64,000 nt of DNA from Burkholderiales bacterium (GTDB taxonomy: Bacteria > Pseudomonadota > Gammaproteobacteria > Burkholderiales > SG8-41), in contig JAIETP010000007.1 of assembly GCA_019744975.1 (NCBI GenBank), positions 1 to 64,000 of the forward strand, written 5' to 3'. The translations under genes and the position numbers were made by a program. Of this stretch, positions 1 through 64,000 are shown in pieces. The number at the start of each line of letters is the position of its first letter. Position 1 is the stretch's first letter. The notes beneath the pieces are model-generated. The model saw nothing but the letters and a program-made list of their open reading frames with translations. It did no database searches and was not told the DNA's origin.

Positions 1-422
1 ACGATCGCGAACCTTGGGGCGTTCACGGGCAACGGGTTGACGGTGAATGACACGACGGGTGGTCTGAACGTGACGGGGGTGGTGAATGCCGGCACGGGGC
101 TGGCGTCGCTGACGACCACGGGCGGGAACCTGGCGGTGACGACGGGTAGCGTTGCGGGTAACGGCGTGACGCTGGTGACCACGGGTGCGAACGACATCAC
201 GCTGAATGGTGCGGTGGACGGTGGTGCGGGGACGGTGACGCTGACCTCGGGTCAGGCGATCAGCCAGACGGCGACGGGGACGATCAACACGACGGGGACG
301 CTGACGGGTTCGGCGCAGACGACGGCGACGCTCGGGCAGGGCAACACGATCGCGAACCTTGGGGCGTTCACGGGCAACGGGTTGACGGTGAATGACACGA
401 CGGGTGGTCTGAACGTGACGGG
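1..422 (+). repeat. In-gene direct repeat, 77-bp identical copies at 1-77 and 346-422 (period 345 bp)
   Basis: Bases 1-77 recur without a difference at 346-422, an offset of exactly 345 bp or 115 codons, so the reading frame is kept. The repeated peptide begins T-I-A-N-L-G-A-F-T-G-N-G and runs through N-D-T-T-G-G-L-N-V-T-G. The left copy is cut by the window edge, so more copies are likely upstream. After 422 the repeat stops abruptly and codon choice becomes more mixed. Confidence 0.9.
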
Positions 423-3400
423 CAACTTAGCGAGCGGTATCGGTCTGATGTCAATCACAACATCCGGGGGCGCGCTTTCGATCGGTGCTGACGTGGATGC
501 GACAGGGCAGAATCTTGTGCTGACCGGTGTTGGTGTTAACCAGACGGCGGGCAAAGTCCTGGCAGCAACAACTACGGTGAGCGCCGGCACCGGCGCGATC
601 GCGCTGAATTCCACGACAAACAATTTCACTGGGGCAGTAACCCTCAACTCTTCTGGAGCAACCATTTCAATCCGGGATGCGGATGCGCTGACACTCGGCG
701 CCCCGACCCTGCACGGCGCGAACACGGCCATCACGGCGATCGCCGGAACCACGCTCACGCTTCCCGCATACAACTACAGCACTGGTACTGGCGCCATTGA
801 TTTCCAAAGTCTCGGTGGAGCCCTGGCCACAAACGGGTCGCTGACCACAACAACGGGGAATATTTCGCTGACCGGATCGTCCGGCATTACGCTCGCGCAT
901 AACCTCAGCACTGGCGGCGGCAATATTGCCCTGCTGAATCCGGCGACCCTGGGTGCCTCGGTAAACTTGAGTTCCGGCGGAGGGAACATCGGCACGTTGA
1001 GCATTGTCGGCACTACAGCACCCGCTCAGAACCTGACGCTCGCCGCAGGAGGCGGCGATATTTCGATTGCTGGCGACATCGGTGCGACCTGCCTGGGGTC
1101 GCTGACGGTGACTTCCGGCGACGTGGTGCAGTTTCAGGGAACTGGTACGCAGCAAGTCAGTGCGTTGACAGTGACCCAGAGCACCAGCACCGTCTTCAGC
1201 GGCGCAGTGAATATCAGCAACGGCATGACCCTGGCGGCGACAGCTGGTGACGTATCTTTTCTCAATGGCGTGACCACCGGTGCGGCTTCCACGCTGGCCA
1301 CGACTGGAACCTTGCAAATCGGGGATGCCACCGCGGATACATCGTCGATCGCTGCCGGATTGAGCCGCGGTGCCGGTTTGCAGACGGTTCTTGCCGGCGG
1401 CATTGCGGTGGCAGGCGCTGTTTCGCTTTCCGGTACGGCCATCCCTGCGGGTCAGGTTGCAACCATCAACAGCGGAAGCAATCCAGTCACGTTTAACACC
1501 ACGGTCAGTGGGCCGGGGGGCTTGACAGTCAATTCCGGCGGGGTAACCACCTTCGTCGGCCAGGTTGGTGCAACGACACCGCTTTCCGGCATCACTACTG
1601 ATGCCGCGGGAACCACGGTGATCAGTGGTGGGCAGATGAGGACAAGCGGTGCGGCCGGGCAAACGTACAACGATCCAGTGTCGATAGGTGCCGGCCCTGC
1701 GAACACAGTGTTTTTGTCCGGCGGAAACGACGTCACGTTCAATCAGACGCTGACAGGCAATGGCGGTGATATTACTTTTGGTTCGATGCTTGCGCCCTTG
1801 GGAAATCTGCAGGTGGTCGGCGCGTTGACGAATGTGGATGATTTCGATGTTTTCGCTGCAAGCGCATCGGTCAACAGCGGCAGCAATAACGCGATCAACC
1901 GAGTTGCCTTCAATACCAGCGGCAACGTGTCGCATTTTGATCAAGGCGGCATTCTCCTCGATACCTCGTCAGTGGGCGGTACTCTTGTGCTTTCGGCAGA
2001 TACCGGGAGCATCACGCAGACGGGAGTGGTCAGTGTGGGTGGTGCCGCGACCATCAGCACCAATCGGGGTGGCATTACAACCGGAGGCGCGGGCATCGGA
2101 TTTACCGCGGCATCGGCAACGTTTACCGCAAGCGACGGATTGGGCAATGACACGGGCACACTGACTGTGGGCGCCGGTGGCATTACTACGACTGGGGCAG
2201 GCGGCGCCATAGTTCTCAAGGCTGCCGACGGAATTTCGGTAAACGGGCCGGTTATTACCAATAACGGCAACATCACGCTGGCTTCCGGCAACACGGCGGG
2301 AATGGCGTCGCTGGGCATGTCACTTGCGGCCAACGCCGGCGGAGCCGCACTCGGCAGCGTGGCCATCAACGCCCCGGTACGCTCCGGAAACGGGGATATC
2401 ACGATCTATTCTTCGGGTCCGGTGTCGCAGTTGACTGGCGTCAATAACGATGCCGGGCTGCAGAGCCGCAATGCGCTGACTGTGCGGACTTATAACGACA
2501 CCGCAGGGGCTGCAACGATCAATCTGAACAACGACAACAATGCAGCAAATTCGACGTCGACGGTGTCGCCGTCGGGTTGCACCGGAATTGCTGCGGGGCA
2601 TGGTGCCGGCAACTGCGCGCTCCAGATCACCCTGGAAACCCGGCAGGCCGGAGATACAGGCGTATCCAGTCTTACGTCCTTTCCCGGCGGATTTGCCGCC
2701 AGTCAGATCAGTTACAAGAGTATCAGCGGTACGCAGATTATCGGTATAGGCACCGCGAGCGACGTGCTGCTGGAGGCTGACAGCTGGAGCCTGGGTGCCG
2801 GTGCCATTAACGGCCGAAATGTGAATATCGTCGCAACCGGGAGCAGTGGCGGCGGCAATATCGATGTCGGCATTGCAATCCCCACGACGTACATCAACAA
2901 CAATCAGACCGGCGGATCGCTGAACCTGGTTGCAGCGCGGAATATCAATATGCTGCCGGCGGGATCCATCGGTGCGGCCGGAACGAGATTTGACCATAAC
3001 CTGATGCTGGCTGCGGGCAACGACATCAATTTACAGGGGTCGATTTATCTGAGCGGCGATTTGAATCTGCGCGCCAACGGTCTGGCTGCTGACCTGTTCG
3101 GAAATACCCCGCTGGGCAGCAGCGGCAGCGTAACCATGACCACACCGGGCACCGTGCCGCTGGAGGTGAGGGCTGCCAACATTACACTGGGTACAGCATT
3201 GCGGCCAGTCAACAATTTCACGATCACCTCCGGTACCGCGGCGACCGGTCAGCAAGCCGATGCCCGGCTGATGGCAGATAACAACCTGAATATCAATCTG
3301 TCAGGGAATTTAGGCATCGTTGCCGGCAGCGCAGCCGCAACGGTTTCCAGTTCGGCTGACACTTCTGCGGATGCGATTGTACGCGGCGGTGCGACATCGG

Positions 3401-4449
3401 TGATCGTGGGCGGTAATCTGAGTATGACCGGCGGGTCGGCGTCAATTGCCAGCACCGCCGGGGCCAGCCAGACGGCCGATGCCAGTGCCATATTGGAAGG
3501 CGGCAGCTTCAGTCTGAAAGTGACGGGAGGCGTTGATCTTGCGGGCGGCACGGCTTTTGCAGCCACCGGCGGCAACACCGCAACAGCGAATGCGCAGATG
3601 GTCTCTCACGCGGTCTTTAATCCAGAGATTCAGGGGGATCTGACCCTCACCGGCGGTACAGCGACGGCGCAGCCAATCGCCGGCCAGATAGCGAATGCCG
3701 TGGCGGCGGCACGTTTCGAGTCTGACGGCAATTTGTTGCTCAAGGTTGCGGGCAACGTCGACCTGCAGGCCGGAACGGCAACCGCGATCAATACCAGCGG
3801 TGGTACTTTTGCGGAAGCGGATGCCGGGGCTGTGGTGCGCTCGAAGGCGAAAATTGGCATGTTGGTCACTCAGAATTTCGATATCACGGGCGGCAATGCT
3901 GTAGCGACAGGTTCAAGTCTGCGGGCCATTGCCTCAGCTGGAGTCCTCACCGGAGATGTTGTCTCCGGCGAGTCGTTGCTGATCACAACAACCGGCAATA
4001 TGCGCCTCACTGGCGGCACAGCGGCGGGGCCGGCCGCCGATGCCGCAGCGTTGATTTATTCCGCCGCCGAAGCCAAGCTGAACATCGGCGGTCCGCAGGG
4101 GTTGCGGCTGGAAGGTGGCACCGGCCCGTTTTTCCCGCCTTTCGACACGGGGGTGTTTACCCCGAACAGCGATTTTTTCCATCTGATCGGTGGCGACTCC
4201 CTGATCCGCATTCTGGGCAACGCCTATCCGATCACCATCACCGGCAGCATTACGCTGGTGGCCAACCCTGCGCTGGGCGCGGCGTTGTTTATTTCCGAAG
4301 CGCCGCCATTGAACCTGGATTCACTGCTGGCGGCGTTCATTAAAACCACCGATTGCGTTTCATTCAGTGGTGGAGCCTGCACACTGTCGGGCGCTGTTGC
4401 GTCGGGTTCTTCTAAAAGCAAGGATCCTGCGGGAGGGGTCTGCAAATAA
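1..4449 (+). CDS. Repeat-rich secreted surface exoprotein (filamentous-haemagglutinin type), 3' part, open at left edge
   Basis: The frame is open from base 1, so only the C-terminal 1482 residues are visible and the gene starts outside the window. The product is dominated by Gly, Thr, Ala, Asn and Ser, with short alternating stretches of the T-T-G-G-N-L / G-N-I-T-L type and very few charged residues. That is the pattern of right-handed beta-helix exoproteins exported by two-partner secretion or as autotransporters. The first 422 bases contain parts of a 115-residue repeat. Towards the end there is a pair of cysteines (DCVSFSGGACTLSG) and a Ser/Lys tail; I see no membrane barrel and no sorting motif, so a separate transporter would be needed. 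The signal peptide, TPS domain and partner porin are not in view. A CRP-type regulator begins 97 bp downstream on the same strand. Family assignment rests on composition and repeat pattern, not on a diagnostic motif. Confidence 0.8.
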   Translation, partial: TIANLGAFTGNGLTVNDTTGGLNVTGVVNAGTGLASLTTTGGNLAVTTGSVAGNGVTLVTTGANDITLNGAVDGGAGTVTLTSGQAISQTATGTINTTGTLTGSAQTTATLGQGNTIANLGAFTGNGLTVNDTTGGLNVTGNLASGIGLMSITTSGGALSIGADVDATGQNLVLTGVGVNQTAGKVLAATTTVSAGTGAIALNSTTNNFTGAVTLNSSGATISIRDADALTLGAPTLHGANTAITAIAGTTLTLPAYNYSTGTGAIDFQSLGGALATNGSLTTTTGNISLTGSSGITLAHNLSTGGGNIALLNPATLGASVNLSSGGGNIGTLSIVGTTAPAQNLTLAAGGGDISIAGDIGATCLGSLTVTSGDVVQFQGTGTQQVSALTVTQSTSTVFSGAVNISNGMTLAATAGDVSFLNGVTTGAASTLATTGTLQIGDATADTSSIAAGLSRGAGLQTVLAGGIAVAGAVSLSGTAIPAGQVATINSGSNPVTFNTTVSGPGGLTVNSGGVTTFVGQVGATTPLSGITTDAAGTTVISGGQMRTSGAAGQTYNDPVSIGAGPANTVFLSGGNDVTFNQTLTGNGGDITFGSMLAPLGNLQVVGALTNVDDFDVFAASASVNSGSNNAINRVAFNTSGNVSHFDQGGILLDTSSVGGTLVLSADTGSITQTGVVSVGGAATISTNRGGITTGGAGIGFTAASATFTASDGLGNDTGTLTVGAGGITTTGAGGAIVLKAADGISVNGPVITNNGNITLASGNTAGMASLGMSLAANAGGAALGSVAINAPVRSGNGDITIYSSGPVSQLTGVNNDAGLQSRNALTVRTYNDTAGAATINLNNDNNAANSTSTVSPSGCTGIAAGHGAGNCALQITLETRQAGDTGVSSLTSFPGGFAASQISYKSISGTQIIGIGTASDVLLEADSWSLGAGAINGRNVNIVATGSSGGGNIDVGIAIPTTYINNNQTGGSLNLVAARNINMLPAGSIGAAGTRFDHNLMLAAGNDINLQGSIYLSGDLNLRANGLAADLFGNTPLGSSGSVTMTTPGTVPLEVRAANITLGTALRPVNNFTITSGTAATGQQADARLMADNNLNINLSGNLGIVAGSAAATVSSSADTSADAIVRGGATSVIVGGNLSMTGGSASIASTAGASQTADASAILEGGSFSLKVTGGVDLAGGTAFAATGGNTATANAQMVSHAVFNPEIQGDLTLTGGTATAQPIAGQIANAVAAARFESDGNLLLKVAGNVDLQAGTATAINTSGGTFAEADAGAVVRSKAKIGMLVTQNFDITGGNAVATGSSLRAIASAGVLTGDVVSGESLLITTTGNMRLTGGTAAGPAADAAALIYSAAEAKLNIGGPQGLRLEGGTGPFFPPFDTGVFTPNSDFFHLIGGDSLIRILGNAYPITITGSITLVANPALGAALFISEAPPLNLDSLLAAFIKTTDCVSFSGGACTLSGAVASGSSKSKDPAGGVCK

Positions 4450-4545
4450 AGCAGGCATGACTATTGGCCCGCGTTCTGGCAACATGCCCTTACCCGTGAC
4501 CGTGGAATACCATGTGCCCGGGAAAAACAGCCAAAACAGACCATA

Positions 4546-5247
4546 GTGACGAGTCCCATGCCCGCTCCCATCGCATTGAATCCCCAGATTCTGAAAACAG
4601 TCCCCCTGTTTTCGACTTTTTCGGATCAACAGATCGCTGCCTTGCTCCCGGGCGTCCAGCAACGCAGTTATCCGCGCGGCGCGGCAATCCTGCGTGCCGG
4701 CGAGGAAACCGAGGCGCTTTACATCATTCTTTCGGGCCGGGTCAAAGTGCTGATCCCGGATGAAGAGGGGCATGAAGTTATCCTGACAGTGATGGGCGCC
4801 CAAGACTTTGTCGGCGAAATGGGATTGCTCGACAGCCTGCCGAGTTCAGCCACGGTGGAGACGCTGGAGCCCTGTGAGATGCTGCGGATCCCGCGGACGG
4901 CTTTCCTGGCTTGCCTGGAGAGCCACGCTGAAATGGCGATGCTGGTGCTGCGGAACATGGTCAAACGCCTGCGTGACGCCGACCGCAAGATCGAAAGCCT
5001 GGCGCTGATCGATGTCTATGGACGGGTTGCGCGCCTGATTATCGACATGGCCGAAAATATCGACGGTCAATGGGTGGTGCAGCGGGCGCCGGCAAAGCAG
5101 GAAATCGCACGCATGATCGGCGCGTCGCGCGAAATGGTCAGCCGGGTGGTCAAGGATTTGCAGGAAAAGAACCTGATCGTCACCGACAAGCGCAAAATCA
5201 TCGTAATTGATCGCAAGTCGATGGCGCATCGCGGTTCTGCGGATTAG
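4546..5247 (+). CDS. CRP/FNR-family transcriptional regulator (CRP-like, no FNR cysteines)
   Basis: A 233-residue protein with an N-terminal cyclic-nucleotide-binding fold (residues about 20-135) and a C-terminal winged helix (about 150-225). The phosphate-binding-cassette region reads FVGEMGLLDSLPSSATV, keeping the Gly-Glu and the Ser-Ser-Ala-x-V of cNMP-binding members. The recognition helix region is KQEIARMIGASREMVSRVV. The four N-terminal cysteines of FNR are absent, so oxygen sensing by an iron-sulfur cluster is unlikely; cAMP or another nucleotide is the probable ligand (inference). The GTG at 4546 gives the longest version; an in-frame ATG at 4558 would remove four residues. It lies between the surface exoprotein and a FecR-domain gene on the same strand, which makes it a candidate regulator of that locus. 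Confidence 0.88.
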   Translation: MTSPMPAPIALNPQILKTVPLFSTFSDQQIAALLPGVQQRSYPRGAAILRAGEETEALYIILSGRVKVLIPDEEGHEVILTVMGAQDFVGEMGLLDSLPSSATVETLEPCEMLRIPRTAFLACLESHAEMAMLVLRNMVKRLRDADRKIESLALIDVYGRVARLIIDMAENIDGQWVVQRAPAKQEIARMIGASREMVSRVVKDLQEKNLIVTDKRKIIVIDRKSMAHRGSAD

Positions 5248-5425
5248 TCCCGCAGGGCCGGGCGGAGCGTGATTTTTCTCACGTTTTCAGGGGCTTGGCG
5301 GGATTGCAGCATCTCGGTTTCCCTCGCAAATTCCCGACTTGTGGTATAAAAATGAACTTGTCAGAACCGTAGTCATAACGGGATTCGCATGCGGCCTGCG
5401 GGTGCGCATTGAAAGGGGGCTGGTC

Positions 5426-6127
5426 ATGGTTTCGATCAAAAGGTGGGTGCAAGGCGTAGCGGGGGTTGCGCTGGTGATGGTTGCCGCGGGTGTGTGGGCA
5501 GCCGGTGCAGGGGTGGTGACCCATCTGAGCGGCACCATGTCCGTGCAGCGACCTGACGGGTCTGTGCGGATTCTCTCGCAGAAATCGGAAGTTCAACCGG
5601 GCGATGTGCTGACCACGCAGCGCGACAGTTATGCCCAGATCAATTTTACCGACGGCAGCGCGGCAACCATGCGGCCGAACAGCACGATGAAGCTTGAAAC
5701 CTATTCCTTCAACAAGGATGCGCCGCAGAGCGACGGCATGTTCATGCGTTTGTTAAAAGGCGGCTTGCGCACCGTGACCGGCTTGATCGGAAAACGCGGC
5801 AATCAGGATGCCTACAAAATCGGGACTTCAACTGCCACCATCGGTATTCGAGGCTCTTCCGGAGATACCGTGGCGTGTTCATCCGATTGCGGTAATCTCG
5901 AGCCCGGCACTTATCATACGACCTACACCGGCAGTTACATCATGCAAACCCAGGGCGGCACTCAGTTGGTGAACGAAGGCCAGTTCGGTTTCGCCCAAGA
6001 CCCGAGTAAGCCTCCGGTGCTGCTGCCGGGGGATCCGGGGCTGAACCTGAGCCAGTTGCCGTTCACCCTGGGTATCGGTGGCGGCGCGGTGGGTGGCGGT
6101 GCCAGCCAGGAATGCATCGTGCGTTGA
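5426..6127 (+). CDS. Secreted FecR-domain protein
   Basis: A 233-residue protein with a clear signal peptide (hydrophobic stretch at residues about 8-25 ending AAGVWAAG) followed by a FecR-type beta domain. This is recognisable from [21 protein letters not shown], and the [10 protein letters not shown] strand, then [13 protein letters not shown]. There is no FecI-type sigma factor or TonB receptor nearby and no N-terminal anti-sigma region, so this is the stand-alone FecR type often found with large repeat exoproteins (family knowledge), not a siderophore signal transducer. The frame is open upstream to 5339, but the ATG at 5426 is preferred because of the GAAAGGGGG ribosome-binding site just upstream and the normal signal peptide that follows. 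A strong terminator follows the stop. Confidence 0.8.
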
Positions 6128-6150
6128 AGCTTTGCGGTTTTTTGCTGACA

Positions 6151-6179
6151 AACCCCGCCTTCCGGCGGGGTTTGTTTTT
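6151..6179 (+). terminator. Rho-independent terminator after the FecR-domain gene
   Basis: A perfect 9-bp stem (AACCCCGCC at 6151-6159, GGCGGGGTT at 6164-6172) closes a TTCC loop and is followed by TGTTTTT. It lies 23 bp past the FecR-domain stop and isolates that gene from ftsK. Confidence 0.9.
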
Positions 6180-6191
6180 CCGGCGGGGCTT

Positions 6192-6222
6192 TTGCGGTGC
6201 GTCAGGTCATTTCACTTATAAT
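6192..6222 (+). promoter_or_regulatory. Candidate sigma-70 promoter for ftsK
   Basis: TATAAT occurs at 6217-6222 with TTGCGG at 6192-6197, a 19-bp spacer that is longer than ideal. The position directly after a terminator and 24 bp before the ftsK start supports it. No transcript evidence is available. Confidence 0.4.
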
Positions 6223-6245
6223 CATCAGGTTAACAAAATTTTTCC

Positions 6246-8564
6246 GTGAAAAATCTGATGCTGGCCAGCGATAAATCCCCTGCCGCCAAAACTGCGCCGA
6301 ATCCGCTGCCGCCGAAACTCGCGGCTCTGTTGCGTGAATCCTGGTGGTTGGCTTTCCTCGCCGTTGCGCTGTATCTGCTGCTGGTATTGCTCACATTCCA
6401 CAAGGGTGATCCCGGTTGGTCGCACAGCGTTGGCACCGACCAGATCGGCAACGCCGGCGGGCTGGTCGGCGCTTATGTCGCGGACCTGCTGCTGTTCATG
6501 TTCGGCATTTCCGCCTACTGGTGGGTGGCCTTGTGCGGAGCACTGGTGCTGTGGAGTTTTCGCCGCATCGAAACCATTACCGAAACTGACCGCCGTTCGC
6601 ATGTGGTGATGCTGATCGGTTTTTTCGTGTTGCTGACGGCCAGCTGTGGTCTCGAGTCGTTGCGGCTGTACACGCTGCGCGCCGAACTGCCCGGTGCGCC
6701 GGGTGGCGCCCTGGGCGCGCTGGTCGGCAGTGGCCTGGCGATGGTGGCGGGATTCACCGGCGGCACCTTGCTGCTGCTGCTGTTGCTGGCGGCGGGGCTC
6801 AGCCTGTTCACGGGCATTTCATGGCTGCTGGTGATCGAACGCCTGGGCGACTGGTCGGAGCGGTTCTACGCGTATGTGATCGCCAGGGTGCAGGAGCGGG
6901 CTGATCGCAAAGCCGGCGCCGAAGCCGTGGTCGCGCGCAAGGATGCGGTTGAAGACAGCAGGAAAAAAATCGAGGCGCACGAACCGGTGCGTATCGAGCC
7001 GCCACGCATTGTCGAAATTCCAAAATCAGCACGGGTTGAACGTGAAAAGCAGGTGCCGCTGTTCGGCGATCTTCCCGATTCGTTGCTGCCGCCGTTGAAC
7101 CTGCTCGACGAGGCGGATGCGAATATCGAGACCGTTTCAGCGGACACGCTGGAATTCACTTCGCGCCTGATCGAGAAAAAACTGCTCGATTTTGGTGTCG
7201 AGGTCAAGGTGCTGGCGGCTTATCCCGGGCCGGTGGTGACGCGATTCGAGATTGAACCCTCCATCGGGGTCAAGGGCAGTCAGATCATCAACCTGGTGCG
7301 CGACCTGGCGCGTGCGCTGTCGGTGATGAGCATCCGCGTCGTCGAGACCATCCCCGGCAAGAGTTGCATGGGGCTGGAGATTCCCAATCCCAAGCGGCAG
7401 ATCGTGCGCCTGTCGGAAATTCTGAGTTCACAGGTTTATGCGGACATGGGTTCGCCGCTGGCGCTGGCGCTGGGCAAGGACATTGCCGGTCATCCGGTTG
7501 TCGCCGACCTCGCGCGTATGCCGCATCTGCTGGTTGCCGGCACGACCGGTTCCGGAAAATCGGTGGCGATCAATGCGATGATCCTGTCGCTTCTTTACAA
7601 GGCGCCGCCGTCGCAGGTGCGGCTGATCCTGATCGACCCGAAAATGCTTGAGCTGTCGGTCTATGAAGGCATCCCGCATCTGCTGGCGCCGGTGGTCACC
7701 GACATGCGGCAGGCGGCGAATGCGCTGAACTGGTGTGTCGGCGAAATGGAGCGGCGCTACAAGCTGATGTCGACGCTGGGCGTGCGCAACATGGCCGGCT
7801 TCAACCAGAAGGTGCGCGACGCGGCGAAAAAGAAAACGCCGCTGATGAATCCGATTGCCTCGACACCTGACAACCCGGTGCCGCTGGTGGAAATGGCGCT
7901 GATCGTCGTGGTCATCGACGAACTGGCCGACCTGATGATGGTGGTCGGTAAAAAAATCGAAGAACTGATTGCGCGGCTGGCGCAGAAGGCGCGTGCCGCC
8001 GGCGTGCACTTGGTGCTGGCCACGCAGCGGCCGTCGGTGGACGTGATCACCGGGCTGATCAAGGCCAACATCCCTACGCGGATTGCGTTCCAGGTATCGG
8101 CCAAGGTCGATTCGCGCACGATTCTAGACCAGATGGGCGCGGAGGCGCTGCTGGGCCAGGGCGACATGTTGTACCTCCCGCCCGGCCAGGGCTATACCCA
8201 GCGCGTACACGGTGCCTTTGTGGATGACCAGGAAGTGCACAAGGTGGTGGATCACCTGAAAAGCCTGGCAAAACCACAATACATTGATGAAATCCTCGAA
8301 AGCCCGGAGGCTTCGGTTGAGGGTGCTGTCGAGGGGGCGGAAGGGGGCAATGGCGAGTCCGATCCACTCTATGACCAGGCTGTCGCCATCGTGCTCAAGA
8401 CGCGACGCCCGTCGATTTCGCTGGTACAGCGCCATTTGCGCATCGGCTACAACCGGGCCGCGCGGCTGATCGAGCAGATGGAGCGTTCCGGGCTGGTGTC
8501 GCCGATGCAGTCCAACGGCAACCGCGAGGTGCTGGCCCCGGCCTCTGCATCCGACAATGATTGA
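6246..8564 (+). CDS. ftsK: DNA translocase FtsK
   Basis: A 772-residue septal DNA pump that moves chromosome ends and activates XerCD recombination at dif. The N-terminus has four or five membrane helices (residues about 30-200), then a short linker rich in charged residues, an alpha domain, and a RecA-type motor with Walker A GTTGSGKS near residue 430 and Walker [36 protein letters not shown] is the family signature. The C-terminal winged-helix gamma domain (from about residue 706: [20 protein letters not shown]) reads KOPS. The length is typical of beta-proteobacterial FtsK, without the long linker of the E. coli protein. The start is a GTG at 6246. It is followed by a small BamE-like gene, lolA and rarA, as in the conserved ftsK-lolA-rarA order. 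Confidence 0.97.
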
Positions 8565-8630
8565 TCCCTGGCAACGAATTATTACAAATTGCCTGACAAA
8601 CTTTCCGCGCTGACGATGGTCTGACTTTAC

Positions 8631-8927
8631 ATGCTGATACGCTCATTCATTCTGCTTTCCGTGCTGTGGTGGGGTTTTGCCGGTGCTGCCGAAGATGTGG
8701 CTCCGCGGGGCATGGCCTTCGAGGTCTATATCCGTCTTGAGCATGGCATGACCGAGGGTGAACTGGTGCTGCGCGCAGGCAAACCCGATCACCAGGCGCT
8801 GGACAACATCCGCGAAGGCCTGAAGTCGTACTATTATTTTCCGACACTGGTCAATCCTTTCCTGACCACGGTCACACTGCGCTCAGGCCGCATTGAAAAC
8901 ATCGACCGCGTGCGCAAACCCTTTTGA
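8631..8927 (+). CDS. Small exported protein, BamE/SmpA-like fold suspected
   Basis: A 98-residue product with a signal peptide (MLIRSFILLSVLWWGFAGAA) and a short mature part. The segment HGMTEGELVLRAGKPD resembles the helix-turn-strand start of BamE/SmpA domains, where a G-M-T/S-x-x-E-V-x-x-x-L-G-x-P pattern recurs, followed by beta strands (KSYYYFPTL, TTVTLRSGRIENI). There is no lipobox Cys, so the protein would be soluble in the periplasm. Its TGA overlaps the lolA start (TGATG), so the two are translationally coupled. A role in envelope biogenesis next to lolA is an inference; I do not recognise a named gene. Confidence 0.75.
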   Translation: MLIRSFILLSVLWWGFAGAAEDVAPRGMAFEVYIRLEHGMTEGELVLRAGKPDHQALDNIREGLKSYYYFPTLVNPFLTTVTLRSGRIENIDRVRKPF

Positions 8928-9532
8928 TGCGAATCATTCTGATGCTGCTTTGCCTGTTGCCCGGTCTCGCATCCGCTGCGGCCACCGACGCGCTAAAGGT
9001 GTTCCTGACCCAGACGCAGACCGTCAAGGCGCGTTTTGCGCAGATGGTGCTCGATAAAAACGGCAAACAATTGCAGCAGGCGCAGGGGGTGATGCAGTTC
9101 TCGCGGCCGGGAAAATTCCGCTGGGATTACCAGAAACCGTATGAGCAGGCCATCGTCGGCGACGGCAGCAAGCTGTGGATTTTTGACAAGGACCTGAATC
9201 AGGTCACGGTGCGCAAACTCGATCGCGCGCTGGGTTCCAGTCCCGCGGCGCTGCTCTCCGGCAGCAACGACCTCGAACGCGATTTCAAATTGTCCAACCT
9301 TGGCATGGACAAGGGACTCGACTGGCTGGAAGCGCTGCCGAAAAGCCGCGAAACGGTGTTTGAACGTGTGCGCATGGGCTTCGGCAAGTCCGGGCTTGAG
9401 GCGATGGAGTTGCGCGACCAGTTCGGCCAGACTACGGTGATCACCTTTGCCGATGTTGAACGAAATCCGCGCATTGCCGCCGAAGTCTTCCGCTTCACGC
9501 CGCCGCAGGGCGCCGACGTTATCAGCGAATAA
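8927..9532 (+). CDS. lolA: Outer-membrane lipoprotein carrier protein LolA
   Basis: A 201-residue periplasmic chaperone that takes lipoproteins from LolCDE to LolB. It has a signal peptide (RIILMLLCLLPGLASAAA). Characteristic stretches follow: TQTVKARFAQMVLD, GVMQFSRPGKFRWDYQKPY, GSKLWIFDKDLNQVTVRKLD (the concave beta-sheet edge), and the C-terminal RFTPPQGADVI. The frame also contains a TTG at 8924, but the ATG at 8927, which overlaps the upstream stop as TGATG, is the sensible start. rarA begins 23 bp downstream. Confidence 0.95.
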   Translation: MRIILMLLCLLPGLASAAATDALKVFLTQTQTVKARFAQMVLDKNGKQLQQAQGVMQFSRPGKFRWDYQKPYEQAIVGDGSKLWIFDKDLNQVTVRKLDRALGSSPAALLSGSNDLERDFKLSNLGMDKGLDWLEALPKSRETVFERVRMGFGKSGLEAMELRDQFGQTTVITFADVERNPRIAAEVFRFTPPQGADVISE

Positions 9533-9555
9533 CGGCTAACTGGGGACAAACCGGC

Positions 9556-10890
9556 GTGAGCGACCTGTTCGCGAAACGTGAGCCCGATGCGCCGCTGGCG
9601 GAGCGGATGCGGCCGCGCACGCTGGATGAGGTAGTCGGACAGCAGCACCTGCTTGGTACCGGCAAACCTCTGCGCCTTGCCTTCGAAGCCGGCAAACCGC
9701 ATTCGATGATTTTGTGGGGCCCGCCCGGCGTCGGAAAAACCACGCTGGCGCGTTTGATGGCGCAGTCCTTCGATGCCGAGTTCATCGCCATCTCCGCGGT
9801 GCTTGCTGGCGTCAAGGAAATCCGTGAGGCCGTGGCGCGCGCCGAAGTCGTGCTGCAGCAGAGCGGGCGGCGCACCATCCTGTTTGTGGACGAAGTGCAT
9901 CGTTTCAATAAATCGCAACAAGATGCCTTCCTGCCGTTCGTAGAGCAGGGGCTGATCACTTTTATCGGCGCCACCACCGAGAATCCGTCGTTTGAGGTCA
10001 ACAGCGCGCTGCTGTCGCGTGCCGCGGTGTATGTATTGCAGCCTTTGACCGCCACCGACCTTGCCGGACTGGTGACGCGGGCGATAGATAACCCTTTGTT
10101 TTTATTGAAATTATCGGACACCGCCCGCGACAGCCTGGTGGCTTATGCCGATGGTGATGCCCGTCGTTTGCTGAACATGATGGAACAGGTGGCGACGGCG
10201 GCGGCACAAAGCAAACAAATCGAAATCGACGATGACTTCATCAAACAAACGCTGACGCAAAGTTTGCGCCGTTTCGACAAGGGCGGCGATGCGTTTTACG
10301 ACCAGATATCGGCGCTGCATAAATCTGTTCGCGGTTCGGCGCCGGATGCCGCCTTGTACTGGCTGGTGCGCATGCTCGATGGTGGTGCCGATCCGCTGTA
10401 TCTCGGCCGGCGATTGATCCGCATGGCGGTTGAAGATATCGGCCTCGCCGATGCACGTGCGCTGCGCATGGCGCTCGATGCCTGCGAAACCTATGAGAGG
10501 CTGGGTTCACCCGAAGGTGAACTGGCCCTGGCGGAGGCCACGATTTATCTGGCGGTCGCGGCGAAAAGCAATGCGGCCTATGTTGCCTACAACCGCGCAC
10601 GTGAACTGGTAAGCAACGACCTGTCACGCCCGGTGCCCGAACACCTGCGCAATGCCCCGACCAGATTGATGAAGGACCTGGGTTACGGCCGCGAGTACCG
10701 TTACGCCCATGATGAAGCCGGAGCCTATGCCGCCGGCGAGAATTATTTTCCCGACGACCTGCCGGCCCCCCGGCTCTATGAACCCACCGAACGCGGCCTC
10801 GAGGCGCGGATCAGTGAACGGCTCGAAGCTTTAAGGGAACTCGACCGGCAGGTTGCCGTGAAACGCCGCGAGGGCGGCGGTACTTATTGA
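9556..10890 (+). CDS. rarA: Replication-associated recombination protein A (RarA/MgsA) AAA+ ATPase
   Basis: A 444-residue clamp-loader-like AAA+ ATPase acting at stalled forks. The N-terminus MSDLFAKREPDAPLAERMRP is typical; the motif order is GQQHLL, Walker A GPPGVGKTT (about residue 55), Walker B TILFVDEVHRFNK, sensor 1 FIGATTENPSFEVN, and the family C-terminal tetramerisation region with YPNDL-like sequence. The start is GTG at 9556. Its last codons, TAT TGA, come from the end of a 79-bp palindromic element (10882-10960), so the extreme C-terminus (GGTY) may differ from relatives. In many proteobacteria serS follows rarA directly; here two opposite-strand genes lie between. Confidence 0.96.
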   Translation: MSDLFAKREPDAPLAERMRPRTLDEVVGQQHLLGTGKPLRLAFEAGKPHSMILWGPPGVGKTTLARLMAQSFDAEFIAISAVLAGVKEIREAVARAEVVLQQSGRRTILFVDEVHRFNKSQQDAFLPFVEQGLITFIGATTENPSFEVNSALLSRAAVYVLQPLTATDLAGLVTRAIDNPLFLLKLSDTARDSLVAYADGDARRLLNMMEQVATAAAQSKQIEIDDDFIKQTLTQSLRRFDKGGDAFYDQISALHKSVRGSAPDAALYWLVRMLDGGADPLYLGRRLIRMAVEDIGLADARALRMALDACETYERLGSPEGELALAEATIYLAVAAKSNAAYVAYNRARELVSNDLSRPVPEHLRNAPTRLMKDLGYGREYRYAHDEAGAYAAGENYFPDDLPAPRLYEPTERGLEARISERLEALRELDRQVAVKRREGGGTY

Positions 10891-10960
10891 AAGTTGCGTA
10901 AATAATGACAAAAACATGCCTCTGACGAGGCTGTCATGTTTTTGGGAATACTCAATAATC
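10882..10960. repeat. Palindromic 79-bp element, copy A
   Basis: This stretch matches the reverse complement of 26241-26318 at about 69 of 79 positions by eye, with one single-base indel; a central run of more than 40 bp is nearly identical. The element has short terminal inverted repeats (ACTTATTGA on the left, TCAATAATC on the right) and an internal imperfect hairpin: AAAACATG pairs with CATGTTTT, and CCTC pairs with GAGG around TGAC. A second pairing, ATGACA with TGTCAT, competes with the first. It fills the space between two convergent genes: the left terminal repeat supplies the TAT-TGA end of rarA and the right one, read on the minus strand, the TAT-TGA end of the PmtA-like gene. It could act as a bidirectional terminator. 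Confidence 0.8.
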
Positions 10961-11542
10961 TGTTCGCATCGTCGCGGCATCATGTTTTCGCAGACGGCCC
11001 GGCATTCTCAATTCCCATACCCCGGCCGGCGGCGCGTTGCGCCATACGGTGACACAACGCCGCCAGACCAGACCCGCCGGCGCCTTGAACGGAGCCCTGG
11101 GCTGGTAAGTGAACTGGATCAGCCTTCGTTGCGGGCCTTCTGTCAACAGGCGATGCAGAACGGCGATAGTGGGCGTTACGATGTGTGCGGGCAGGGAGCG
11201 AAACGGCAATGATGAAACAAATACGGCCCGCTCCGGCAGGTGTGCGAGCAGCTCAGGACGCGCATGAAAACATTCGGGAACGATCTGCGCATGTGGAAAA
11301 TGCCGGTGCAGATGGCCAGCCAGGATCGAATTCTGCTCAAACAGGATCAACGGCACCGCGGGGTGCTGGCGCACAAGTTCGGTGGTGATCGTACCGGTGC
11401 CCGCTCCCAATTCGACCAGTGTGTCGGAGTCGCCGGCGTGGCGTGCCATGACTTTTGCCAGGTGCTTCGAGGACGGCAGGATGGCCCCCACCAGCGCGGG
11501 TGTTTTCAGCCATTGGTGCAGGAAGCCGGCGCCCATGGTCAT
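10952..11542 (-). CDS. PmtA-like phospholipid N-methyltransferase / SAM-dependent methyltransferase
   Basis: A 196-residue class I methyltransferase. After FLHQWLKTPALVGAILPSS, a pattern typical of PmtA-like proteins, comes the SAM loop TLVELGAGTGTITTEL (motif I), an acidic motif II (LILFEQN), and VFVSSLPFRSLP in the position of the PmtA S-x-L-P motif. A role in methylating phosphatidylethanolamine is plausible, but members of this family also act on other substrates. The frame is open to 11611, yet the ATG at 11542 overlaps the stop of the upstream amidohydrolase as TGATG, so I take that start. The last two codons (GAT TAT) and the stop lie inside palindromic element A. Together with the amidohydrolase it forms a minus-strand pair inserted between rarA and serS. 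Confidence 0.75.
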   Translation of the reverse strand: MTMGAGFLHQWLKTPALVGAILPSSKHLAKVMARHAGDSDTLVELGAGTGTITTELVRQHPAVPLILFEQNSILAGHLHRHFPHAQIVPECFHARPELLAHLPERAVFVSSLPFRSLPAHIVTPTIAVLHRLLTEGPQRRLIQFTYQPRAPFKAPAGLVWRRCVTVWRNAPPAGVWELRMPGRLRKHDAATMRTDY

Positions 11543-12417
11543 CAGAAACCGTACAGCCGCGCCGGATTGTCCACCAGCACTTTGCGCCGTTGCGCTTCGT
11601 CCGGGACCCATTCCGCCAGCATATCGGCGAGCACATGGTCTTCCGGCATCAACGCGCGTGCGCCGGGATGGGGCCAGTCTGTCCCCCAGACGATGCGGTC
11701 CGGCGCAGCCGCAACCAGCGCGCGGGCCATCGGAGTGACTTCCGGATACAGCGGCGCGTTTTTTGACGTGAAATAAGGCCCCATGATTTTGGCCCAGCAG
11801 TTGTCGCGGCTGACCAGTCGCTGCAGGGACTGGAATGCTGGCGCGGTGACTCCGGCCTCTGCCTGGCAGCGTGCAAAATGGTCAATGACGATGTTGATTT
11901 TTAATTTCGACAGTTTGGCTTCGGCCTCGGGCATCTTCGGCAGATCAAGGTAAAACTGCAGATGCCAGCCCAGCTCCTTCAGCCGCGGCGCCAGGCGTTC
12001 GCCGTCCGCCAGTGTCAGGCCCTCGGTTTCCGAGGCGAGGTTGATGCGCACGCCACGCACCCCGGCGGCATGGAGGTCGGCAAGTTCACTGTCCGATACG
12101 CCGGCTTCGACAACTGCGATGCCGCGCAAGGCATGTAATCCCGAACGCAGCGTATCGACCATGCAGCTGTTGTCGGTGCCGTAAACGCTGGGTTGCACCA
12201 ATACGCCGCGGTCGCAACCGTTGTTTTTCAGCATGCCGACATAATCCGAGGCCATCGCGTCGGGCGCGATGTAGGCGGCATTGGCGAGGTACGGAAAACG
12301 TTCCTGTGGTCCGAACACATGGGCATGGCAGTCGCAGGCCCCGGCCGGGAAATGTGTTTCGGGCTTCTGGGTATGGGGGATGAAGCCGGGGATATTGGGC
12401 ACACGTGCTGAAGCCAT
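11542..12417 (-). CDS. Amidohydrolase-2 family metal-dependent hydrolase (PDC-lactonase/LigI-like)
   Basis: A 291-residue TIM-barrel hydrolase. Near the N-terminus is the H-x-H metal motif in CDCHAHVFGPQERFPY, then VLVQPSVYGTDN, GVRGVRIN, IVIDHFAR and a C-terminal WGTDWPHP with the catalytic Asp. This arrangement is that of the cog3618-type amidohydrolases, which include 2-pyrone-4,6-dicarboxylate lactonase and sugar lactonases; the exact substrate cannot be told. There is no signal peptide. The frame extends to 12483, but the ATG at 12417 (MASARVPNIPG) suits the family. Stop and start overlap (TGATG) with the methyltransferase gene downstream. Confidence 0.82.
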   Translation of the reverse strand: MASARVPNIPGFIPHTQKPETHFPAGACDCHAHVFGPQERFPYLANAAYIAPDAMASDYVGMLKNNGCDRGVLVQPSVYGTDNSCMVDTLRSGLHALRGIAVVEAGVSDSELADLHAAGVRGVRINLASETEGLTLADGERLAPRLKELGWHLQFYLDLPKMPEAEAKLSKLKINIVIDHFARCQAEAGVTAPAFQSLQRLVSRDNCWAKIMGPYFTSKNAPLYPEVTPMARALVAAAPDRIVWGTDWPHPGARALMPEDHVLADMLAEWVPDEAQRRKVLVDNPARLYGF

Positions 12418-12544
12418 GATGTAAGGCGGAAAATGGGAAATAGAGGAGGCGCGACTGTAGAAGGGTGCTCGCCGCTGTGTCAAGTAACGGTGATCGGAGG
12501 GAGCGAGGGGCGGGGCTGGCTGGAGTCGGTGAACTCACCGATAA

Positions 12545-13864
<1,320 letters not shown>

Positions 13865-13913
13865 GGCTGGTAGAATCCCGCCCCTCACGTCCACAGCGAC
13901 GCCACAGCTTTCA

Positions 13914-14006
<93 letters not shown>

Positions 14007-14010
14007 CAAA

Positions 14011-14037
14011 ACGGCCCCAATCGGGGCCGTTTTTTTT
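14011..14037 (+). terminator. Rho-independent terminator after tRNA-Ser
   Basis: ACGGCCCC (14011-14018) pairs perfectly with GGGGCCGT (14023-14030) around an AATC loop and is followed by a run of T to 14037. It ends the serS-tRNA transcript. Confidence 0.95.
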
Positions 14038-14181
14038 GAGCATTCCGGTCCAAGGCAGCGGTTGTGGGATTGGGCGGCCGGCATCAGCACTGGTTCTTCC
14101 TTTGCCTTAACCGTCGGAGCGAAAACACGTAAGCGTTTTGGCTCAGCCCGAATGCTGCAGCGCATCAATAAATCTTTAAAA

Positions 14182-14200
14182 AGCGTGAAAAATTCACGCT
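14182..14200. repeat. Perfect 8-bp inverted repeat flanked by A-runs
   Basis: AGCGTGAA (14182-14189) and TTCACGCT (14193-14200) are exact inverted repeats around AAA. On the minus strand the stem is followed by TTTTT, which is terminator-like, but no minus-strand gene is upstream; on the plus strand it could be an operator. Confidence 0.55.
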
Positions 14201-14319
14201 AAAAAGTGTCTGCTGAGCATCCATCCATCCGCTTGGCAGATTCTGTGTCGCATCAAATCCGATATTTACTTTTCCAAGCCCGTGATTATTCAACGGCCTA
14301 TTGATTCAGGGCATAAATA

Positions 14320-14364
14320 TATTAGAAAATACTATATTAGAAAAAACTGTATTAGAACTAGAAA
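14320..14364 (+). repeat. Three TATTAGAA direct repeats, 15-bp period
   Basis: TATTAGAA starts at 14320, 14335 and 14350, exactly 15 bp apart. The intervening bases are partly alike (AAATAC, AAAAAC). Such iterons upstream of a gene set suggest a multi-site regulator or a small tandem duplication; no known box is recognised. Confidence 0.6.
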
Positions 14365-14500
14365 ATTTTCCTCTGCACACGGCCATGCGCAGAGGCGAAG
14401 TGGAGCCCCAGTTGGCCTTGAATTCAGGGACGAATCAAGGGCTCTGTAGATAGCCTGGCCATCCCCCCATCGTCGTCGCATTGAATCCCAACCTTTTCTG

Positions 14501-15610
14501 ATGAAAGGAAGGTGTCGTTTGTTTGCGTCCCTATTACGCGCGGGTCTTGCCTTGTTGGCCGCGCTCGCCCTGCTTTATCCGTGGAGTACGGTTTACGCCT
14601 TAGGAACAGCCGCAGGTACTACGATCAACAACAATGCGACAGCCACCTACAGCATCGGCGGTGTGCCTGCCCCCCCGGTCAGCAGCGGTGTATCCATTCG
14701 CGTCGATGAATTGATCAACGTGCGGGTCACAGCGCCGGTGTCAGCGACTGCGGTGAATACACCGGACTCCAATAAAGTGCTGGTGTTCACGGTGACCAAT
14801 ATCGGTAATGGTCCCGAGTCGTTCAATCTGACGCCCAATCTCTCCGTGGGGGGCGATCAGTTCAATCCCACCCCGGGAACTGCCGGTCAGCTGTTTCTGG
14901 ATGTCAACAATAACGGCGTACTGGACGGAGGCGATACGCTGATATCCGCATCGTTGGCGCTGGCGGCCAACCAGTCGGCAAGTATCCTGCTGGTGTCCAA
15001 CATTCCTTCGTCTCGCATCAATGGTGATCAAGGTGTGGTGACTCTTGCTGTTGCTGCAACGACTGCCGGGGCGGCGGGCGCTACGCCGGGCACCGTGCTG
15101 ATCGGTCTCGGTACGCCTGCCGTTGGCGTCGGCTCAGTGGACGCGGTCATCGGCGCCGGTCCCGGAGGTCCAGCCGACTCCGGTGCGGATGACTCCGTCA
15201 ATGGCACCTACGTTGTCGCCAACGTCACGGTAACAGTCAGCAAGGTGATCATCGCGGTCACCAGTCCGTTTGGCGTCACCACCACGGGCTGTAACGCGGG
15301 TGTCCCTCCGGTCGCCTGTACGGCATTGGTGCCCGGAACGATCATCCAGTACGAAGTGACGGTGACGATCGCCGGCACCGGCACCGCTCAGGGGGTGCAG
15401 GTTACGGACAATGTTCCGGCCAATACCACGTATGTGGGTAACAGCATCCGTTTCAATACGGCCACTCGTACCGATGCCGTCGATCCTGACAACGCGAGCT
15501 GCGCGGGTTGCGGCAACGCGGTTGGCACTGTAACGGTCCTGATCGGCGATGTCACTGTTGCCGGTGCGCCGATCACCCATGTCATTGATTACAAATTCAC
15601 CATCAACTAA
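14501..15610 (+). CDS. Secreted DUF11-type surface protein 1
   Basis: A 369-residue protein with a signal peptide (SLLRAGLALLAALALLYPWS) and an Asn/Thr/Val-rich mature part of all-beta character. The N-terminal domain begins GTTINNNATATYSIGG, a pattern shared with the later genes of the cluster (TTITNTAQVRWGVG, ITNSATLNYSISG). The C-terminal domain (residues about 245-369) is a DUF11-like Ig fold: IIQYEVTVTIAG, QGVQVTDNVPANTTYVGNS, ending in the beta strand DYKFTIN. An Asp-rich calcium-like loop is present at DVNNNGVLDGGDTL. No sorting signal, lipobox or membrane anchor is seen. It heads five co-directional genes; only 14 bp separate it from the next. The role in a surface layer or appendage is inferred. 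Confidence 0.8.
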   Translation: MKGRCRLFASLLRAGLALLAALALLYPWSTVYALGTAAGTTINNNATATYSIGGVPAPPVSSGVSIRVDELINVRVTAPVSATAVNTPDSNKVLVFTVTNIGNGPESFNLTPNLSVGGDQFNPTPGTAGQLFLDVNNNGVLDGGDTLISASLALAANQSASILLVSNIPSSRINGDQGVVTLAVAATTAGAAGATPGTVLIGLGTPAVGVGSVDAVIGAGPGGPADSGADDSVNGTYVVANVTVTVSKVIIAVTSPFGVTTTGCNAGVPPVACTALVPGTIIQYEVTVTIAGTGTAQGVQVTDNVPANTTYVGNSIRFNTATRTDAVDPDNASCAGCGNAVGTVTVLIGDVTVAGAPITHVIDYKFTIN

Positions 15611-15624
15611 GAGGAAGTATCGCC

Positions 15625-16128
15625 ATGCAAAAAATGATCCATTACGTATTGCTTGTCAGTGTTTCAACCCTGCTTCTGGGTAATGCAGTCATCGCCCGGG
15701 CGCAGTCCGTCGAACTCGCAACCAAGGCTGAGAAGGTGATTGAGGTTGTGGACAAAGGCGCCAAGAGCAAAAAGCTCATGCCGGCTGAAAAGATGCTTCC
15801 GGGGGACGAGGTCACGTACACGCTGACCTATGTCAACAAGACGGCAAAGCCGGCCGAGAGGGTTGTCATCACCAACCCGCTGCCGAGGCACACCCGCTAC
15901 AAGGAGGGCAGCGCGGCAGGAGAGGGCGCCGATATCACCTACTCGGTGGATGGCGGCAAAACCTTTGCCACGCCTGACAAGCTGACGATGACCGTCAAGG
16001 ACAAAAGCGGGCAAGACATCACGCGACCGGCGGCTGCGCAAGACTACACGCATGTTCGCTGGCTGCTCAGGCAGAACGTCGCGCCGGGCAGGTCCGGCAC
16101 GGTCCGGTTCGGCGCAGTCATTCTTTGA
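15625..16128 (+). CDS. Secreted single-domain DUF11-type protein 2
   Basis: A 167-residue protein with a signal peptide cut near RAQS and one DUF11-like domain. Diagnostic strands are PGDEVTYTLTYVNKTAKPAE, VVITNPLPRHTRYKEGSA and the terminal GTVRFGAVIL. Unlike its neighbours it is rich in Lys and Glu. It has an AGAGGAAG ribosome-binding site after the first gene, which points to co-transcription. As the smallest member it could be a repeating subunit or a periplasmic adaptor; this is inference. Confidence 0.78.
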   Translation: MQKMIHYVLLVSVSTLLLGNAVIARAQSVELATKAEKVIEVVDKGAKSKKLMPAEKMLPGDEVTYTLTYVNKTAKPAERVVITNPLPRHTRYKEGSAAGEGADITYSVDGGKTFATPDKLTMTVKDKSGQDITRPAAAQDYTHVRWLLRQNVAPGRSGTVRFGAVIL

Positions 16129-16188
16129 AATTCGTGATTACACGCATTGATGGTTTTAAGAGTCTTTTTTTACGGAGGGGTTTGAATC

Positions 16189-17589
16189 ATGAATATCAAG
16201 AGCGGCGAGGATGTCGGGCAAAAGCAGTTGTTATGGAAACATTCATTTAATAAAAGGGAAAAAGCCGTGAAGAACAGCAGTGGATGGTATCGAAAGGCCG
16301 TGACGGGCCTGGCCTTGATGGCCGGTTTGGTTTTTGTCTCAACGCCGGTGCTGGCCCAGTTTCTCGCGGGCGGTACTGTAACCACGGGTGGTATTTCGGC
16401 GAATACCGATATCACCAACAGCGCAACATTGAATTATTCGATCAGCGGTACAGCACAGCCCTTGATTACCAGCCCGAGCACGACGTTCAAGGTCGATAAC
16501 CTGGTGCGCGTCACGGTGGCAGAAGTGGGTGGCAGCTTTACCGCCGTGGCGCCCAATGCTACTGCCCAAGTTACCACCTTCACCGTCACCAATACCGGCA
16601 ATACACCGATGGATTATGCATTGACGCCGAATGGTGCGATCGCCAGTGGACAGTCGGTAACCCTGGGCGTGTTGTTAACGGACTCCAATATTACGGCGGG
16701 ATTTGATGCAACGGCTTGTGTGGCGCGTGTTGAGAACGGAGTGACCCCCGGAAGCTACCAGTCGGGACAGGATACGGCGGCTGCCATTTTGCAACTTTCA
16801 CCGATTGCCGGTAGCAATACAGTGACGGTGTACGTGGTGTGCAACATTCCCAGCGCCGTGACAGCCACCAACGGCAATAATGCCCTGGTCTCACTTACGG
16901 CGACCACATCCAATAATGGCACTTGCGCTGCAAATGGTACCGGTTGCGTAACCACCACATTGCCGACTTCGGCGGGACTGAACGTGGTGTTTGCTGATGC
17001 TGCGGGCAGTGATGATGCCGCGCGTGACGGTGCGCATTCAGCGCGAGACGCTTACCAGGTGGCTGCGGCGGTCATCAGCGTCAGCAAAACGGTGACGGTC
17101 ATCTGCGATCCGTTTAACGGAGCAACAAGTCCAAGGAATATTCCCGGCGCTTTTGTTCGTTACGAGATCACCATCAGCAACGCGGCGGGCGCGGCTTCTG
17201 CGACCCTGACGGATATTTCCGATGCGCTGAATGCCAATACCTCGTTTGATCCGGATCAGCGTCTGGGTACCGGGGGTACTGTCGGCGCCAATCTGTGCAC
17301 GACTTCAACGGTGGCCAGTGCTGTGGGATCCGGATTTCGGCTGAGTTGCACTTCCGGCGCGGTTACTCCGCGTGCTTGTGTTGCCACGCCGGTGTTCTAC
17401 ACATCCGCCAATGATGGCGACGCCATGTTCTTCAACGCCGGCACGGTTACGGCTCGGTTTGGTGCCGGTGGCGGTTCTGTAACTGGCGTGCAGGCACTGC
17501 CGGCTGAAGCTGTCGGCCTGGGTTATGCCGCCGGGGAGCTCAAAGGCGGCGAGTCGGTGACCATACGCTTTAACGCCATCATCAACTGA
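16189..17589 (+). CDS. Secreted DUF11-type surface protein 3
   Basis: A 466-residue protein. A 30-residue N-terminal extension rich in Lys precedes a hydrophobic signal segment (AVTGLALMAGLVFVSTPVLA). The ATG at 16189 is preferred because GGAGGGG sits eight bases upstream; a GTG at 16267 would give a conventional signal peptide and is a real alternative. The mature part starts with DITNSATLNYSISG as in gene 1, has a middle region with spaced cysteines, and carries the segment DPFNGATSPRNIPGA, nearly identical to one in the last gene of the cluster (DPFNGAANPRNIPGA). It ends in the strand SVTIRFNAIIN. No anchor is visible. The next gene starts 30 bp downstream. Confidence 0.8.
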   Translation: MNIKSGEDVGQKQLLWKHSFNKREKAVKNSSGWYRKAVTGLALMAGLVFVSTPVLAQFLAGGTVTTGGISANTDITNSATLNYSISGTAQPLITSPSTTFKVDNLVRVTVAEVGGSFTAVAPNATAQVTTFTVTNTGNTPMDYALTPNGAIASGQSVTLGVLLTDSNITAGFDATACVARVENGVTPGSYQSGQDTAAAILQLSPIAGSNTVTVYVVCNIPSAVTATNGNNALVSLTATTSNNGTCAANGTGCVTTTLPTSAGLNVVFADAAGSDDAARDGAHSARDAYQVAAAVISVSKTVTVICDPFNGATSPRNIPGAFVRYEITISNAAGAASATLTDISDALNANTSFDPDQRLGTGGTVGANLCTTSTVASAVGSGFRLSCTSGAVTPRACVATPVFYTSANDGDAMFFNAGTVTARFGAGGGSVTGVQALPAEAVGLGYAAGELKGGESVTIRFNAIIN

Positions 17590-17618
17590 TCGCGTAGCGC
17601 ACGGTTGCTGGCGGCTTA

Positions 17619-20600
17619 GTGCCAGCTTTTATCGCGCGCGCCTGGCAGGCGCTGCACGGCGGTTTTGTCGTGCTCGCGTTGTGTAGTCTCGCGGTGATGC
17701 TCTTTACGGGCATCGCCGCTGCGGCTACGCCTGCCGGGACGACGATTACCAATACCGCCCAGGTTCGCTGGGGGGTAGGGGCAGGTACGCTCGTCGCCAG
17801 CGCACAAAGCCAGATCACGGTTGCGACCTATACCCTGGGATCGGATCTGGTATTGAGCATGGCGGGTCCGGCGCAGGTTGCGTCAGGCAGCAACATGACC
17901 TGGAAAGCTGTGGTGTCAAATGCAGGGCCGTCGGCAGCAAGCGGTGCGCAGGTCATCGTTGCGTTGCCGCCGGGCGTGACTGGCATCAGTGCCGGTTGTG
18001 CAGTGCTGACCAGTGGGACATGCGGCACCGTCACCGTGGGTGCAATGACCCCGGCTGGCACGCAAGTCACAATTACCATGCCCAGTCTGCCGGTCGGAGG
18101 CAGCGTGGAAATCACGTTGCGCGGTACCGCACCGGCGACCCCGGGTAATTTGAATACATTGGCACAGGCATCGACGCCGGCTTTGGTCGATCCTGTGTCA
18201 ACCAATAATGTGGCGACGGCGCAGACACAGGTTCTGGCCGGCGCTCCCAATACCGGATCACTGTCCGGGCATGTGTGGCTGGATACCAACCACGATCGCC
18301 TGCGTGGCAGCGGTGAGTTTTTATTCCAGGGCTTCACCATCCGCGTGTATGACGCCGCGGGAACCACGGTGGTGCGGCAGTCGGTTACCGATGCCCTGGG
18401 CGCCTACACCATCGCGGGATTGCCCGCGGGGGTGGACTACCAGTTGGAGTTTCGTGATCCCGCCGGCAATGCGGTGTTCGGGCTTCCGGTTACTGCCGAG
18501 ACCGGCGGCACGGGGTTTGCCAGTACGAATGCATGCGGGAACATGCCCGAGACCACGGCGCCGAATATCGTGATGCCGGTGCCTGGCGGCAGTTGCTACA
18601 GTCTGACGACGAACGGTTCGACAGCACAGGTGCAGCGCGCCGGACGCATCCTGATTCGGCTGCAACCCGGTGACAACATCATCGAGCAGAGTCTGCCGCT
18701 GGATCCGGCAGGTGTGGTTTACGATGCTGTCACCCGGCTGCCGGTGGCCGGGGCCACAGTGACTTTCACCGGCCCTGCGGGATTTGACCCGGCAATACAC
18801 TTGATCGGCGGGGTCGCAAATCAGGCTCAGGTTACCGGCGCGTCTGGTTTCTATCAGTTCCTGCTGGTGGGTGGGGCGCCCGCGGGCACCTATACCCTGA
18901 CGGTGACGGGGCCGCCAGGTTACGTATCGCCGTCCGCATTGCTGCCGGCTGCGGGTACGCTGGATCCGACGGGCCTTGGTTTCGGCGGCGTGTTTCCGGT
19001 GCAAGCGCAGGCCGTACCGCCCACGGGCCCGCAGCCGACGATCTACCATCTGACGTTCGATCTCGCGCTGGGCGACCCCAACGTGGTCAACAACCACATT
19101 CCGATCGACCCCATCGGTGTGCCGGGCGGCACTCTGGTGCTGCGCAAGGTCGGCAACAAGAGCGTTGCTGCAGTGGGTGATTTTGTCCAGTATCAACTGT
19201 CGCTGTCCAATCCCGGTGCGGTGCCGGTGACCGGAATCAGCGTCAGCGACCGGCTGCCGCCGGGTTTCCGTTATCGTGCGGGCACTGCGCAGATCAACGC
19301 CGTTGCCAGCGCCAATCCGGCGATCTCCGCCGATGGCCGTACGCTGACGTTCAACATCGGCGCGCTTGCCGGTGGCGCGGCGCTGGAGATTCGTTACGTC
19401 ACGGAGATCACCGCGGGTACGACACTGGGTGACGCGATCAACAGCGCATCTGCTGCGGGTGCCGGCGGCGCCAGTTCGCTGGTGGCGCGCGCGACCGTGA
19501 ACGTCAAGGAGGATCTGTTCCGCAGCCGCAGCATCCTGCTCGGCCGCGTCATCGAACTCAGCGGGCCCAAGTCTGCAGCAGCAGGTTTGGATTTGTGCGG
19601 CCCCGAGCGGTTTTTTGGCAAAGGAGTCGAGGGTGCGCGCATTTTCATGGAAGACGGCGCTTATGTGCGTACCGACAAGGATGGCAAGTGGCATATCGAG
19701 GGTGTCAAACCCGGCACCCATGTCGTGCAGCTGGATGCGAAGTCACTGCCGGAGGGTTATGAGCCGGTGCTGTGTGAGGGCAATACACGCCATGCGGGGC
19801 GGGCCTACTCACAGTTCGTCAATACCCGTGGCGGCACCCTGTGGCGCGCTGATTTCTATGTGCGCAACACCGGCAGGAGCAGTATCGAGCACGAAGCGGG
19901 GCACCGCTTGCTGGTGACTCCGGTTACAACCGGCGCACGGATCATGCTGGAACTGAAGGGTATCACCACCGACGTGCGCAATACGTCGATGACGATTGTC
20001 CTGCCGCAAGGCCTTGCCTATTCGACGGGCAGTGCGCGCATGAACAGTGCCGCCGCCGAGCCGGAAGTCAACGGCAACCTGCTGGTGTTCCGTGCCGGAG
20101 ACGCCGACGGCATCTGGAGAAAAGTGCTGGAATTTGAAGTAACTGGCACGATGGACGCCGGTGCGACGGTGCAGGGCATCAGCCAATTCCAGAGCGCCGA
20201 TGGCGAAACGCGCCGACTGCCGCAAGTCAGCGTGGTGCTGACTTTACCGGCGGCAGCCGATCAGCTGCCGCTGAGCGACCAGCAAATAATTCAATATAAA
20301 CAATTGGTCAAGGCGGCCGCTCCCAAACCTGAAGTCCCGGCGGCAACGGCAAGCGGCTCGGCGGCAGCGCCCAGCGCAAGCAATCTCAACATTTATGCGC
20401 CGGGTGCCGATAAATTTGATGCCGCATGGCTGGCTGCCGCGGAACCCGGGCTGGAGGTCGTCTATCCGCCGGAAAATTTCATCCCAGGCATCAACGCGAC
20501 CAAGGTCATCATCAAGCACGATCAGGCGCACAAGATCACTCTGAGCATGAACGGCGTACCGGCGCATGCCCTCAATTTTGACGGCAATGAACAGAATCCG

Positions 20601-23600
20601 GATAAAGCCCTCACCCTTGCCCGCTGGGGCGGCGTGGGCCTGCAGGATGGGACGAACAAGATCGTGGTCATTGCTGTCGATGCCTCGGGTCGTGAGGTTG
20701 GACGTGCCGAGCGCATGCTGCACTATTCAGGTGCTGGCGTTGAAGGCCGCTTCGTATCCGACGCGTCAACTCTGGTGGCTGACGGACGCACTGCGCCGGT
20801 GATCGCCATTCGGATTTTTGACCGTGAGGGCAAACCCGCGCGTCACGGGACGGAAGGCGCGCTGAGTATATCGGCGCCTTACCAGTCGCTGGAGGTGATG
20901 CAGCGCCAGAATGCCCGCCCCTTGCTGGGGGACATCGGCAATCAGGCGCGCTGGCGGGTCACCGAAGACGGACTGGCCCTGATCCGTCTGCAGCCAACCA
21001 CGACTGCGGGCGAGGTGGTGCTGACTTTCAATTTTCCCGGTCGTGCACCGCAATTGCTGCGCGCCTGGCTGAAGCCCGAGCTGCGCGAGTGGATACTGGT
21101 GGGATTGGGTGAGGGCACGATCGGCGAGCGCAAGCTTTCGGGTGGAGTAGAGAATCTGCCTTCCAATCTGGTCGATGACAAACTATGGAAGGATGGGCGC
21201 GTTGCGTTCTATGCCAAAGGTCAGGTCAAAGGGGAGTTCCTGATGACGGTTGCCTACGACACTGACAAGGAACGTCGCCGCATCGGTGGCAATCAGGGCG
21301 ATCGCCTGGGCCAGACCCTGGACCGCAATCAGTACTACACAATCTATGGCGACGCCACCAGCGTGCAATACGACGCGGCCAGCACGAGAAAACTGTATCT
21401 CAAGATCGAGAAAGATCAGTTGTATGCGCTTTTCGGCGACTACGATACCGGCATGAGTGTGACGGAGCTGTCGCGCTATTCGCGCACCCTGAACGGTGTG
21501 AAAAGCGAGTTCCGCGGCCAAAATGTGTCATATACGGCTTTTGCCGCCCAGACTGCGCAGGCCTTCGTCAAGGACGAACTGCGTCCGGACGGCACTTCAG
21601 GCCTGTACCGGCTGACACGTCGCAACATACTGCCCAACAGCGACAAGATCGTCCTTGAAACGCGGGATCGCTTCCGTAATGAAGTCATCCTCAAGTCCGA
21701 GCCGTTGAGCCGCGGTATGGATTACGAAATCGACTACACCCTGGGCACTGTGTTTTTCCGCAAGGCGGTTACGGAAAAGGATCGGAATTTCAATCCGGTT
21801 TACATCATTGCGGATTATGAATCGGCCGACCCGATGCAAGACGAACGCTTGACCGGCGGCGGACGCGCGGCGCTGCGCACCAGCGACGGCAAGCAGGAGA
21901 TCGGCTTGAGCGCAGTGCACGAAGGTACCATCGGCGCGCGTGGGGACCTGAGCGGAGTCGATGCGACTTACCAGATCAATGACAAGACCCGTGTGCGGGC
22001 TGAATTGGCGCAGAGCCGGCGTGAAGCGAGAGGCTCCCGTGTCGAGGGCGGCGCCTATCTGGTCGAGGCGCGGCGCCAGGATGAAAATGTCGCCGCTACA
22101 GTCTACTTGCGCGGGCAGGAGGGTGGATTTGGCCTGGGGCAGCAGGCAGCGGCGGGAGCCGGCACGACCAAGGTGGGTGGCGATGTGTCGGTGAAAATCA
22201 GCCAGGATCTGCGCCTCAATGCGTTGGCAACCCATGAACGCGTAGACAACGCAGGCGCACAAGCTGACCGCACCCGGGTGGAAGGGCGGGCCAATTATGT
22301 GCAGCCCGATTACAGCGCCTATGCCGGTGGCCGCGCGGTTCGCGATCACACCGCGGCGGGCGAAACGCTGGCTTCCAACCAGGTGGTGGCGGGCGGCAAT
22401 CGCAAATTGATGGACGGTCGTCTCAATCTGCGCATGGACTCGGAATTGAGCATTGCCGGAAACAATGGCAGCGCTGATTTTCCGCACCGCCTGCGCGTGG
22501 GTGTTGACTACAAATTGACCGAGAAGATTTCAGTTTTCGTGGATCAGGAACTCACCTACGGTGCACGCGAGAATACGGACACCACGCGCTTCGGCATCAA
22601 GTCGCGGTTATGGGAAGGCGGGGAGAGCGCGAACTCACTGAATCTGCGCCAGACGCCGGACGGGCCGCTGGTTTCGTCGACCAGCAGCATGACGCAGACC
22701 GTGCGTGTATCTTCTGAGTTGACGGTGAATGCGGGCATGGACCGCACCAGTACGCTACGCAAACCGGGCACTACACCGTTGAACTCGAATGTACCGGTGG
22801 CGCAGGGTGTTAACGCCACGGGCGGAGCCGCATCGCAAAGTACGCTGCCACCCACAGGTCTTGCCGCGGCGCCGATCGAGGATTACACCGCGTTGTTTGC
22901 CGGTGCGACCTGGAACAGGGGGCCGTGGGGCCTCACTGCGCGCGGCGAATATCGCCACGGAACAACCACCGACCGCATCAATCTGGTGGGCAGCGTGCAT
23001 CGTGACCTCAAGTCAGGCGAGGCGCTGGCGGTCACCGCGCTCTACAACAGCACCAGCGGCGGGCCCGTGGGCGACAACAAGGGATTCAATCTGCGCCTGA
23101 GTTATGCGCTGCGTCCACCGGACAGTCTGTGGATTGTGCTCAACCGTTTGGATTATGTGCAGGATGAGTCTGCCACGGCCGGCGGTTCGCGCAGCCGGCG
23201 TCTGGTCAATAATACCGGCATCAACCATCAATACAACCGCCGTACGCAGATCGCGCTCCAGTACGGCGCCAAATACGTTTTTGATACCTTTGATCATGCG
23301 AGCGCGTCCGGCTTCACCGATCTCTACGGGGCAGAGGCGCGCTACGATCTGGGCAGCCAGTTCGACATCGGTGTGCATGCCTCACTGCTGAATTCCTGGC
23401 AGACCCGTGTGCTGACGTCCTCCTACGGATTGTCGGTCGGCCATTCCCCGGTGACCAACCTGTGGTTGGGGCTGGGCTACAACTTTGCCGGATTCCGCGA
23501 CCGTGATTTCACGGCGGCCCATGCCACGGCCAAGGGCTGGCATCTCTACTTCCGCCTGAAGGCGGACCAGGGCGAGAAAGACACCGCGAGCCGGCGCAAA

Positions 23601-23627
23601 CTCATGTTTGAAGAGGTCAACCGTTGA
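17619..23627 (+). CDS. Giant multidomain surface protein: DUF11 and Cna-B/SdrD-like domains with C-terminal outer-membrane barrel
   Basis: A 2002-residue protein. After a signal peptide (residues about 12-38) come a DUF11-like domain (40-205), an SdrD/Cna-B-like domain (about 212-300, GHVWLDTNHDRLRGSGEF), a carboxypeptidase-regulatory-like domain (about 360-460, PVAGATVTFTGPAG), a second DUF11 domain (about 503-625, LVLRKVGNKSVAAVGDFVQY) and another Cna-B-like unit (about 640-720). Then follow a Pro/Ala linker and Ig/invasin-like strands (about 920-1150). The last 600 residues or so alternate aromatic and polar residues with frequent Y-x-x-x-x-R/G patterns and end GYNFAGFRDRDFTA...WHLYFRLKAD, as expected of a transmembrane beta barrel. 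The start is GTG at 17619. The protein could anchor or export the other DUF11 proteins. The stop overlaps the next start (TGATG). Confidence 0.82.
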   Translation: MPAFIARAWQALHGGFVVLALCSLAVMLFTGIAAAATPAGTTITNTAQVRWGVGAGTLVASAQSQITVATYTLGSDLVLSMAGPAQVASGSNMTWKAVVSNAGPSAASGAQVIVALPPGVTGISAGCAVLTSGTCGTVTVGAMTPAGTQVTITMPSLPVGGSVEITLRGTAPATPGNLNTLAQASTPALVDPVSTNNVATAQTQVLAGAPNTGSLSGHVWLDTNHDRLRGSGEFLFQGFTIRVYDAAGTTVVRQSVTDALGAYTIAGLPAGVDYQLEFRDPAGNAVFGLPVTAETGGTGFASTNACGNMPETTAPNIVMPVPGGSCYSLTTNGSTAQVQRAGRILIRLQPGDNIIEQSLPLDPAGVVYDAVTRLPVAGATVTFTGPAGFDPAIHLIGGVANQAQVTGASGFYQFLLVGGAPAGTYTLTVTGPPGYVSPSALLPAAGTLDPTGLGFGGVFPVQAQAVPPTGPQPTIYHLTFDLALGDPNVVNNHIPIDPIGVPGGTLVLRKVGNKSVAAVGDFVQYQLSLSNPGAVPVTGISVSDRLPPGFRYRAGTAQINAVASANPAISADGRTLTFNIGALAGGAALEIRYVTEITAGTTLGDAINSASAAGAGGASSLVARATVNVKEDLFRSRSILLGRVIELSGPKSAAAGLDLCGPERFFGKGVEGARIFMEDGAYVRTDKDGKWHIEGVKPGTHVVQLDAKSLPEGYEPVLCEGNTRHAGRAYSQFVNTRGGTLWRADFYVRNTGRSSIEHEAGHRLLVTPVTTGARIMLELKGITTDVRNTSMTIVLPQGLAYSTGSARMNSAAAEPEVNGNLLVFRAGDADGIWRKVLEFEVTGTMDAGATVQGISQFQSADGETRRLPQVSVVLTLPAAADQLPLSDQQIIQYKQLVKAAAPKPEVPAATASGSAAAPSASNLNIYAPGADKFDAAWLAAAEPGLEVVYPPENFIPGINATKVIIKHDQAHKITLSMNGVPAHALNFDGNEQNPDKALTLARWGGVGLQDGTNKIVVIAVDASGREVGRAERMLHYSGAGVEGRFVSDASTLVADGRTAPVIAIRIFDREGKPARHGTEGALSISAPYQSLEVMQRQNARPLLGDIGNQARWRVTEDGLALIRLQPTTTAGEVVLTFNFPGRAPQLLRAWLKPELREWILVGLGEGTIGERKLSGGVENLPSNLVDDKLWKDGRVAFYAKGQVKGEFLMTVAYDTDKERRRIGGNQGDRLGQTLDRNQYYTIYGDATSVQYDAASTRKLYLKIEKDQLYALFGDYDTGMSVTELSRYSRTLNGVKSEFRGQNVSYTAFAAQTAQAFVKDELRPDGTSGLYRLTRRNILPNSDKIVLETRDRFRNEVILKSEPLSRGMDYEIDYTLGTVFFRKAVTEKDRNFNPVYIIADYESADPMQDERLTGGGRAALRTSDGKQEIGLSAVHEGTIGARGDLSGVDATYQINDKTRVRAELAQSRREARGSRVEGGAYLVEARRQDENVAATVYLRGQEGGFGLGQQAAAGAGTTKVGGDVSVKISQDLRLNALATHERVDNAGAQADRTRVEGRANYVQPDYSAYAGGRAVRDHTAAGETLASNQVVAGGNRKLMDGRLNLRMDSELSIAGNNGSADFPHRLRVGVDYKLTEKISVFVDQELTYGARENTDTTRFGIKSRLWEGGESANSLNLRQTPDGPLVSSTSSMTQTVRVSSELTVNAGMDRTSTLRKPGTTPLNSNVPVAQGVNATGGAASQSTLPPTGLAAAPIEDYTALFAGATWNRGPWGLTARGEYRHGTTTDRINLVGSVHRDLKSGEALAVTALYNSTSGGPVGDNKGFNLRLSYALRPPDSLWIVLNRLDYVQDESATAGGSRSRRLVNNTGINHQYNRRTQIALQYGAKYVFDTFDHASASGFTDLYGAEARYDLGSQFDIGVHASLLNSWQTRVLTSSYGLSVGHSPVTNLWLGLGYNFAGFRDRDFTAAHATAKGWHLYFRLKADQGEKDTASRRKLMFEEVNR

Positions 23628-26200
23628 TGATCCAGATTAAATTCATGCGCATCATGGCTTTGCATCGGCTGTGGCGCGGTATGGCGGCGTTGGTGCTGAT
23701 GTGCGCCTTGATGCCCGTGGCGCTGGCGCAGACCTGTCCGGTGCCACCTACGGCGAACTGCGTCTTTGGCGCCGGCAGTGCCAATGATTACTGGCCGGGC
23801 ACGCTGTCGCCGGCTTCGGGCGCGACTACCGTGACCCTGGGCGTTCGAGCAGCGGGCGGTGCAGGCAATACGATTGCGAGTGGCGATCTCGTGCTGCTGA
23901 TTCAAATGCAGGATGCGGACATCAATTCGAATAACGCTGATACCTACGGCTCGGGTGTCGCCGGCAATAATGGCAGCGGTTCCACCGCCCTCAACAGCGC
24001 GGGACGTTATCAGTTTGTACGCGCAACGGCGCCGGTGGTTGCGCTAGGCGGCGTGTTCAGCTTTACGCCGGCACTGGCGTTCGGCCTGCGTACCCGCGAT
24101 AACGAGGGCGGTAGTACACAAGGACAGGCGCGCTGGCAGGCCATCAGAGTGCCGCCGTGTGCGACGGCAACGGCGAGCGGTGTGACTGCACCGGCGTGGA
24201 ACGGAACGACGGGTGGTGTGGTGGCGCTGGATGTGCTGGGGCAACTGACCCTGGGCGGAGCGACAGCGATCAATGTCGCCGGGCTGGGATTTCGCGGCGG
24301 CCTGGGGCGCACGCTGGGCGGTGGAACCGGCGCAAATACCGACTACCGAACAGCGGCGACCATCAATGTCAATGCTTCCAAGGGTGAAGGTATCGCAGGC
24401 ACGCCGCGTTACATGAACAACGTGGCCACATATAACGGTGCGCCGGTGACCCTGAACAACACACTGGAAGGTTATCCGAACGGCTCTTATGCGCGCGGTG
24501 CTCCCGGCAATGCCGGGGGTGGTGGCACCGACGGACAGACAAACAACAACAGTGAAAACACTGGCGGGGGTGGCGGTGGCAATTACAGCGCCGGCGGTAC
24601 CGGCGGAAATCCGTGGAACGACCCTACCGCTTTTGTCGGCGGGCGCGGCGGATTCGGTTATGTCGGTTCATTATCCTTCAGCCGCATATTCGCTGGCGGC
24701 GGGGGTGGTGCGGGGACCTCAAACAATGGCACTGGAGACAACTCGACTTATACGAGTCCGCCGGGCATCGCCTGCAGTTCCGGAGCGCTGTGCTCCAGCG
24801 GTGCACGCGGCGGTGGCATCGTCATCGTGCGCGCGGGCAGTGTCACGGGGAGCGGGGTGATCGACGCGCGCGGCGCCGACGGTTATAACGTGCTTAATGA
24901 CGGCGGCGGCGGCGGCGGTGCCGGCGGCAGCGTGGTGGTGCAGACCTACGCCGGTGGCAGTGCCACGATCAACGCCTCCGGCGGCAACGGGGGCAATGCG
25001 TGGCGCGGCACGACCGGTGCCGCGAACCGGCACGGCCCGGGTGGTGGCGGTGGTGGCGGCTTCATTGCGTACAGCCCGTCGTCCGGGTTATCCATCAACG
25101 CGACATTTAACGGTGGCCTGCCTGGCAGAACCAGCGATGGTGACGCCTATGGTTCGACAGCGGCCAGCGGCGGTATCTCGGCATTCGACCTGCCGGCGGT
25201 GCCCGGCGTGCAACCTGCCGCGTACTGTCCGGCGGGCATAAAGGCCGTGAGCTTGTTTGCCGATGCCGGTATCGCCGGGCAGGTCAATCCGGGAGATGTC
25301 CTCCAGTACACCGTGTTGTTCCGCAATGGCGGCGACTCGGCGATTACCGGTTTCAATATTGCGGACACACTGCCTTCTGGACTGACCTATGTATCGGGTT
25401 CACTCGCGATAACGGCGTCGGGTGGCGCTGCTGCCGCGGCCAACGGGTCGTATAACGGTGCGGGGACGAACAACTTGCTGTCGGCGGCCGTTTCATTACC
25501 GGCAGGCGGGATTATTCGGGCGACTTTGCGCGCGACGGTTGACACCGGGGCCGGCGCAGTGTGTGGCAACGTTATCAATCAGGCCATCGCCACCACGTTG
25601 GGTCTTACCGACAGTGCAGACAGTACCCAAAACAGCAACGGACTGCCTGCCGGAACCTATATCACGCAGGCGCCGACGTTCGCGACCGGTGGCGCTGCTG
25701 ACGCAACCGGCGTGGTGAACACCTGTTTGCCCACCATCACCAAGACCAAGGTCACCATTCCGATCTCCGATCCGTTTAACGGGGCCGCCAATCCCAGGAA
25801 CATACCGGGCGCAATCGTCGAATACCTCGTGCTGGTGACCAACGCGGGCGCTGCGATGACGGCCAATTCCGTGGTGGTGGTGGATGTGCTGGATGCAAAT
25901 ACGGAACTGGTGGTTACGGATATTGGGGGCGTGGGTTCCGGCCCGGTGCTGTTTAGCCAAGGTACGCCGACCAGCGGCCTGACTTATACCTACGTCAATC
26001 CCGCCAGTGCGCTTGACGATCTGGAGTTTTTCAACGCTGCCACCGGCGGCACGCGAATAACGGCATTCATGCCCAATGCCCTGGGCTGTGACGCGGCAGT
26101 CAAGCGTATTGCAATCAATCCGAAGGGGATTTTTGCAGACGGCACTGCGGTGGGCTCGGACCCCAGTTTCCAGGTGCGGTTCCGGGTCTGCATCAAGTAG
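23627..26200 (+). CDS. Secreted glycine-rich/DUF11 surface protein 5
   Basis: An 857-residue protein with a signal peptide ending in LMPVALAQ. The first half is a Gly/Asn-rich region (residues about 270-530) with tracts such as DGGGGGGAGGS and GPGGGGGGGF set between strands like GGIVIVRAGSVTGSGVIDARG, which resembles beta-helix or glycine-rich adhesive proteins. Two DUF11 domains follow (about 535-690: PGDVLQYTVLFRNGGDSAIT; about 700-857: DPFNGAANPRNIPGA and AIVEYLVLVTNAG), ending in SFQVRFRVCIK. The ATG at 23627 overlaps the stop of the giant barrel gene (TGATG), so the two are translationally coupled. It is the last gene of the set; palindromic element B lies 40 bp downstream and may terminate it. 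Confidence 0.8.
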   Translation: MIQIKFMRIMALHRLWRGMAALVLMCALMPVALAQTCPVPPTANCVFGAGSANDYWPGTLSPASGATTVTLGVRAAGGAGNTIASGDLVLLIQMQDADINSNNADTYGSGVAGNNGSGSTALNSAGRYQFVRATAPVVALGGVFSFTPALAFGLRTRDNEGGSTQGQARWQAIRVPPCATATASGVTAPAWNGTTGGVVALDVLGQLTLGGATAINVAGLGFRGGLGRTLGGGTGANTDYRTAATINVNASKGEGIAGTPRYMNNVATYNGAPVTLNNTLEGYPNGSYARGAPGNAGGGGTDGQTNNNSENTGGGGGGNYSAGGTGGNPWNDPTAFVGGRGGFGYVGSLSFSRIFAGGGGGAGTSNNGTGDNSTYTSPPGIACSSGALCSSGARGGGIVIVRAGSVTGSGVIDARGADGYNVLNDGGGGGGAGGSVVVQTYAGGSATINASGGNGGNAWRGTTGAANRHGPGGGGGGGFIAYSPSSGLSINATFNGGLPGRTSDGDAYGSTAASGGISAFDLPAVPGVQPAAYCPAGIKAVSLFADAGIAGQVNPGDVLQYTVLFRNGGDSAITGFNIADTLPSGLTYVSGSLAITASGGAAAAANGSYNGAGTNNLLSAAVSLPAGGIIRATLRATVDTGAGAVCGNVINQAIATTLGLTDSADSTQNSNGLPAGTYITQAPTFATGGAADATGVVNTCLPTITKTKVTIPISDPFNGAANPRNIPGAIVEYLVLVTNAGAAMTANSVVVVDVLDANTELVVTDIGGVGSGPVLFSQGTPTSGLTYTYVNPASALDDLEFFNAATGGTRITAFMPNALGCDAAVKRIAINPKGIFADGTAVGSDPSFQVRFRVCIK

Positions 26201-26240
26201 TGTGGAGCCCTTTTGATCGGGCATCGGACATGTGACGGCC

Positions 26241-26318
26241 GATTATTGATATTTTCCAAAAACATGACAGCCTCGTCAGAGGCATGTTTTGTCATTATTT
26301 ACGGAGTTTTCAATAATC
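26241..26318. repeat. Palindromic 78-bp element, copy B (inverted relative to copy A)
   Basis: GATTATTGA (26241-26249) and TCAATAATC (26310-26318) are exact terminal inverted repeats. Between them lies the same hairpin core as at 10882-10960, read on the other strand. Copy B has intact termini, whereas copy A has two changed bases at one end. It sits just after the last DUF11 gene, and its right end meets a decayed barrel-gene fragment. No transposase is nearby, so it would be a non-autonomous (MITE- or REP-like) element if mobile. Confidence 0.8.
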
Positions 26319-26470
26319 TGTGGCCGGGGCGGGGTTATAACTTTGCCGCATCCCGCGATCATGAATTCTGCGCAGACTGGTCAATCTGCCCCTGTACGCG
26401 GGTGACCGGAGGTATGCACGCGCACTGCGCTGTCGAATTGGATCCCCGGCTGCAGCGGCGGGTGGCGTGA
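26313..26470 (+). pseudogene. Decayed 3' fragment of an outer-membrane-barrel gene
   Basis: Translation here reads NNLWPGRGYNFAASRDHEF, closely matching TNLWLGLGYNFAGFRDRDF near the end of the giant protein encoded at 17619-23627 (bases about 23454-23520). At base level AA-CTGTGG, GGGG, AACTTTGCCG and CCGCGA are shared. After about 20 residues the similarity fades, and the frame runs to a stop at 26468-26470 without the expected barrel end. The match starts inside the right terminal repeat of element B, so the upstream part of the gene was lost at that boundary. No start codon or signal peptide belongs to it. Confidence 0.6.
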
Positions 26471-26624
26471 TGTTAAAAAACCAATTAAATCAAATAGTTA
26501 TAAAGTAGGCTGATAGCGGAAATCCAGTTGAATCAACCGCTTGCAGAGCAGATGACGGAGTTTGTCGTATGCCGGTATTCCAGGCACGAAGTTGTAGAGT
26601 GCGATGACAAATTACTTCGCCAGC
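26471..26624. other. Non-coding gap before D-tartrate dehydratase
   Basis: A short AT-rich patch (26475-26505) and no supported gene. I see no clear hairpin terminator for the minus-strand gene that ends at 26625. Confidence 0.5.
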
Positions 26625-27791
26625 TTATTTGGCCAACTCATGCATCACCTTGATCAAATCCGCTTTGCCCTCAAAGCCGATCCCCGGCAACTCCGGCATG
26701 GTGATCATGCTGTTTTCCACCTTCACGCCGTCCGGGAATCCGCCGTAGGGCTGAAACAGGTCGGGATAACTTTCATTGCCGCCGAGGCCCAGGCCGGCAG
26801 CGATGTTCAGCGACATCTGGTGGCCGCCGTGCGGAATGCAGCGCGAAGCTGACCAGCCGGCAATTTTTAATTCCTGCAGCGTGCGTTCGTATTCACACAG
26901 GCCGTAGGACAGCGCGCAGTCGAACTGCAGCCAGTCGCGGTCGGGGCGCATGCCGCCGTAACGCAGCAGGTTGCGTGCATCCTGGTGGCTGAACAGGTTC
27001 TCGCCGGTGGCCATCGGCCCCGGATAAAACTCCGCCAGTGTCGCCTGCAGCGCAAAATCCAGCGGGTCGCCGGCTTCCTCGTACCAGAACAGCGGATAGT
27101 CGCGCAGCATTTTTGCGTAGGCAATCGCGGTTTCGAGATCGAAGCGGCCGTTGGCATCGACGGCGAGCCGCGCGTCCTTGCCGATTTCAGTGAGTACGGC
27201 TTCGATGCGTCGCCGGTCCTCGGCAATATCGGCGCCGCCGATTTTCATCTTGACCACGCTGTAGCCGCGATTGAGATAACCGCGCATTTCATTGCGCAGC
27301 GCTTGCAAATCCTTGCCCGGATAGTAATAACCGCCGGCGGCATAGACGAACACTTTGGGATTGGCGGTGACGTCATGCTGTTCGGCCAGCAACCGGAACA
27401 ACGGTTTGCGCGCGATCTTGGCGACGGCATCCCAGATCGCCATGTCCAGCGTGCCGACCGCCACGGAGCGTTCGCCGTGGCCGCCGGGTTTTTCGTTTTG
27501 CATCATCGCGCCCCAGGCGCGGTGAGGATCGATGTTGTCGCCTTTTGTGTTGAGCAGGGTCGCTGGATCGGCTTCCAGCAGCCGCGGCGCGAAACGTTCC
27601 CGGATCAGTCCGCCCTGGCCATACCGTCCGTTGGAGTTGAAGCCGTAGCCGACGACGGTGCGGCCGTCGACTTTGACGTCGGTGACCACGGCGACCAGGC
27701 TGGTGGTCATTTTGCTGAAATCAATATAGGCGTTGCGGATCGGCGAGGCGATCGGCTTGGTGACTTCACGGACATCGACAATACGAACCAT
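26625..27791 (-). CDS. tarD: D(-)-tartrate dehydratase (enolase superfamily)
   Basis: A 388-residue enolase-superfamily enzyme predicted to convert D-tartrate to oxaloacetate with loss of water. The sequence closely follows the characterised Bradyrhizobium enzyme as I remember it: IRNAYIDFSKMTTSLVAVVT, NGRYGQGGLIRERF, GGHGERSVAVGTLDMA, the catalytic K-x-K in VVKMKIGG, metal ligands in LAVDANGRFD, WYEEAGDP and MATGENLFSHQDA, and the general acid/base region CIPHGGHQMSLN. The frame is open to 27854, but the ATG at 27791 (MVRIVDVREVTKP) matches the family. It is divergent from a Bug receptor gene 152 bp away, so uptake of a hydroxy-dicarboxylate by that system is a reasonable guess. Confidence 0.9.
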   Translation of the reverse strand: MVRIVDVREVTKPIASPIRNAYIDFSKMTTSLVAVVTDVKVDGRTVVGYGFNSNGRYGQGGLIRERFAPRLLEADPATLLNTKGDNIDPHRAWGAMMQNEKPGGHGERSVAVGTLDMAIWDAVAKIARKPLFRLLAEQHDVTANPKVFVYAAGGYYYPGKDLQALRNEMRGYLNRGYSVVKMKIGGADIAEDRRRIEAVLTEIGKDARLAVDANGRFDLETAIAYAKMLRDYPLFWYEEAGDPLDFALQATLAEFYPGPMATGENLFSHQDARNLLRYGGMRPDRDWLQFDCALSYGLCEYERTLQELKIAGWSASRCIPHGGHQMSLNIAAGLGLGGNESYPDLFQPYGGFPDGVKVENSMITMPELPGIGFEGKADLIKVMHELAK

Positions 27792-27943
27792 GTAAAAACT
27801 TTCAGAGATGGTGGCCGGCGTTGCCGGCGAGGGGGATGGAAATGCAGTCCACATCTTAATTCAAGGCCACGGCCTGTGGCCAGACCGGGGTAAGATTGGA
27901 GTCACAAGAATCACAAAAAATCCTGAAGATTCGCGAGGGCAAC

Positions 27944-28939
27944 ATGTTGAAATCGCATCCATTCGCATGCCTGACCGCATTGTGTGCGGCGCTGTTCATC
28001 ACGCTGTCTGTCAATATGCCGGCAACCGCTGCCGGGCAGTATCAGTATCCGCAACGCCCGGTGCGTCTGGTCATTCCGTATCCGCCCGGAGGCGCCGGTG
28101 ACATCGTCGGCCGCCTGCTCGGCAACAGCCTGGGTGCGGCGATGGGGCAGCAGTTCGTCAGCGACAACCGCGGCGGCGGCGGGCAGATCATTGCCACGCA
28201 AATCAGCGCCAATGCCGCCCCCGACGGCTACACCTTGTTCCTCGCCAGCGCCACACATTCGATCAATCCCGCGCTGCGCAACAATCTGCCTTACGACACG
28301 CTGAAAGCTTTTGCGCCGATCACGCTGGTCGCCGAATCACCGCTGGTGTTTGTGGTCCACCCGTCGCTGAAGGCGGCCAATATCAGGGAACTCATCGCGC
28401 TGGCCAAAACCCAGCCCGGTCGCCTCAATTACGCATCGTCCGGGCCCGGCACAGGCGGCCACATGTCGGTCGAGTTGCTGAAATCACTGACCGGCATCGA
28501 CCTCGTGCACATACCCTACAAGGGTGCGGGTCCGGCGCTGGTCGATGTGGTGGCCGGTCAGGTGCAGATCATCTGCACCAGCCCGCTGCCTGCCATGCCG
28601 CATGTCAAGGCGGGGCGCCTGCGCGCGCTGGGCATGACCAGCCTGCAGCGTTCGCCGGCGCACCCCGATGTGCCGCCGGTCGCGGACACGGTGCCGGGTT
28701 ACCAGTCGACGCTGTGGTACGCCTTGCTGGCGCCGGCCAGTACGCCGCAGGCCATCGTCAAAAAAGTGCATGCTGAAACCGTGAAGGCGCTGGCGGCGCC
28801 GCAGATGCGTGAACAACTGCTGGCGCTAGGCGCAACACCGGTCGGCAACAGTCCGCAGGAACTGCAGAATTTCATGCGCGACGAAATCGCGATGTGGAAC
28901 AAACTGGTGAAGCAGGCCAACATCAAACTGAATCCCTGA
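27944..28939 (+). CDS. Bug-family (TctC-type) extracytoplasmic solute receptor
   Basis: A 331-residue periplasmic binding protein with a signal peptide (residues about 5-29). The hallmark Bug segments are YPQRPVRLVIPYPPGGAGDIVGR (strand and loop 1), VSDNRGGGGQIIATQ, ASATHSINPALR and LNYASSGPGTGGHMSVEL. These receptors feed TctAB-type secondary transporters, often for carboxylates, but TctA/TctB are not nearby, as is common for orphan Bug genes. The frame opens at 27896; the ATG at 27944 with GAGGGC upstream is chosen. The next gene begins 49 bp downstream, suggesting an operon with the selenoprotein. The ligand is unknown. Confidence 0.92.
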   Translation: MLKSHPFACLTALCAALFITLSVNMPATAAGQYQYPQRPVRLVIPYPPGGAGDIVGRLLGNSLGAAMGQQFVSDNRGGGGQIIATQISANAAPDGYTLFLASATHSINPALRNNLPYDTLKAFAPITLVAESPLVFVVHPSLKAANIRELIALAKTQPGRLNYASSGPGTGGHMSVELLKSLTGIDLVHIPYKGAGPALVDVVAGQVQIICTSPLPAMPHVKAGRLRALGMTSLQRSPAHPDVPPVADTVPGYQSTLWYALLAPASTPQAIVKKVHAETVKALAAPQMREQLLALGATPVGNSPQELQNFMRDEIAMWNKLVKQANIKLNP

Positions 28940-28988
28940 TTTGATCCCGGATCTCCCGGGTTTATACCCATTGATTGCAGAGGGCAAC

Positions 28989-29531
28989 ATGACCGCAACC
29001 GTAATGCTGTTTGACCCGACTGCGCCGCGCGGTGGTTCCGCGCAGGCCGCTGCAGTGCCGGCGCAGCGCACTGTACTGGCCGGCGCCGTGATCGGGTTCA
29101 TCGACAATGCCAAGCCCAATTTTCACCACCTCGTTGACGATATCGCCGAACTGCTGGTCAGCCGTTATGGTGCGGCGAAAGTGATCAAGCGGCGCAAATC
29201 CTCGGCGTCGATACCCGCCGATGCCGCGGTGATCGCGGAACTGTCGGGCGAGTGTGACGTCGTCATCGCCGGCTCCGGCGACTGAGGGTCCTGTTCGTCG
29301 TGGAGTGTCCACGACAGTATCGAAGTGACCAAGCAGGGCAAGGCTGCCATCACCGTGTGTTCAACGGCGTTCCTGACGCTGGGCCGCGCCCAGGCGCGCG
29401 CGCTGGGCAACGGCGCGCTGCCGATTGCGGTGATTCCGCATCCCTTTGGCGGGCGCAAACGAGAGGACGTGCGCAAGATCGCCGAACAATGTGTTGATGA
29501 CATCGCCAGACTGCTGAGCGGGGCGGCATGA
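28989..29531 (+). CDS. UGSC-family selenoprotein (in-frame TGA read as selenocysteine)
   Basis: One gene of 181 codons that a standard reading splits in two. From the ATG at 28989, 98 sense codons lead to GSGD, then TGA at 29283-29285, and the same frame continues GSCSSWSVHDSIEVTKQG to a TGA at 29529-29531. The resulting U-G-S-C is the signature of the UGSC (seleno)protein family known from marine and proteobacterial genomes, whose Cys forms carry CGSC. The C-terminal half (LPIAVIPHPFGG) is family-like. The N-terminal half has GAVIGFIDNAKPNFHHLVDDIAELL, giving a predicted alpha/beta fold. U99 and C102 would form a selenenylsulfide, implying a redox role. The last stop overlaps the next start (ATGA). 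The function of the family is not established. selA, selB, selC and selD are not in the window and must exist elsewhere for this reading to hold. Confidence 0.87.
29283..29317 (+). promoter_or_regulatory. Putative bacterial SECIS element
   Basis: Directly after the TGA at 29283-29285, GTCGTGGA (29297-29304) and TCCACGAC (29308-29315) form a perfect 8-bp stem with loop GTG. The loop begins 19 nt after the UGA, within the spacing needed for SelB recruitment in bacteria, and has G at its first position. An alternative pairing, CTGT with ACAG plus CGTGGA with TCCACG, leaves a bulge on the 5' side, as in known elements. The stem lies entirely within sense codons. Confidence 0.75.
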
Positions 29532-30583
29532 GCGCAATACCCGCCGATCGTGCCGCGACTTTCGATGCGCCAGACGATTTGGACGCCATCAACCGCATCT
29601 ACCGCGAGAGGCGCTGGAGCGACGGCCTGCCCATCGTGCCGCCGACTGCGGCGCGGGTTGAACGCATGTTGCGCGGGACCTGCCGCAGCCGCGACGAAGT
29701 CATCGCCAGCGTCGCGCCGGGTTTTGGCACGGCCACGGTTGAGCGCATTGCCATCAACGCCGTGCTCGCCGGCTGCGATCCGGGTGTCCTGCCGGTGCTG
29801 ATTGCCGCGACCGAAGCCGTGGCTGATCCTGCGTTCAACCTGCAGGGCATCCAGGCGACGACCAATCCGGTCGCTGTCTGGTTGGTGATCAACGGCCCGC
29901 TGGCGCAGCAGCTGCAGGTCAACGCCACTTTCAACTGCATCGGCCAGGGCGCCTGGGCCAATGCCACGCTGGGCCGTGCGCTGCGGCTGATCCTGCAGAA
30001 CATCGGTGGTGCATTGCCGGGAGAGATGGACCGCGCGACCCATGGTCAGCCCGGCAAGTACAGTTTCTGCTGCGCCGAGAACGAAGAGGCGCATCCCTGG
30101 CAGCCCTTGCATGTCGAACGTGGTTTTGCCGCGACCGACAGCACGGTGACCGTGGTCGGCGCCGAAGGCACGATGAACATGAACACCCACGCCAAGACCG
30201 CGGACGAGCTGGCGCGGGTGATTGCCGAAACCATGGTGCATCCGCCCAGCAATGAATACGTGCATGGCGGTGAGCCCTGGTTCATCCTCGGATCCGAACA
30301 CGCCGAAATTTTTCAGCGCGAAGGTTGGAACAAGGCGCGGGTCAAACGAGAGTTGTGGCAACGCTCGAAAATGGCGGTCAGACAATTGAGCGTCAACGAA
30401 ATAGAACGCGCGCGCGCTTCGCGTACCCCGGAGCTCGGCACCCTGACCGAAGACACGCTGCTGCCGATTTCACCGCAGCCGGAGGATATCCAGCTGATCG
30501 TCGCGGGCGGCGCGGGCACCCATTCAGTGTACGTGCCGTGTTTCGGCAACAGCCGTGCCGTGACCCGCCGGATTGAAAGCTGA
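29528..30583 (+). CDS. Conserved protein of unknown function coupled to the UGSC selenoprotein
   Basis: A 351-residue, apparently cytoplasmic protein that I cannot name. It begins its conserved part with WSDGLPIVPPTAARVERML, followed by TVERIAINAVLAGCDPGVLPVL, TNPVAVWLVINGP, FNCIGQGAWANATLGRALRL, GKYSFCCAENEEAHPW, TVVGAEGTMNMNTHAKTADE and, near the end, VYVPCFGNS. Several cysteines lie in conserved-looking surroundings, including an adjacent pair (SFCC). There is no signal peptide or membrane helix. The start ATG overlaps the selenoprotein stop (ATGA), so the two are translated together. That coupling suggests they form an enzyme complex or an electron-transfer pair; this is inference only. 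Confidence 0.8.
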   Translation: MSAIPADRAATFDAPDDLDAINRIYRERRWSDGLPIVPPTAARVERMLRGTCRSRDEVIASVAPGFGTATVERIAINAVLAGCDPGVLPVLIAATEAVADPAFNLQGIQATTNPVAVWLVINGPLAQQLQVNATFNCIGQGAWANATLGRALRLILQNIGGALPGEMDRATHGQPGKYSFCCAENEEAHPWQPLHVERGFAATDSTVTVVGAEGTMNMNTHAKTADELARVIAETMVHPPSNEYVHGGEPWFILGSEHAEIFQREGWNKARVKRELWQRSKMAVRQLSVNEIERARASRTPELGTLTEDTLLPISPQPEDIQLIVAGGAGTHSVYVPCFGNSRAVTRRIES

Positions 30584-30638
30584 AACCGCCAATACAATGC
30601 CGGAATATTTTTTAAGTATTTGATTTTATTGATAATTT

Positions 30639-30644
30639 TATAAT
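30639..30644 (+). promoter_or_regulatory. Candidate -10 element upstream of the XRE regulator
   Basis: A perfect TATAAT in a strongly AT-rich patch (30605-30645), with no well-spaced -35. A GTCAC/GTGAC inverted repeat lies downstream (about 30697-30712), between this site and the regulator start, and could be a self-regulation site. Confidence 0.3.
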
Positions 30645-30752
30645 GGAGTCTGGCCGATCGACGTAAGCTTGCTGTAAGTCATGGGTATTAAGGTGTCACC
30701 GTGCAGTGACTTGCGTAGTGAATCAACGCAAAACGAGACGGGAGCAGACACC

Positions 30753-31229
30753 ATGGGCAGAGGACGTATCAAGGCCGAACCGGGCGATCCCAACAATTCG
30801 ATCGCAACCCGCATCCGTACCGCCATGGCGGCTTGCGGCATGAAATCCGTCGCTGAACTGGGCCGACGCATCGGCCTGCCGCGGCAGACGGTGCATCGCT
30901 GGATCAACGGCGATACCAAGAACATGACCCACGAGAACCTCTACAAGGTTGCTGATGCGCTGCAGGTGCGCGCGCGCTGGCTGGCGGTGGGTGATACCGC
31001 ACCGGCGCAAATTGACCTTGGTGAAGGTGATGTTGTCGGCCTTATCAAAATCTACGAAACAATGTCGACGGCCGCGCGCGAGCAGTGGCTGGCCATCGGC
31101 CGCACGCTGTTGTCCATGCACACGGTGGGCAAGGGCACGGCCATCGATCCCTATCCGAACCTGATGGCGCCGGTGCAGTCACCGGAAAACAGCGGCAATT
31201 CCGCATCGGCTCAGTCCGTGCAGCGCTGA
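30753..31229 (+). CDS. XRE-family helix-turn-helix DNA-binding protein
   Basis: A 158-residue protein with one N-terminal HTH (residues about 20-85): SVAELGRRIGLPRQTVHRWI for helices 2 and 3 and HENLYKVADALQVRARWLAVG for the rest of the domain. The C-terminal part (LIKIYETMSTAAREQWLAIGRTLL) is helical and resembles the tail of small phage-repressor-like proteins without a peptidase domain. The frame opens at 30681; the ATG at 30753 is preferred, with GGGAGCAG upstream. There is no toxin gene or phage gene beside it. Its targets are unknown; the selenoprotein operon just upstream and mltB downstream are candidates. Confidence 0.82.
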   Translation: MGRGRIKAEPGDPNNSIATRIRTAMAACGMKSVAELGRRIGLPRQTVHRWINGDTKNMTHENLYKVADALQVRARWLAVGDTAPAQIDLGEGDVVGLIKIYETMSTAAREQWLAIGRTLLSMHTVGKGTAIDPYPNLMAPVQSPENSGNSASAQSVQR

Positions 31230-31408
31230 ACTGACTCTCCACGCAACGCCCGCTTCCGGGGCTCCTGACCCGGCCCCTGACACATTCCTGATCTGAATCG
31301 CTGGCGCTGCACTGCGCCGGCTTGGTAATCTTCCGCTTTCACTTTCCTTGTAACAGAGCAGGATGCCGCGGGCAGATGTTGCACCGCGCGTATCCGGAAA
31401 ACGGAGTG

Positions 31409-32431
31409 ATGCCTCGTATCTTGCGGATGATGATGTTGCGCGCAGTGGTGTGCGTGCTGGTTCTTGCGGCGGCGGCAACCCATGCCGCGGCGCATTCCGA
31501 ACTCGCAGCCGATGCCCAGGCATTCGTGCGGGACATGGTGGAGCGTCATGGTTTCGAGCGCTCCGCGCTGGAGCGCGCCCTGCGCAATACCAAATTTCTC
31601 GCATCCATCGTGCGCGCGATGGATGCGCCGTCAACGGCGCTGCCGTGGCATGAGTTCCGTGCGCGCCACATCACGGAAGCACGGATCAATGCCGGCCTCA
31701 GATTCTGGACGGAAAATGCCGTGGTGCTCGAACGGGCGGCCGTGGAATACCAGGTGCCGCCGGAAATCATGGTCGCCACCATCGGCATCGAAACCCTGTT
31801 CGGCCGCCTCACCGGCAACGTCAATGTGCTGGACGCGCTGACCACGCTGGCCTTTGGTTACCCGCGGCGCGCGGATTTTTTTCGCGCTGAACTGGAGCAG
31901 TTCCTGCTGCTGAGCCGTGAAAACGGCTGGGACCTGAACAGCGTCAAGGGTTCATTTGCCGGCGCCATCGGTGTACCGCAGTTTTTGCCGAGCAGTTATC
32001 GCAAATACGCCGTGGATTTCGACGGCGACGGCCGCCGTGACCTGCGCCAGGTCACCGATGCCATCGGCAGCGTCGCCAATTATTACCGGCAGTTCGGCTG
32101 GCAGCAGGGCGCGCCGGTGATCGTGCCGGTCGACGTTGGCAATACCGCGCTCGAACCGTTGCTGGGCGCGGGGCTGCTGCCGCATATCAGCGTGGCGGAG
32201 TTGCGCAAACGCGGCGTACTGCCGCTGGAGCCGGTCGCTGACGATGTGCTGGCGTCCCTCTTTTCAGTGGAGACCGAGGTCGGTCCGCGTTACTGGCTGG
32301 GTTTGAACAATTTTTACGTGATCACGCGTTACAACCGCAGCATCAATTACGCGATGGTGGTGCAGGAACTGGCATCGACCCTGCGCCAGCAGCGCCCGCG
32401 CACGGCAGGAGTTGCGCCGGCTGTACCGTAA
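31409..32431 (+). CDS. mltB: Lytic murein transglycosylase B-like
   Basis: A 340-residue periplasmic peptidoglycan-cleaving enzyme. The signal peptide spans residues about 5-30 (MLRAVVCVLVLAAAATHAAA), without a lipobox, so it is soluble, unlike E. coli MltB. The SLT_2 domain shows the catalytic Glu in MVATIGIETLFGRLTGNVNV, then LTTLAFGYPRRADFFRAEL, SFAGAIGVPQFLPSSYRKYA and a DFDGDGRRDL calcium-type loop, ending with FYVITRYNRSINYAMVVQEL. The frame is open to 31322; the ATG at 31409 with ACGGAG upstream gives the usual N-terminus. Confidence 0.93.
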   Translation: MPRILRMMMLRAVVCVLVLAAAATHAAAHSELAADAQAFVRDMVERHGFERSALERALRNTKFLASIVRAMDAPSTALPWHEFRARHITEARINAGLRFWTENAVVLERAAVEYQVPPEIMVATIGIETLFGRLTGNVNVLDALTTLAFGYPRRADFFRAELEQFLLLSRENGWDLNSVKGSFAGAIGVPQFLPSSYRKYAVDFDGDGRRDLRQVTDAIGSVANYYRQFGWQQGAPVIVPVDVGNTALEPLLGAGLLPHISVAELRKRGVLPLEPVADDVLASLFSVETEVGPRYWLGLNNFYVITRYNRSINYAMVVQELASTLRQQRPRTAGVAPAVP

Positions 32432-32446
32432 AACGGGGCAAACCGG

Positions 32447-33547
32447 TCAGCTGTGCGACTGCTGTACCGCCGGGTTGCGCGGGAATGCGACCAGGTGGTC
32501 AAGTTCCAGCCGAATGCCGATTTTTTCGCCAATGGCGTGGTTGTGGTGACTGGGCACCAGTGAATACACCAGCCCGCCGTCGGGCAGGCGCAGCGTGTAG
32601 AGAAACTCCGCGCCGCGGAAGGCCTTGTGCAGCACCATCGCCTGCAGCGGGCTTGCGTCATCATGCAGCACGTCGTCGGGCCGCAGCAACACGTCGACTG
32701 CCGTGCCGGCCGGCCAGCGCGACGCTGTGTCCTGCACGAATTCTCCGAGTTCAAGCCGGATCTGGCCGTTGTCGGTGATGCTGCCGGGAAGGAACAGGCC
32801 CTGGCCGATGAAATCCGCGGCATACCGCGTCTGCGGCTCGTGATACAGCTTGTACGGCGTATCCCATTGCTCAATGCGGCCGTCCTTCATGATGCCGACC
32901 ATGTCGGCAATATTGAAGGCTTCATGCTGGTCGTGGGTAACCATGACCGCGGTGATTTTTTCGCGCTTGAGGATGTCGCGCACCTCGACGCTCAGGTGTT
33001 CGCGCATTTCCACGTCGAGATTGGAAAAGGGTTCGTCGAGCAACAGCAATTGCGGGCGCGGCGCCAGCGCACGGGCGAGGGCGACGCGCTGTTGCTGGCC
33101 GCCTGAGAGCTCCTGCGGATATTTTTCACCGAGACCGCCGAGGCCGACCACCTCCAGCAGTTCCCGCACCCGCGCATGCTGTTCATCAGCCGTGGCTCCG
33201 CGCAGACCGAAGGCGATATTGCCGGCGACCGTCAGGTGCGGGAACAGCGCGTAATCCTGGAACACTACGCCGATGCGCCGCTGTTCCGGCGGCAGCGAGA
33301 GGTTTTTTGCGCTGATCACCACACCGTCGAGTGCCACGGTGCCGCTGAGCACCGGTTCAAAACCGGCAATGCAGCGCAGCACGGTTGTTTTGCCGCAGCC
33401 GCTGGCGCCGAGCAGGCAGGCAATCATGCCGGGCTCAACTTCGAAACTGACGCCCTGCAACACCGGTGTGCGGTCGTAGGCGTGGCAGACATCCGAAAAT
33501 GCGAGGCGCGAATTTGTCACAACCGAATTTGTTACAAGATCAGTCAT
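32447..33547 (-). CDS. fbpC: Ferric-iron ABC transporter ATP-binding protein
   Basis: A 366-residue ABC ATPase. Walker A is LLGASGCGKTT, the Q-loop VVFQDYALFPHLTVAGN, the signature LSGGQQQRVALARAL, Walker B LLLLDEPFSNLD, and the switch His in VMVTHDQHEAF. The C-terminal third (residues about 240-366) is the TOBE-type regulatory domain of the FbpC/PotA class. An ATG at 33547 is used in preference to the TTG two codons upstream. The gene is divergent from the permease gene, with a Fur-like box between, so the three iron-transport genes are arranged as two divergent and one convergent unit rather than as fbpABC. Confidence 0.92.
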   Translation of the reverse strand: MTDLVTNSVVTNSRLAFSDVCHAYDRTPVLQGVSFEVEPGMIACLLGASGCGKTTVLRCIAGFEPVLSGTVALDGVVISAKNLSLPPEQRRIGVVFQDYALFPHLTVAGNIAFGLRGATADEQHARVRELLEVVGLGGLGEKYPQELSGGQQQRVALARALAPRPQLLLLDEPFSNLDVEMREHLSVEVRDILKREKITAVMVTHDQHEAFNIADMVGIMKDGRIEQWDTPYKLYHEPQTRYAADFIGQGLFLPGSITDNGQIRLELGEFVQDTASRWPAGTAVDVLLRPDDVLHDDASPLQAMVLHKAFRGAEFLYTLRLPDGGLVYSLVPSHHNHAIGEKIGIRLELDHLVAFPRNPAVQQSHS

Positions 33548-33573
33548 GCTCAAATTATAACGTTTTTGCTGCT

Positions 33574-33592
33574 GATAATGATTCTTGTTAAA
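33574..33592. promoter_or_regulatory. Fur box in the fbpC-fbpB intergenic region
   Basis: GATAATGATTCTTGTTAAA matches the 19-bp Fur consensus (GATAATGATAATCATTATC) at about 13 positions, with a perfect first nine. A second AATGA...TCATA inverted half-site pair follows at about 33592-33606. It is placed to repress both divergent genes in iron-replete cells. Confidence 0.7.
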
Positions 33593-33668
33593 ATGATTTT
33601 CTCATAATTTTCCGTAACTTAGGCCCACTCAAGCTTGGGTTAATCCAGACAGGCAACGCCGGCTTCCC

Positions 33669-35360
33669 GTGACCACCACCACCGTCCCGCAACCCGTCTT
33701 CACGCCATCAGCCCTGCGCACGCGCCTGCCGCGCCTGCTGACGGTTTTTGCCGTCGCGCTGGCCGCCGTGCTGGCGCTGCCGGTGATCGTGGTGTTGTTC
33801 AACCTGCTGGCGCCGGCGACCGATACCTGGCGCCATCTCGCGAGTACGGTGCTCGGCGAATATGTGACCAACTCATTGTTGTTGATGCTGGGCGTCGCAT
33901 TCGGCGTGATCATCGGCGGTGTTTCCACCGCGTGGCTGACCACCATGTGCCGCTTTCCGGGGCGCCGCGTGTTCGAGTGGGCGCTGCTGCTGCCGATGGC
34001 GGTGCCGGCATACGTGATGGCCTATGCCTATACCGACCTGCTGCAGTTCGCAGGGCCTGTGCAGTCGCTGTTGCGCGAATTGACCGGTTGGGGTGTGCAT
34101 CAATACTGGTTTCCCGATGTGCGTTCGCTGGGTGGTGCGATCGTCATGCTGGCGCTGGTGCTCTATCCCTATGTCTACCTGCTGGCGCGTGCGGCATTCC
34201 TCGAACAGTCCGACAGCATGCTCGAAGTGGCGCGGGTATCCGGCTACGGGCCCTGGGGCACCTTCCGCCGCGTGGCATTGCCGCTCGCCCGCCCCGGCAT
34301 TGTGGCCGGCACCGCGCTGGCGTTGATGGAGGCGCTGGCCGATTACGGCACGGTGGCTTATTTCGGCGTGAATACCTTCACCACGGGCATATTCCGCGCC
34401 TGGTTTTCGCTGGGAGACCATGCGGCGGCCGCGCAGTTGTCGGCGATGCTGCTGGGCTTCGTGTTCCTGCTGCTGCTGCTGGAGCGCATCAGCCGCCGTG
34501 GTGCGGCCTTCCACTCGACCTCGCATCGCAAACGCCTGCGCAATGTCTATCACCTGCGCGGTATGCGCGCCGCCGCTGCCGTGTTGTTCTGCGTGGTGCC
34601 GCTGGTATTTGGTTTCCTGTTGCCGGTGGGCGTCATGGGCCACATGGCGATGACTTCGGGGGATGCCCAGTTCGGTGCGCGTTACCTGACGCTGACCGGC
34701 AACACCGTGACACTGGCCGCGGTCACCGCGGGCCTCGCGGTGATGCTGGCGCTGGTGGTGGGTTACGCCGGGCGCGTGTCACCGACACGCATGGTGCGTG
34801 CAGCGAACCGCATTGCCGGCTTGGGTTATGCGGTGCCGGGTGCGGTGATTGCCGTCGGCGTGCTGATTCCCGTGACCCGGCTTGACCATGTACTGGCAGG
34901 ATGGATGGAAGCCGCGACCGCGACCAATCCCGGCCTGATCCTGACCGGCGGCATTGCCGCGCTGGTTTATGCCTACCTCGCGCGGTTTTTTGCGGTGGCG
35001 CTGCAGACGGTGGATGCGGGGCTCGCCAAGATCACGCCGTCGATGAACGATGCCGCGCGGTCGATGGGCCTGGGGCCCGGCGAGACGCTGCGGCGGGTGC
35101 ATGCACCGCTGCTTTGGCGCAGCGCGCTGACGGCGGGACTGCTGGTGTTTGTCGATGTGATGAAGGAACTGCCGGCCACCTTTGTGATGCGGCCGTTCAA
35201 TTTCGACACGCTGGCGGTGCAGGCCTACAATCTGGCCGCCGATGAACGCCTCGCCGAAGCGTCAACGGCAGCGCTCACCATCGTGCTGGTGGGGCTGCTG
35301 CCGCTGATCGTGCTGTCGCGGATGATGCTCAGGCCGGGGCCCGGGCATCATTCCGATTAA
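33669..35360 (+). CDS. fbpB: Ferric-iron ABC transporter permease (fused double domain)
   Basis: A 563-residue inner-membrane protein with about twelve helices, made of two MetI-like permease halves. Each half carries an EAA-loop for the ATPase: EVARVSGYGPWGTFRRVALP (about residues 185-205) and DAARSMGLGPGETLRRVHAP (about 460-480). Fusion of both halves is usual for FbpB/SfuB-type permeases. The start is GTG at 33669. It converges with the binding-protein gene fbpA, whose stop is 18 bp away. Confidence 0.92.
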   Translation: MTTTTVPQPVFTPSALRTRLPRLLTVFAVALAAVLALPVIVVLFNLLAPATDTWRHLASTVLGEYVTNSLLLMLGVAFGVIIGGVSTAWLTTMCRFPGRRVFEWALLLPMAVPAYVMAYAYTDLLQFAGPVQSLLRELTGWGVHQYWFPDVRSLGGAIVMLALVLYPYVYLLARAAFLEQSDSMLEVARVSGYGPWGTFRRVALPLARPGIVAGTALALMEALADYGTVAYFGVNTFTTGIFRAWFSLGDHAAAAQLSAMLLGFVFLLLLLERISRRGAAFHSTSHRKRLRNVYHLRGMRAAAAVLFCVVPLVFGFLLPVGVMGHMAMTSGDAQFGARYLTLTGNTVTLAAVTAGLAVMLALVVGYAGRVSPTRMVRAANRIAGLGYAVPGAVIAVGVLIPVTRLDHVLAGWMEAATATNPGLILTGGIAALVYAYLARFFAVALQTVDAGLAKITPSMNDAARSMGLGPGETLRRVHAPLLWRSALTAGLLVFVDVMKELPATFVMRPFNFDTLAVQAYNLAADERLAEASTAALTIVLVGLLPLIVLSRMMLRPGPGHHSD

Positions 35361-35378
35361 TGGACGGGTTTTGGCGGA

Positions 35379-36392
35379 TTACTTGTAACCGACGCGATCG
35401 AAAATCTTCTGTGCTGTCGGCTGGTTTTTGCCGAGCACGCCGATGTTCAGCGTATCCATCTTGAAGGTGCCCAGCGAGGCCAGCGCCTTGTTGTTCAGCG
35501 GCGCGCCCTTGACCACCGGCCATTCGTTGTTGCCTTCGGCAAAATAAGTCTGTGCCTCATTGCTGGTCAGATATTCGAGGAACTTGATCGCGGCATCCTT
35601 GTTTTTGGCGGTCTTGATCACGCCGGCGCCGGAGACGTTCATGTGGGTGCCGGTGGTTTTCTGGTTGGGCCAGATCAGGCCGGTGGCCGCGATGACTTTC
35701 TGGTCTTCGGGCTTGGTCGATTTCAACAGCCGCACATAGTAATAGCTGTTGCTGATGGCTACACCGCATTCGCCGCTGGCCACCGCCTTGATCTGGTCGG
35801 TGTCGCCGCCCTTGGGTGCGCGGGCAAAATTGTCGACGACACCTTTGGCCCATTGCTCCGCCTTGGCTTCGCCGTTGTGTTCGATCAGCGCGCTCATCAG
35901 CGACAGGTTGTAGATGTGGCCGCCGGAGCGTGTGCAGACCTTGCCCTTCAGTTTCGGATTGGCGAGGTCCTCATAGTTCTGCACGTCGGCCGGATTGACG
36001 GTGAGTTTGTTGTAAACGATGACGCGGGCGCGGGCGGAGAAACCGAACCACTGGTTGCCGGCGGCGAGCATGTTGGCGGGCAGGCGCTCGGCCAGCACTT
36101 TGGACTGGATCGGCTGGAACAGGCCCGCCTGTTCGGCGCGCCACAGGCGGCCGGCATCCACGGTGACCAGCACATCGGCGGGGGAGGCCGCGCCTTCATT
36201 GATGATGCGCGCGATCAGCGGATCTTCGCCGGCTTCAATGCGGTTCAGCTTGATGCCGGCGGCCTTGGTGAAGCCGCTGTACAGCGCTTCATCGGTCTGG
36301 TAGTGGCGTGAGGAGTACAGATTCAGTTCTTGGGCAGCAGCCTGGGTGCTGAGCAACCCGGCCAGTACCAAGGTCAGAATGGAGTGACGCAT
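35379..36392 (-). CDS. fbpA: Fe(3+) ABC transporter periplasmic binding protein
   Basis: A 337-residue periplasmic protein with a signal peptide (residues 1-20, ILTLVLAGLLSTQAAAQ). The mature start ELNLYSSRHYQTDEALY is typical of FbpA/FutA proteins, and the iron-binding tyrosine cluster appears as AISNSYYYVRLL; further ligands are probably the H-Y near the N-terminus. Two Fur boxes lie 70-110 bp upstream of the start. With the ATPase and permease genes it forms a complete ferric transporter. Confidence 0.94.
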   Translation of the reverse strand: MRHSILTLVLAGLLSTQAAAQELNLYSSRHYQTDEALYSGFTKAAGIKLNRIEAGEDPLIARIINEGAASPADVLVTVDAGRLWRAEQAGLFQPIQSKVLAERLPANMLAAGNQWFGFSARARVIVYNKLTVNPADVQNYEDLANPKLKGKVCTRSGGHIYNLSLMSALIEHNGEAKAEQWAKGVVDNFARAPKGGDTDQIKAVASGECGVAISNSYYYVRLLKSTKPEDQKVIAATGLIWPNQKTTGTHMNVSGAGVIKTAKNKDAAIKFLEYLTSNEAQTYFAEGNNEWPVVKGAPLNNKALASLGTFKMDTLNIGVLGKNQPTAQKIFDRVGYK

Positions 36393-36463
36393 AAAATATC
36401 CTTTAAAAACAATAGTTTATAACGATTAAGGTTTGAGGCTCGGTGCCGGAGCAGAATACTAAC

Positions 36464-36504
36464 AAGAATTATTCTCAATATCAAGTTTAATGAGAATCAT
36501 TGTT
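36464..36504 (-). promoter_or_regulatory. Two adjacent Fur boxes upstream of fbpA
   Basis: TTTAATGAGAATCATTGTT at 36486-36504 fits the 19-bp Fur consensus at about 14 positions. Read on the minus strand, the adjoining 36464-36482 gives GATATTGAGAATAATTCTT, another good fit. Such paired boxes allow stacked Fur dimers. The rest of the 280-bp gap (to 36672) holds no gene I would support. Confidence 0.78.
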
Positions 36505-36672
36505 GTCTACGGCGGCTACCCACGGCAGCCAAGGATTACAGGTTCGCACAAGCGACCAGTGCGGGTTTTGATCGGGAACAAAGGAAGGGCGGCAGGGAAC
36601 GAAAATCAGGGATCGGGAAGTGCGAGCCTGAAAAAATCAGGCGGGACCGGACGCAACCGGCCGGAGGGATAA

Positions 36673-37170
36673 TTAAATCGGCAGACGGCGGGCGCCGTTG
36701 TAGCGGTTCTGCCAGTAACGCTGGCTCATGTCGACGATTTCAACTGCGCCGCCGCGGCTGGGCGAATGCACGAAGCGTGATTCGCCGAGATAAATGCCGA
36801 CATGGGAAAACGGTTTGCGCAGCGTATTGAAAAACACCAGGTCGCCGGGCTGCAGTTCGGATTTGTCCACGGTGGCGCCGACGCGGCTGATTTCCTGTGC
36901 GGTGCCATTCAGCGCCTGGCCGGTGATCTGGGCGTAGACATAACGGATCAACCCGCTGCAATCAAAACCGGTGTCGGGTGAGGTGCCCCCCCATTTGTAA
37001 CGCACACCGATGAAACTGAGCGCCCGCAGCGCAAATTCCTGGGCCTGGCCCAGCACACCTTCGGCCGCGGCCGGCGTCGATTGGGTGAAGCTTGGCGGAC
37101 TACCCTCGTCCGCATAAGCGGGCAAGGGCAGCAGCGCCATTACGATGAGGAGTATCCGGAATCGTCGCAT
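36673..37170 (-). CDS. NlpC/P60-family cell-wall endopeptidase
   Basis: A 165-residue exported protein with a signal peptide (FRILLIVMALLPLPAYA). The C40 peptidase domain spans residues about 45-160: catalytic Cys in DTGFDCSGLIRYVY, His in FSHVGIYLG, and a downstream polar residue near FVHSPSRGG; LQPGDLVFF is a hallmark of the fold. It probably cleaves D-Glu-mDAP bonds in peptidoglycan. No lipobox or LysM domain is present. The frame is open to 37272, but the ATG at 37170 gives the normal signal peptide. It is divergent from a secretin-domain gene 117 bp away. Confidence 0.92.
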   Translation of the reverse strand: MRRFRILLIVMALLPLPAYADEGSPPSFTQSTPAAAEGVLGQAQEFALRALSFIGVRYKWGGTSPDTGFDCSGLIRYVYAQITGQALNGTAQEISRVGATVDKSELQPGDLVFFNTLRKPFSHVGIYLGESRFVHSPSRGGAVEIVDMSQRYWQNRYNGARRLPI

Positions 37171-37287
37171 GCGCGAACTGTAATCAATAACAATATGATT
37201 GTAAAGGAGAAATCGCCATTGCCTCGGGGCTGCGCCGCGGCTGCGGGGCGGGTAAACTGAAACATCTTGCAAATCGTTGAATCAATC

Positions 37288-38166
37288 ATGGCTAAAACAA
37301 TGATCCGCGCCTTGGGCCTGGCCATCGCCTTGCTGGTGACGCCGGCTACGGTCGCGCAGACCACGGTGGAAGTGTTGCCGCTGAAATACCGCAAAAGTGA
37401 GCAGGTGATCCCGGTGCTCCAGCAGCTACTCGGCCGCGATTCCAGCATCAGCGGTTTCCAGAACCAGCTGGTGATCCGCGCCACCCCTGCCGAACTGGCG
37501 CAACTCAAACGCGTTCTGGCCGACATCGACACCATGCCGAAGCGCCTGCTGATCACCGTGCGCCAGGATGCCGATCTCGACCGTGCCCGCCGCGAAGCCG
37601 AGCTCTCTGGGAGCATCGGCAACGACAACGCCCGCATCACCGTGCCCGGCAGCGGCTCACGCGAGGGCGGCAACGTGGTATTCCGTGACGGCGATGACCG
37701 TCTGCGCGGGCGCGTGGTCGATACACAGCGCTCCAGCAGCTCCAGCACCTCGCAGACGATCCAGGTGCTCGAAGGCAACAGCGCCTTCATCAATGTCGGT
37801 GAATCACGCCCGGTGCGCAGCCGCCAGGTGGTGCGCACGGTGATCAACGGACAGATTGTTGACCGTGTGGTGGAAGGCACCGAATACCGCAGCGCCAATA
37901 CCGGTTTCAGCGTGGTGCCGCGGGTGCAGGGCAATCTGGTCACGCTGGATATCGACCCGCAGCGCGAAGTGTTCGAGGAGGGGAGGCGCGGCGCCGTCAA
38001 CGTACAGCGCGTGGTGACCACGGTGTCCGGACGACTCGGTGAGTGGATGGACCTCGGCGGCGTCAACGAATCGCGCAGCGACAACCAGTCACAGCTACTT
38101 GGTCGCAGCAACACCGGCAGCAGCGAGCGGCGCGGGGTGCAGGTGAAGGTCGAAGAGCTGCACTGA
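37288..38166 (+). CDS. Periplasmic protein with secretin N-domain, no pore region
   Basis: A 292-residue protein with a signal peptide (IRALGLAIALLVTPATVAQ) and an N1-type secretin subdomain (residues about 25-90: VEVLPLKYRKSEQVIPVLQQ, FQNQLVIRATPAELAQLKRV, LADIDTMPKRLLITV). This is followed by a Ser-rich linker and a region with secretin-beta-like strands (QTIQVLEGNSAFINVGESRP, FSVVPRVQGNLVTLDIDPQ, LGEWMDLGGV). It is shorter than a type II/III secretin (usually over 500 residues) and lacks a recognisable full pore, so it may be a stand-alone accessory secretin-like protein. No secretion-system genes are nearby. The start is ATG at 37288. Confidence 0.75.
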   Translation: MAKTMIRALGLAIALLVTPATVAQTTVEVLPLKYRKSEQVIPVLQQLLGRDSSISGFQNQLVIRATPAELAQLKRVLADIDTMPKRLLITVRQDADLDRARREAELSGSIGNDNARITVPGSGSREGGNVVFRDGDDRLRGRVVDTQRSSSSSTSQTIQVLEGNSAFINVGESRPVRSRQVVRTVINGQIVDRVVEGTEYRSANTGFSVVPRVQGNLVTLDIDPQREVFEEGRRGAVNVQRVVTTVSGRLGEWMDLGGVNESRSDNQSQLLGRSNTGSSERRGVQVKVEELH

Positions 38167-38175
38167 CTGTTGTAG

Positions 38176-38784
38176 TCAGAAGGACGATCCCGGCTGTTTC
38201 AGAAACTCAATCTCTTCCGGTGTCGAAGCGCGGCCGAGGATGTGATTACGGTGCGGAAAACGCCCGAAACGGTGGATCACATCGCGGTGGCGCACCGCGT
38301 AATCGACATAGCCGGCGAAGGTTTTGCGGTCGGCTTCCGGCACGCCGGCGGCCAGCGCGGTGAACAGCGCGACGCAGCGTTCCTGCAATTCCTGAGACTC
38401 GGCGTGTTCCAGCGGCAGGTAAAAAAACACGCGTTCGATCGCGCGCAGGCTGCGGTCTGCGCCGCTGGAGATCCCTTTCATTGCCAGTTTGGCGGAGAGA
38501 GGGTCGTAAGCGAACGCGCGCGGCGTGTCGCGGTACATATTGCGCGGGAACTGGTCGAACAGCAGGATCAGCGCCAGTTGTCCGCGCGCATCCTGCGCCC
38601 AGTGGTCGAATTTTCCGGCAGCGGCGGTTTCCACCAGTTTGCCAAAACGGTCGCGGATGTCGGCATCGACCGCCGCGTTTTTCGACCACCACAGTTTCTG
38701 CTGTGCCTGCGCCGTGGCGGTATCGTCGCCGGCATTGCCGAACCAGAAATCAAGGACGGTGGCGGGGGTGATGGTATCCGGCAT
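38176..38784 (-). CDS. DUF924-family protein
   Basis: A 202-residue soluble, mostly helical protein matching DUF924: VLDFWFGNAG at the N-terminus, LWWSKNAAVDADIRDRFG, LALILLFDQFPRNMYRDTPRAFAYD, FFYLPLEHAESQELQERCV and HRFGRFPHRNHILGR. The family has a tetratricopeptide-like helical fold and no established function. The ATG at 38784 is used; the frame extends 18 codons further upstream. It is followed in the opposite direction by the secretin-like gene, nine bases away. Confidence 0.9.
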   Translation of the reverse strand: MPDTITPATVLDFWFGNAGDDTATAQAQQKLWWSKNAAVDADIRDRFGKLVETAAAGKFDHWAQDARGQLALILLFDQFPRNMYRDTPRAFAYDPLSAKLAMKGISSGADRSLRAIERVFFYLPLEHAESQELQERCVALFTALAAGVPEADRKTFAGYVDYAVRHRDVIHRFGRFPHRNHILGRASTPEEIEFLKQPGSSF

Positions 38785-38792
38785 GGTGGCTT

Positions 38793-39263
38793 TCAGCGGT
38801 ATTTGGCAGCGGTGATGAACTGGCCGAAGGTTTCGCACCAGACGATCACCGTGTTGTAGTTTGCGGGATTCACCGCCTCCGGCACCGGCACGATGAAATT
38901 GTCGAAGGTTTTTACATCGCCGACCCGTACCATGCCCGGCTTCAGACGCAGGAAATCAGCCTCGGTTTCGACGAATTCGGGCGACAGGTAGAGTTTGTAA
39001 TCCGGCCCCGGCGCGAGGCGGCCCATCAGCACGATGCTGCGACGGCTGATCGAGACTGTGCCTTCGCCCCAGTGCAGGAGGTCGCTGTCTTTGAGATCAC
39101 GGCGGAATTGTCCGGTGAACTCAGCGCTGACGGCCTGGGCTTTTACGTCGGTGGCCGTGGGAGCGGACGGGGCAATCAGGATCGGCAGCGCGTAAATGCC
39201 CGCGGCAAAGCCGATGGCCAGCGCGAGTAGATGTGTTGCGCCTGATACGACCAGTTTTTTCAT
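38793..39263 (-). CDS. DM13-domain membrane-anchored protein
   Basis: A 156-residue protein with an N-terminal membrane segment (residues about 8-30) and a DM13 domain: FTGQFRRDLKDSDLLHWGEGTVSI, LAPGPDYKLYLSPEFV, VGDVKTFDNFIVPVP and the terminal NTVIVWCETFGQFITAAKYR with the conserved Cys. DM13 domains are proposed to act in electron transfer or redox chemistry at the cell surface; that role is not proven. It lies nine bases upstream of the DUF924 gene on the same strand. Confidence 0.88.
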   Translation of the reverse strand: MKKLVVSGATHLLALAIGFAAGIYALPILIAPSAPTATDVKAQAVSAEFTGQFRRDLKDSDLLHWGEGTVSISRRSIVLMGRLAPGPDYKLYLSPEFVETEADFLRLKPGMVRVGDVKTFDNFIVPVPEAVNPANYNTVIVWCETFGQFITAAKYR

Positions 39264-39315
39264 CGGCGGATTTCCTTCCGGCAGATTTTTCGCCAGTATG
39301 TCAGGTCACTGCGGC

Positions 39316-39651
39316 TCATGTTGTATCGGGAGCGCGCAGCAGGCTTGCGGTAATGCCGAATGCCAGTGTCAGCAGCAAAACCTCAATGACCGACACCGCC
39401 ACTAGGGGAACCAGCATTCTGGCGTATCCCTCGCTGATCAGCGGGCGTGCCGTCACTTCCTCGGCTCCGACCAGCAGCAGGAAACACGCGATGTACGCCA
39501 GCGCCGGCAGCATCGAATAAGCGAAGAACAGCGCCGTTGCCCGGACTTTTCGCTGCGTGCCGCGGCGCACCTGAAGAATCTGGCGGGCGAACACGCCGAC
39601 CGGTATCAGCATGATCAGCCAGAAGAGTCCTGCCGCCAGTTGTTCATCCAT
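39316..39651 (-). CDS. Small inner-membrane protein of unknown function
   Basis: A 111-residue protein with three predicted membrane helices (LAAGLFWLIMLIPVGVFA, ALFFAYSMLPALAYIACFLLL, LVPLVAVSVIEVLLLTLAFGI) separated by short charged loops (QVRRGTQRKVRA). The ATG at 39651 begins MDEQLAAG; the open frame runs on to 39792 without membrane character. I do not recognise a family. The DM13 gene lies 52 bp downstream on the same strand, and the next gene upstream is divergent. Confidence 0.6.
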   Translation of the reverse strand: MDEQLAAGLFWLIMLIPVGVFARQILQVRRGTQRKVRATALFFAYSMLPALAYIACFLLLVGAEEVTARPLISEGYARMLVPLVAVSVIEVLLLTLAFGITASLLRAPDTT

Positions 39652-39806
39652 GTTGCGCCTTCCGGTGAATGCGGCGAAGGTCGGGTGCGGCCGCCCCGGG
39701 ATGATGCTTGCCGCATGCACCGCCAAGCATAAACCAGATTGCCATGGGCTTGACGCTGGCCCGGCATCTGGTGAGTATGCAAGCCCCGTCACCGGAGTAC
39801 TGTTCC

Positions 39807-40508
39807 ATGCTCATCAAGCGCGGTTTTGATTCCATCGTGGCCACCTGGCTTGCCGGTCTGGTGGTGTTTCTGCCGCTGGCGCTGACGCTGGGCGTGCTCG
39901 GCTGGCTGGTCGGGCTGCTTGACCATTACCTCGGGCCGGACAGCATGATCGGCGGTTTTTTTTCGACGCTGGGATACAAGATTGCCGGTGATTCCCCGGT
40001 GCCGTACCTGCTCGGCACACTGGTGCTGATGATCGCGATCTATCTGCTGGGGCTGGCGTTGCGGCTGGGTCTGAGGCGCCCGCTGGCACAGTTTCTCGAC
40101 GTCACGCTGCGGCGCGTCCCTCTGCTCGGCAGCCTGTACGATTTCACCAGTGGATTTGTCGGTCTGCTCGACAAGAAACAGGGCGGCATTGGCACGATGA
40201 GCGCGGTTTGGTGTTTTTTCGGCGGTGACGGTGTTGCGGTGCTGGCGCTGGCGCCGAGCGCTGAACCCGTGGAAATCGACGGTCGGCGTTATTTCGCGGT
40301 GCTGGTGCCGACCTCCCCGGTACCCATCGGCGGCGGGCTGGTGTACGTGCCGGTGGAATGGGTCAAGCCGGCCAACTTCGGCATTGAAAAGCTGACCGAG
40401 ATCTACGTGTCGATGGGGTTGACGCCGCCGCCGACCGAAACGGCACCGGGATCAGGCCGCATCATTGTCGATGCAGTGGACGGAGCGAAAGAAAAAGAAC
40501 AGAAGTAA
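39807..40508 (+). CDS. DUF502-family inner-membrane protein
   Basis: A 233-residue protein of the DUF502 family. Two membrane helices (residues about 12-38 and 64-90) are followed by the conserved cytoplasmic part: RRVPLLGSLYDFTSGFVGLL, FVLV-like VLVPTSPVPIGGGLVYVPVE, and FGIEKLTEIYVSMGLTPP. The function is not established; members are widespread and single-copy in beta-proteobacteria. The ATG at 39807 follows ACCGGAG; the open frame starts at 39708 in sequence that lies opposite the neighbouring gene's leader. Confidence 0.88.
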   Translation: MLIKRGFDSIVATWLAGLVVFLPLALTLGVLGWLVGLLDHYLGPDSMIGGFFSTLGYKIAGDSPVPYLLGTLVLMIAIYLLGLALRLGLRRPLAQFLDVTLRRVPLLGSLYDFTSGFVGLLDKKQGGIGTMSAVWCFFGGDGVAVLALAPSAEPVEIDGRRYFAVLVPTSPVPIGGGLVYVPVEWVKPANFGIEKLTEIYVSMGLTPPPTETAPGSGRIIVDAVDGAKEKEQK

Positions 40509-40536
40509 TTTTTGGCAGGCCCTAATCCAGCAGGCC

Positions 40537-41268
40537 CTAATCCGCAGTCAGCGTCATCAGGATATCGGCATACCAGGCACAGTTCAGCCCCAGCGCTTCG
40601 TCCTGATCCGTATCGCGCGTGCCGACATCGAGCCGCGCCGAGTGTACGCCGAGCAGCAGCCACGGCAGATGGTCGATCGGAGAGTCCTCTCCGGGCAGGC
40701 GCATCACCACCGGAGAGCCGCTGGTGCCGCGGTGGGTGCGCGCATCGGTGAGGAAATAACCCTTGCCCTGAAAGCGCAGCCCGAATGACGAGGCCACCGC
40801 CGCGCGGCGCGCCACCGGCATGTGGTGCAGCGTGTCGTGGAAACCCAGCGGAAAACCCACCACCAGCAGCCTGGTGCCGACCTCGATCCGGTCGTCCGCG
40901 CCGTACAAATGCTCCGGCGTGAAAGCGCGATACACCACGGTCTCCGGCAGCGCGGGGCGTTCGATTTCAATGACTGCGACGTCGATGCCGCCGGCAGTGT
41001 CCACGCCCTGACGCCACAGCCGGTTGCCGTTGCGGTACAGCGGAATCGAAAATCCGGTGGACTGCACCATGTTTTCGGAGTCGATATGCAGCTCGATTTC
41101 GATGCGGTCCGGCTGGTGCAGGCTTGGTTCGTCGAGCATCACATGCAGGCTGGTTACCAGGAACAGCCGCCCGTCGCGCTCGAAAAAAAAGCCGCTGGCG
41201 TTGGTCAGCTGCCGCTGCTGCTGGAAAGTGAGGATGCGGGTGGCGGTGAGGAGCAGGGATTCAATCAT
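40537..41268 (-). CDS. Trypsin-like serine peptidase (S1/HtrA-like protease domain only)
   Basis: A 243-residue protein with a chymotrypsin-fold triad: His in FLVTSLHVML, Asp in GGIDVAVIEIERP, Ser in THRGTSGSPVVMR. GFPLGFHDTLHHMPV supports the fold. There is no PDZ domain, no signal peptide and no membrane segment, so it appears to act in the cytoplasm, unlike HtrA/DegP. Its closest described relatives are cytoplasmic trypsin-like peptidases of unknown target. It is convergent with the DUF502 gene, whose stop is 28 bp away. Confidence 0.85.
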   Translation of the reverse strand: MIESLLLTATRILTFQQQRQLTNASGFFFERDGRLFLVTSLHVMLDEPSLHQPDRIEIELHIDSENMVQSTGFSIPLYRNGNRLWRQGVDTAGGIDVAVIEIERPALPETVVYRAFTPEHLYGADDRIEVGTRLLVVGFPLGFHDTLHHMPVARRAAVASSFGLRFQGKGYFLTDARTHRGTSGSPVVMRLPGEDSPIDHLPWLLLGVHSARLDVGTRDTDQDEALGLNCAWYADILMTLTAD

Positions 41269-41303
41269 TGCCGCTGCAGTTTAACGCAACAGCGCGGCGC
41301 GCC

Positions 41304-41819
41304 CTACTGCCTGCTGCTGTAGCCGAGTGCGAACCAGATCGCAACGCCGGCCAGTCCGGCGATAAAGCAGGCGAGATAGAGCGCGTCGATGCTGATCAAA
41401 CCGAGCAGCGCGTTATCCGCCGACCACGGTCGCAGCGGCAGCATGTCGGCGTGCATGATGCTGTCGAAAAACACATGACTGTAAGTGCCGATAAAGGCGC
41501 CGCTGGCCGCGGCCGGCCGCGTGACCGGTTCCGGCGAACGCAGCCAGTGCAGCTTGTGGTATTCGAGTTCACGGTTCCAGCGGCGCAGGATCCAGTTGCA
41601 CAAGGGCCGGGCCAGCAGGAACACCGCGATGCCGATCAGCGTCGCGCCGAGGATCGTATGTGTCCAACCGTGCAGCACAGTCCAGCCCTTGATGATGCCG
41701 ATAAGCGGTTCGATGTCCATCGCCACTTGCGCGATGCCGAACACCAGCACGCTGAAATGGCGGCCCCCGGCGGCCTTGATCACCAGCGCGGGACCCATGT
41801 GGAAGGGAGTGAAGGGCAT
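41304..41819 (-). CDS. DUF4184-like membrane protein
   Basis: A 171-residue protein with four predicted helices. MPFTPFHMGPALVIKAAGG at the start and DIEPLIG, LHGWTHTILG and FIGTYSHVFFDSIMHADM later form a pattern of conserved His and Asp residues near the membrane face, like DUF4184 and the YdjM-type putative metal-dependent hydrolases. Whether it is an active enzyme is not known. It lies between the trypsin-like gene and a matrixin-like gene, all on the minus strand with gaps of about 35-45 bp. Confidence 0.78.
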   Translation of the reverse strand: MPFTPFHMGPALVIKAAGGRHFSVLVFGIAQVAMDIEPLIGIIKGWTVLHGWTHTILGATLIGIAVFLLARPLCNWILRRWNRELEYHKLHWLRSPEPVTRPAAASGAFIGTYSHVFFDSIMHADMLPLRPWSADNALLGLISIDALYLACFIAGLAGVAIWFALGYSSRQ

Positions 41820-41862
41820 TGCGTCCGCGTGAGTTTAATGCAGGTTGCTGCACCATTGTTTC

Positions 41863-42576
41863 TTATTGCACCGTCGCCCCGTTGGGCAAGGCATAAAGCG
41901 CCTCGATCGTCTGCAGGTCCCGGTCCGACAATTCCGCCCGCGTGCTCGGCAGTATCTGCGGATACATGATGTCACGGGGCGAGTCGCTGTGGCCCAGGAG
42001 GCCGAGCGAATGCCCCATTTCATGGATGGTGACGGCCTTGATGTGTTCCAGGACGGCGTCGTTGATGCCCATCATGACCTGCGGCGGCAGCACGACGGCC
42101 ATGCCGTCGGTTTCGAGTTTCAGGCGTTTGCCGTCGATTTTCCAGCCGACGCGGGCCTGGCCGGCGGCGTGGTTGTTCATGCCCTGGGTCCAGACCACGC
42201 GGATATCCCAGAAGCGCAGCGTGAAGTCGCCACTGTCGATGATCAGTGGAAAGGGTTTGCGGTCCCAGGCCTTGATGCCTTCGACGACGGCATCGCGCAC
42301 CCGCCGGTCGGCATCGCCGCTGAGGTATTCCGTTGGAGGCACGCGGATGCGCAGCCTGCCCTTGTCGAGTCCCCAGCGCACAACCTGGGAGCCCTGCATC
42401 GCCGCGCAGAGATAGCCGGAGCCGCGGCAGACTTCGCGCGCATCCAGCGTCACACCGACACCTTCCTCGATTTCAGGCGGCGGGCAGGCGAGTGCACCGC
42501 TGGTGCCGCAACCGCTGCGGAAGCCGAACCAGTAGATAGCGAAGAAGAATGCGCCCCAGCAGATCGTGCGGACCAT
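41863..42576 (-). CDS. Matrixin-like zinc metalloprotease, membrane anchored or secreted
   Basis: A 237-residue protein. An N-terminal hydrophobic segment (VRTICWGAFFFAIYWFGF) serves as signal anchor. The catalytic zinc motif is TIHEMGHSLGLLGHSDSPRD, that is H-E-x-x-H-x-x-G-x-x-H followed by Asp, then the Met-turn in DIMYP: this is the metzincin/matrixin pattern (M10/M57-like). The region before it contains the beta strands RIRVPPTEYL and FTLRFWDIRVVW typical of such domains. The substrate is unknown. No pro-domain cysteine switch is evident. Confidence 0.88.
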   Translation of the reverse strand: MVRTICWGAFFFAIYWFGFRSGCGTSGALACPPPEIEEGVGVTLDAREVCRGSGYLCAAMQGSQVVRWGLDKGRLRIRVPPTEYLSGDADRRVRDAVVEGIKAWDRKPFPLIIDSGDFTLRFWDIRVVWTQGMNNHAAGQARVGWKIDGKRLKLETDGMAVVLPPQVMMGINDAVLEHIKAVTIHEMGHSLGLLGHSDSPRDIMYPQILPSTRAELSDRDLQTIEALYALPNGATVQ

Positions 42577-42617
42577 GGCGCTATACCGTGCCTGACTGCC
42601 GGACGAGTGTCATGTGT

Positions 42618-43448
42618 TTACGGCATTTTCCAGCCCAGCCACTCGCAGATCCCGCGCCCCAGCACCCATTCCTTGTCGGAGGCGCTGAGCCAGGAGGCCT
42701 CCTGCCACATGGTGACATGTTCGCGGTATGGCACCGGCGAACGTGACCAGTCGCTGCCCCAGAACAAGCGTTTCGGGCCGAAGGCCTCAAAGGCGCGTTT
42801 GGCATAGGTCTGCGCTTTTTTGAACGGATACGGTTCGGCGATGTAGGAGGGCAGCGCGCTGGCCTTGACCGCGACGTTGGGGCGTTTGGCGATGGGCAGC
42901 AGCTTGTCGAAATCGCGGAAGGTTTCGTCTTCCGGCTTGCCGCTGCTGAGGGCCATATGATCCATGATGATGCTGAGGCCCGGATATTTTGCCGCCACGT
43001 CGTCAATGGCATGCACAAAGTTCTGCGGCACCAGCACCATCAGCTTGATGCCGAGTTTTTCAGCCTCGGCCCACACCCAGTCGAACTTTCCTTCGACCAG
43101 CGGTTGTTGCAGCACGGGGATGTGGAATGCAAAACGCATGCCGAGCATGCCGGGTTGATTGAGCCAGGTCTTGATCGTTGATTTGGCATCCGGCGCCTCC
43201 GGATTGAAGCGGCCCATGATCGCAAAGCGGTTCGGGTGTGCCTTCACTGCGGCGATGGCGAGGTCATTGCGGTCACCTTCCCAGGACGGCGGCACGATCA
43301 CCACGCGATCAACACCGGCTTCGTCCATGTCCTTGAGCAATTGCTCGTGGCCGAGCGGGATTTCGCGCTGGGCATGCGCGCGCGCCGGCCAGGGCCGCTC
43401 GGCTGTGTTGGCGCCCCAGATGTGTACTTGTGAATCAGCGATCAGCAT
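42618..43448 (-). CDS. Amidohydrolase-2 family protein
   Basis: A 276-residue TIM-barrel hydrolase: MLIADSQVHIWG at the first strand (Q-x-H in place of the usual H-x-H), GVDRVVIVPPSWEGDRN, LGMRFAFHIP, LSIIMDHMAL and LFWGSDWSRSP with the catalytic Asp. The replacement of the first metal His by Gln is shared with some members acting with one metal ion or as decarboxylases. The reaction is not predictable. Not in an operon with the other amidohydrolase at 11542, and the two differ clearly in sequence. Confidence 0.85.
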   Translation of the reverse strand: MLIADSQVHIWGANTAERPWPARAHAQREIPLGHEQLLKDMDEAGVDRVVIVPPSWEGDRNDLAIAAVKAHPNRFAIMGRFNPEAPDAKSTIKTWLNQPGMLGMRFAFHIPVLQQPLVEGKFDWVWAEAEKLGIKLMVLVPQNFVHAIDDVAAKYPGLSIIMDHMALSSGKPEDETFRDFDKLLPIAKRPNVAVKASALPSYIAEPYPFKKAQTYAKRAFEAFGPKRLFWGSDWSRSPVPYREHVTMWQEASWLSASDKEWVLGRGICEWLGWKMP

Positions 43449-43480
43449 TAAATCCTCCGGTTACGGGTTTGCACGATTTG

Positions 43481-43783
43481 TTATTGGGTGGCGAGTTCAG
43501 TCCAGGGCTTGATCTTTGCCAGCTTGCGGCCCAGGGTGCGTTCCGCCACTTCCGTGTCATAAGCGGCTTGTGCGCGCAGCCAGTAGCCGTTCGACAGACC
43601 AAAAAACCGGCACAGGCGCAGATCGGTATCGGCAGTCACGGTGCGCCGGCCGGCGACGATTTCACCGATGCGCTGCGCCGGGACGTCGATTTCCTTGGCG
43701 AGGCGGTACTGGGTGATGCCCATCGGTTTCAGGAACTCTTCCAGCAGGAGTTCTCCGGGATTTACGGGTTTTAGTTTGCGCAT
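43481..43783 (-). CDS. HigA-family antitoxin-like XRE protein, without an intact toxin
   Basis: A 100-residue protein of the HigA/VapI type: VNPGELLLEEFLKPMGITQY, RLAKEIDVPAQRIGEIVAGR (HTH), TADTDLRLCRFFGLSNGYWL and the tail YDTEVAERTLGRKLAKIKPW. HigA usually follows higB. Here the 243 bp upstream (43784-44026) contain no intact HigB-like frame, only a short stretch (RINVQ on the minus strand near 43870) that faintly recalls HigB's RINDQ. It may be an orphan antitoxin or a co-opted regulator. Confidence 0.82.
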   Translation of the reverse strand: MRKLKPVNPGELLLEEFLKPMGITQYRLAKEIDVPAQRIGEIVAGRRTVTADTDLRLCRFFGLSNGYWLRAQAAYDTEVAERTLGRKLAKIKPWTELATQ

Positions 43784-44026
43784 AGAGGCGATTTCAGAGC
43801 TGGTTCACTATTTAAACATTCTCAATTTGATGCTTGATTGTACGACTTGATTACTATTGCGCCTTAATCTGAACATTGATTCGATTGTCGTTGCCGGTTT
43901 TTATTTGGAATGGCTGACGCGACCAGCAAAGTCATTCAGAATCGTTACCTCACTGCGTTCTGATGGCCGGCAAGCTGCTGCGCAGGCGACGGGCAATTAT
44001 AAATATATGATTTTAAAGGATAATTT

Positions 44027-45574
44027 ATGAACGGCGCAGAGAGCCTGGTGCGCACGCTGCTGAACGGCGACGTCAATGTCTGCTTCGCCAATCCCGGTAC
44101 TTCGGAAATGCATTTTGTCTCGGCGCTGGATCGCGTCGAAGGTGTGCGCTGCATCCTTGGCCTGTTCGAAGGTGTGGTCACTGGCGCGGCTGATGGTTAT
44201 TACCGCATGGCGGGTAAACCGGCGGCGACCTTGCTGCATCTCGGTCCCGGGCTCGGCAACGGGCTGGCCAATCTGCACAACGCGAAAAAAGCGCGCTCCG
44301 GGATTATCAACATCGTCGGTGAGCACGCGAGTTATCACATTAAACATGATGCGCCGCTGACCGCCGACATCGAAGGCGTGGCGCAACCGATGTCGGACTG
44401 GGTGCTGACATCGCGGTCATCAAAAGACGTTGCAGCCGATGGCGCGCGGGCGGTGGAAGCTGCATACAAGGCACCGGGTCAGATTGCGACGCTGATTTTG
44501 CCCGCGGATACCGCATGGGGTGAAGCGGGAGGGCCGGCGACCGTGAATGCACCTGCAGCGCGGGCGCGTGTGCCGGACAGCGCGATCAATGACGGCGTAC
44601 GCGCGCTGACCGCTGGTCAGCCGGCAGCGATCCTGCTCGGCGGTGCGGCCTTACGCGGTAAGGCTTTGGATTACGCCGCACGCATTGCTGCAAAAACCGG
44701 CTGCACACTGATCTCTGAATACAACAATGCACGCATGGAGCGCGGTGCAGGGCGGGCGGTGGTCAAACAACTGCCCTTCGTCGTCGACAACGCGCTGGCG
44801 ATGCTGAAGGATGTGCGGCAGTTGTTGCTGGTCGGCGCCAAATCACCGGTGTCGTTTTTTGCCTACCCGGGCAAACCCAGTGTATTGGTGCCGGAGGGCT
44901 GCACGGTGACCAAGGTCGCCGGCGCGGAAGCCGACCTTGAACACGCACTGGAAGCTCTGGCCGATGCGCTGGGCGCGCGCGGCACGGCGCCGCGCATCAA
45001 TGCACCGGCATTTGATGCGGCGCTGCCCACCGGCAACATCACCCTCGACGGCCTCGGCGCCTTGTTCAACGCATTGATCCCCGACAACGCCATCATCATC
45101 GACGAAGCCGTCACCAGCGGCCGTGCCTTCACCGGCGCGACCATGGGCGCACGGCCGCACGACTGGCTCAATATTATGGGCGGTTCCATCGGCTGGGGAT
45201 TGCCGGCGGCGACGGGGGCGGCAATCGCGGCACCCGATCGCAAGGTCATTGCTTTTGAAGGCGACGGCAGCGCGCTTTACACGCAACAGGCGCTGTGGAC
45301 CATGGCGCGCGAAGGCTTGGACGTCACGGTGGTAATTTTTGCCAACCGGGCTTACAAGATTCTGCTCGGCGAACTCGTTAACGTTGGCGCCGCAGCACCG
45401 GGGCATAACGCCACTGCGATGCTGACGCTGGACCGGCCGGACTTGGACTGGGTGTCGATTGCCAAGGGGTTTGGTGTGGCGGCGGGAAGGGCGACGACGC
45501 TGGATGAACTGGCGCTGCAGTTCAGGCGGGGGTTGGCGACGCCGGGGCCGTATCTGGTGGAGCTGGTGATGTAG
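44027..45574 (+). CDS. Thiamine-diphosphate-dependent enzyme, acetolactate synthase large-subunit-like
   Basis: A 515-residue ThDP enzyme. The N-terminal domain has the catalytic Glu in CILGLFEGVVTGAADGYYRM, after VCFANPGTSEMHFVSAL. A central domain of the TPP_enzyme_M type follows. The C-terminal domain carries the ThDP motif GDGSALYTQQALWTMAREGL...FANRAYKIL (G-D-G to N). NPGTSE and overall length resemble benzoylformate-decarboxylase-like and acetolactate-synthase-like paralogues, and there is no small subunit (ilvN) nearby, so a catabolic decarboxylase or lyase is more likely than branched-chain amino-acid synthesis. Confidence 0.88.
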   Translation: MNGAESLVRTLLNGDVNVCFANPGTSEMHFVSALDRVEGVRCILGLFEGVVTGAADGYYRMAGKPAATLLHLGPGLGNGLANLHNAKKARSGIINIVGEHASYHIKHDAPLTADIEGVAQPMSDWVLTSRSSKDVAADGARAVEAAYKAPGQIATLILPADTAWGEAGGPATVNAPAARARVPDSAINDGVRALTAGQPAAILLGGAALRGKALDYAARIAAKTGCTLISEYNNARMERGAGRAVVKQLPFVVDNALAMLKDVRQLLLVGAKSPVSFFAYPGKPSVLVPEGCTVTKVAGAEADLEHALEALADALGARGTAPRINAPAFDAALPTGNITLDGLGALFNALIPDNAIIIDEAVTSGRAFTGATMGARPHDWLNIMGGSIGWGLPAATGAAIAAPDRKVIAFEGDGSALYTQQALWTMAREGLDVTVVIFANRAYKILLGELVNVGAAAPGHNATAMLTLDRPDLDWVSIAKGFGVAAGRATTLDELALQFRRGLATPGPYLVELVM

Positions 45575-45598
45575 TAATTCTTTGATCCCTTTGAACTA

Positions 45599-45627
45599 TT
45601 GACAGTCTGACAAGGGAGGAATACAAG
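45599..45627 (+). promoter_or_regulatory. Candidate sigma-70 promoter for the M48 peptidase gene
   Basis: TTGACA (45599-45604), a perfect -35, is followed after 17 bp by TACAAG (45622-45627), a weak -10. It lies about 100 bp before the start at 45735. Confidence 0.35.
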
Positions 45628-45734
45628 GTAATACAACTGTAACAATGTGCGGCCGTGCTCCATTTCTCGCGGGCTGCATGCTGACGATGACAGTTAAGGG
45701 GGCGACCCGAACAACCGCTGGTGGAGGTGCGAAG

Positions 45735-46496
45735 ATGCGCTGGCTGCTGGTGTTACTGCTGTTCCTTCCCGTGCCGGGCGTTGCCCAGCGCCTCCTGGAT
45801 TTTCGTGAAGACCTCGCCTTCAAGGCAGAGGTCGTGGAGGGGGTGGCGGGCAAGGCCTACGCCCGGCGACTGAGCCTCCTCGAAGCCGAAGGCAAACTCG
45901 ATACCGACCGGGATCTGCTCGAGCGCCTGCACGGCATTCTCGATCGCTTGCGTGCTGCCGCCGAATACGAGCAACCCGCATCGTCCGCCATCCATTGGCA
46001 AATCCACAGCTGTCGCAACTGCGGCGAAAGCGCCTCGGCCATGGCCGGTGGCCGGCTGCTGTTCGGCGAGGAGTTCATCGCCGGGCTGGCGCCCACGGAC
46101 GACGAGCTGGCCTTTGTGATCGCGCATGAAATGGCCCATGTGCTGGCGGAGCACACGCGAGAGTACGCAACAACCGCGCGCTTTTTTCTCGCCAACGGAC
46201 TGCATCGGGAATACTGGGACATCCAGCGCGAGCTCGATGAAAGCATCGTGGCCAATCTGCGCATGGCCCACGAATACCAGAGACAGGAACTGGATGCCGA
46301 CTACATCGGCTTCATCCTCGGCGCACGGGCCGGATATCAGCCCGAAGCCATGTTGAGCCTGTTGCGCAAGCTGGGGGCTGACGATCCTTCTTTCCTGTCA
46401 CGTCATCCCGAAGAAAAGCAACGCATGCGGCAGGCGCAGACCATGCTGGAGTCGGTGCGGCGGATTTACACGCTCTCGAGCGGGCAGTTGCGCTGA
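45735..46496 (+). CDS. M48-family metalloprotease (periplasmic)
   Basis: A 253-residue protein with a signal peptide (WLLVLLLFLPVPGVAQ). The zinc motif is AFVIAHEMAHVLAEH (H-E-x-x-H) and the third ligand is the Glu in RQELDADYIGFILGARAGY. HSCRNCGESASAMAGGRLLF has a Cys pair ahead of the active site, and the C-terminal LSRHPEEKQRMRQAQ is family-typical. Compared with BepA it lacks the TPR tail, so a Loi/YggG-like role in envelope quality control is a guess. The ATG at 45735 follows GGAGGTGCG. The open frame begins at 45645. Confidence 0.9.
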   Translation: MRWLLVLLLFLPVPGVAQRLLDFREDLAFKAEVVEGVAGKAYARRLSLLEAEGKLDTDRDLLERLHGILDRLRAAAEYEQPASSAIHWQIHSCRNCGESASAMAGGRLLFGEEFIAGLAPTDDELAFVIAHEMAHVLAEHTREYATTARFFLANGLHREYWDIQRELDESIVANLRMAHEYQRQELDADYIGFILGARAGYQPEAMLSLLRKLGADDPSFLSRHPEEKQRMRQAQTMLESVRRIYTLSSGQLR

Positions 46497-46553
46497 GCGA
46501 ATTCATGCCCGGCAAGCCTGCGTCTTTATGGCGCGGCCTGATAAACTCGCGCA

Positions 46554-48491
46554 GTGTCTGATCTCGCATCCGTATTCTCCTTGACCGGCGCATTGGCGCA
46601 GGTAGTCCCCGGCTTCCGGGCGCGGCCGTTCCAATTGGAAATGGCCGAGGAAATACAAAAAATCATTAAAAATCAAATGGTTATGGTTGCCGAGGCGGGG
46701 ACAGGCACGGGCAAGACCTTTGCCTATCTGGTGCCGGCGCTGCTGTCCGGCGGCAAGGTGATCATTTCCACCGGTACCAAGACGCTGCAGGACCAGTTGT
46801 TCGGGCGCGATATTCCGACGGTGCGTGATGCGCTGAAAGTGCCGGTCACCGTGGCGCTGCTGAAAGGCCGCGCCAATTACGTCTGCCATCACCATCTGGA
46901 GCGCGCCAAGGACGACGGCCGCCTGCCGACGCGGGATGATGTGATGCACCTGGCGCGCATTGAAAGTTTTGCGCGCATCACCATGACCGGGGATCGCGCC
47001 GATTGCACCGAAGTACCGGAAAACGCCGGTGTCTGGCCGCTGGTGACCTCCACCCGCGACAACTGCCTGGGTTCGCAGTGTACGCATTACGACAAATGTT
47101 TTGTGATGAAGGCGCGCAAGCAGGCGCTGGAAGCCGATGTGGTGGTGGTCAACCACCATCTGTTTTTTGCCGATGTGATGCTGCGTGAGGAAAGTGTTGC
47201 CGAACTGCTGCCGGCCTGCAACACGGTGATTTTTGACGAAGCGCACCAGTTACCGGAAACCGCCAGCCTGTTTTTCGGGCAGTCGGTGTCGACGACGCAA
47301 CTGCTTGACCTCGCGCGTGATGTGCGCATCGAGGCCGCGACCAGCGCCAAGGATTTCCCGGCGCTGCCGGTCGCCGCCAATGCGCTGGAAAAGGCAGCGC
47401 GCGATCTGCGCCTGGCTTTTGACGACAGCGGCACACGCATACCGGCCACCGCGCTGAAGCAGCGCAAGCAGATCACCGAAGCGCTGGCGGATGCCTGCGA
47501 CAAGCTGACCATGCTCGCCGAGACGCTGCATAGCCAGGCCGCGCGCAGCGATGGCCTGCAGCAGTGTTTTGAGCGTGCCGATGCCCTGCGCGGACAACTG
47601 AGCGGCTGGCGCGAGGACAGTGATGCCGAACTGGTGCGCTGGGTGGAGGTGTTCCACCAGTCGGTGCAGTTCAATGCCACGCCGCTGTCGATTGCGGAAA
47701 TTTTCCGCAAGCAGGTCGAGGCGCAGGCCAAGGCCTGGGTGTTCACCTCGGCGACTTTGTCGGTGAACGGCGATTTCAAACATTACGTCAATGAACTCGG
47801 CATTGAGTCCGGACAGACCGCGAGCTGGGCCAGCCCCTTTGATTTCGCCAAGCAGGGATTGTTGTACGTGCCGCAGAATCTGCCCGATCCGAATACGCCG
47901 GACTACACCGCGGCCGTGGTCGAGGCGGCATTGCCGGTGGTCGAAGCCAGCCGCGGCCGGGCGTTCCTGCTCTTCACCAGCCTGCGCGCGATGCGCGAGG
48001 CGCATGGTCTGCTGCAGGATGAATTCAAAAAACGCGGCTGGGATTACCCGCTGCTGGTGCAGGGCGAGGGTTCGCGCACCGAACTGCTGCAGCGTTTCCG
48101 CAGTCTCGGCAACGCGGTGCTGGTCGGCAGCCAGTCGTTCTGGGAAGGGGTGGACGTGCGCGGCGATGCCTTGTCGGTGGTGATGATCGACAAGTTGCCT
48201 TTTGCGCCGCCCGATGATCCGGTGCTGGCGGCGCGTATCGCCAAGATCAATGCCGAGGGCCGCAATGCGTTCATGGAATACCAGCTTCCGCGCGCGGTGA
48301 TTTCACTGAAGCAGGGCGCCGGCCGGTTGATTCGCGATGAAACCGACCGCGGCGTGCTGATGATCTGTGACCCGCGGCTGATTTCCAAGGCTTACGGCAA
48401 ACGCATCTGGCGCAGTCTGCCGCCGATGACGCGGACGCGGGATGTGGCCGATGTCACCGCGTTTTTTGCGCAGGAGCCGGTGCCGGTTTAA
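46554..48491 (+). CDS. yoaA: ATP-dependent helicase of the DinG/YoaA (XPD-like) family
   Basis: A 645-residue superfamily 2 helicase. Walker A is EAGTGTGKTFAYL (about residue 47), the DEAH box TVIFDEAHQLPETA (about residue 230), and the iron-sulfur cluster cysteines are in NYVCHHHLE and DNCLGSQCTHYDKCFVM. Helicase motifs V-VI appear as SQSFWEGVDVRGDALSVVM and KQGAGRLIRDETDRGVL. The [4Fe-4S] site and length suit YoaA rather than DinG proper. YoaA works with HolC in replication-fork repair in E. coli (family knowledge). The start is GTG at 46554. Its stop overlaps the convergent TAXI gene by four bases. Confidence 0.92.
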   Translation: MSDLASVFSLTGALAQVVPGFRARPFQLEMAEEIQKIIKNQMVMVAEAGTGTGKTFAYLVPALLSGGKVIISTGTKTLQDQLFGRDIPTVRDALKVPVTVALLKGRANYVCHHHLERAKDDGRLPTRDDVMHLARIESFARITMTGDRADCTEVPENAGVWPLVTSTRDNCLGSQCTHYDKCFVMKARKQALEADVVVVNHHLFFADVMLREESVAELLPACNTVIFDEAHQLPETASLFFGQSVSTTQLLDLARDVRIEAATSAKDFPALPVAANALEKAARDLRLAFDDSGTRIPATALKQRKQITEALADACDKLTMLAETLHSQAARSDGLQQCFERADALRGQLSGWREDSDAELVRWVEVFHQSVQFNATPLSIAEIFRKQVEAQAKAWVFTSATLSVNGDFKHYVNELGIESGQTASWASPFDFAKQGLLYVPQNLPDPNTPDYTAAVVEAALPVVEASRGRAFLLFTSLRAMREAHGLLQDEFKKRGWDYPLLVQGEGSRTELLQRFRSLGNAVLVGSQSFWEGVDVRGDALSVVMIDKLPFAPPDDPVLAARIAKINAEGRNAFMEYQLPRAVISLKQGAGRLIRDETDRGVLMICDPRLISKAYGKRIWRSLPPMTRTRDVADVTAFFAQEPVPV

Positions 48492-49867
48492 TTGCCGGGA
48501 GGCGGTGGCAAGGGTGCAACTGCTGCCGCCGGATCACGACGCAGCCGCGCGCGCACCATGTCGATGTGGCCGCGCAGCGTGTAGACATAATCCCAGTAGG
48601 TCAGCGGTACCTGGGTGCCGTCGACGCCGTCCTCGATTTCGTCGAGGCGGGTCAGCAGCGCCGTGGTGTCGGCTTTGTCGGGATTGTTCCGCGCCGCGAT
48701 TTCGACGGCCTTCAGTTCGCGGTACCAGCGGAACACCTTGCGTTTGATCCGCCAGTCGTACATTGCCGGCATGATGCGCATCACCGGGATCAGCACCGCG
48801 ATCAGCGGCACCAGCAGCACCAGCAGGCGTTCGATCAGGTTGGCCACCCAGAACGGCATGTAGCGTTGCAGGAACGGCGGGCCGGATTTGAAAAAGCGCT
48901 GTGCGTCTTCGCTGACCGGGAAATCGCCTTCGCGGATGGTCGGGAATTCCCCGGCCTTGCGGAACACGCCGGCGCCGCCGTGCACCCTGGTCGCCGCCTG
49001 CAGCAGCACCGACACCAGCGCCGGGTGAAAATCCTCGCGCGCGACGAGATGGGTGGTGGCGGCAACCATGCGTACGTTGCTTGACGGGATATCGGCGCCG
49101 AGGTCGATCATGCCGCGCGGCAGCGTGATCGCCGACAGGTAGTGGAAACGCCGCGCCAGCGCCTCGGAGTGCGACAGGCTCATCAGGCGGATTCCCGGCG
49201 TCTTCAGCAGCATCTGCACCACCGTGGCATCTGGCGCGGCAACAAACAGCGCGGCATCGAGCCTGCCGGCGATCAGCGCTTCGGCTGCGGCCTTGCCAGT
49301 GAGTCCGGACGGCGACATCCCGGGCTTCAGTGCGTTGCCGGCGCGGAGGATGTGGGTGACCAGCGCACGCGTGCCGCTGCCCTCGGGGCCGGCGGCGATG
49401 CGTTTGCCGGAAAGCTGGGAGAGCAGGGTCAGCGGATTTTCATCGCGGTAGAAAATCCACAGGGGTTCGTAATACAGCGCTGCCAGCGAAACCAGACCCT
49501 CCGTTTGTTCGGGGGTGGCGACGCCACCCTGGACAAGGGCCACTTCGACACCCGATCGGGGATCAGCGAGGCGGTTCAGGTTGTCTATGGAGCCGGCGGA
49601 TGGCCGTAGTTCGACGTCTATTTTTTCGCGGGCCAGCAGTTCGAGGTAACGCTCGCCGAACAGGTGGTACGCGCCGGCCTCGTTGCCGGTGGAAATGACA
49701 AAACTGCTTGGCGGCGCGGGTCGCACGAAACGGTAGGCGATCAGGAAGGCTGCGCCGATGATCAGCGCGCCGATCAGCGTGACGATCGACAGTTCGCGGT
49801 AGGCGATGCTGCTGCCCGGTACGCGCAGCCGCAGGCGCAGGGTTTTTTTGGGTGACGGTTCGCTCAT
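48488..49867 (-). CDS. TAXI-family TRAP-type solute-binding protein with C-terminal membrane anchor
   Basis: A 459-residue protein. An N-terminal membrane segment (residues about 28-48, IVTLIGALIIGAAFLIAY) precedes a TAXI-type binding domain: SFVISTGNEAGAYHLFGERY, LAALYYEPLWIFYRD, GKRIAAGPEGSGTRALVTHI. A second membrane helix at about 345-370 (RLLVLLVPLIAVLIPVM) is followed by a cytoplasmic helical tail (IKRKVFRWYRELKAVE). Ordinary TAXI receptors are soluble; the anchored form is a known but less common variant. No TRAP permease gene is beside it. The frame opens at 49936; the ATG at 49867 (MSEPSPKK) is preferred. Ligand unknown. Confidence 0.86.
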   Translation of the reverse strand: MSEPSPKKTLRLRLRVPGSSIAYRELSIVTLIGALIIGAAFLIAYRFVRPAPPSSFVISTGNEAGAYHLFGERYLELLAREKIDVELRPSAGSIDNLNRLADPRSGVEVALVQGGVATPEQTEGLVSLAALYYEPLWIFYRDENPLTLLSQLSGKRIAAGPEGSGTRALVTHILRAGNALKPGMSPSGLTGKAAAEALIAGRLDAALFVAAPDATVVQMLLKTPGIRLMSLSHSEALARRFHYLSAITLPRGMIDLGADIPSSNVRMVAATTHLVAREDFHPALVSVLLQAATRVHGGAGVFRKAGEFPTIREGDFPVSEDAQRFFKSGPPFLQRYMPFWVANLIERLLVLLVPLIAVLIPVMRIMPAMYDWRIKRKVFRWYRELKAVEIAARNNPDKADTTALLTRLDEIEDGVDGTQVPLTYWDYVYTLRGHIDMVRARLRRDPAAAVAPLPPPPGN

Positions 49868-49880
49868 GGGCGGGTGTTGA

Positions 49881-50261
49881 TTACTGGGTGAGCCAGCGCC
49901 ACAGCAGCCATGCGAGCAGTATCCAAAGCACGACAAAAATGGCGGCGACGAAGTAATTCTGCGGTTTTGGCTTGCGCGCGTCCAGCCAAGCCTGCGCCTG
50001 CAGCCGGCATTCGGCGACGACCGGGGCCGGCACCATCTTTACCGCGAGCCAGATGCCGATGGGCAGCAGGATGGCATCGTCGAGCAGACCGATGACGGGA
50101 ATAAAATCCGGTATCAGGTCGATCGGGCTGAAGGCATAAGCGACCACCAGCACGGTAAAAATTTTGGCGTACAGCGGTGTCTGCGGATGGCGGTAGGCGA
50201 ACCACAGCATGAGCACATCACCTTTGAGCAATTTGGCCCATTGCCGCAGGGTCTGCAGCAT
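49881..50261 (-). CDS. YkvA-family (DUF1232) membrane protein
   Basis: A 126-residue protein with the DUF1232 signature YAFSPIDLIPDFIPVIGLLDDAILLP preserved over residues about 42-67, which combines a membrane segment with Asp/Pro-rich turns. Two helices flank it, including a C-terminal anchor (VAAIFVVLWILLAWLLW). Function unknown. It sits 13 bp before the TAXI gene and 7 bp after rimO, all on the minus strand, so rimO-ykvA-TAXI is probably one transcript. Confidence 0.9.
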   Translation of the reverse strand: MLQTLRQWAKLLKGDVLMLWFAYRHPQTPLYAKIFTVLVVAYAFSPIDLIPDFIPVIGLLDDAILLPIGIWLAVKMVPAPVVAECRLQAQAWLDARKPKPQNYFVAAIFVVLWILLAWLLWRWLTQ

Positions 50262-50267
50262 GGGGTT

Positions 50268-51605
50268 TTACCCGACCGCACGCGGGCCGGACGGGGTGGC
50301 CCACAGGTCGTGGGCGTCGGATTTGGTGATTTTGACGCGCGCGAATTCACCGACCTTGAGCTTCGTGCCCTTGCCGATGATCACGCGACCATCGATTTCC
50401 GGTGCGTCGGCGGCAGAGCGCGCGATGGCGCCGTCGGGCCCGGCTTCATCGACCAATACGGTGATGGTCTGGCCGACTTTTTTCTTCAGGCGTGCCGTGC
50501 TGATTTTTTTCTGCACCGCCATGAATCGCGCCTGGCGTTCTTCGCGAATTTCCGCCGGCACAGGATCGGGCAGCGCATTGGCTTTTGCTCCCTCGACCGG
50601 CGAATAGGCAAAACATCCAACACGGTCGAGCTGGGCTTCTTCGAGGAACTCCAGCAGTGATTCGAATTCGGCTTCGGTCTCGCCGGGGAAGCCGGCGATG
50701 AAAGTGCTGCGGATGGTCAGCTCCGGGCAGATCGCGCGCCAGTCGCGGATGCGCTGCAGTGTGCCCTCCGCATTGGCCGGGCGTTTCATCAATTTGAGGA
50801 TGCGCGGGCTGGCGTGCTGAAAGGGTACGTCGAGGTAGGGCAGCAGCCTGCCTTCGGCCATCAGCGGGATGACTTCATCGACATGCGGATAGGGGTAGAC
50901 GTAATGCAGACGCACCCACACGCCGAGACCGGCCAGCGCCTGTGTCAGTTCGGTCATGCGCGTCTTGATCGGCCGCCCGTTCCAGAAGCCGGTGCGGTAT
51001 TTGACGTCGACGCCGTAGGCGCTGGTGTCCTGTGAAATGACCAGCAGTTCCCTGACGCCGGCATTGACCAGGTTTTCCGCCTCTTTCATCACGTCGCCGA
51101 TCGGCCGGCTGACCAGGTCGCCGCGCATCGACGGGATGATGCAGAAGGTGCAGCGATGATTGCAGCCTTCGGAAATTTTCAGATAGGCGTAATGCCGCGG
51201 CGTCAGGCGGATGCCCTGCGGCGGGATCAGGTCCATATGCGGGTCGTGCGGCTGCGGCAGGTGGATATGCACTGCTTCCATCACCGCGGCGGTGGCATGC
51301 GGCCCGGTGACGGCGAGTACTTTCGGGTGGGTCTCGCGCACGATGTCGCCCTTGGCGCCGAGGCAGCCGGTGACGATGACGCGGCCGTTTTCGGCGAGCG
51401 CCTCGCCGATGGCATCCAACGATTCCTCGACCGCGGCGTCGATGAAGCCGCAGGTGTTGACGACCACGAGGTCAGCGTCTTGGTAACTCGGCGCGACGAT
51501 ATAACCCTCGGCGCGCAATTGCGTCAGGATCAGTTCGGAGTCGACGGTCGCCTTGGGGCAGCCGAGCGAAACGAATCCGACCTTGCGGGGAGGGGTGGTG
51601 GGCAC
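50268..51605 (-). CDS. rimO: Ribosomal protein S12 methylthiotransferase RimO
   Basis: A 445-residue radical-SAM methylthiotransferase that modifies Asp of ribosomal protein S12. It has the UPF0004 domain with three cluster cysteines ([38 protein letters not shown]), the radical-SAM motif [37 protein letters not shown] and a C-terminal TRAM domain ([10 protein letters not shown]...GRVIIG). I use the GTG at 51605, which leaves seven residues before the conserved [10 protein letters not shown] as in E. coli. The open frame runs to a GTG at 51716, but that start would overlap phaR and add a Lys/Arg-rich tail unlike the family. Confidence is high for function, lower for the exact start. Confidence 0.92.
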
Positions 51606-51666
51606 AGCGGGGAGCGGTAAGAGTGGCGCGTTCTGGAGGTGCGTGCTGCGGTTACGAACAGCAGCC

Positions 51667-52251
51667 TCAGGCCTTCGGTTCTTCGCCGTCTTCTTTTTTG
51701 GTTTCGCCGGGTGCACCGGGGAAACCGGGGAAGGGGAAGTTGCCCCATAAATTGCGGGTCTGCGCCGTCAGCTGGTTTTGCATGTTGAGGAAAGTTTGTG
51801 CGCTCTGCTCCAGGTAGCGGCCCATCAATCCCTGCATGGCGGGGGCCTGCATCTTGACGAACTCGTTCCAGGTTTCGGAGTTGAGCATCGGGTTCTGGCC
51901 ATACACCTGACGCGACTGATCCTGCAATTTGTTCTGGATCTGCATGAAGGTTTCGATGTTCTTTTCAAGGTAGCCGCCCATCATGCCCTGCATGGCATTG
52001 CCGTAGAAGCGGATGATCTGTGACAGCGAATCGCTGGTGAACATTGGCGCGCCGGCGGATTCTTCTTCGAGGATGATCTGCAGCAGAATGCTGCGCGTCA
52101 GGTCGTCCTTGGTCTTGGCGTCCTCGACCTTGAACTCGACATTTTCAAGCACCAGTTTTTTGACATCGGCCAGCGTGATGTAGCTACTGGTCTCCGTGTC
52201 ATAGAGACGCCGGTTCGGGTACTTCTTGATGGTTCTGGCCTGTGCGCTCAT
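51667..52251 (-). CDS. phaR: Polyhydroxyalkanoate synthesis repressor PhaR
   Basis: A 194-residue DNA- and PHB-binding regulator. The N-terminal PHB_acc_N domain is [20 protein letters not shown] and then [20 protein letters not shown], followed by two PHB_acc repeats ([20 protein letters not shown] and [20 protein letters not shown]) that contact granules. The C-terminus is Lys/Glu-rich. It is placed after phaC and phaB in the same direction, as in Cupriavidus-type clusters, and would repress phasin and PHA genes when polymer is absent. It follows phaB by 129 bp, where candidate operator sequences lie. Confidence 0.96.
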
Positions 52252-52293
52252 CGGGTGCCTTTGGGGTGGTGGTCAGGCATTATTTCATACGAA

Positions 52294-52366
52294 ATGCTGC
52301 AACGCAACCCGCAGTTATAAAAATACATATATAAATCAATAGCTTATAAAGTAATGCAATGCTGCA
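52294..52366. promoter_or_regulatory. Possible PhaR operator and promoter region upstream of phaR
   Basis: ATGCTGCA occurs twice (52294-52301 and 52359-52366), each followed by further GCA/GCG motifs (ACGCAACCCGCAG, TTTTTGCGGTGCAA). Between them is an AT-rich stretch with TATAAA-like hexamers. PhaR proteins bind GCA/TGC-rich sites (family knowledge); the match is suggestive only. Confidence 0.35.
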
Positions 52367-52380
52367 TTTTTGCGGTGCAA

Positions 52381-53121
52381 CTATTGCATGTGCTGACCGC
52401 CGTTGATGGCGATATTGGCGCCGGTGACGAAAGCGGCTTCCTCGGAACACAGATAGGCGACCAGGCCCGCGACTTCCTCGGGTTTGCCCAGCCGGCCGAT
52501 GGGAATCTGAGGAATGATTTTGCTGTCCAGCACTTCCTTCGGGATGGCCATCACCATCTTGGTGCCGATGTAGCCCGGCGAGATCGTGTTCACCGTGACA
52601 CCCTTGCGCGCGTATTCCAGCGCGGCGGCCTTGGTGAAGCCGTGCATGCCGGCCTTGGCCGCGGAATAGTTGGTCTGGCCAAAAGCGCCTTTCTGGCCAT
52701 TGACCGAGGACACGTTGATGACCCGTCCCCAGCCGCGTTCGGCCATGCCGTCGATCACCGGTTTGGTCATGTTGAACACGCTGTCGAGGTTGGTTTTCAT
52801 CACCGCATCCCAGCCTTCTTTTTCCATTTTGCGGAAGGTGGTATCGCGGGTGATGCCGGCGTTGTTGACCAGCACATCGACCGGACCGATGTCTTTGGTG
52901 ATCTGCGCGACGGCTTTTTTGCTGGATTCGTAATCGGCGACGTCCACCGACACGGCGCGGAAATCATGGCCCTGCAATTTCATTTCAGCCACCCAGGCCG
53001 CATGCTTGGTATTGCCGGGTGAATAAGTGGCGACCACCTGGTAGCCCATTTTCGAGAGTTTCATGCAGATGGCCTCGCCGAGGCCCCCCATACCGCCAGT
53101 GACAACTGCGACTCGTGACAT
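52381..53121 (-). CDS. phaB: Acetoacetyl-CoA reductase PhaB
   Basis: A 246-residue short-chain dehydrogenase reducing acetoacetyl-CoA to (R)-3-hydroxybutyryl-CoA with NADPH. The cofactor loop is VAVVTGGMGGLGEAIC, the NAG motif VLVNNAGITRDTTFRKM, the catalytic Ser in INVSSVNGQKGAFGQ, and Y-x-x-x-K in TNYSAAKAGMHGFTKA. The C-terminal INGGQHMQ is a PhaB hallmark that separates it from FabG. The ATG at 53121 is preceded immediately by a full-length Shine-Dalgarno sequence. phaA (beta-ketothiolase) is not in the window. Confidence 0.95.
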   Translation of the reverse strand: MSRVAVVTGGMGGLGEAICMKLSKMGYQVVATYSPGNTKHAAWVAEMKLQGHDFRAVSVDVADYESSKKAVAQITKDIGPVDVLVNNAGITRDTTFRKMEKEGWDAVMKTNLDSVFNMTKPVIDGMAERGWGRVINVSSVNGQKGAFGQTNYSAAKAGMHGFTKAAALEYARKGVTVNTISPGYIGTKMVMAIPKEVLDSKIIPQIPIGRLGKPEEVAGLVAYLCSEEAAFVTGANIAINGGQHMQ

Positions 53122-53133
53122 GATCACCTCCTT
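53122..53133 (-). promoter_or_regulatory. Twelve-base perfect Shine-Dalgarno sequence of phaB
   Basis: On the minus strand, AAGGAGGTGATC directly abuts the phaB ATG. It is complementary over all twelve bases to the 3' end of bacterial 16S rRNA (GATCACCTCCTT), which is unusual in length and implies strong translation; it also decides the start over the GTG at 53127. Confidence 0.85.
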
Positions 53134-53195
53134 GGTTGAACTTGTGACTGTAATTTAACAGCAAACCGCGGCGCTGAATCCGGTCCCCGGCAGGT

Positions 53196-54947
53196 TTACC
53201 GGTTTTTTACTTTGACGTAACGGCCCGGGGCCGCTTCGATCGCCGGATAACGGGCGTTGCCGGGTGCGGTCGGCGCGGCGACCTGTGCGCCGGCGTATTG
53301 CGCCAGCCAGCGGGTCCAGTGCGGCCACCAGCTGCCGGGCTGTGATTTCGCGCCCTCCAGCCAGGTTTCGGCTTCCGGCGGCAAACTCTCGTTGATCCAG
53401 TAATTACGCTTGTTGCGGAGCGCCGGATTGATCACCCCGGCGATGTGGCCGCTGGCCGCGAGCACGAATTGCAGCGGGCCACCCAATAGCGGAACACTAC
53501 CGTACGCGGTGCGCCAGGGGACGATATGGTCCTCTCTCGCCGCCAGCAGGTAGGCCGGCATGTCGACATTCGCCAAGTCAACCGGCACACCGCACATGGT
53601 CAGTTTGCCGGGGATGCGGAGGTTGTTCTCGAGATAGGTGTGGCGCACATAATATTTGTACATCGTGCCGGGCAGGTTGGTGCTGTCGCTGTTCCAGTAG
53701 AGCAGGTCGAACGGCTCGGGCGTGCGACCCTTCAGGTAATTGTTGACCACGTACGGCCAGATCAGGTCATTGGCGCGCAGGCTGGCGAAGGTCAGCGCCA
53801 GTTCGCGTCCTTTCAGCACGCCGCCCTGGGCGAACTCGGTTTCGCGCGCCGCCACGTAGGGCTCGTCGATGAACACGCTCAGTTCGCCGGTGTCGCTGAA
53901 ATCGAGCATGGTGGTGAGGAAGGTGGCGCTCGCCACTGGATCCTCGCCGCGCCCCCGCAGCACCGCCAGCGCGCAGGCGAGCAGTGTGCCGCCGACGCAG
54001 AACCCCAGTGCGTTGACCTGCGGCGCGCCGCTGATGTCCTGTGCCACGGAGAGGGCGCGCATCACGCCGTGCTCGAGGTAGTCGTCCCAACTGGCATGAC
54101 CCATTTCCGCCGGCATGTTGCGCCAGGACACCATGAATACCGTGTGGCCTGCGGCGACTGCGTGGCGGACATAGGAATTGTCGGGCTGCAGGTCGAGGAT
54201 GTAGTACTTGTTGATGCACGGCGGTACCATCACCAGCGGCCGTTCATGTACTTCGGTGGTCAGCGGGGCGTACTGCAGCAATTGCATGAAGTCGTTTTCG
54301 TAGACCACCGCACCCGGCGTGATCGCCAGGTTGCGGCCGACTTCGAAGGCGGTTTCGTCGGTCATCGACACCAGGCCGCGGTCGATGTCGGCAGCGAGGT
54401 TTTTCAGACCCTGGTTGAGGCTTTCACCCTCGGTTTCGGCGGCCAGTTTGATTGCCTCTGGATTGGTCCAGGGGTAATTGGCCGGCGACAGCGCGTCGAT
54501 CATCTGCCGCGTATAGAACTCCAGCTTGTGTTTGGCATGGGCTTCAAGCTTGGCGGCGGCGGTCATTTCCTCCAGCCAGCGCGCCGACAGCAGATAGGAC
54601 TGGGCGAGATAGTTGTAATAGGGTTCGCGCCATTCCGGGGCACGGAAACGGCGGTCATTGGGTGGCGACAGTGTGGCGGAAGCAGCGGCGCCGTCCGCGG
54701 AGGAATTGGCGCAAGCCTGCCACAGTGTCAGGTGTTCGTGGTAATAACGCTTGTTCAGTTCCAGCCAGCGTTCACTGTCCTGCGCCATGCCGGCGGCAAG
54801 CAGTTGCATCATTTGCCCCATGTCGGGCATGGTTTTCCCGGCATCAAGTTTGCCGGCGGCGCCGGCAAACAACATGCGGTTCAGTTCGGCAAACGCTGCG
54901 GCAGGGTTCGGCACTTCGGATGCGGGTTTGGACGTGGATTCAGTCAT
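53196..54947 (-). CDS. phaC: Class I poly(3-hydroxyalkanoate) synthase PhaC
   Basis: A 583-residue polymerase building PHB from (R)-3-hydroxyacyl-CoA. The lipase-like box with nucleophile Cys is in ALGFCVGGTLLACALA (near residue 319), the Asp in LAAREDHIVPW and the His in LAASGHIAGVINP. PPCINKYYILDLQPDNSYVR and FMVSWRNMPAEMGH are class I signatures. The N-terminal about 200 residues form the usual helical domain. Full length. It is 74 bp upstream of phaB on the same strand. Confidence 0.97.
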   Translation of the reverse strand: MTESTSKPASEVPNPAAAFAELNRMLFAGAAGKLDAGKTMPDMGQMMQLLAAGMAQDSERWLELNKRYYHEHLTLWQACANSSADGAAASATLSPPNDRRFRAPEWREPYYNYLAQSYLLSARWLEEMTAAAKLEAHAKHKLEFYTRQMIDALSPANYPWTNPEAIKLAAETEGESLNQGLKNLAADIDRGLVSMTDETAFEVGRNLAITPGAVVYENDFMQLLQYAPLTTEVHERPLVMVPPCINKYYILDLQPDNSYVRHAVAAGHTVFMVSWRNMPAEMGHASWDDYLEHGVMRALSVAQDISGAPQVNALGFCVGGTLLACALAVLRGRGEDPVASATFLTTMLDFSDTGELSVFIDEPYVAARETEFAQGGVLKGRELALTFASLRANDLIWPYVVNNYLKGRTPEPFDLLYWNSDSTNLPGTMYKYYVRHTYLENNLRIPGKLTMCGVPVDLANVDMPAYLLAAREDHIVPWRTAYGSVPLLGGPLQFVLAASGHIAGVINPALRNKRNYWINESLPPEAETWLEGAKSQPGSWWPHWTRWLAQYAGAQVAAPTAPGNARYPAIEAAPGRYVKVKNR

Positions 54948-55092
54948 GGGCAGTCAGCAGCATGCGATAGCGGAATGACATGATTATGGCAATGGCGCCA
55001 TGACAACGAAGTCAGGACAATGAAGTCAGGACAACAATAACATACCGGTTCGCGCAAGCCGACGCGCTTGCGCTGCTATTTTTGGATTGTGT

Positions 55093-55908
55093 TCAGTGCC
55101 CGCCGTGCGCCCACTCGCCGACCAGCCAGATGGTGGCGATGCCCAGCCCGATCAGCAGCACCTGCTGCGCGGTGGCCGCCAGTTCGGGACGGCGGTGCAG
55201 GCCGGGAATCAGGTCGGCGACGGCGACATAAAGCATGCTCGCCGCGGCCAGCGCCAGCAATGGCGTGACCAGTGCTTCGGCCAGTTGCAAAGTGAAATAG
55301 GCAAGCACGCCGCCGATGACCATCGCCGCGCTGGCGATCACGTTCAGCAGCATCGCTTTCTGTTTGCTGTAACCGGAGTGCAACAAGATCAGGAAGTCGC
55401 CGACTTCCTGCGGCACTTCGTGGGCGATTATCGCGATGGCGGTAACGATGCCGAGCTGGATGTCGGCCATGAAGGCGGCGGCGATCAGCACGCCGTCGAC
55501 AAAATTATGGAAGGTGTCGCCGACCAGGATCATCAGCCCGCTGCGACCGTGGTCATTGTGCTGGTGACCGTGCGCGTTATGGTCAGTATTCGGTGGCGAC
55601 GGGAGATGCGGATCGTGGGCTTCGCATTCCTCGACATGGCAGTGCCGCCACAGCACCAGTTTTTCAAGAATGAAGAATCCCAGGATGCCGAACAGCACGG
55701 TGGCCGCGGTGGCCTGCAGGCTGTCGCTGCGTTCGAAGGCGTGCGGCAGCACTTCGATGAAGGCGGCGCCGAGCAGCGCGCCGACCGCGTAACTGACCAG
55801 CATCGGCACTTGCGAGGCTTTGGCCTTGATCGCGAACAGGCCGGCGGTGACGGCGGATAGTATGCCGCCGGCGAGGGTGGCGAGGATGATCCAGGAGAGG
55901 GTGGTCAA
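55093..55908 (-). CDS. ZIP-family metal transporter
   Basis: A 271-residue inner-membrane protein with about eight helices. The His-rich cytoplasmic loop lies at residues about 95-125 (NTDHNAHGHQHNDHGRSG), and the conserved metal-path segments are DTFHNFVDGVLIAAAFMAD and IAIIAHEVPQEVGDFLILL (H-N-x-x-D and H-E-x-P-x-E). Likely cargo is zinc or another divalent ion. The start is a TTG at 55908; a stop codon (TAA) lies just upstream in frame, so no earlier start is possible. Confidence 0.92.
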   Translation of the reverse strand: MTTLSWIILATLAGGILSAVTAGLFAIKAKASQVPMLVSYAVGALLGAAFIEVLPHAFERSDSLQATAATVLFGILGFFILEKLVLWRHCHVEECEAHDPHLPSPPNTDHNAHGHQHNDHGRSGLMILVGDTFHNFVDGVLIAAAFMADIQLGIVTAIAIIAHEVPQEVGDFLILLHSGYSKQKAMLLNVIASAAMVIGGVLAYFTLQLAEALVTPLLALAAASMLYVAVADLIPGLHRRPELAATAQQVLLIGLGIATIWLVGEWAHGGH

Positions 55909-55980
55909 GGAGATTCGCTTTTAGGCGCTGTGCAGGATGCGTCGCGAGGCGGGATTATAACCAAGTGATGAGTGAGGAGT

Positions 55981-56042
55981 GATGAATGATGAGCGAAACG
56001 TCAAAACCGGCGGAGGGGTTCGCTCCGCGCTCATCACTCATC
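55981..56042. repeat. 15-bp inverted repeat at the pgeF 3' end
   Basis: GATGAATGATGAGCG (55981-55995) and CGCTCATCACTCATC (56028-56042) pair at 14 of 15 positions around a 32-base loop. The left arm belongs to a low-complexity GATGAGTGA tract starting near 55965. The right arm contains the pgeF stop codon. It may act as a terminator-like or REP-like hairpin. Confidence 0.6.
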
Positions 56043-56793
56043 GCTGGATCCAAACCAGTGCCGCCATGCGTCCGGTGACCGGGTTGCGGCGATGGGAATA
56101 AAAGCGTTCGCTATCGGTATAAGTGCAGAGGTCGCCGCCATAAACTGCTGTCACGCCGGCGCGGTGCAGGGCATCGCGCGCCAGTGCCGGCAGGTCGCAC
56201 AGCCATTTGCCGGCAACAGGCAAGGGTTTGAACGCTGATTTACGCTCCGGTGCATCGGCGCAGAAAGCCTGCAACACGTCATCGCCGACTTCGAAGGCCG
56301 TCGGTCCGATGCCGGGGCCGATCCAGGCCATCAGCTCGGCGGGTTTTGCCGGCATGCGCGAAATGGTGTTGGCGAGTACGCCGCCGGCGAGGCCGCGCCA
56401 GCCGGCATGGGCGGCGGCGATGCAGCTGCCGCTGCGGTCGGTGAATAACACGGGCAGGCAGTCGGCAACGAGGATCGCGCACACCGTGCCGGGGCGGCGC
56501 GCGACACTGGCGTCGGCTTGCGGTACTTCAATGTTTGTACTGTTCATCATGTCAGCATCGACGACAGTACTGCCGTGCACTTGCGCCAGCCAGCGCGGCG
56601 GTTCGGGCAGCAACCGGTTCAGTTGCGCATGGTTGGCCTCGACCGCGGCGGGATCATCCGCAGTGCGCCGTCCGAGATTCATGCCGGCGTACGGTCCGCT
56701 GCTGGTGCCGCCGGCGCGCGTGGTGACCAGTGCCCGCACCCGTGCCGGCGCCGGCCAGTCGGGAACGATCCATTGCGGGTGAGGGGTATTCAT
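56038..56793 (-). CDS. pgeF: Peptidoglycan editing factor PgeF (laccase-domain, YfiH family)
   Basis: A 251-residue multicopper-polyphenol-oxidase-like protein of the YfiH/LACC1 family, which removes mis-incorporated L-Ser from peptidoglycan precursors. Zinc/copper ligands: His in WLAQVHGSTVVDAD, Cys in ILVADCLPVLF, and His in AAAHAGWRGLAGGV, with LCTYTDSERFYSHRR near the end. The ATG at 56793 overlaps the rluD stop (ATGA), the usual rluD-pgeF coupling. The frame is open to 56850 on the rluD side. Confidence 0.93.
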   Translation of the reverse strand: MNTPHPQWIVPDWPAPARVRALVTTRAGGTSSGPYAGMNLGRRTADDPAAVEANHAQLNRLLPEPPRWLAQVHGSTVVDADMMNSTNIEVPQADASVARRPGTVCAILVADCLPVLFTDRSGSCIAAAHAGWRGLAGGVLANTISRMPAKPAELMAWIGPGIGPTAFEVGDDVLQAFCADAPERKSAFKPLPVAGKWLCDLPALARDALHRAGVTAVYGGDLCTYTDSERFYSHRRNPVTGRMAALVWIQR

Positions 56794-57746
56794 TCGTCGC
56801 GCAGGGCTGCGATCAGTTGCTGCATGTCTTCCGGCAGCGGCGCATGCCATTGCATGGTTTCCCCGCTTTGCGGGTGGGTCAGCGCCAGTTTTTCGGCATG
56901 CAGTGCCTGGCGCGGCAGTTGCGGTTTTGCGGGCGGATTGCGCGGTCCGTAGACCGGGTCGCCCCAGATCGGGTGGCCGAGTTTCTGCAGGTGTACGCGG
57001 ATCTGATGGGTGCGCCCGGTTTCGAGGCGACAGGCGAGGACGCTGGCGCGCGCCAGTTTTTCCAGCACCTTGTAATGGGTGACTGCCGGTTTGCCGGAGT
57101 GCACCACGGCCATGCGGATGCGGCTGCGCGGGTCGCGGCCGATGGCGCCCTCGATCTTGCCGTCGCGGGCGACCTTGCCGTGGGCGACGGCGCGGTATTC
57201 GCGGGTTACGGTGCGCGCCTGCAACTGGCGCACCAGGTCGGTTTGTGCGGTCAGCGTTTTGGCGATCACCAGCAGTCCGCTGGTGTCCTTGTCGAGGCGG
57301 TGTACGATGCCGGCGCGCGGCACGGTGGCGAGTTGCGGGGCGTGGGCAAGTAGCGCGTTCAACAAGGTGCCCTGCCAGTTGCCGCTTCCCGGGTGCACCA
57401 CCAGGCCCGGTGGTTTGTTGATGACCATCAGCGTGTCATCTTCGTACATCACATCCAGCGGTATGGTTTCAGGCCGGAACGCCGTTTCTTCGGGCGACAG
57501 CGCCGGTTGCACGGCCACCTGCTCACCGCCATGGAGTTTGTCACGGGGCGCCAGCGCCTTGCCGTCCACGGTGACGCGGCCTTCGCGCACCCAGGCGGTC
57601 AGGCGGGCGCGGGAATAATGCGGCAATAGCTGCGCCAGTGCCTGATCCAGGCGCAAACCGGCGCAGGTCTCCGGCACCGTTAGATGATACGGAGCCGGAG
57701 GGTCCCCGTTTTGGGTATAATTTTCGGATGGAAAATCAGCGTTCAT
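56790..57746 (-). CDS. rluD: 23S rRNA pseudouridine synthase RluD
   Basis: A 318-residue enzyme that makes pseudouridines in helix 69 of 23S rRNA. It has an N-terminal S4 RNA-binding domain (GLRLDQALAQLLPHYSRARL) and the catalytic Asp in PRAGIVHRLDKDTSGLLVIA; CRLETGRTHQIRVHLQKLGH is the C-terminal motif. It is divergent from bamD with overlapping or abutting 5' ends, the common rluD/bamD arrangement. Confidence 0.96.
   Translation of the reverse strand: MNADFPSENYTQNGDPPAPYHLTVPETCAGLRLDQALAQLLPHYSRARLTAWVREGRVTVDGKALAPRDKLHGGEQVAVQPALSPEETAFRPETIPLDVMYEDDTLMVINKPPGLVVHPGSGNWQGTLLNALLAHAPQLATVPRAGIVHRLDKDTSGLLVIAKTLTAQTDLVRQLQARTVTREYRAVAHGKVARDGKIEGAIGRDPRSRIRMAVVHSGKPAVTHYKVLEKLARASVLACRLETGRTHQIRVHLQKLGHPIWGDPVYGPRNPPAKPQLPRQALHAEKLALTHPQSGETMQWHAPLPEDMQQLIAALRDE
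57716..57721 (+). promoter_or_regulatory. Candidate -10 element of bamD
   Basis: TATAAT, seven bases before the ATG at 57728, inside the rluD coding region. If used, the transcript would be nearly leaderless for that ATG or start translation at the ATG 57749. No good -35 is seen. Confidence 0.35.
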
Positions 57747-58555
57747 TGATGCGCAGCATTTTAACGGTATTCACAGCCGTCGCCGTCGGCTTGTTATTGG
57801 GCGGCTGCGGCATTTTCAGCGGCAAGGAAGTCGACGAGACCCGCGGCTGGTCGGTGCAGAAACTGTACGCTGAAGCCCGCCAGGAACTCGCCGACCGCAA
57901 CTGGGAAAATGCGATCAAACATTATGAGCGCATCGAGTCGCGTTATCCCTTCGGGCGCTTCGCCCAGCAGGCGCAGATCGAAGTGGCCTACGCCCACTGG
58001 AAAAACGAGGATCCGGCTTCGGCGCTGGCGACCATCGACCGTTTCGTCAAGCAGAATCCGAACCATCCCAGCGCCGATTACATGTATTTCCTGAAGGGAC
58101 TGATCAATTTCAACGACGACCTCGGCATCATGGGGTTTTTCAGCGGGCAGGACTTGTCCGAGCGTGATCCCAAGGCTGCGGCAGAGGCCTTTATTTCGTT
58201 CAAGGACCTGGTCACGCGGTTTCCCGACAGCAAATATGCTCCTGACGCGATCCAGCGCATGAATTACCTGGTCAACGCGCTGGCATCACACGAAATCCAT
58301 GTGGCGCGTTATTACATCAAGCGCAAGGCCTATGTTGCCGCTGCGAACCGGGCGCAGTACGCGCTGAAGACCTATCCGGGCGCGCCGGCCAATGAGGAAG
58401 GGCTGGTGATCATGGTCCAGGCGTATGACGCACTGGGCATGACGACTCTGCGCAATGACGCCGAGCGCGTCATGCTCAAAAATTTCCCGGACAGTGTTTA
58501 CCTGAAGGGTGGTCCGAAAAATAATGCCCCCTGGTGGCAACCCTGGAACTGGTAG
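57728..58555 (+). CDS. bamD: Outer-membrane assembly lipoprotein BamD
   Basis: A 275-residue lipoprotein of the BAM complex. The lipobox is LLLGGC (Cys about 27 residues in) and five TPR-like repeats follow: LYAEARQELADRNWENAIKH, YPFGRFAQQAQIEVAYAHWK, NPNHPSADYMYFLKGLINF, DSKYAPDAIQRMNYLVNALA. The ATG at 57728 overlaps the rluD start region by 19 bp; an ATG at 57749 (MRSILTVF) would avoid this and still give a good signal peptide. Function is certain, the start less so. Confidence 0.96.
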   Translation: MENQRSLMRSILTVFTAVAVGLLLGGCGIFSGKEVDETRGWSVQKLYAEARQELADRNWENAIKHYERIESRYPFGRFAQQAQIEVAYAHWKNEDPASALATIDRFVKQNPNHPSADYMYFLKGLINFNDDLGIMGFFSGQDLSERDPKAAAEAFISFKDLVTRFPDSKYAPDAIQRMNYLVNALASHEIHVARYYIKRKAYVAAANRAQYALKTYPGAPANEEGLVIMVQAYDALGMTTLRNDAERVMLKNFPDSVYLKGGPKNNAPWWQPWNW

Positions 58556-58575
58556 CAGGGGTGTTTTAACAGCGC

Positions 58576-58923
58576 CTAACGCGCAAAACGTTTGACCACG
58601 GCCATCAGTTCCGTGATGGCCCTGTCTCCATTACCTCCATTACCCTTGCTGCCGCGGTCAGCCCTGACCGCATCGGCGACGCAACCCCGGGTGTGATCCT
58701 CCAGCAGTTGCAGCGCCACTGCGTCCAGTGCCGACTGGATCGCCGCGACCTGGGTCAACACGTCGACACAATAACGGTCGTCCTGGATCATCTGCGCGAC
58801 GCCGCGCACCTGGCCCTCGACGCGATTCAGCCGTTTCAGCAGCGTTTGTTTGTGTGGCTGTACGACTTGCGGGTCATGACAGTCGACGCGGGCTGCGGCG
58901 CGTTTGGGTTCAGGCGACGTCAT
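58576..58923 (-). CDS. csoR: Copper-sensing repressor of the CsoR family
   Basis: A 115-residue all-helical DNA-binding protein of the CsoR/RcnR (DUF156) family. Core helices: [20 protein letters not shown], then Cys in [18 protein letters not shown], and His-x-x-x-Cys in [12 protein letters not shown], which complete the C-H-C Cu(I) ligand set. It has an N-terminal tail ([12 protein letters not shown]). The ATG at 58923 overlaps the end of copZ by 14 bp. Together with the palindrome upstream of copA this makes an autoregulated copA-copZ-csoR operon. Confidence 0.9.
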
Positions 58924-59116
58924 AACCGGCATCCGTGATTGCGGTCTTGATCGCCTGCAGGCTGGTTTTGCCGGGGTCATAGGTTACCGCGGCCTGCGCT
59001 TTTTCCAGCGAGACTTCGGCTTGCGTGATGCCGGCCATGCCGCTTAGTACGCGTTTTACGCTGGACACGCAGCCCATGCAGGTCATGCCTTTGATGGGGA
59101 CGATGGTGGTTTCCAT
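58910..59116 (-). CDS. copZ: Copper chaperone, heavy-metal-associated domain protein
   Basis: A 68-residue single HMA domain with the Cu(I) motif GMTCMGC in [19 protein letters not shown], then [20 protein letters not shown] and the C-terminal [14 protein letters not shown]. Its usual role is to pass Cu(I) to CopA. It lies 70 bp after copA, with tandem 8-bp repeats between them, and overlaps csoR. Confidence 0.94.
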
Positions 59117-59136
59117 GTGTTTTCCTTTTTCATCGG

Positions 59137-59168
59137 GTGATTAGGTAATTAGGTGATTAGGTGATTGG
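59137..59168. repeat. Four tandem 8-bp repeats between copZ and copA
   Basis: GTGATTAG, GTAATTAG, GTGATTAG and GTGATTGG follow each other without spacing. A partly complementary stretch (TTAATTACTTATCACTTAGTCAC) lies just beyond, at 59176-59198, so a long imperfect hairpin could form in the transcript. Confidence 0.7.
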
Positions 59169-59186
59169 CGAGTTCTTAATTACTTA

Positions 59187-61397
59187 TCACTTAGTCACCG
59201 CCTTTGAAGGTTTCCAGCGTTTGAGCAGCAGCGAGTTGCTGACGACCGATACTGAACTCATCGCCATTGCCGCCCCGGCAATTACCGGATTGAGCAAACC
59301 CATCGCGGCCAGCGGTATGCCCAATACGTTGTAAAAAAAGGCAAAAAACAGGTTCTGCTTTATTTTGCGAAAAGTCGCGCGTGACAGGCTGACCGCATCC
59401 ACCGCGCTCATCAGATCGCTGCGCATCAGCGTCACGTCGGCGGCATGGATGGCCACGTCGGAACCGGCGCCGATGGCGAGGCTGACTTGTGCCGCAGCCA
59501 GTGCCGGTGCGTCGTTGACGCCGTCGCCGATCATGCCCACCACATGACCTTCCGCTTTCAGCGCGGCGATGCGCTGTGCCTTGTCCTGCGGCAGCATCTC
59601 TGCCGCGAATGTGGCAATGCCGACCTCGCGGGCAATGTGTTCCGCCGTGCGCTGGTTGTCGCCGGTGAGCATGATCACTTCGATGCCGAGTGCCTGCAGT
59701 GCCGCAACCGCTGCGGCTGAAGTCGGCCGCAGCGGATCGGCGATGGCGATCAGTCCGAGGACACGGTGATTGTGGGCGACACCGATCACGGTTTTGCCCT
59801 GATCCTGCAGCCGCGTAACAGTTTGCGCATCCAAAGGCAGTCCGGCGTCGGCCAGCAGCCGTGGTGAGCCGAGCAGGGCGGCCGCGCCGTCGAGCAGGGC
59901 GTGCACGCCTTTACCGGTGACAGCCGAGAAATCCTGCACTGCCGGCGCTGTGATGCCGCGGTCGCGGGCGCGGTTGAGGATGGCACGCGCCAGCGGATGT
60001 TCTGAACCGGCTTCCAGTGCGGCGGCAATGCGCAATACATCGTTTTCAGTGCTGCCTTCGCCGGCGACAATGTCAGTGACCGCGGGTTTGCCCTGGGTCA
60101 GCGTACCGGTCTTGTCGAGGACCAGCGTATCGATGTGACCGGCGTGTTCCAGGGCTTCGGCATTTTTGATCAGCACGCCGGCGCGCGCGCCGGCGCCGCT
60201 GCCGACCATGATCGCGGTCGGTGTGGCGAGGCCCAGCGCGCAGGGACAGGCAATGACCAGCACGGCCACCGCGGGCACGAGGGCGTCCGCCCACGCGCCG
60301 GAGTACCACCACCAGCCGGCAAAAGTCAGCACGGCCAGTGCAATGACCACCGGTACAAATACTCCGGAAATGGTATCGGCCAGTCTCTGGATCGGCGCCT
60401 TGGAGCCCTGGGCTTCCTCGACCAGGCGGATGATACCGGCGAGAGCGGTGTCGGCGCCGACCCCGGTGGCGCGGCAGCGCAGCAGGCCCTGGGCGTTGAG
60501 GGTTGCGGCGTACACCGGACTGCCTGCCGTTTTGGCGACAGGCAGGCTTTCGCCGGTGAGCATGGCCTCATCGACGCTGGAACTGCCGTCAATGACCTTG
60601 CCATCAACAGGCACGGCTTCGCCCGGTCGCACCACAAACACGTCATCGACACGGATGTTGGCCACCGGAATTTCGACGATCCCGCCATTGCGTTCGATAC
60701 GCGCGGTTTTGGGCTGTAAGCGGATCAGTTCCTCGATCGCCGAGGAAGCGCGGGCGCGGGCGCGGGATTCCAGCAGCTTGCCGAGGAACACCAGCGTGAT
60801 GATGCTGACCGCGGCTTCGAAGTAGAGATGGCCATCGAGTCCGAGCAGCACGACGGCGGCGCTGTAGAAATAAGCAACACTGGTGCCCAGCGCGATCAGC
60901 ACATCCATATTGGCGCCGCCGCCGCGCAGTGCATGAAAGGCACCGATATAAAACCGGCCGCCAATCCAGAACTGGACGGGGGTGGCGATCAGCAGCTGCG
61001 CCAGCGGTGGCAGCCAACTGGCGTGGTGAGCGCCGGTGAGCATGTACAGCATCAACGCAAGGAAGGGCAGTGTCAGCATCGCGGAAATGGTGAACAGCCG
61101 CAGGTCGCGTTGGTAGGCGGCGAGGCGTTCGGCCTTGCGCGTGGCATCGTCGCCGGACGCCGGCATTTGCGCGTCGTAACCGGCCTTGCGAATGGCGGCG
61201 ATCAGATCGGCGGGGACGAGGCTTCCTGCCGGATATTCGACATGGGCTTTTTCGGTGGCGAAGTTCACCGCGGCCTTCACATCGGGCAGGCGGTTCAGTG
61301 TTTTTTCGATGCGCGCGGCACAGGCGGCGCAGGTCATGCCGGTGATTGGCAGGTCGATGACGGCCGGTTTGTGGTTTGGGTCAGTGATGGTATTCAT
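59187..61397 (-). CDS. copA: Copper-exporting P1B-type ATPase CopA
   Basis: A 736-residue Cu(I) pump. One N-terminal HMA domain (GMTCAACAA at about residue 20), eight membrane helices, the CPC motif in [19 protein letters not shown] (near residue 385), the phosphorylation site [14 protein letters not shown] (near 427), HP in GSEHPLA and [10 protein letters not shown] in the hinge. The final helix carries the M-S-S motif in [13 protein letters not shown], a P1B-1 signature. The ATG at 61397 is ten bases from the operator palindrome; the open frame runs on to 61433 across that operator, so the upstream in-frame codons are not real. Confidence 0.97.
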
Positions 61398-61406
61398 GGC
61401 CGCAGC

Positions 61407-61427
61407 ATATACCCCAGTGGGGTATAT
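61407..61427. promoter_or_regulatory. CsoR-type operator palindrome upstream of copA
   Basis: ATATACCCC, AGT, GGGGTATAT: a perfect 9+3+9 inverted repeat. TACCCC/GGGGTA palindromes are the binding sites of CsoR proteins. It lies ten bases upstream of the copA ATG, so binding would block initiation of the copper operon. Confidence 0.92.
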
Positions 61428-61511
61428 TTGCAACAGCCATAAAATTGTTAAATAAAATCAATTGCTTGTTGATTTACTCAAAAATACTGACGGTATGGAG
61501 AATTCAGCTGA

Positions 61512-61542
61512 AATAAAAAAAGCGCCCCGATTGGGGCGCTTT
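61512..61542 (-). terminator. Rho-independent terminator of the glycine-zipper gene
   Basis: AAAGCGCCCC (61519-61528) and GGGGCGCTTT (61533-61542) form a 10-bp stem around GATT; on the minus strand it is followed by TTTTTTATTT. It ends the transcript of the gene at 61563-62195, 20 bp past its stop. Confidence 0.93.
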
Positions 61543-61562
61543 GATGGTTATGCGGCACCGGC

Positions 61563-62195
61563 CTAGCCGGCGGTGAGATTGCCATTGACGATGCGCACCT
61601 TGCTGCCGGCCTGAAATGCAGGCTGGGAGTCGTATGAGAAGCGGCGGGTACTGCCGTCGTCCATGTTCACGATAACTTCATAACTCGTGGTCGATTTCAT
61701 GTTTTTCTCGACCTGGTGGCCGGCATAGGCGCCGCCTGCCGCACCGGCCACGGTGGCGATCTTTTTGCCCGTGCCGCCGCCGACCTGGTTACCCAGTACG
61801 CCGCCCAACACGCCGCCTGCGACTGCGCCGAGCCCGCTGCCTTCGCCTTTTTGTGTGATGGTGTTCACACTGGCCACCACCCCACAGTTGGCGCATAGCG
61901 GCGCAGCCTTTGGCTTTTCAGCCGCTGTTGCTGGCGCCTGGGTGGCGACCTGCGCCGGTTTGCCGGTATCCGTTTGTTTGGCCACCTTCGGTTTGGATGG
62001 CGCGGATGCAGGTTGAGGGACGGGTGCCGGGTTCGTGGCGGTTTTTGCGGATTCGGCCTGCAGCGCCGTTTCACTGTTTTTGGAAAACGAGCTCGGGACG
62101 AGCCCGGTCATGATGCCGACGCCGACCAGACTGAATACAGTCACTGAGACGGCGGCAATGGCGACGAGTGGATTGATTTTGCTGGGTTCCGACAT
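61563..62195 (-). CDS. Glycine-zipper 2TM-domain envelope protein
   Basis: A 210-residue protein. An N-terminal membrane segment (residues about 9-33) leads to a Pro/Ala/Lys-rich linker, a Cys pair (PLCANCGVVASVNTITQKG), then the glycine-zipper 2TM domain (GLGAVAGGVLGGVLGNQVGG, ATVAGAAGGAYAGHQVEK) and an OmpA/SlyB-like C-terminal beta part (YEVIVNMDDGSTRRFSYDSQ). This is the SlyB/PcP-like family in which the zipper inserts in the outer membrane. There is no lipobox, so anchoring is by the N-terminal helix. The function is a suggested envelope-integrity role. Confidence 0.88.
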   Translation of the reverse strand: MSEPSKINPLVAIAAVSVTVFSLVGVGIMTGLVPSSFSKNSETALQAESAKTATNPAPVPQPASAPSKPKVAKQTDTGKPAQVATQAPATAAEKPKAAPLCANCGVVASVNTITQKGEGSGLGAVAGGVLGGVLGNQVGGGTGKKIATVAGAAGGAYAGHQVEKNMKSTTSYEVIVNMDDGSTRRFSYDSQPAFQAGSKVRIVNGNLTAG

Positions 62196-62360
62196 GATGT
62201 TCTCCTTTTGTGGTTCAGTGGAACATCATCATCCTAATGCGGTTTCAACGCTTAGCGTGTGAACTAAATCACATCGTTACAAAGCGTTACATCGTGCACC
62301 GGCATCAGGCGTGCAATCCCGGTTGCGTAATCTCAGTTGGGTAATATCAGTCGCGTTATA

Positions 62361-64000
<1,640 letters not shown>

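Follow-up and report, generated by a model that had tools for sequence, protein, structure and literature searches.

The UGSC (seleno)proteins have been in print since 2008, including a fusion to an unnamed extra domain (Unknown_1), and were the selenoprotein used most often in the nonmarine GOS samples (PMC2398784). The accessible text of that paper gives the family a likely thioredoxin-like (Trx-like) fold, as does that of a 2026 paper (PMC13188914), and names neither a function nor an operon partner. Searching the accessible text of the open-licence PubMed Central literature, we met with neither a function nor a partner operon for UGSC, no link of it to GrdB, and no assay on UGSC proteins or on partner proteins. 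Other described systems that bear comparison are glycine reductase, with its GrdB-GrdE pair, and FarEB. Like the proposed UGSC enzyme they have two subunits and, as we suggest for UGSC, several substrate-specific copies; protein B copies of the glycine-reductase type are described as substrate-specific (PMC10838667). The Sec site of GrdB can be aligned with UGSC, weakly but better than controls, and trxB, which is present in glycine reductase clusters (PMC4517662, PMC2897892), occurs in some clusters of both. D-proline reductase PrdB is a further Sec protein, with a stated homology to GrdB (PMC13188914).

The locus compared here lies in a window of 64,000 nucleotides, the whole stretch of DNA analysed, from a Burkholderiales genome (3.69 Mb, 44 contigs, 99% complete). 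Its protein agrees with the published family in matching both family models (PF24696, NF041046), in its probable Sec within UGSC and in having relatives fused to an extra domain. In contrast to GrdB-GrdE, the UGSC protein gives no direct match to PF07355 (GrdB) and the partner is not detectably GrdE.

The UGSC gene and its partner

As the original prediction stated, the ATG at 28989 opens 98 sense codons that end at a TGA (29283-29285), beyond which the same frame holds 81 sense codons, the first encoding Gly-Ser-Cys, up to a final TGA at 29529-29531. The UGSC motif comprises residues 99-102 of the read-through protein. We conclude that the gene almost certainly encodes a 180-residue selenoprotein, with UGA 29283-29285 read as Sec with the help of a SECIS hairpin. 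Taken alone, this is a further member of a family known since 2008; the partner gene (Table 1) and eight other UGSC copies are additions to what had been described for this DNA.

Table 1. Features of the UGSC locus (positions in the window)
Feature	Position	Strand	Remarks
TctC-type solute-binding protein	27896..28939	+	Start codon as mechanically listed
UGSC-family selenoprotein gene (almost certain)	28989..29531	+	180 residues, Sec at 99, stop included
UGA codon, almost certainly read as selenocysteine	29283..29285	+	Supported by nine own-genome copies, relatives and Sec machinery
SECIS-like hairpin	29297..29315	+	8-bp stem; 3-nt loop GUG at 29305-29307
Partner gene	29528..30583	+	351 aa; start overlaps UGSC stop (ATGA); without Pfam or NCBIfam family

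Pfam searches with 27 members of the partner family returned nothing beyond chance (best 0.038), and the NCBIfam search gave a single weak match (0.007) in one member. Pfam includes a family for GrdE, the pyruvoyl-type partner of GrdB, and the absence of any such match weighs against the protein-B-like reading proposed below. In 33 of the 34 loci fetched as best matches by the UGSC profile (L011-L044), the partner lies on the same strand within 300 bp, the exception (L017) ending at a contig edge. The partner profile, run against the genomes of 84,980 species, gave at least 589 matching stretches, 544 of them relatives, and UGSC was found in the flank of 73 of the best 80, which were kept. In two of the seven lacking UGSC, L076 and L120, the locus begins at the end of a contig. 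The five others among the best 80, none at a contig end, count against constant pairing; the partner also occurs without UGSC in Haladaptatus (L191), and without a UGSC match nearby at C3:129799 of the source genome. At the best 80 partner loci, 79 of 83 UGSC matches have a same-strand partner no more than 300 bp away, and 29 of the 83 are fused to it in frame. One UGA is present in 78 of these matches and TGC in three (Natrialba asiatica, a Sphingomonas MAG and a Binatia MAG), while two, both fused, have neither.

The Unknown_1 domain of the fusion reported in 2008, as described in the available text of PMC2398784, is likely to be the present partner. Fused and split forms are interleaved in a tree of 115 UGSC proteins (11 changes, bootstrap 10-13), of which the well-supported branches force only two changes; the well-supported group of 21 that contains the window's protein has 11 split and 10 fused members. 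No relative of the partner turned up when viral contigs were scanned, and phage records searched with UGSC gave no match. Sequence searches of the PDB with partner and UGSC returned weak matches only, taken for chance, the best (0.0088) being to a designed coiled coil. Distant, plasmid-borne fused UGSC-partner proteins occur in Sporomusa termitida (L185:4323-6047) and Vibrio europaeus (L193:3368-5053). Both have DMGTS at the site, neither Sec nor Cys, and genes for aconitase X and DUF126 lie near both.

Neighbouring genes and the proposed reaction

Genes for solute-binding proteins of the TctC or TRAP type and for CoA transferases lie near part of the UGSC loci. The TctC-type gene in the window is a possible uptake component of the UGSC operon. 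At least 150 TctC genes are present in the 3.7 Mb of the source genome (150 of 167 candidates scored), so nearness to TctC is partly background. A same-strand TctC gene lies within about 300 bp of four of the nine own UGSC modules, or five including a weak one (binomial 0.005 for 4/9 and 0.0004 for 5/9, assuming 3500 genes). An enolase-superfamily (MR/MLE) gene (26625-27854, minus strand) is divergent from the TctC-UGSC-partner run. Among haloarchaeal plasmid loci, four were opened, with a CoA transferase nearby in all four, a TAXI-type TRAP binding protein in three and a CoA ester lyase in two. A Pfam census of same-strand neighbours, from which TctC-like genes had first been removed (152 of 281 left) and two long ones dropped, found no third common gene; even the commonest family was present in at most 4 of 150.

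Thioredoxin reductase genes occur in a few operons. Plasmid records show the orders trxB, TctC, SDR, partner, UGSC in Variovorax sp. SRS16; partner, UGSC, trxB in Roseovarius sp. THAF8; and trxB, trxA, partner, UGSC in Arthrobacter sp. ERGS1:01. All three trxB products pass TIGR01292, the Arthrobacter trxA product passes TIGR01068, and all three UGSC proteins are Cys forms. TrxB-like genes below the cut-off lie upstream of UGSC at three alphaproteobacterial/Rhizobiales Sec loci (L105, L115, L129). Among 164 loci, a set in which flanks are often short and many loci overlap, no trxB-like genes occur beyond these six (three real, three TrxB-like), all of which lie within the module gene run.

On balance we think it somewhat more likely than not that UGSC supplies the Sec subunit of an enzyme with two subunits and that the downstream overlapping gene encodes the other. 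The most likely function, we infer, is that of a thioredoxin-reduced, substrate-diversified selenoenzyme that works like glycine reductase protein B. A small carboxylate substrate, delivered by the neighbouring TctC-type uptake protein, would be bound and activated by the partner subunit and attacked by Sec99, located where a helix begins in the predicted flavodoxin/Rossmann-like domain. Cys102 would then resolve the selenium adduct to give a selenenylsulfide, and thioredoxin with thioredoxin reductase would restore the Sec site. Different UGSC-partner pairs would serve different substrates, much as GrdB-GrdE-type pairs divide the reduction of glycine, betaine, sarcosine and fluoroacetate. The trxB and trxA operons, the TctC, TRAP and CoA transferase neighbours, the trxB genes in glycine reductase clusters and the GrdB-like alignment described below are suggestive support for this model.

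More tentatively, it is quite possible that UGSC and its partner represent a class of selenoenzymes not yet recognised, two-subunit and thioredoxin-driven, Stickland-related and multiplied, that break down many dissolved carboxylates reductively. If so, the class would be a distant relation of the Stickland reductases in bacteria and, with Cys, in haloarchaea, and the more than 50 UGA-bearing copies in one genome would be about equal to the total of the largest published bacterial selenoproteomes. The near-constant partner, the predicted non-thioredoxin fold, the possible GrdB link and the trxB operons make UGSC an enzyme that can be assayed.

The same neighbours, which include CoA transferases, a CoA ester lyase and isocitrate lyase/PEP mutase, could also suit a two-subunit carboxylate lyase, transferase or isomerase in which Sec or Cys is a plain nucleophile or metal ligand. 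The two distant fused plasmid members and the two fused proteins among the 83 matches, all four lacking both Sec and Cys there, would fit such an enzyme. We nevertheless consider it unlikely, since all 59 aligned sequences retain the second Cys, at +3, and the trxB or trxA genes of some operons point to redox turnover.

Predicted fold and relation to GrdB

The window's UGSC protein was modelled with a pLDDT of 92.6 from 59 sequences, and the model has five strand-helix units, the third helix starting at Sec99. Foldseek searches against the PDB and viral models gave only weak matches for either domain, mostly of Rossmann or flavodoxin type, and no thioredoxin was among the 50 hits shown. The thioredoxin strand-helix order differs from five strand-helix units. 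The predicted order and the Foldseek result together argue against the Trx-like fold given in PMC2398784 and PMC13188914, and we predict a flavodoxin/Rossmann-like fold for UGSC instead. The fused homologue L063 was modelled from 93 sequences with a pLDDT of 95.5 and a pTM of 0.94, and the window's separate UGSC and partner proteins may dock as the two parts do in that model.

These models bear on the reading of UGSC as a thioredoxin-like general thiol oxidoreductase, with the partner as an accessory protein or protein substrate. The UxxC motif and the fold called likely in the available text of the 2008 and 2026 papers (PMC2398784, PMC13188914) speak for it, but the five predicted strand-helix units and the Foldseek hits count against it, and the 9 to 58 matches per genome beside varied genes fit substrate-specific enzymes better; we regard it as rather improbable.

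The preferred reading, a two-subunit enzyme resembling protein B, gains from a possible remote similarity to GrdB itself. Against it, a direct match to PF07355 was absent from all 59 UGSC proteins at E up to 1. The PF07355 model stops at the Sec codon, probably owing to truncation of its seed proteins at that point, and read-through GrdB-like proteins were therefore built for comparison from 15 loci, of which one holds a full GrdB and the other 14 are of the UPNCTC type. HHalign placed UGSC on the UGTC of GrdB, with a P value of 6.7e-6 (probability 85%) for the whole GrdB-like set and 1.3e-5 (80%) for the Sec domain. GrdB alone gave 9.2e-5 (59%) and the UPNCTC clade alone was weak (0.0036, 9%); the controls (reversed, 39 column-shuffled, partner and TctC) gave 0.019 or worse. 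From these alignments, UGSC is probably distant kin of GrdB, not a member of the GrdB family. A GrdB-like gene with the UPNCTC motif (L139, L180; source genome C3:211584-211799) encodes about 167 residues ahead of the Sec codon and 250 behind it, and has relatives in related genomes.

Reading of the UGA codon and copy number

An open stretch of 81 codons is expected by chance with a probability of about 0.09 (about one in eleven) at the base composition of the window and is not unusual, so homology is the evidence for one gene. Both family models, profiles of the kind recommended as a check, match the read-through protein across the UGA and above their cut-offs: PF24696 with 164.3 bits (cut-off 25) over residues 7-177, and NF041046 with 128.1 bits (cut-off 125, narrowly passed) over residues 32-176. 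In all seven relatives compared, the homologue has TGA at this position and the frame continues. Coding character had been described as unchanged across the codon, and amino-acid identity is in fact higher after the UGA than before it in all seven. For the closest relative (L054) it is 0.73 before and 0.78 after, with third positions taking 0.61 and 0.62 of the changes, respectively. CGSC forms, expected in relatives without selenium, were found, for example in haloarchaea, which are not known to use Sec.

The prediction that annotation would truncate or split such genes was borne out by two of the Sec genes examined. The UGSC gene of Paracoccus ferrooxidans pFER4 is annotated as two hypothetical proteins, the first stopping at the UGA. 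A fused Sec form on an IncP conjugative plasmid of Acidovorax sp. T1 (L181:4431-6041) is annotated for its first 96 residues only, the part before the UGA.

The hairpin after the UGA, with 19 nt from UGA to loop, an MFE of -12.6 and G first in the loop, fits the published bSECIS rules (4-16 bp stem, 3-9 nt loop, G in the first two loop positions, 16-37 nt spacing and MFE at most -7.5; PMC13188914). Mean folding energy dips directly after the UGA over 112 Sec genes (without duplicates and without genes missing the motif or enough flank). All eight stem pairs are formed in 66 of 106 distinct sequences and at least seven in 92; G23 is kept in 103 and U24 in 102. Two of the three pairs with third codon positions on both sides swap between G-C and C-G (74 and 30; 89 and 4), which is compensatory, and the remaining one (15-33) is formed in no more than 79 of the 106 sequences. 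The paired fraction is 0.93; it falls to 0.18-0.50 when partners are slid and to 0.83 when they are drawn from other sequences (200 shuffles, maximum 0.84). Relative to synonymous shuffles, the 112 genes have a mean z of -1.8, compared with -0.17 for a control site. Hairpins taken singly are weaker: that of the window has z -1.28, with 10 of 100 synonymous shuffles as stable, and two other own copies have -0.64 (L012) and +1.07 with a different fold (L051). A strong hairpin is kept in two of three Cys genes (z -2.5 and -1.9; third +0.5), so part of the signal reflects coding constraint or ancestry. The Rfam model SECIS_1 (RF00031) matched nowhere, controls included, and its result is therefore uninformative; cmscan over 28900-29700 gave no match.

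The four Sec genes named as a check on the original prediction are all present in the source genome, each above its cut-off: selA (579 bits), selB (423.9), selC (tRNA-Sec, 75.9; tRNA-SeC is also called by ARAGORN) and selD (420.4). The first three are close together on one contig (C3:244400-251288) and selD is elsewhere (L008, C20:48172-49098). The selD gene itself has an in-frame TGA (GGGUGCK), and SelD, a Sec-making enzyme, is therefore probably a selenoprotein. Nine UGSC-family genes were found in this genome with PF24696, each with one in-frame TGA, the copy on C27 being cut by a contig end. The Sec reading of the TGA, first proposed from the letters of the window, is thus supported by the spanning profiles, the Sec genes and the TGA of seven relatives. 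That the TGA is an ordinary stop, leaving two adjacent ORFs or a decaying gene, is scarcely credible: the chance of an open stretch allows it, but PF24696 and NF041046 span the codon, one UGA recurs in 78 of 83 matches and all nine own copies, conservation does not drop behind it, and the genome encodes the Sec machinery.

PF24696 matched 44 of 399 Burkholderiales genomes, 41 above the cut-off (up to eight candidates scored per genome), and none of 14 control genomes. A relative of the same taxonomic family (G263; 5.7 Mb, 98% complete, 2% contamination) has 58 UGSC-family matches, one below the cut-off, two of which, on C7, resemble halves of one gene. TGA is present in 54 of the 58, and 51 of those 54 have no other stop. 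In the 30 loci fetched from it, U-G-x-C occurs in 32 distinct genes; the other TGA matches are judged by stop count alone. The nearest pairs of U-G-x-C genes are 33-69% identical (duplicate views set aside), so the copies are not a mixture of near-identical strains. Partner matches number 62 in this genome and 10 in the source genome. The largest whole bacterial selenoproteomes given in the available text of a 2026 review have 57 and 63 genes (PMC13188914). With copy numbers of nine in the source genome and 58 matches in the relative, selenium would be an element of major importance to catabolism in these bacteria. Between 17 and 26 UGSC-family matches were counted in each of six further genomes of the order.
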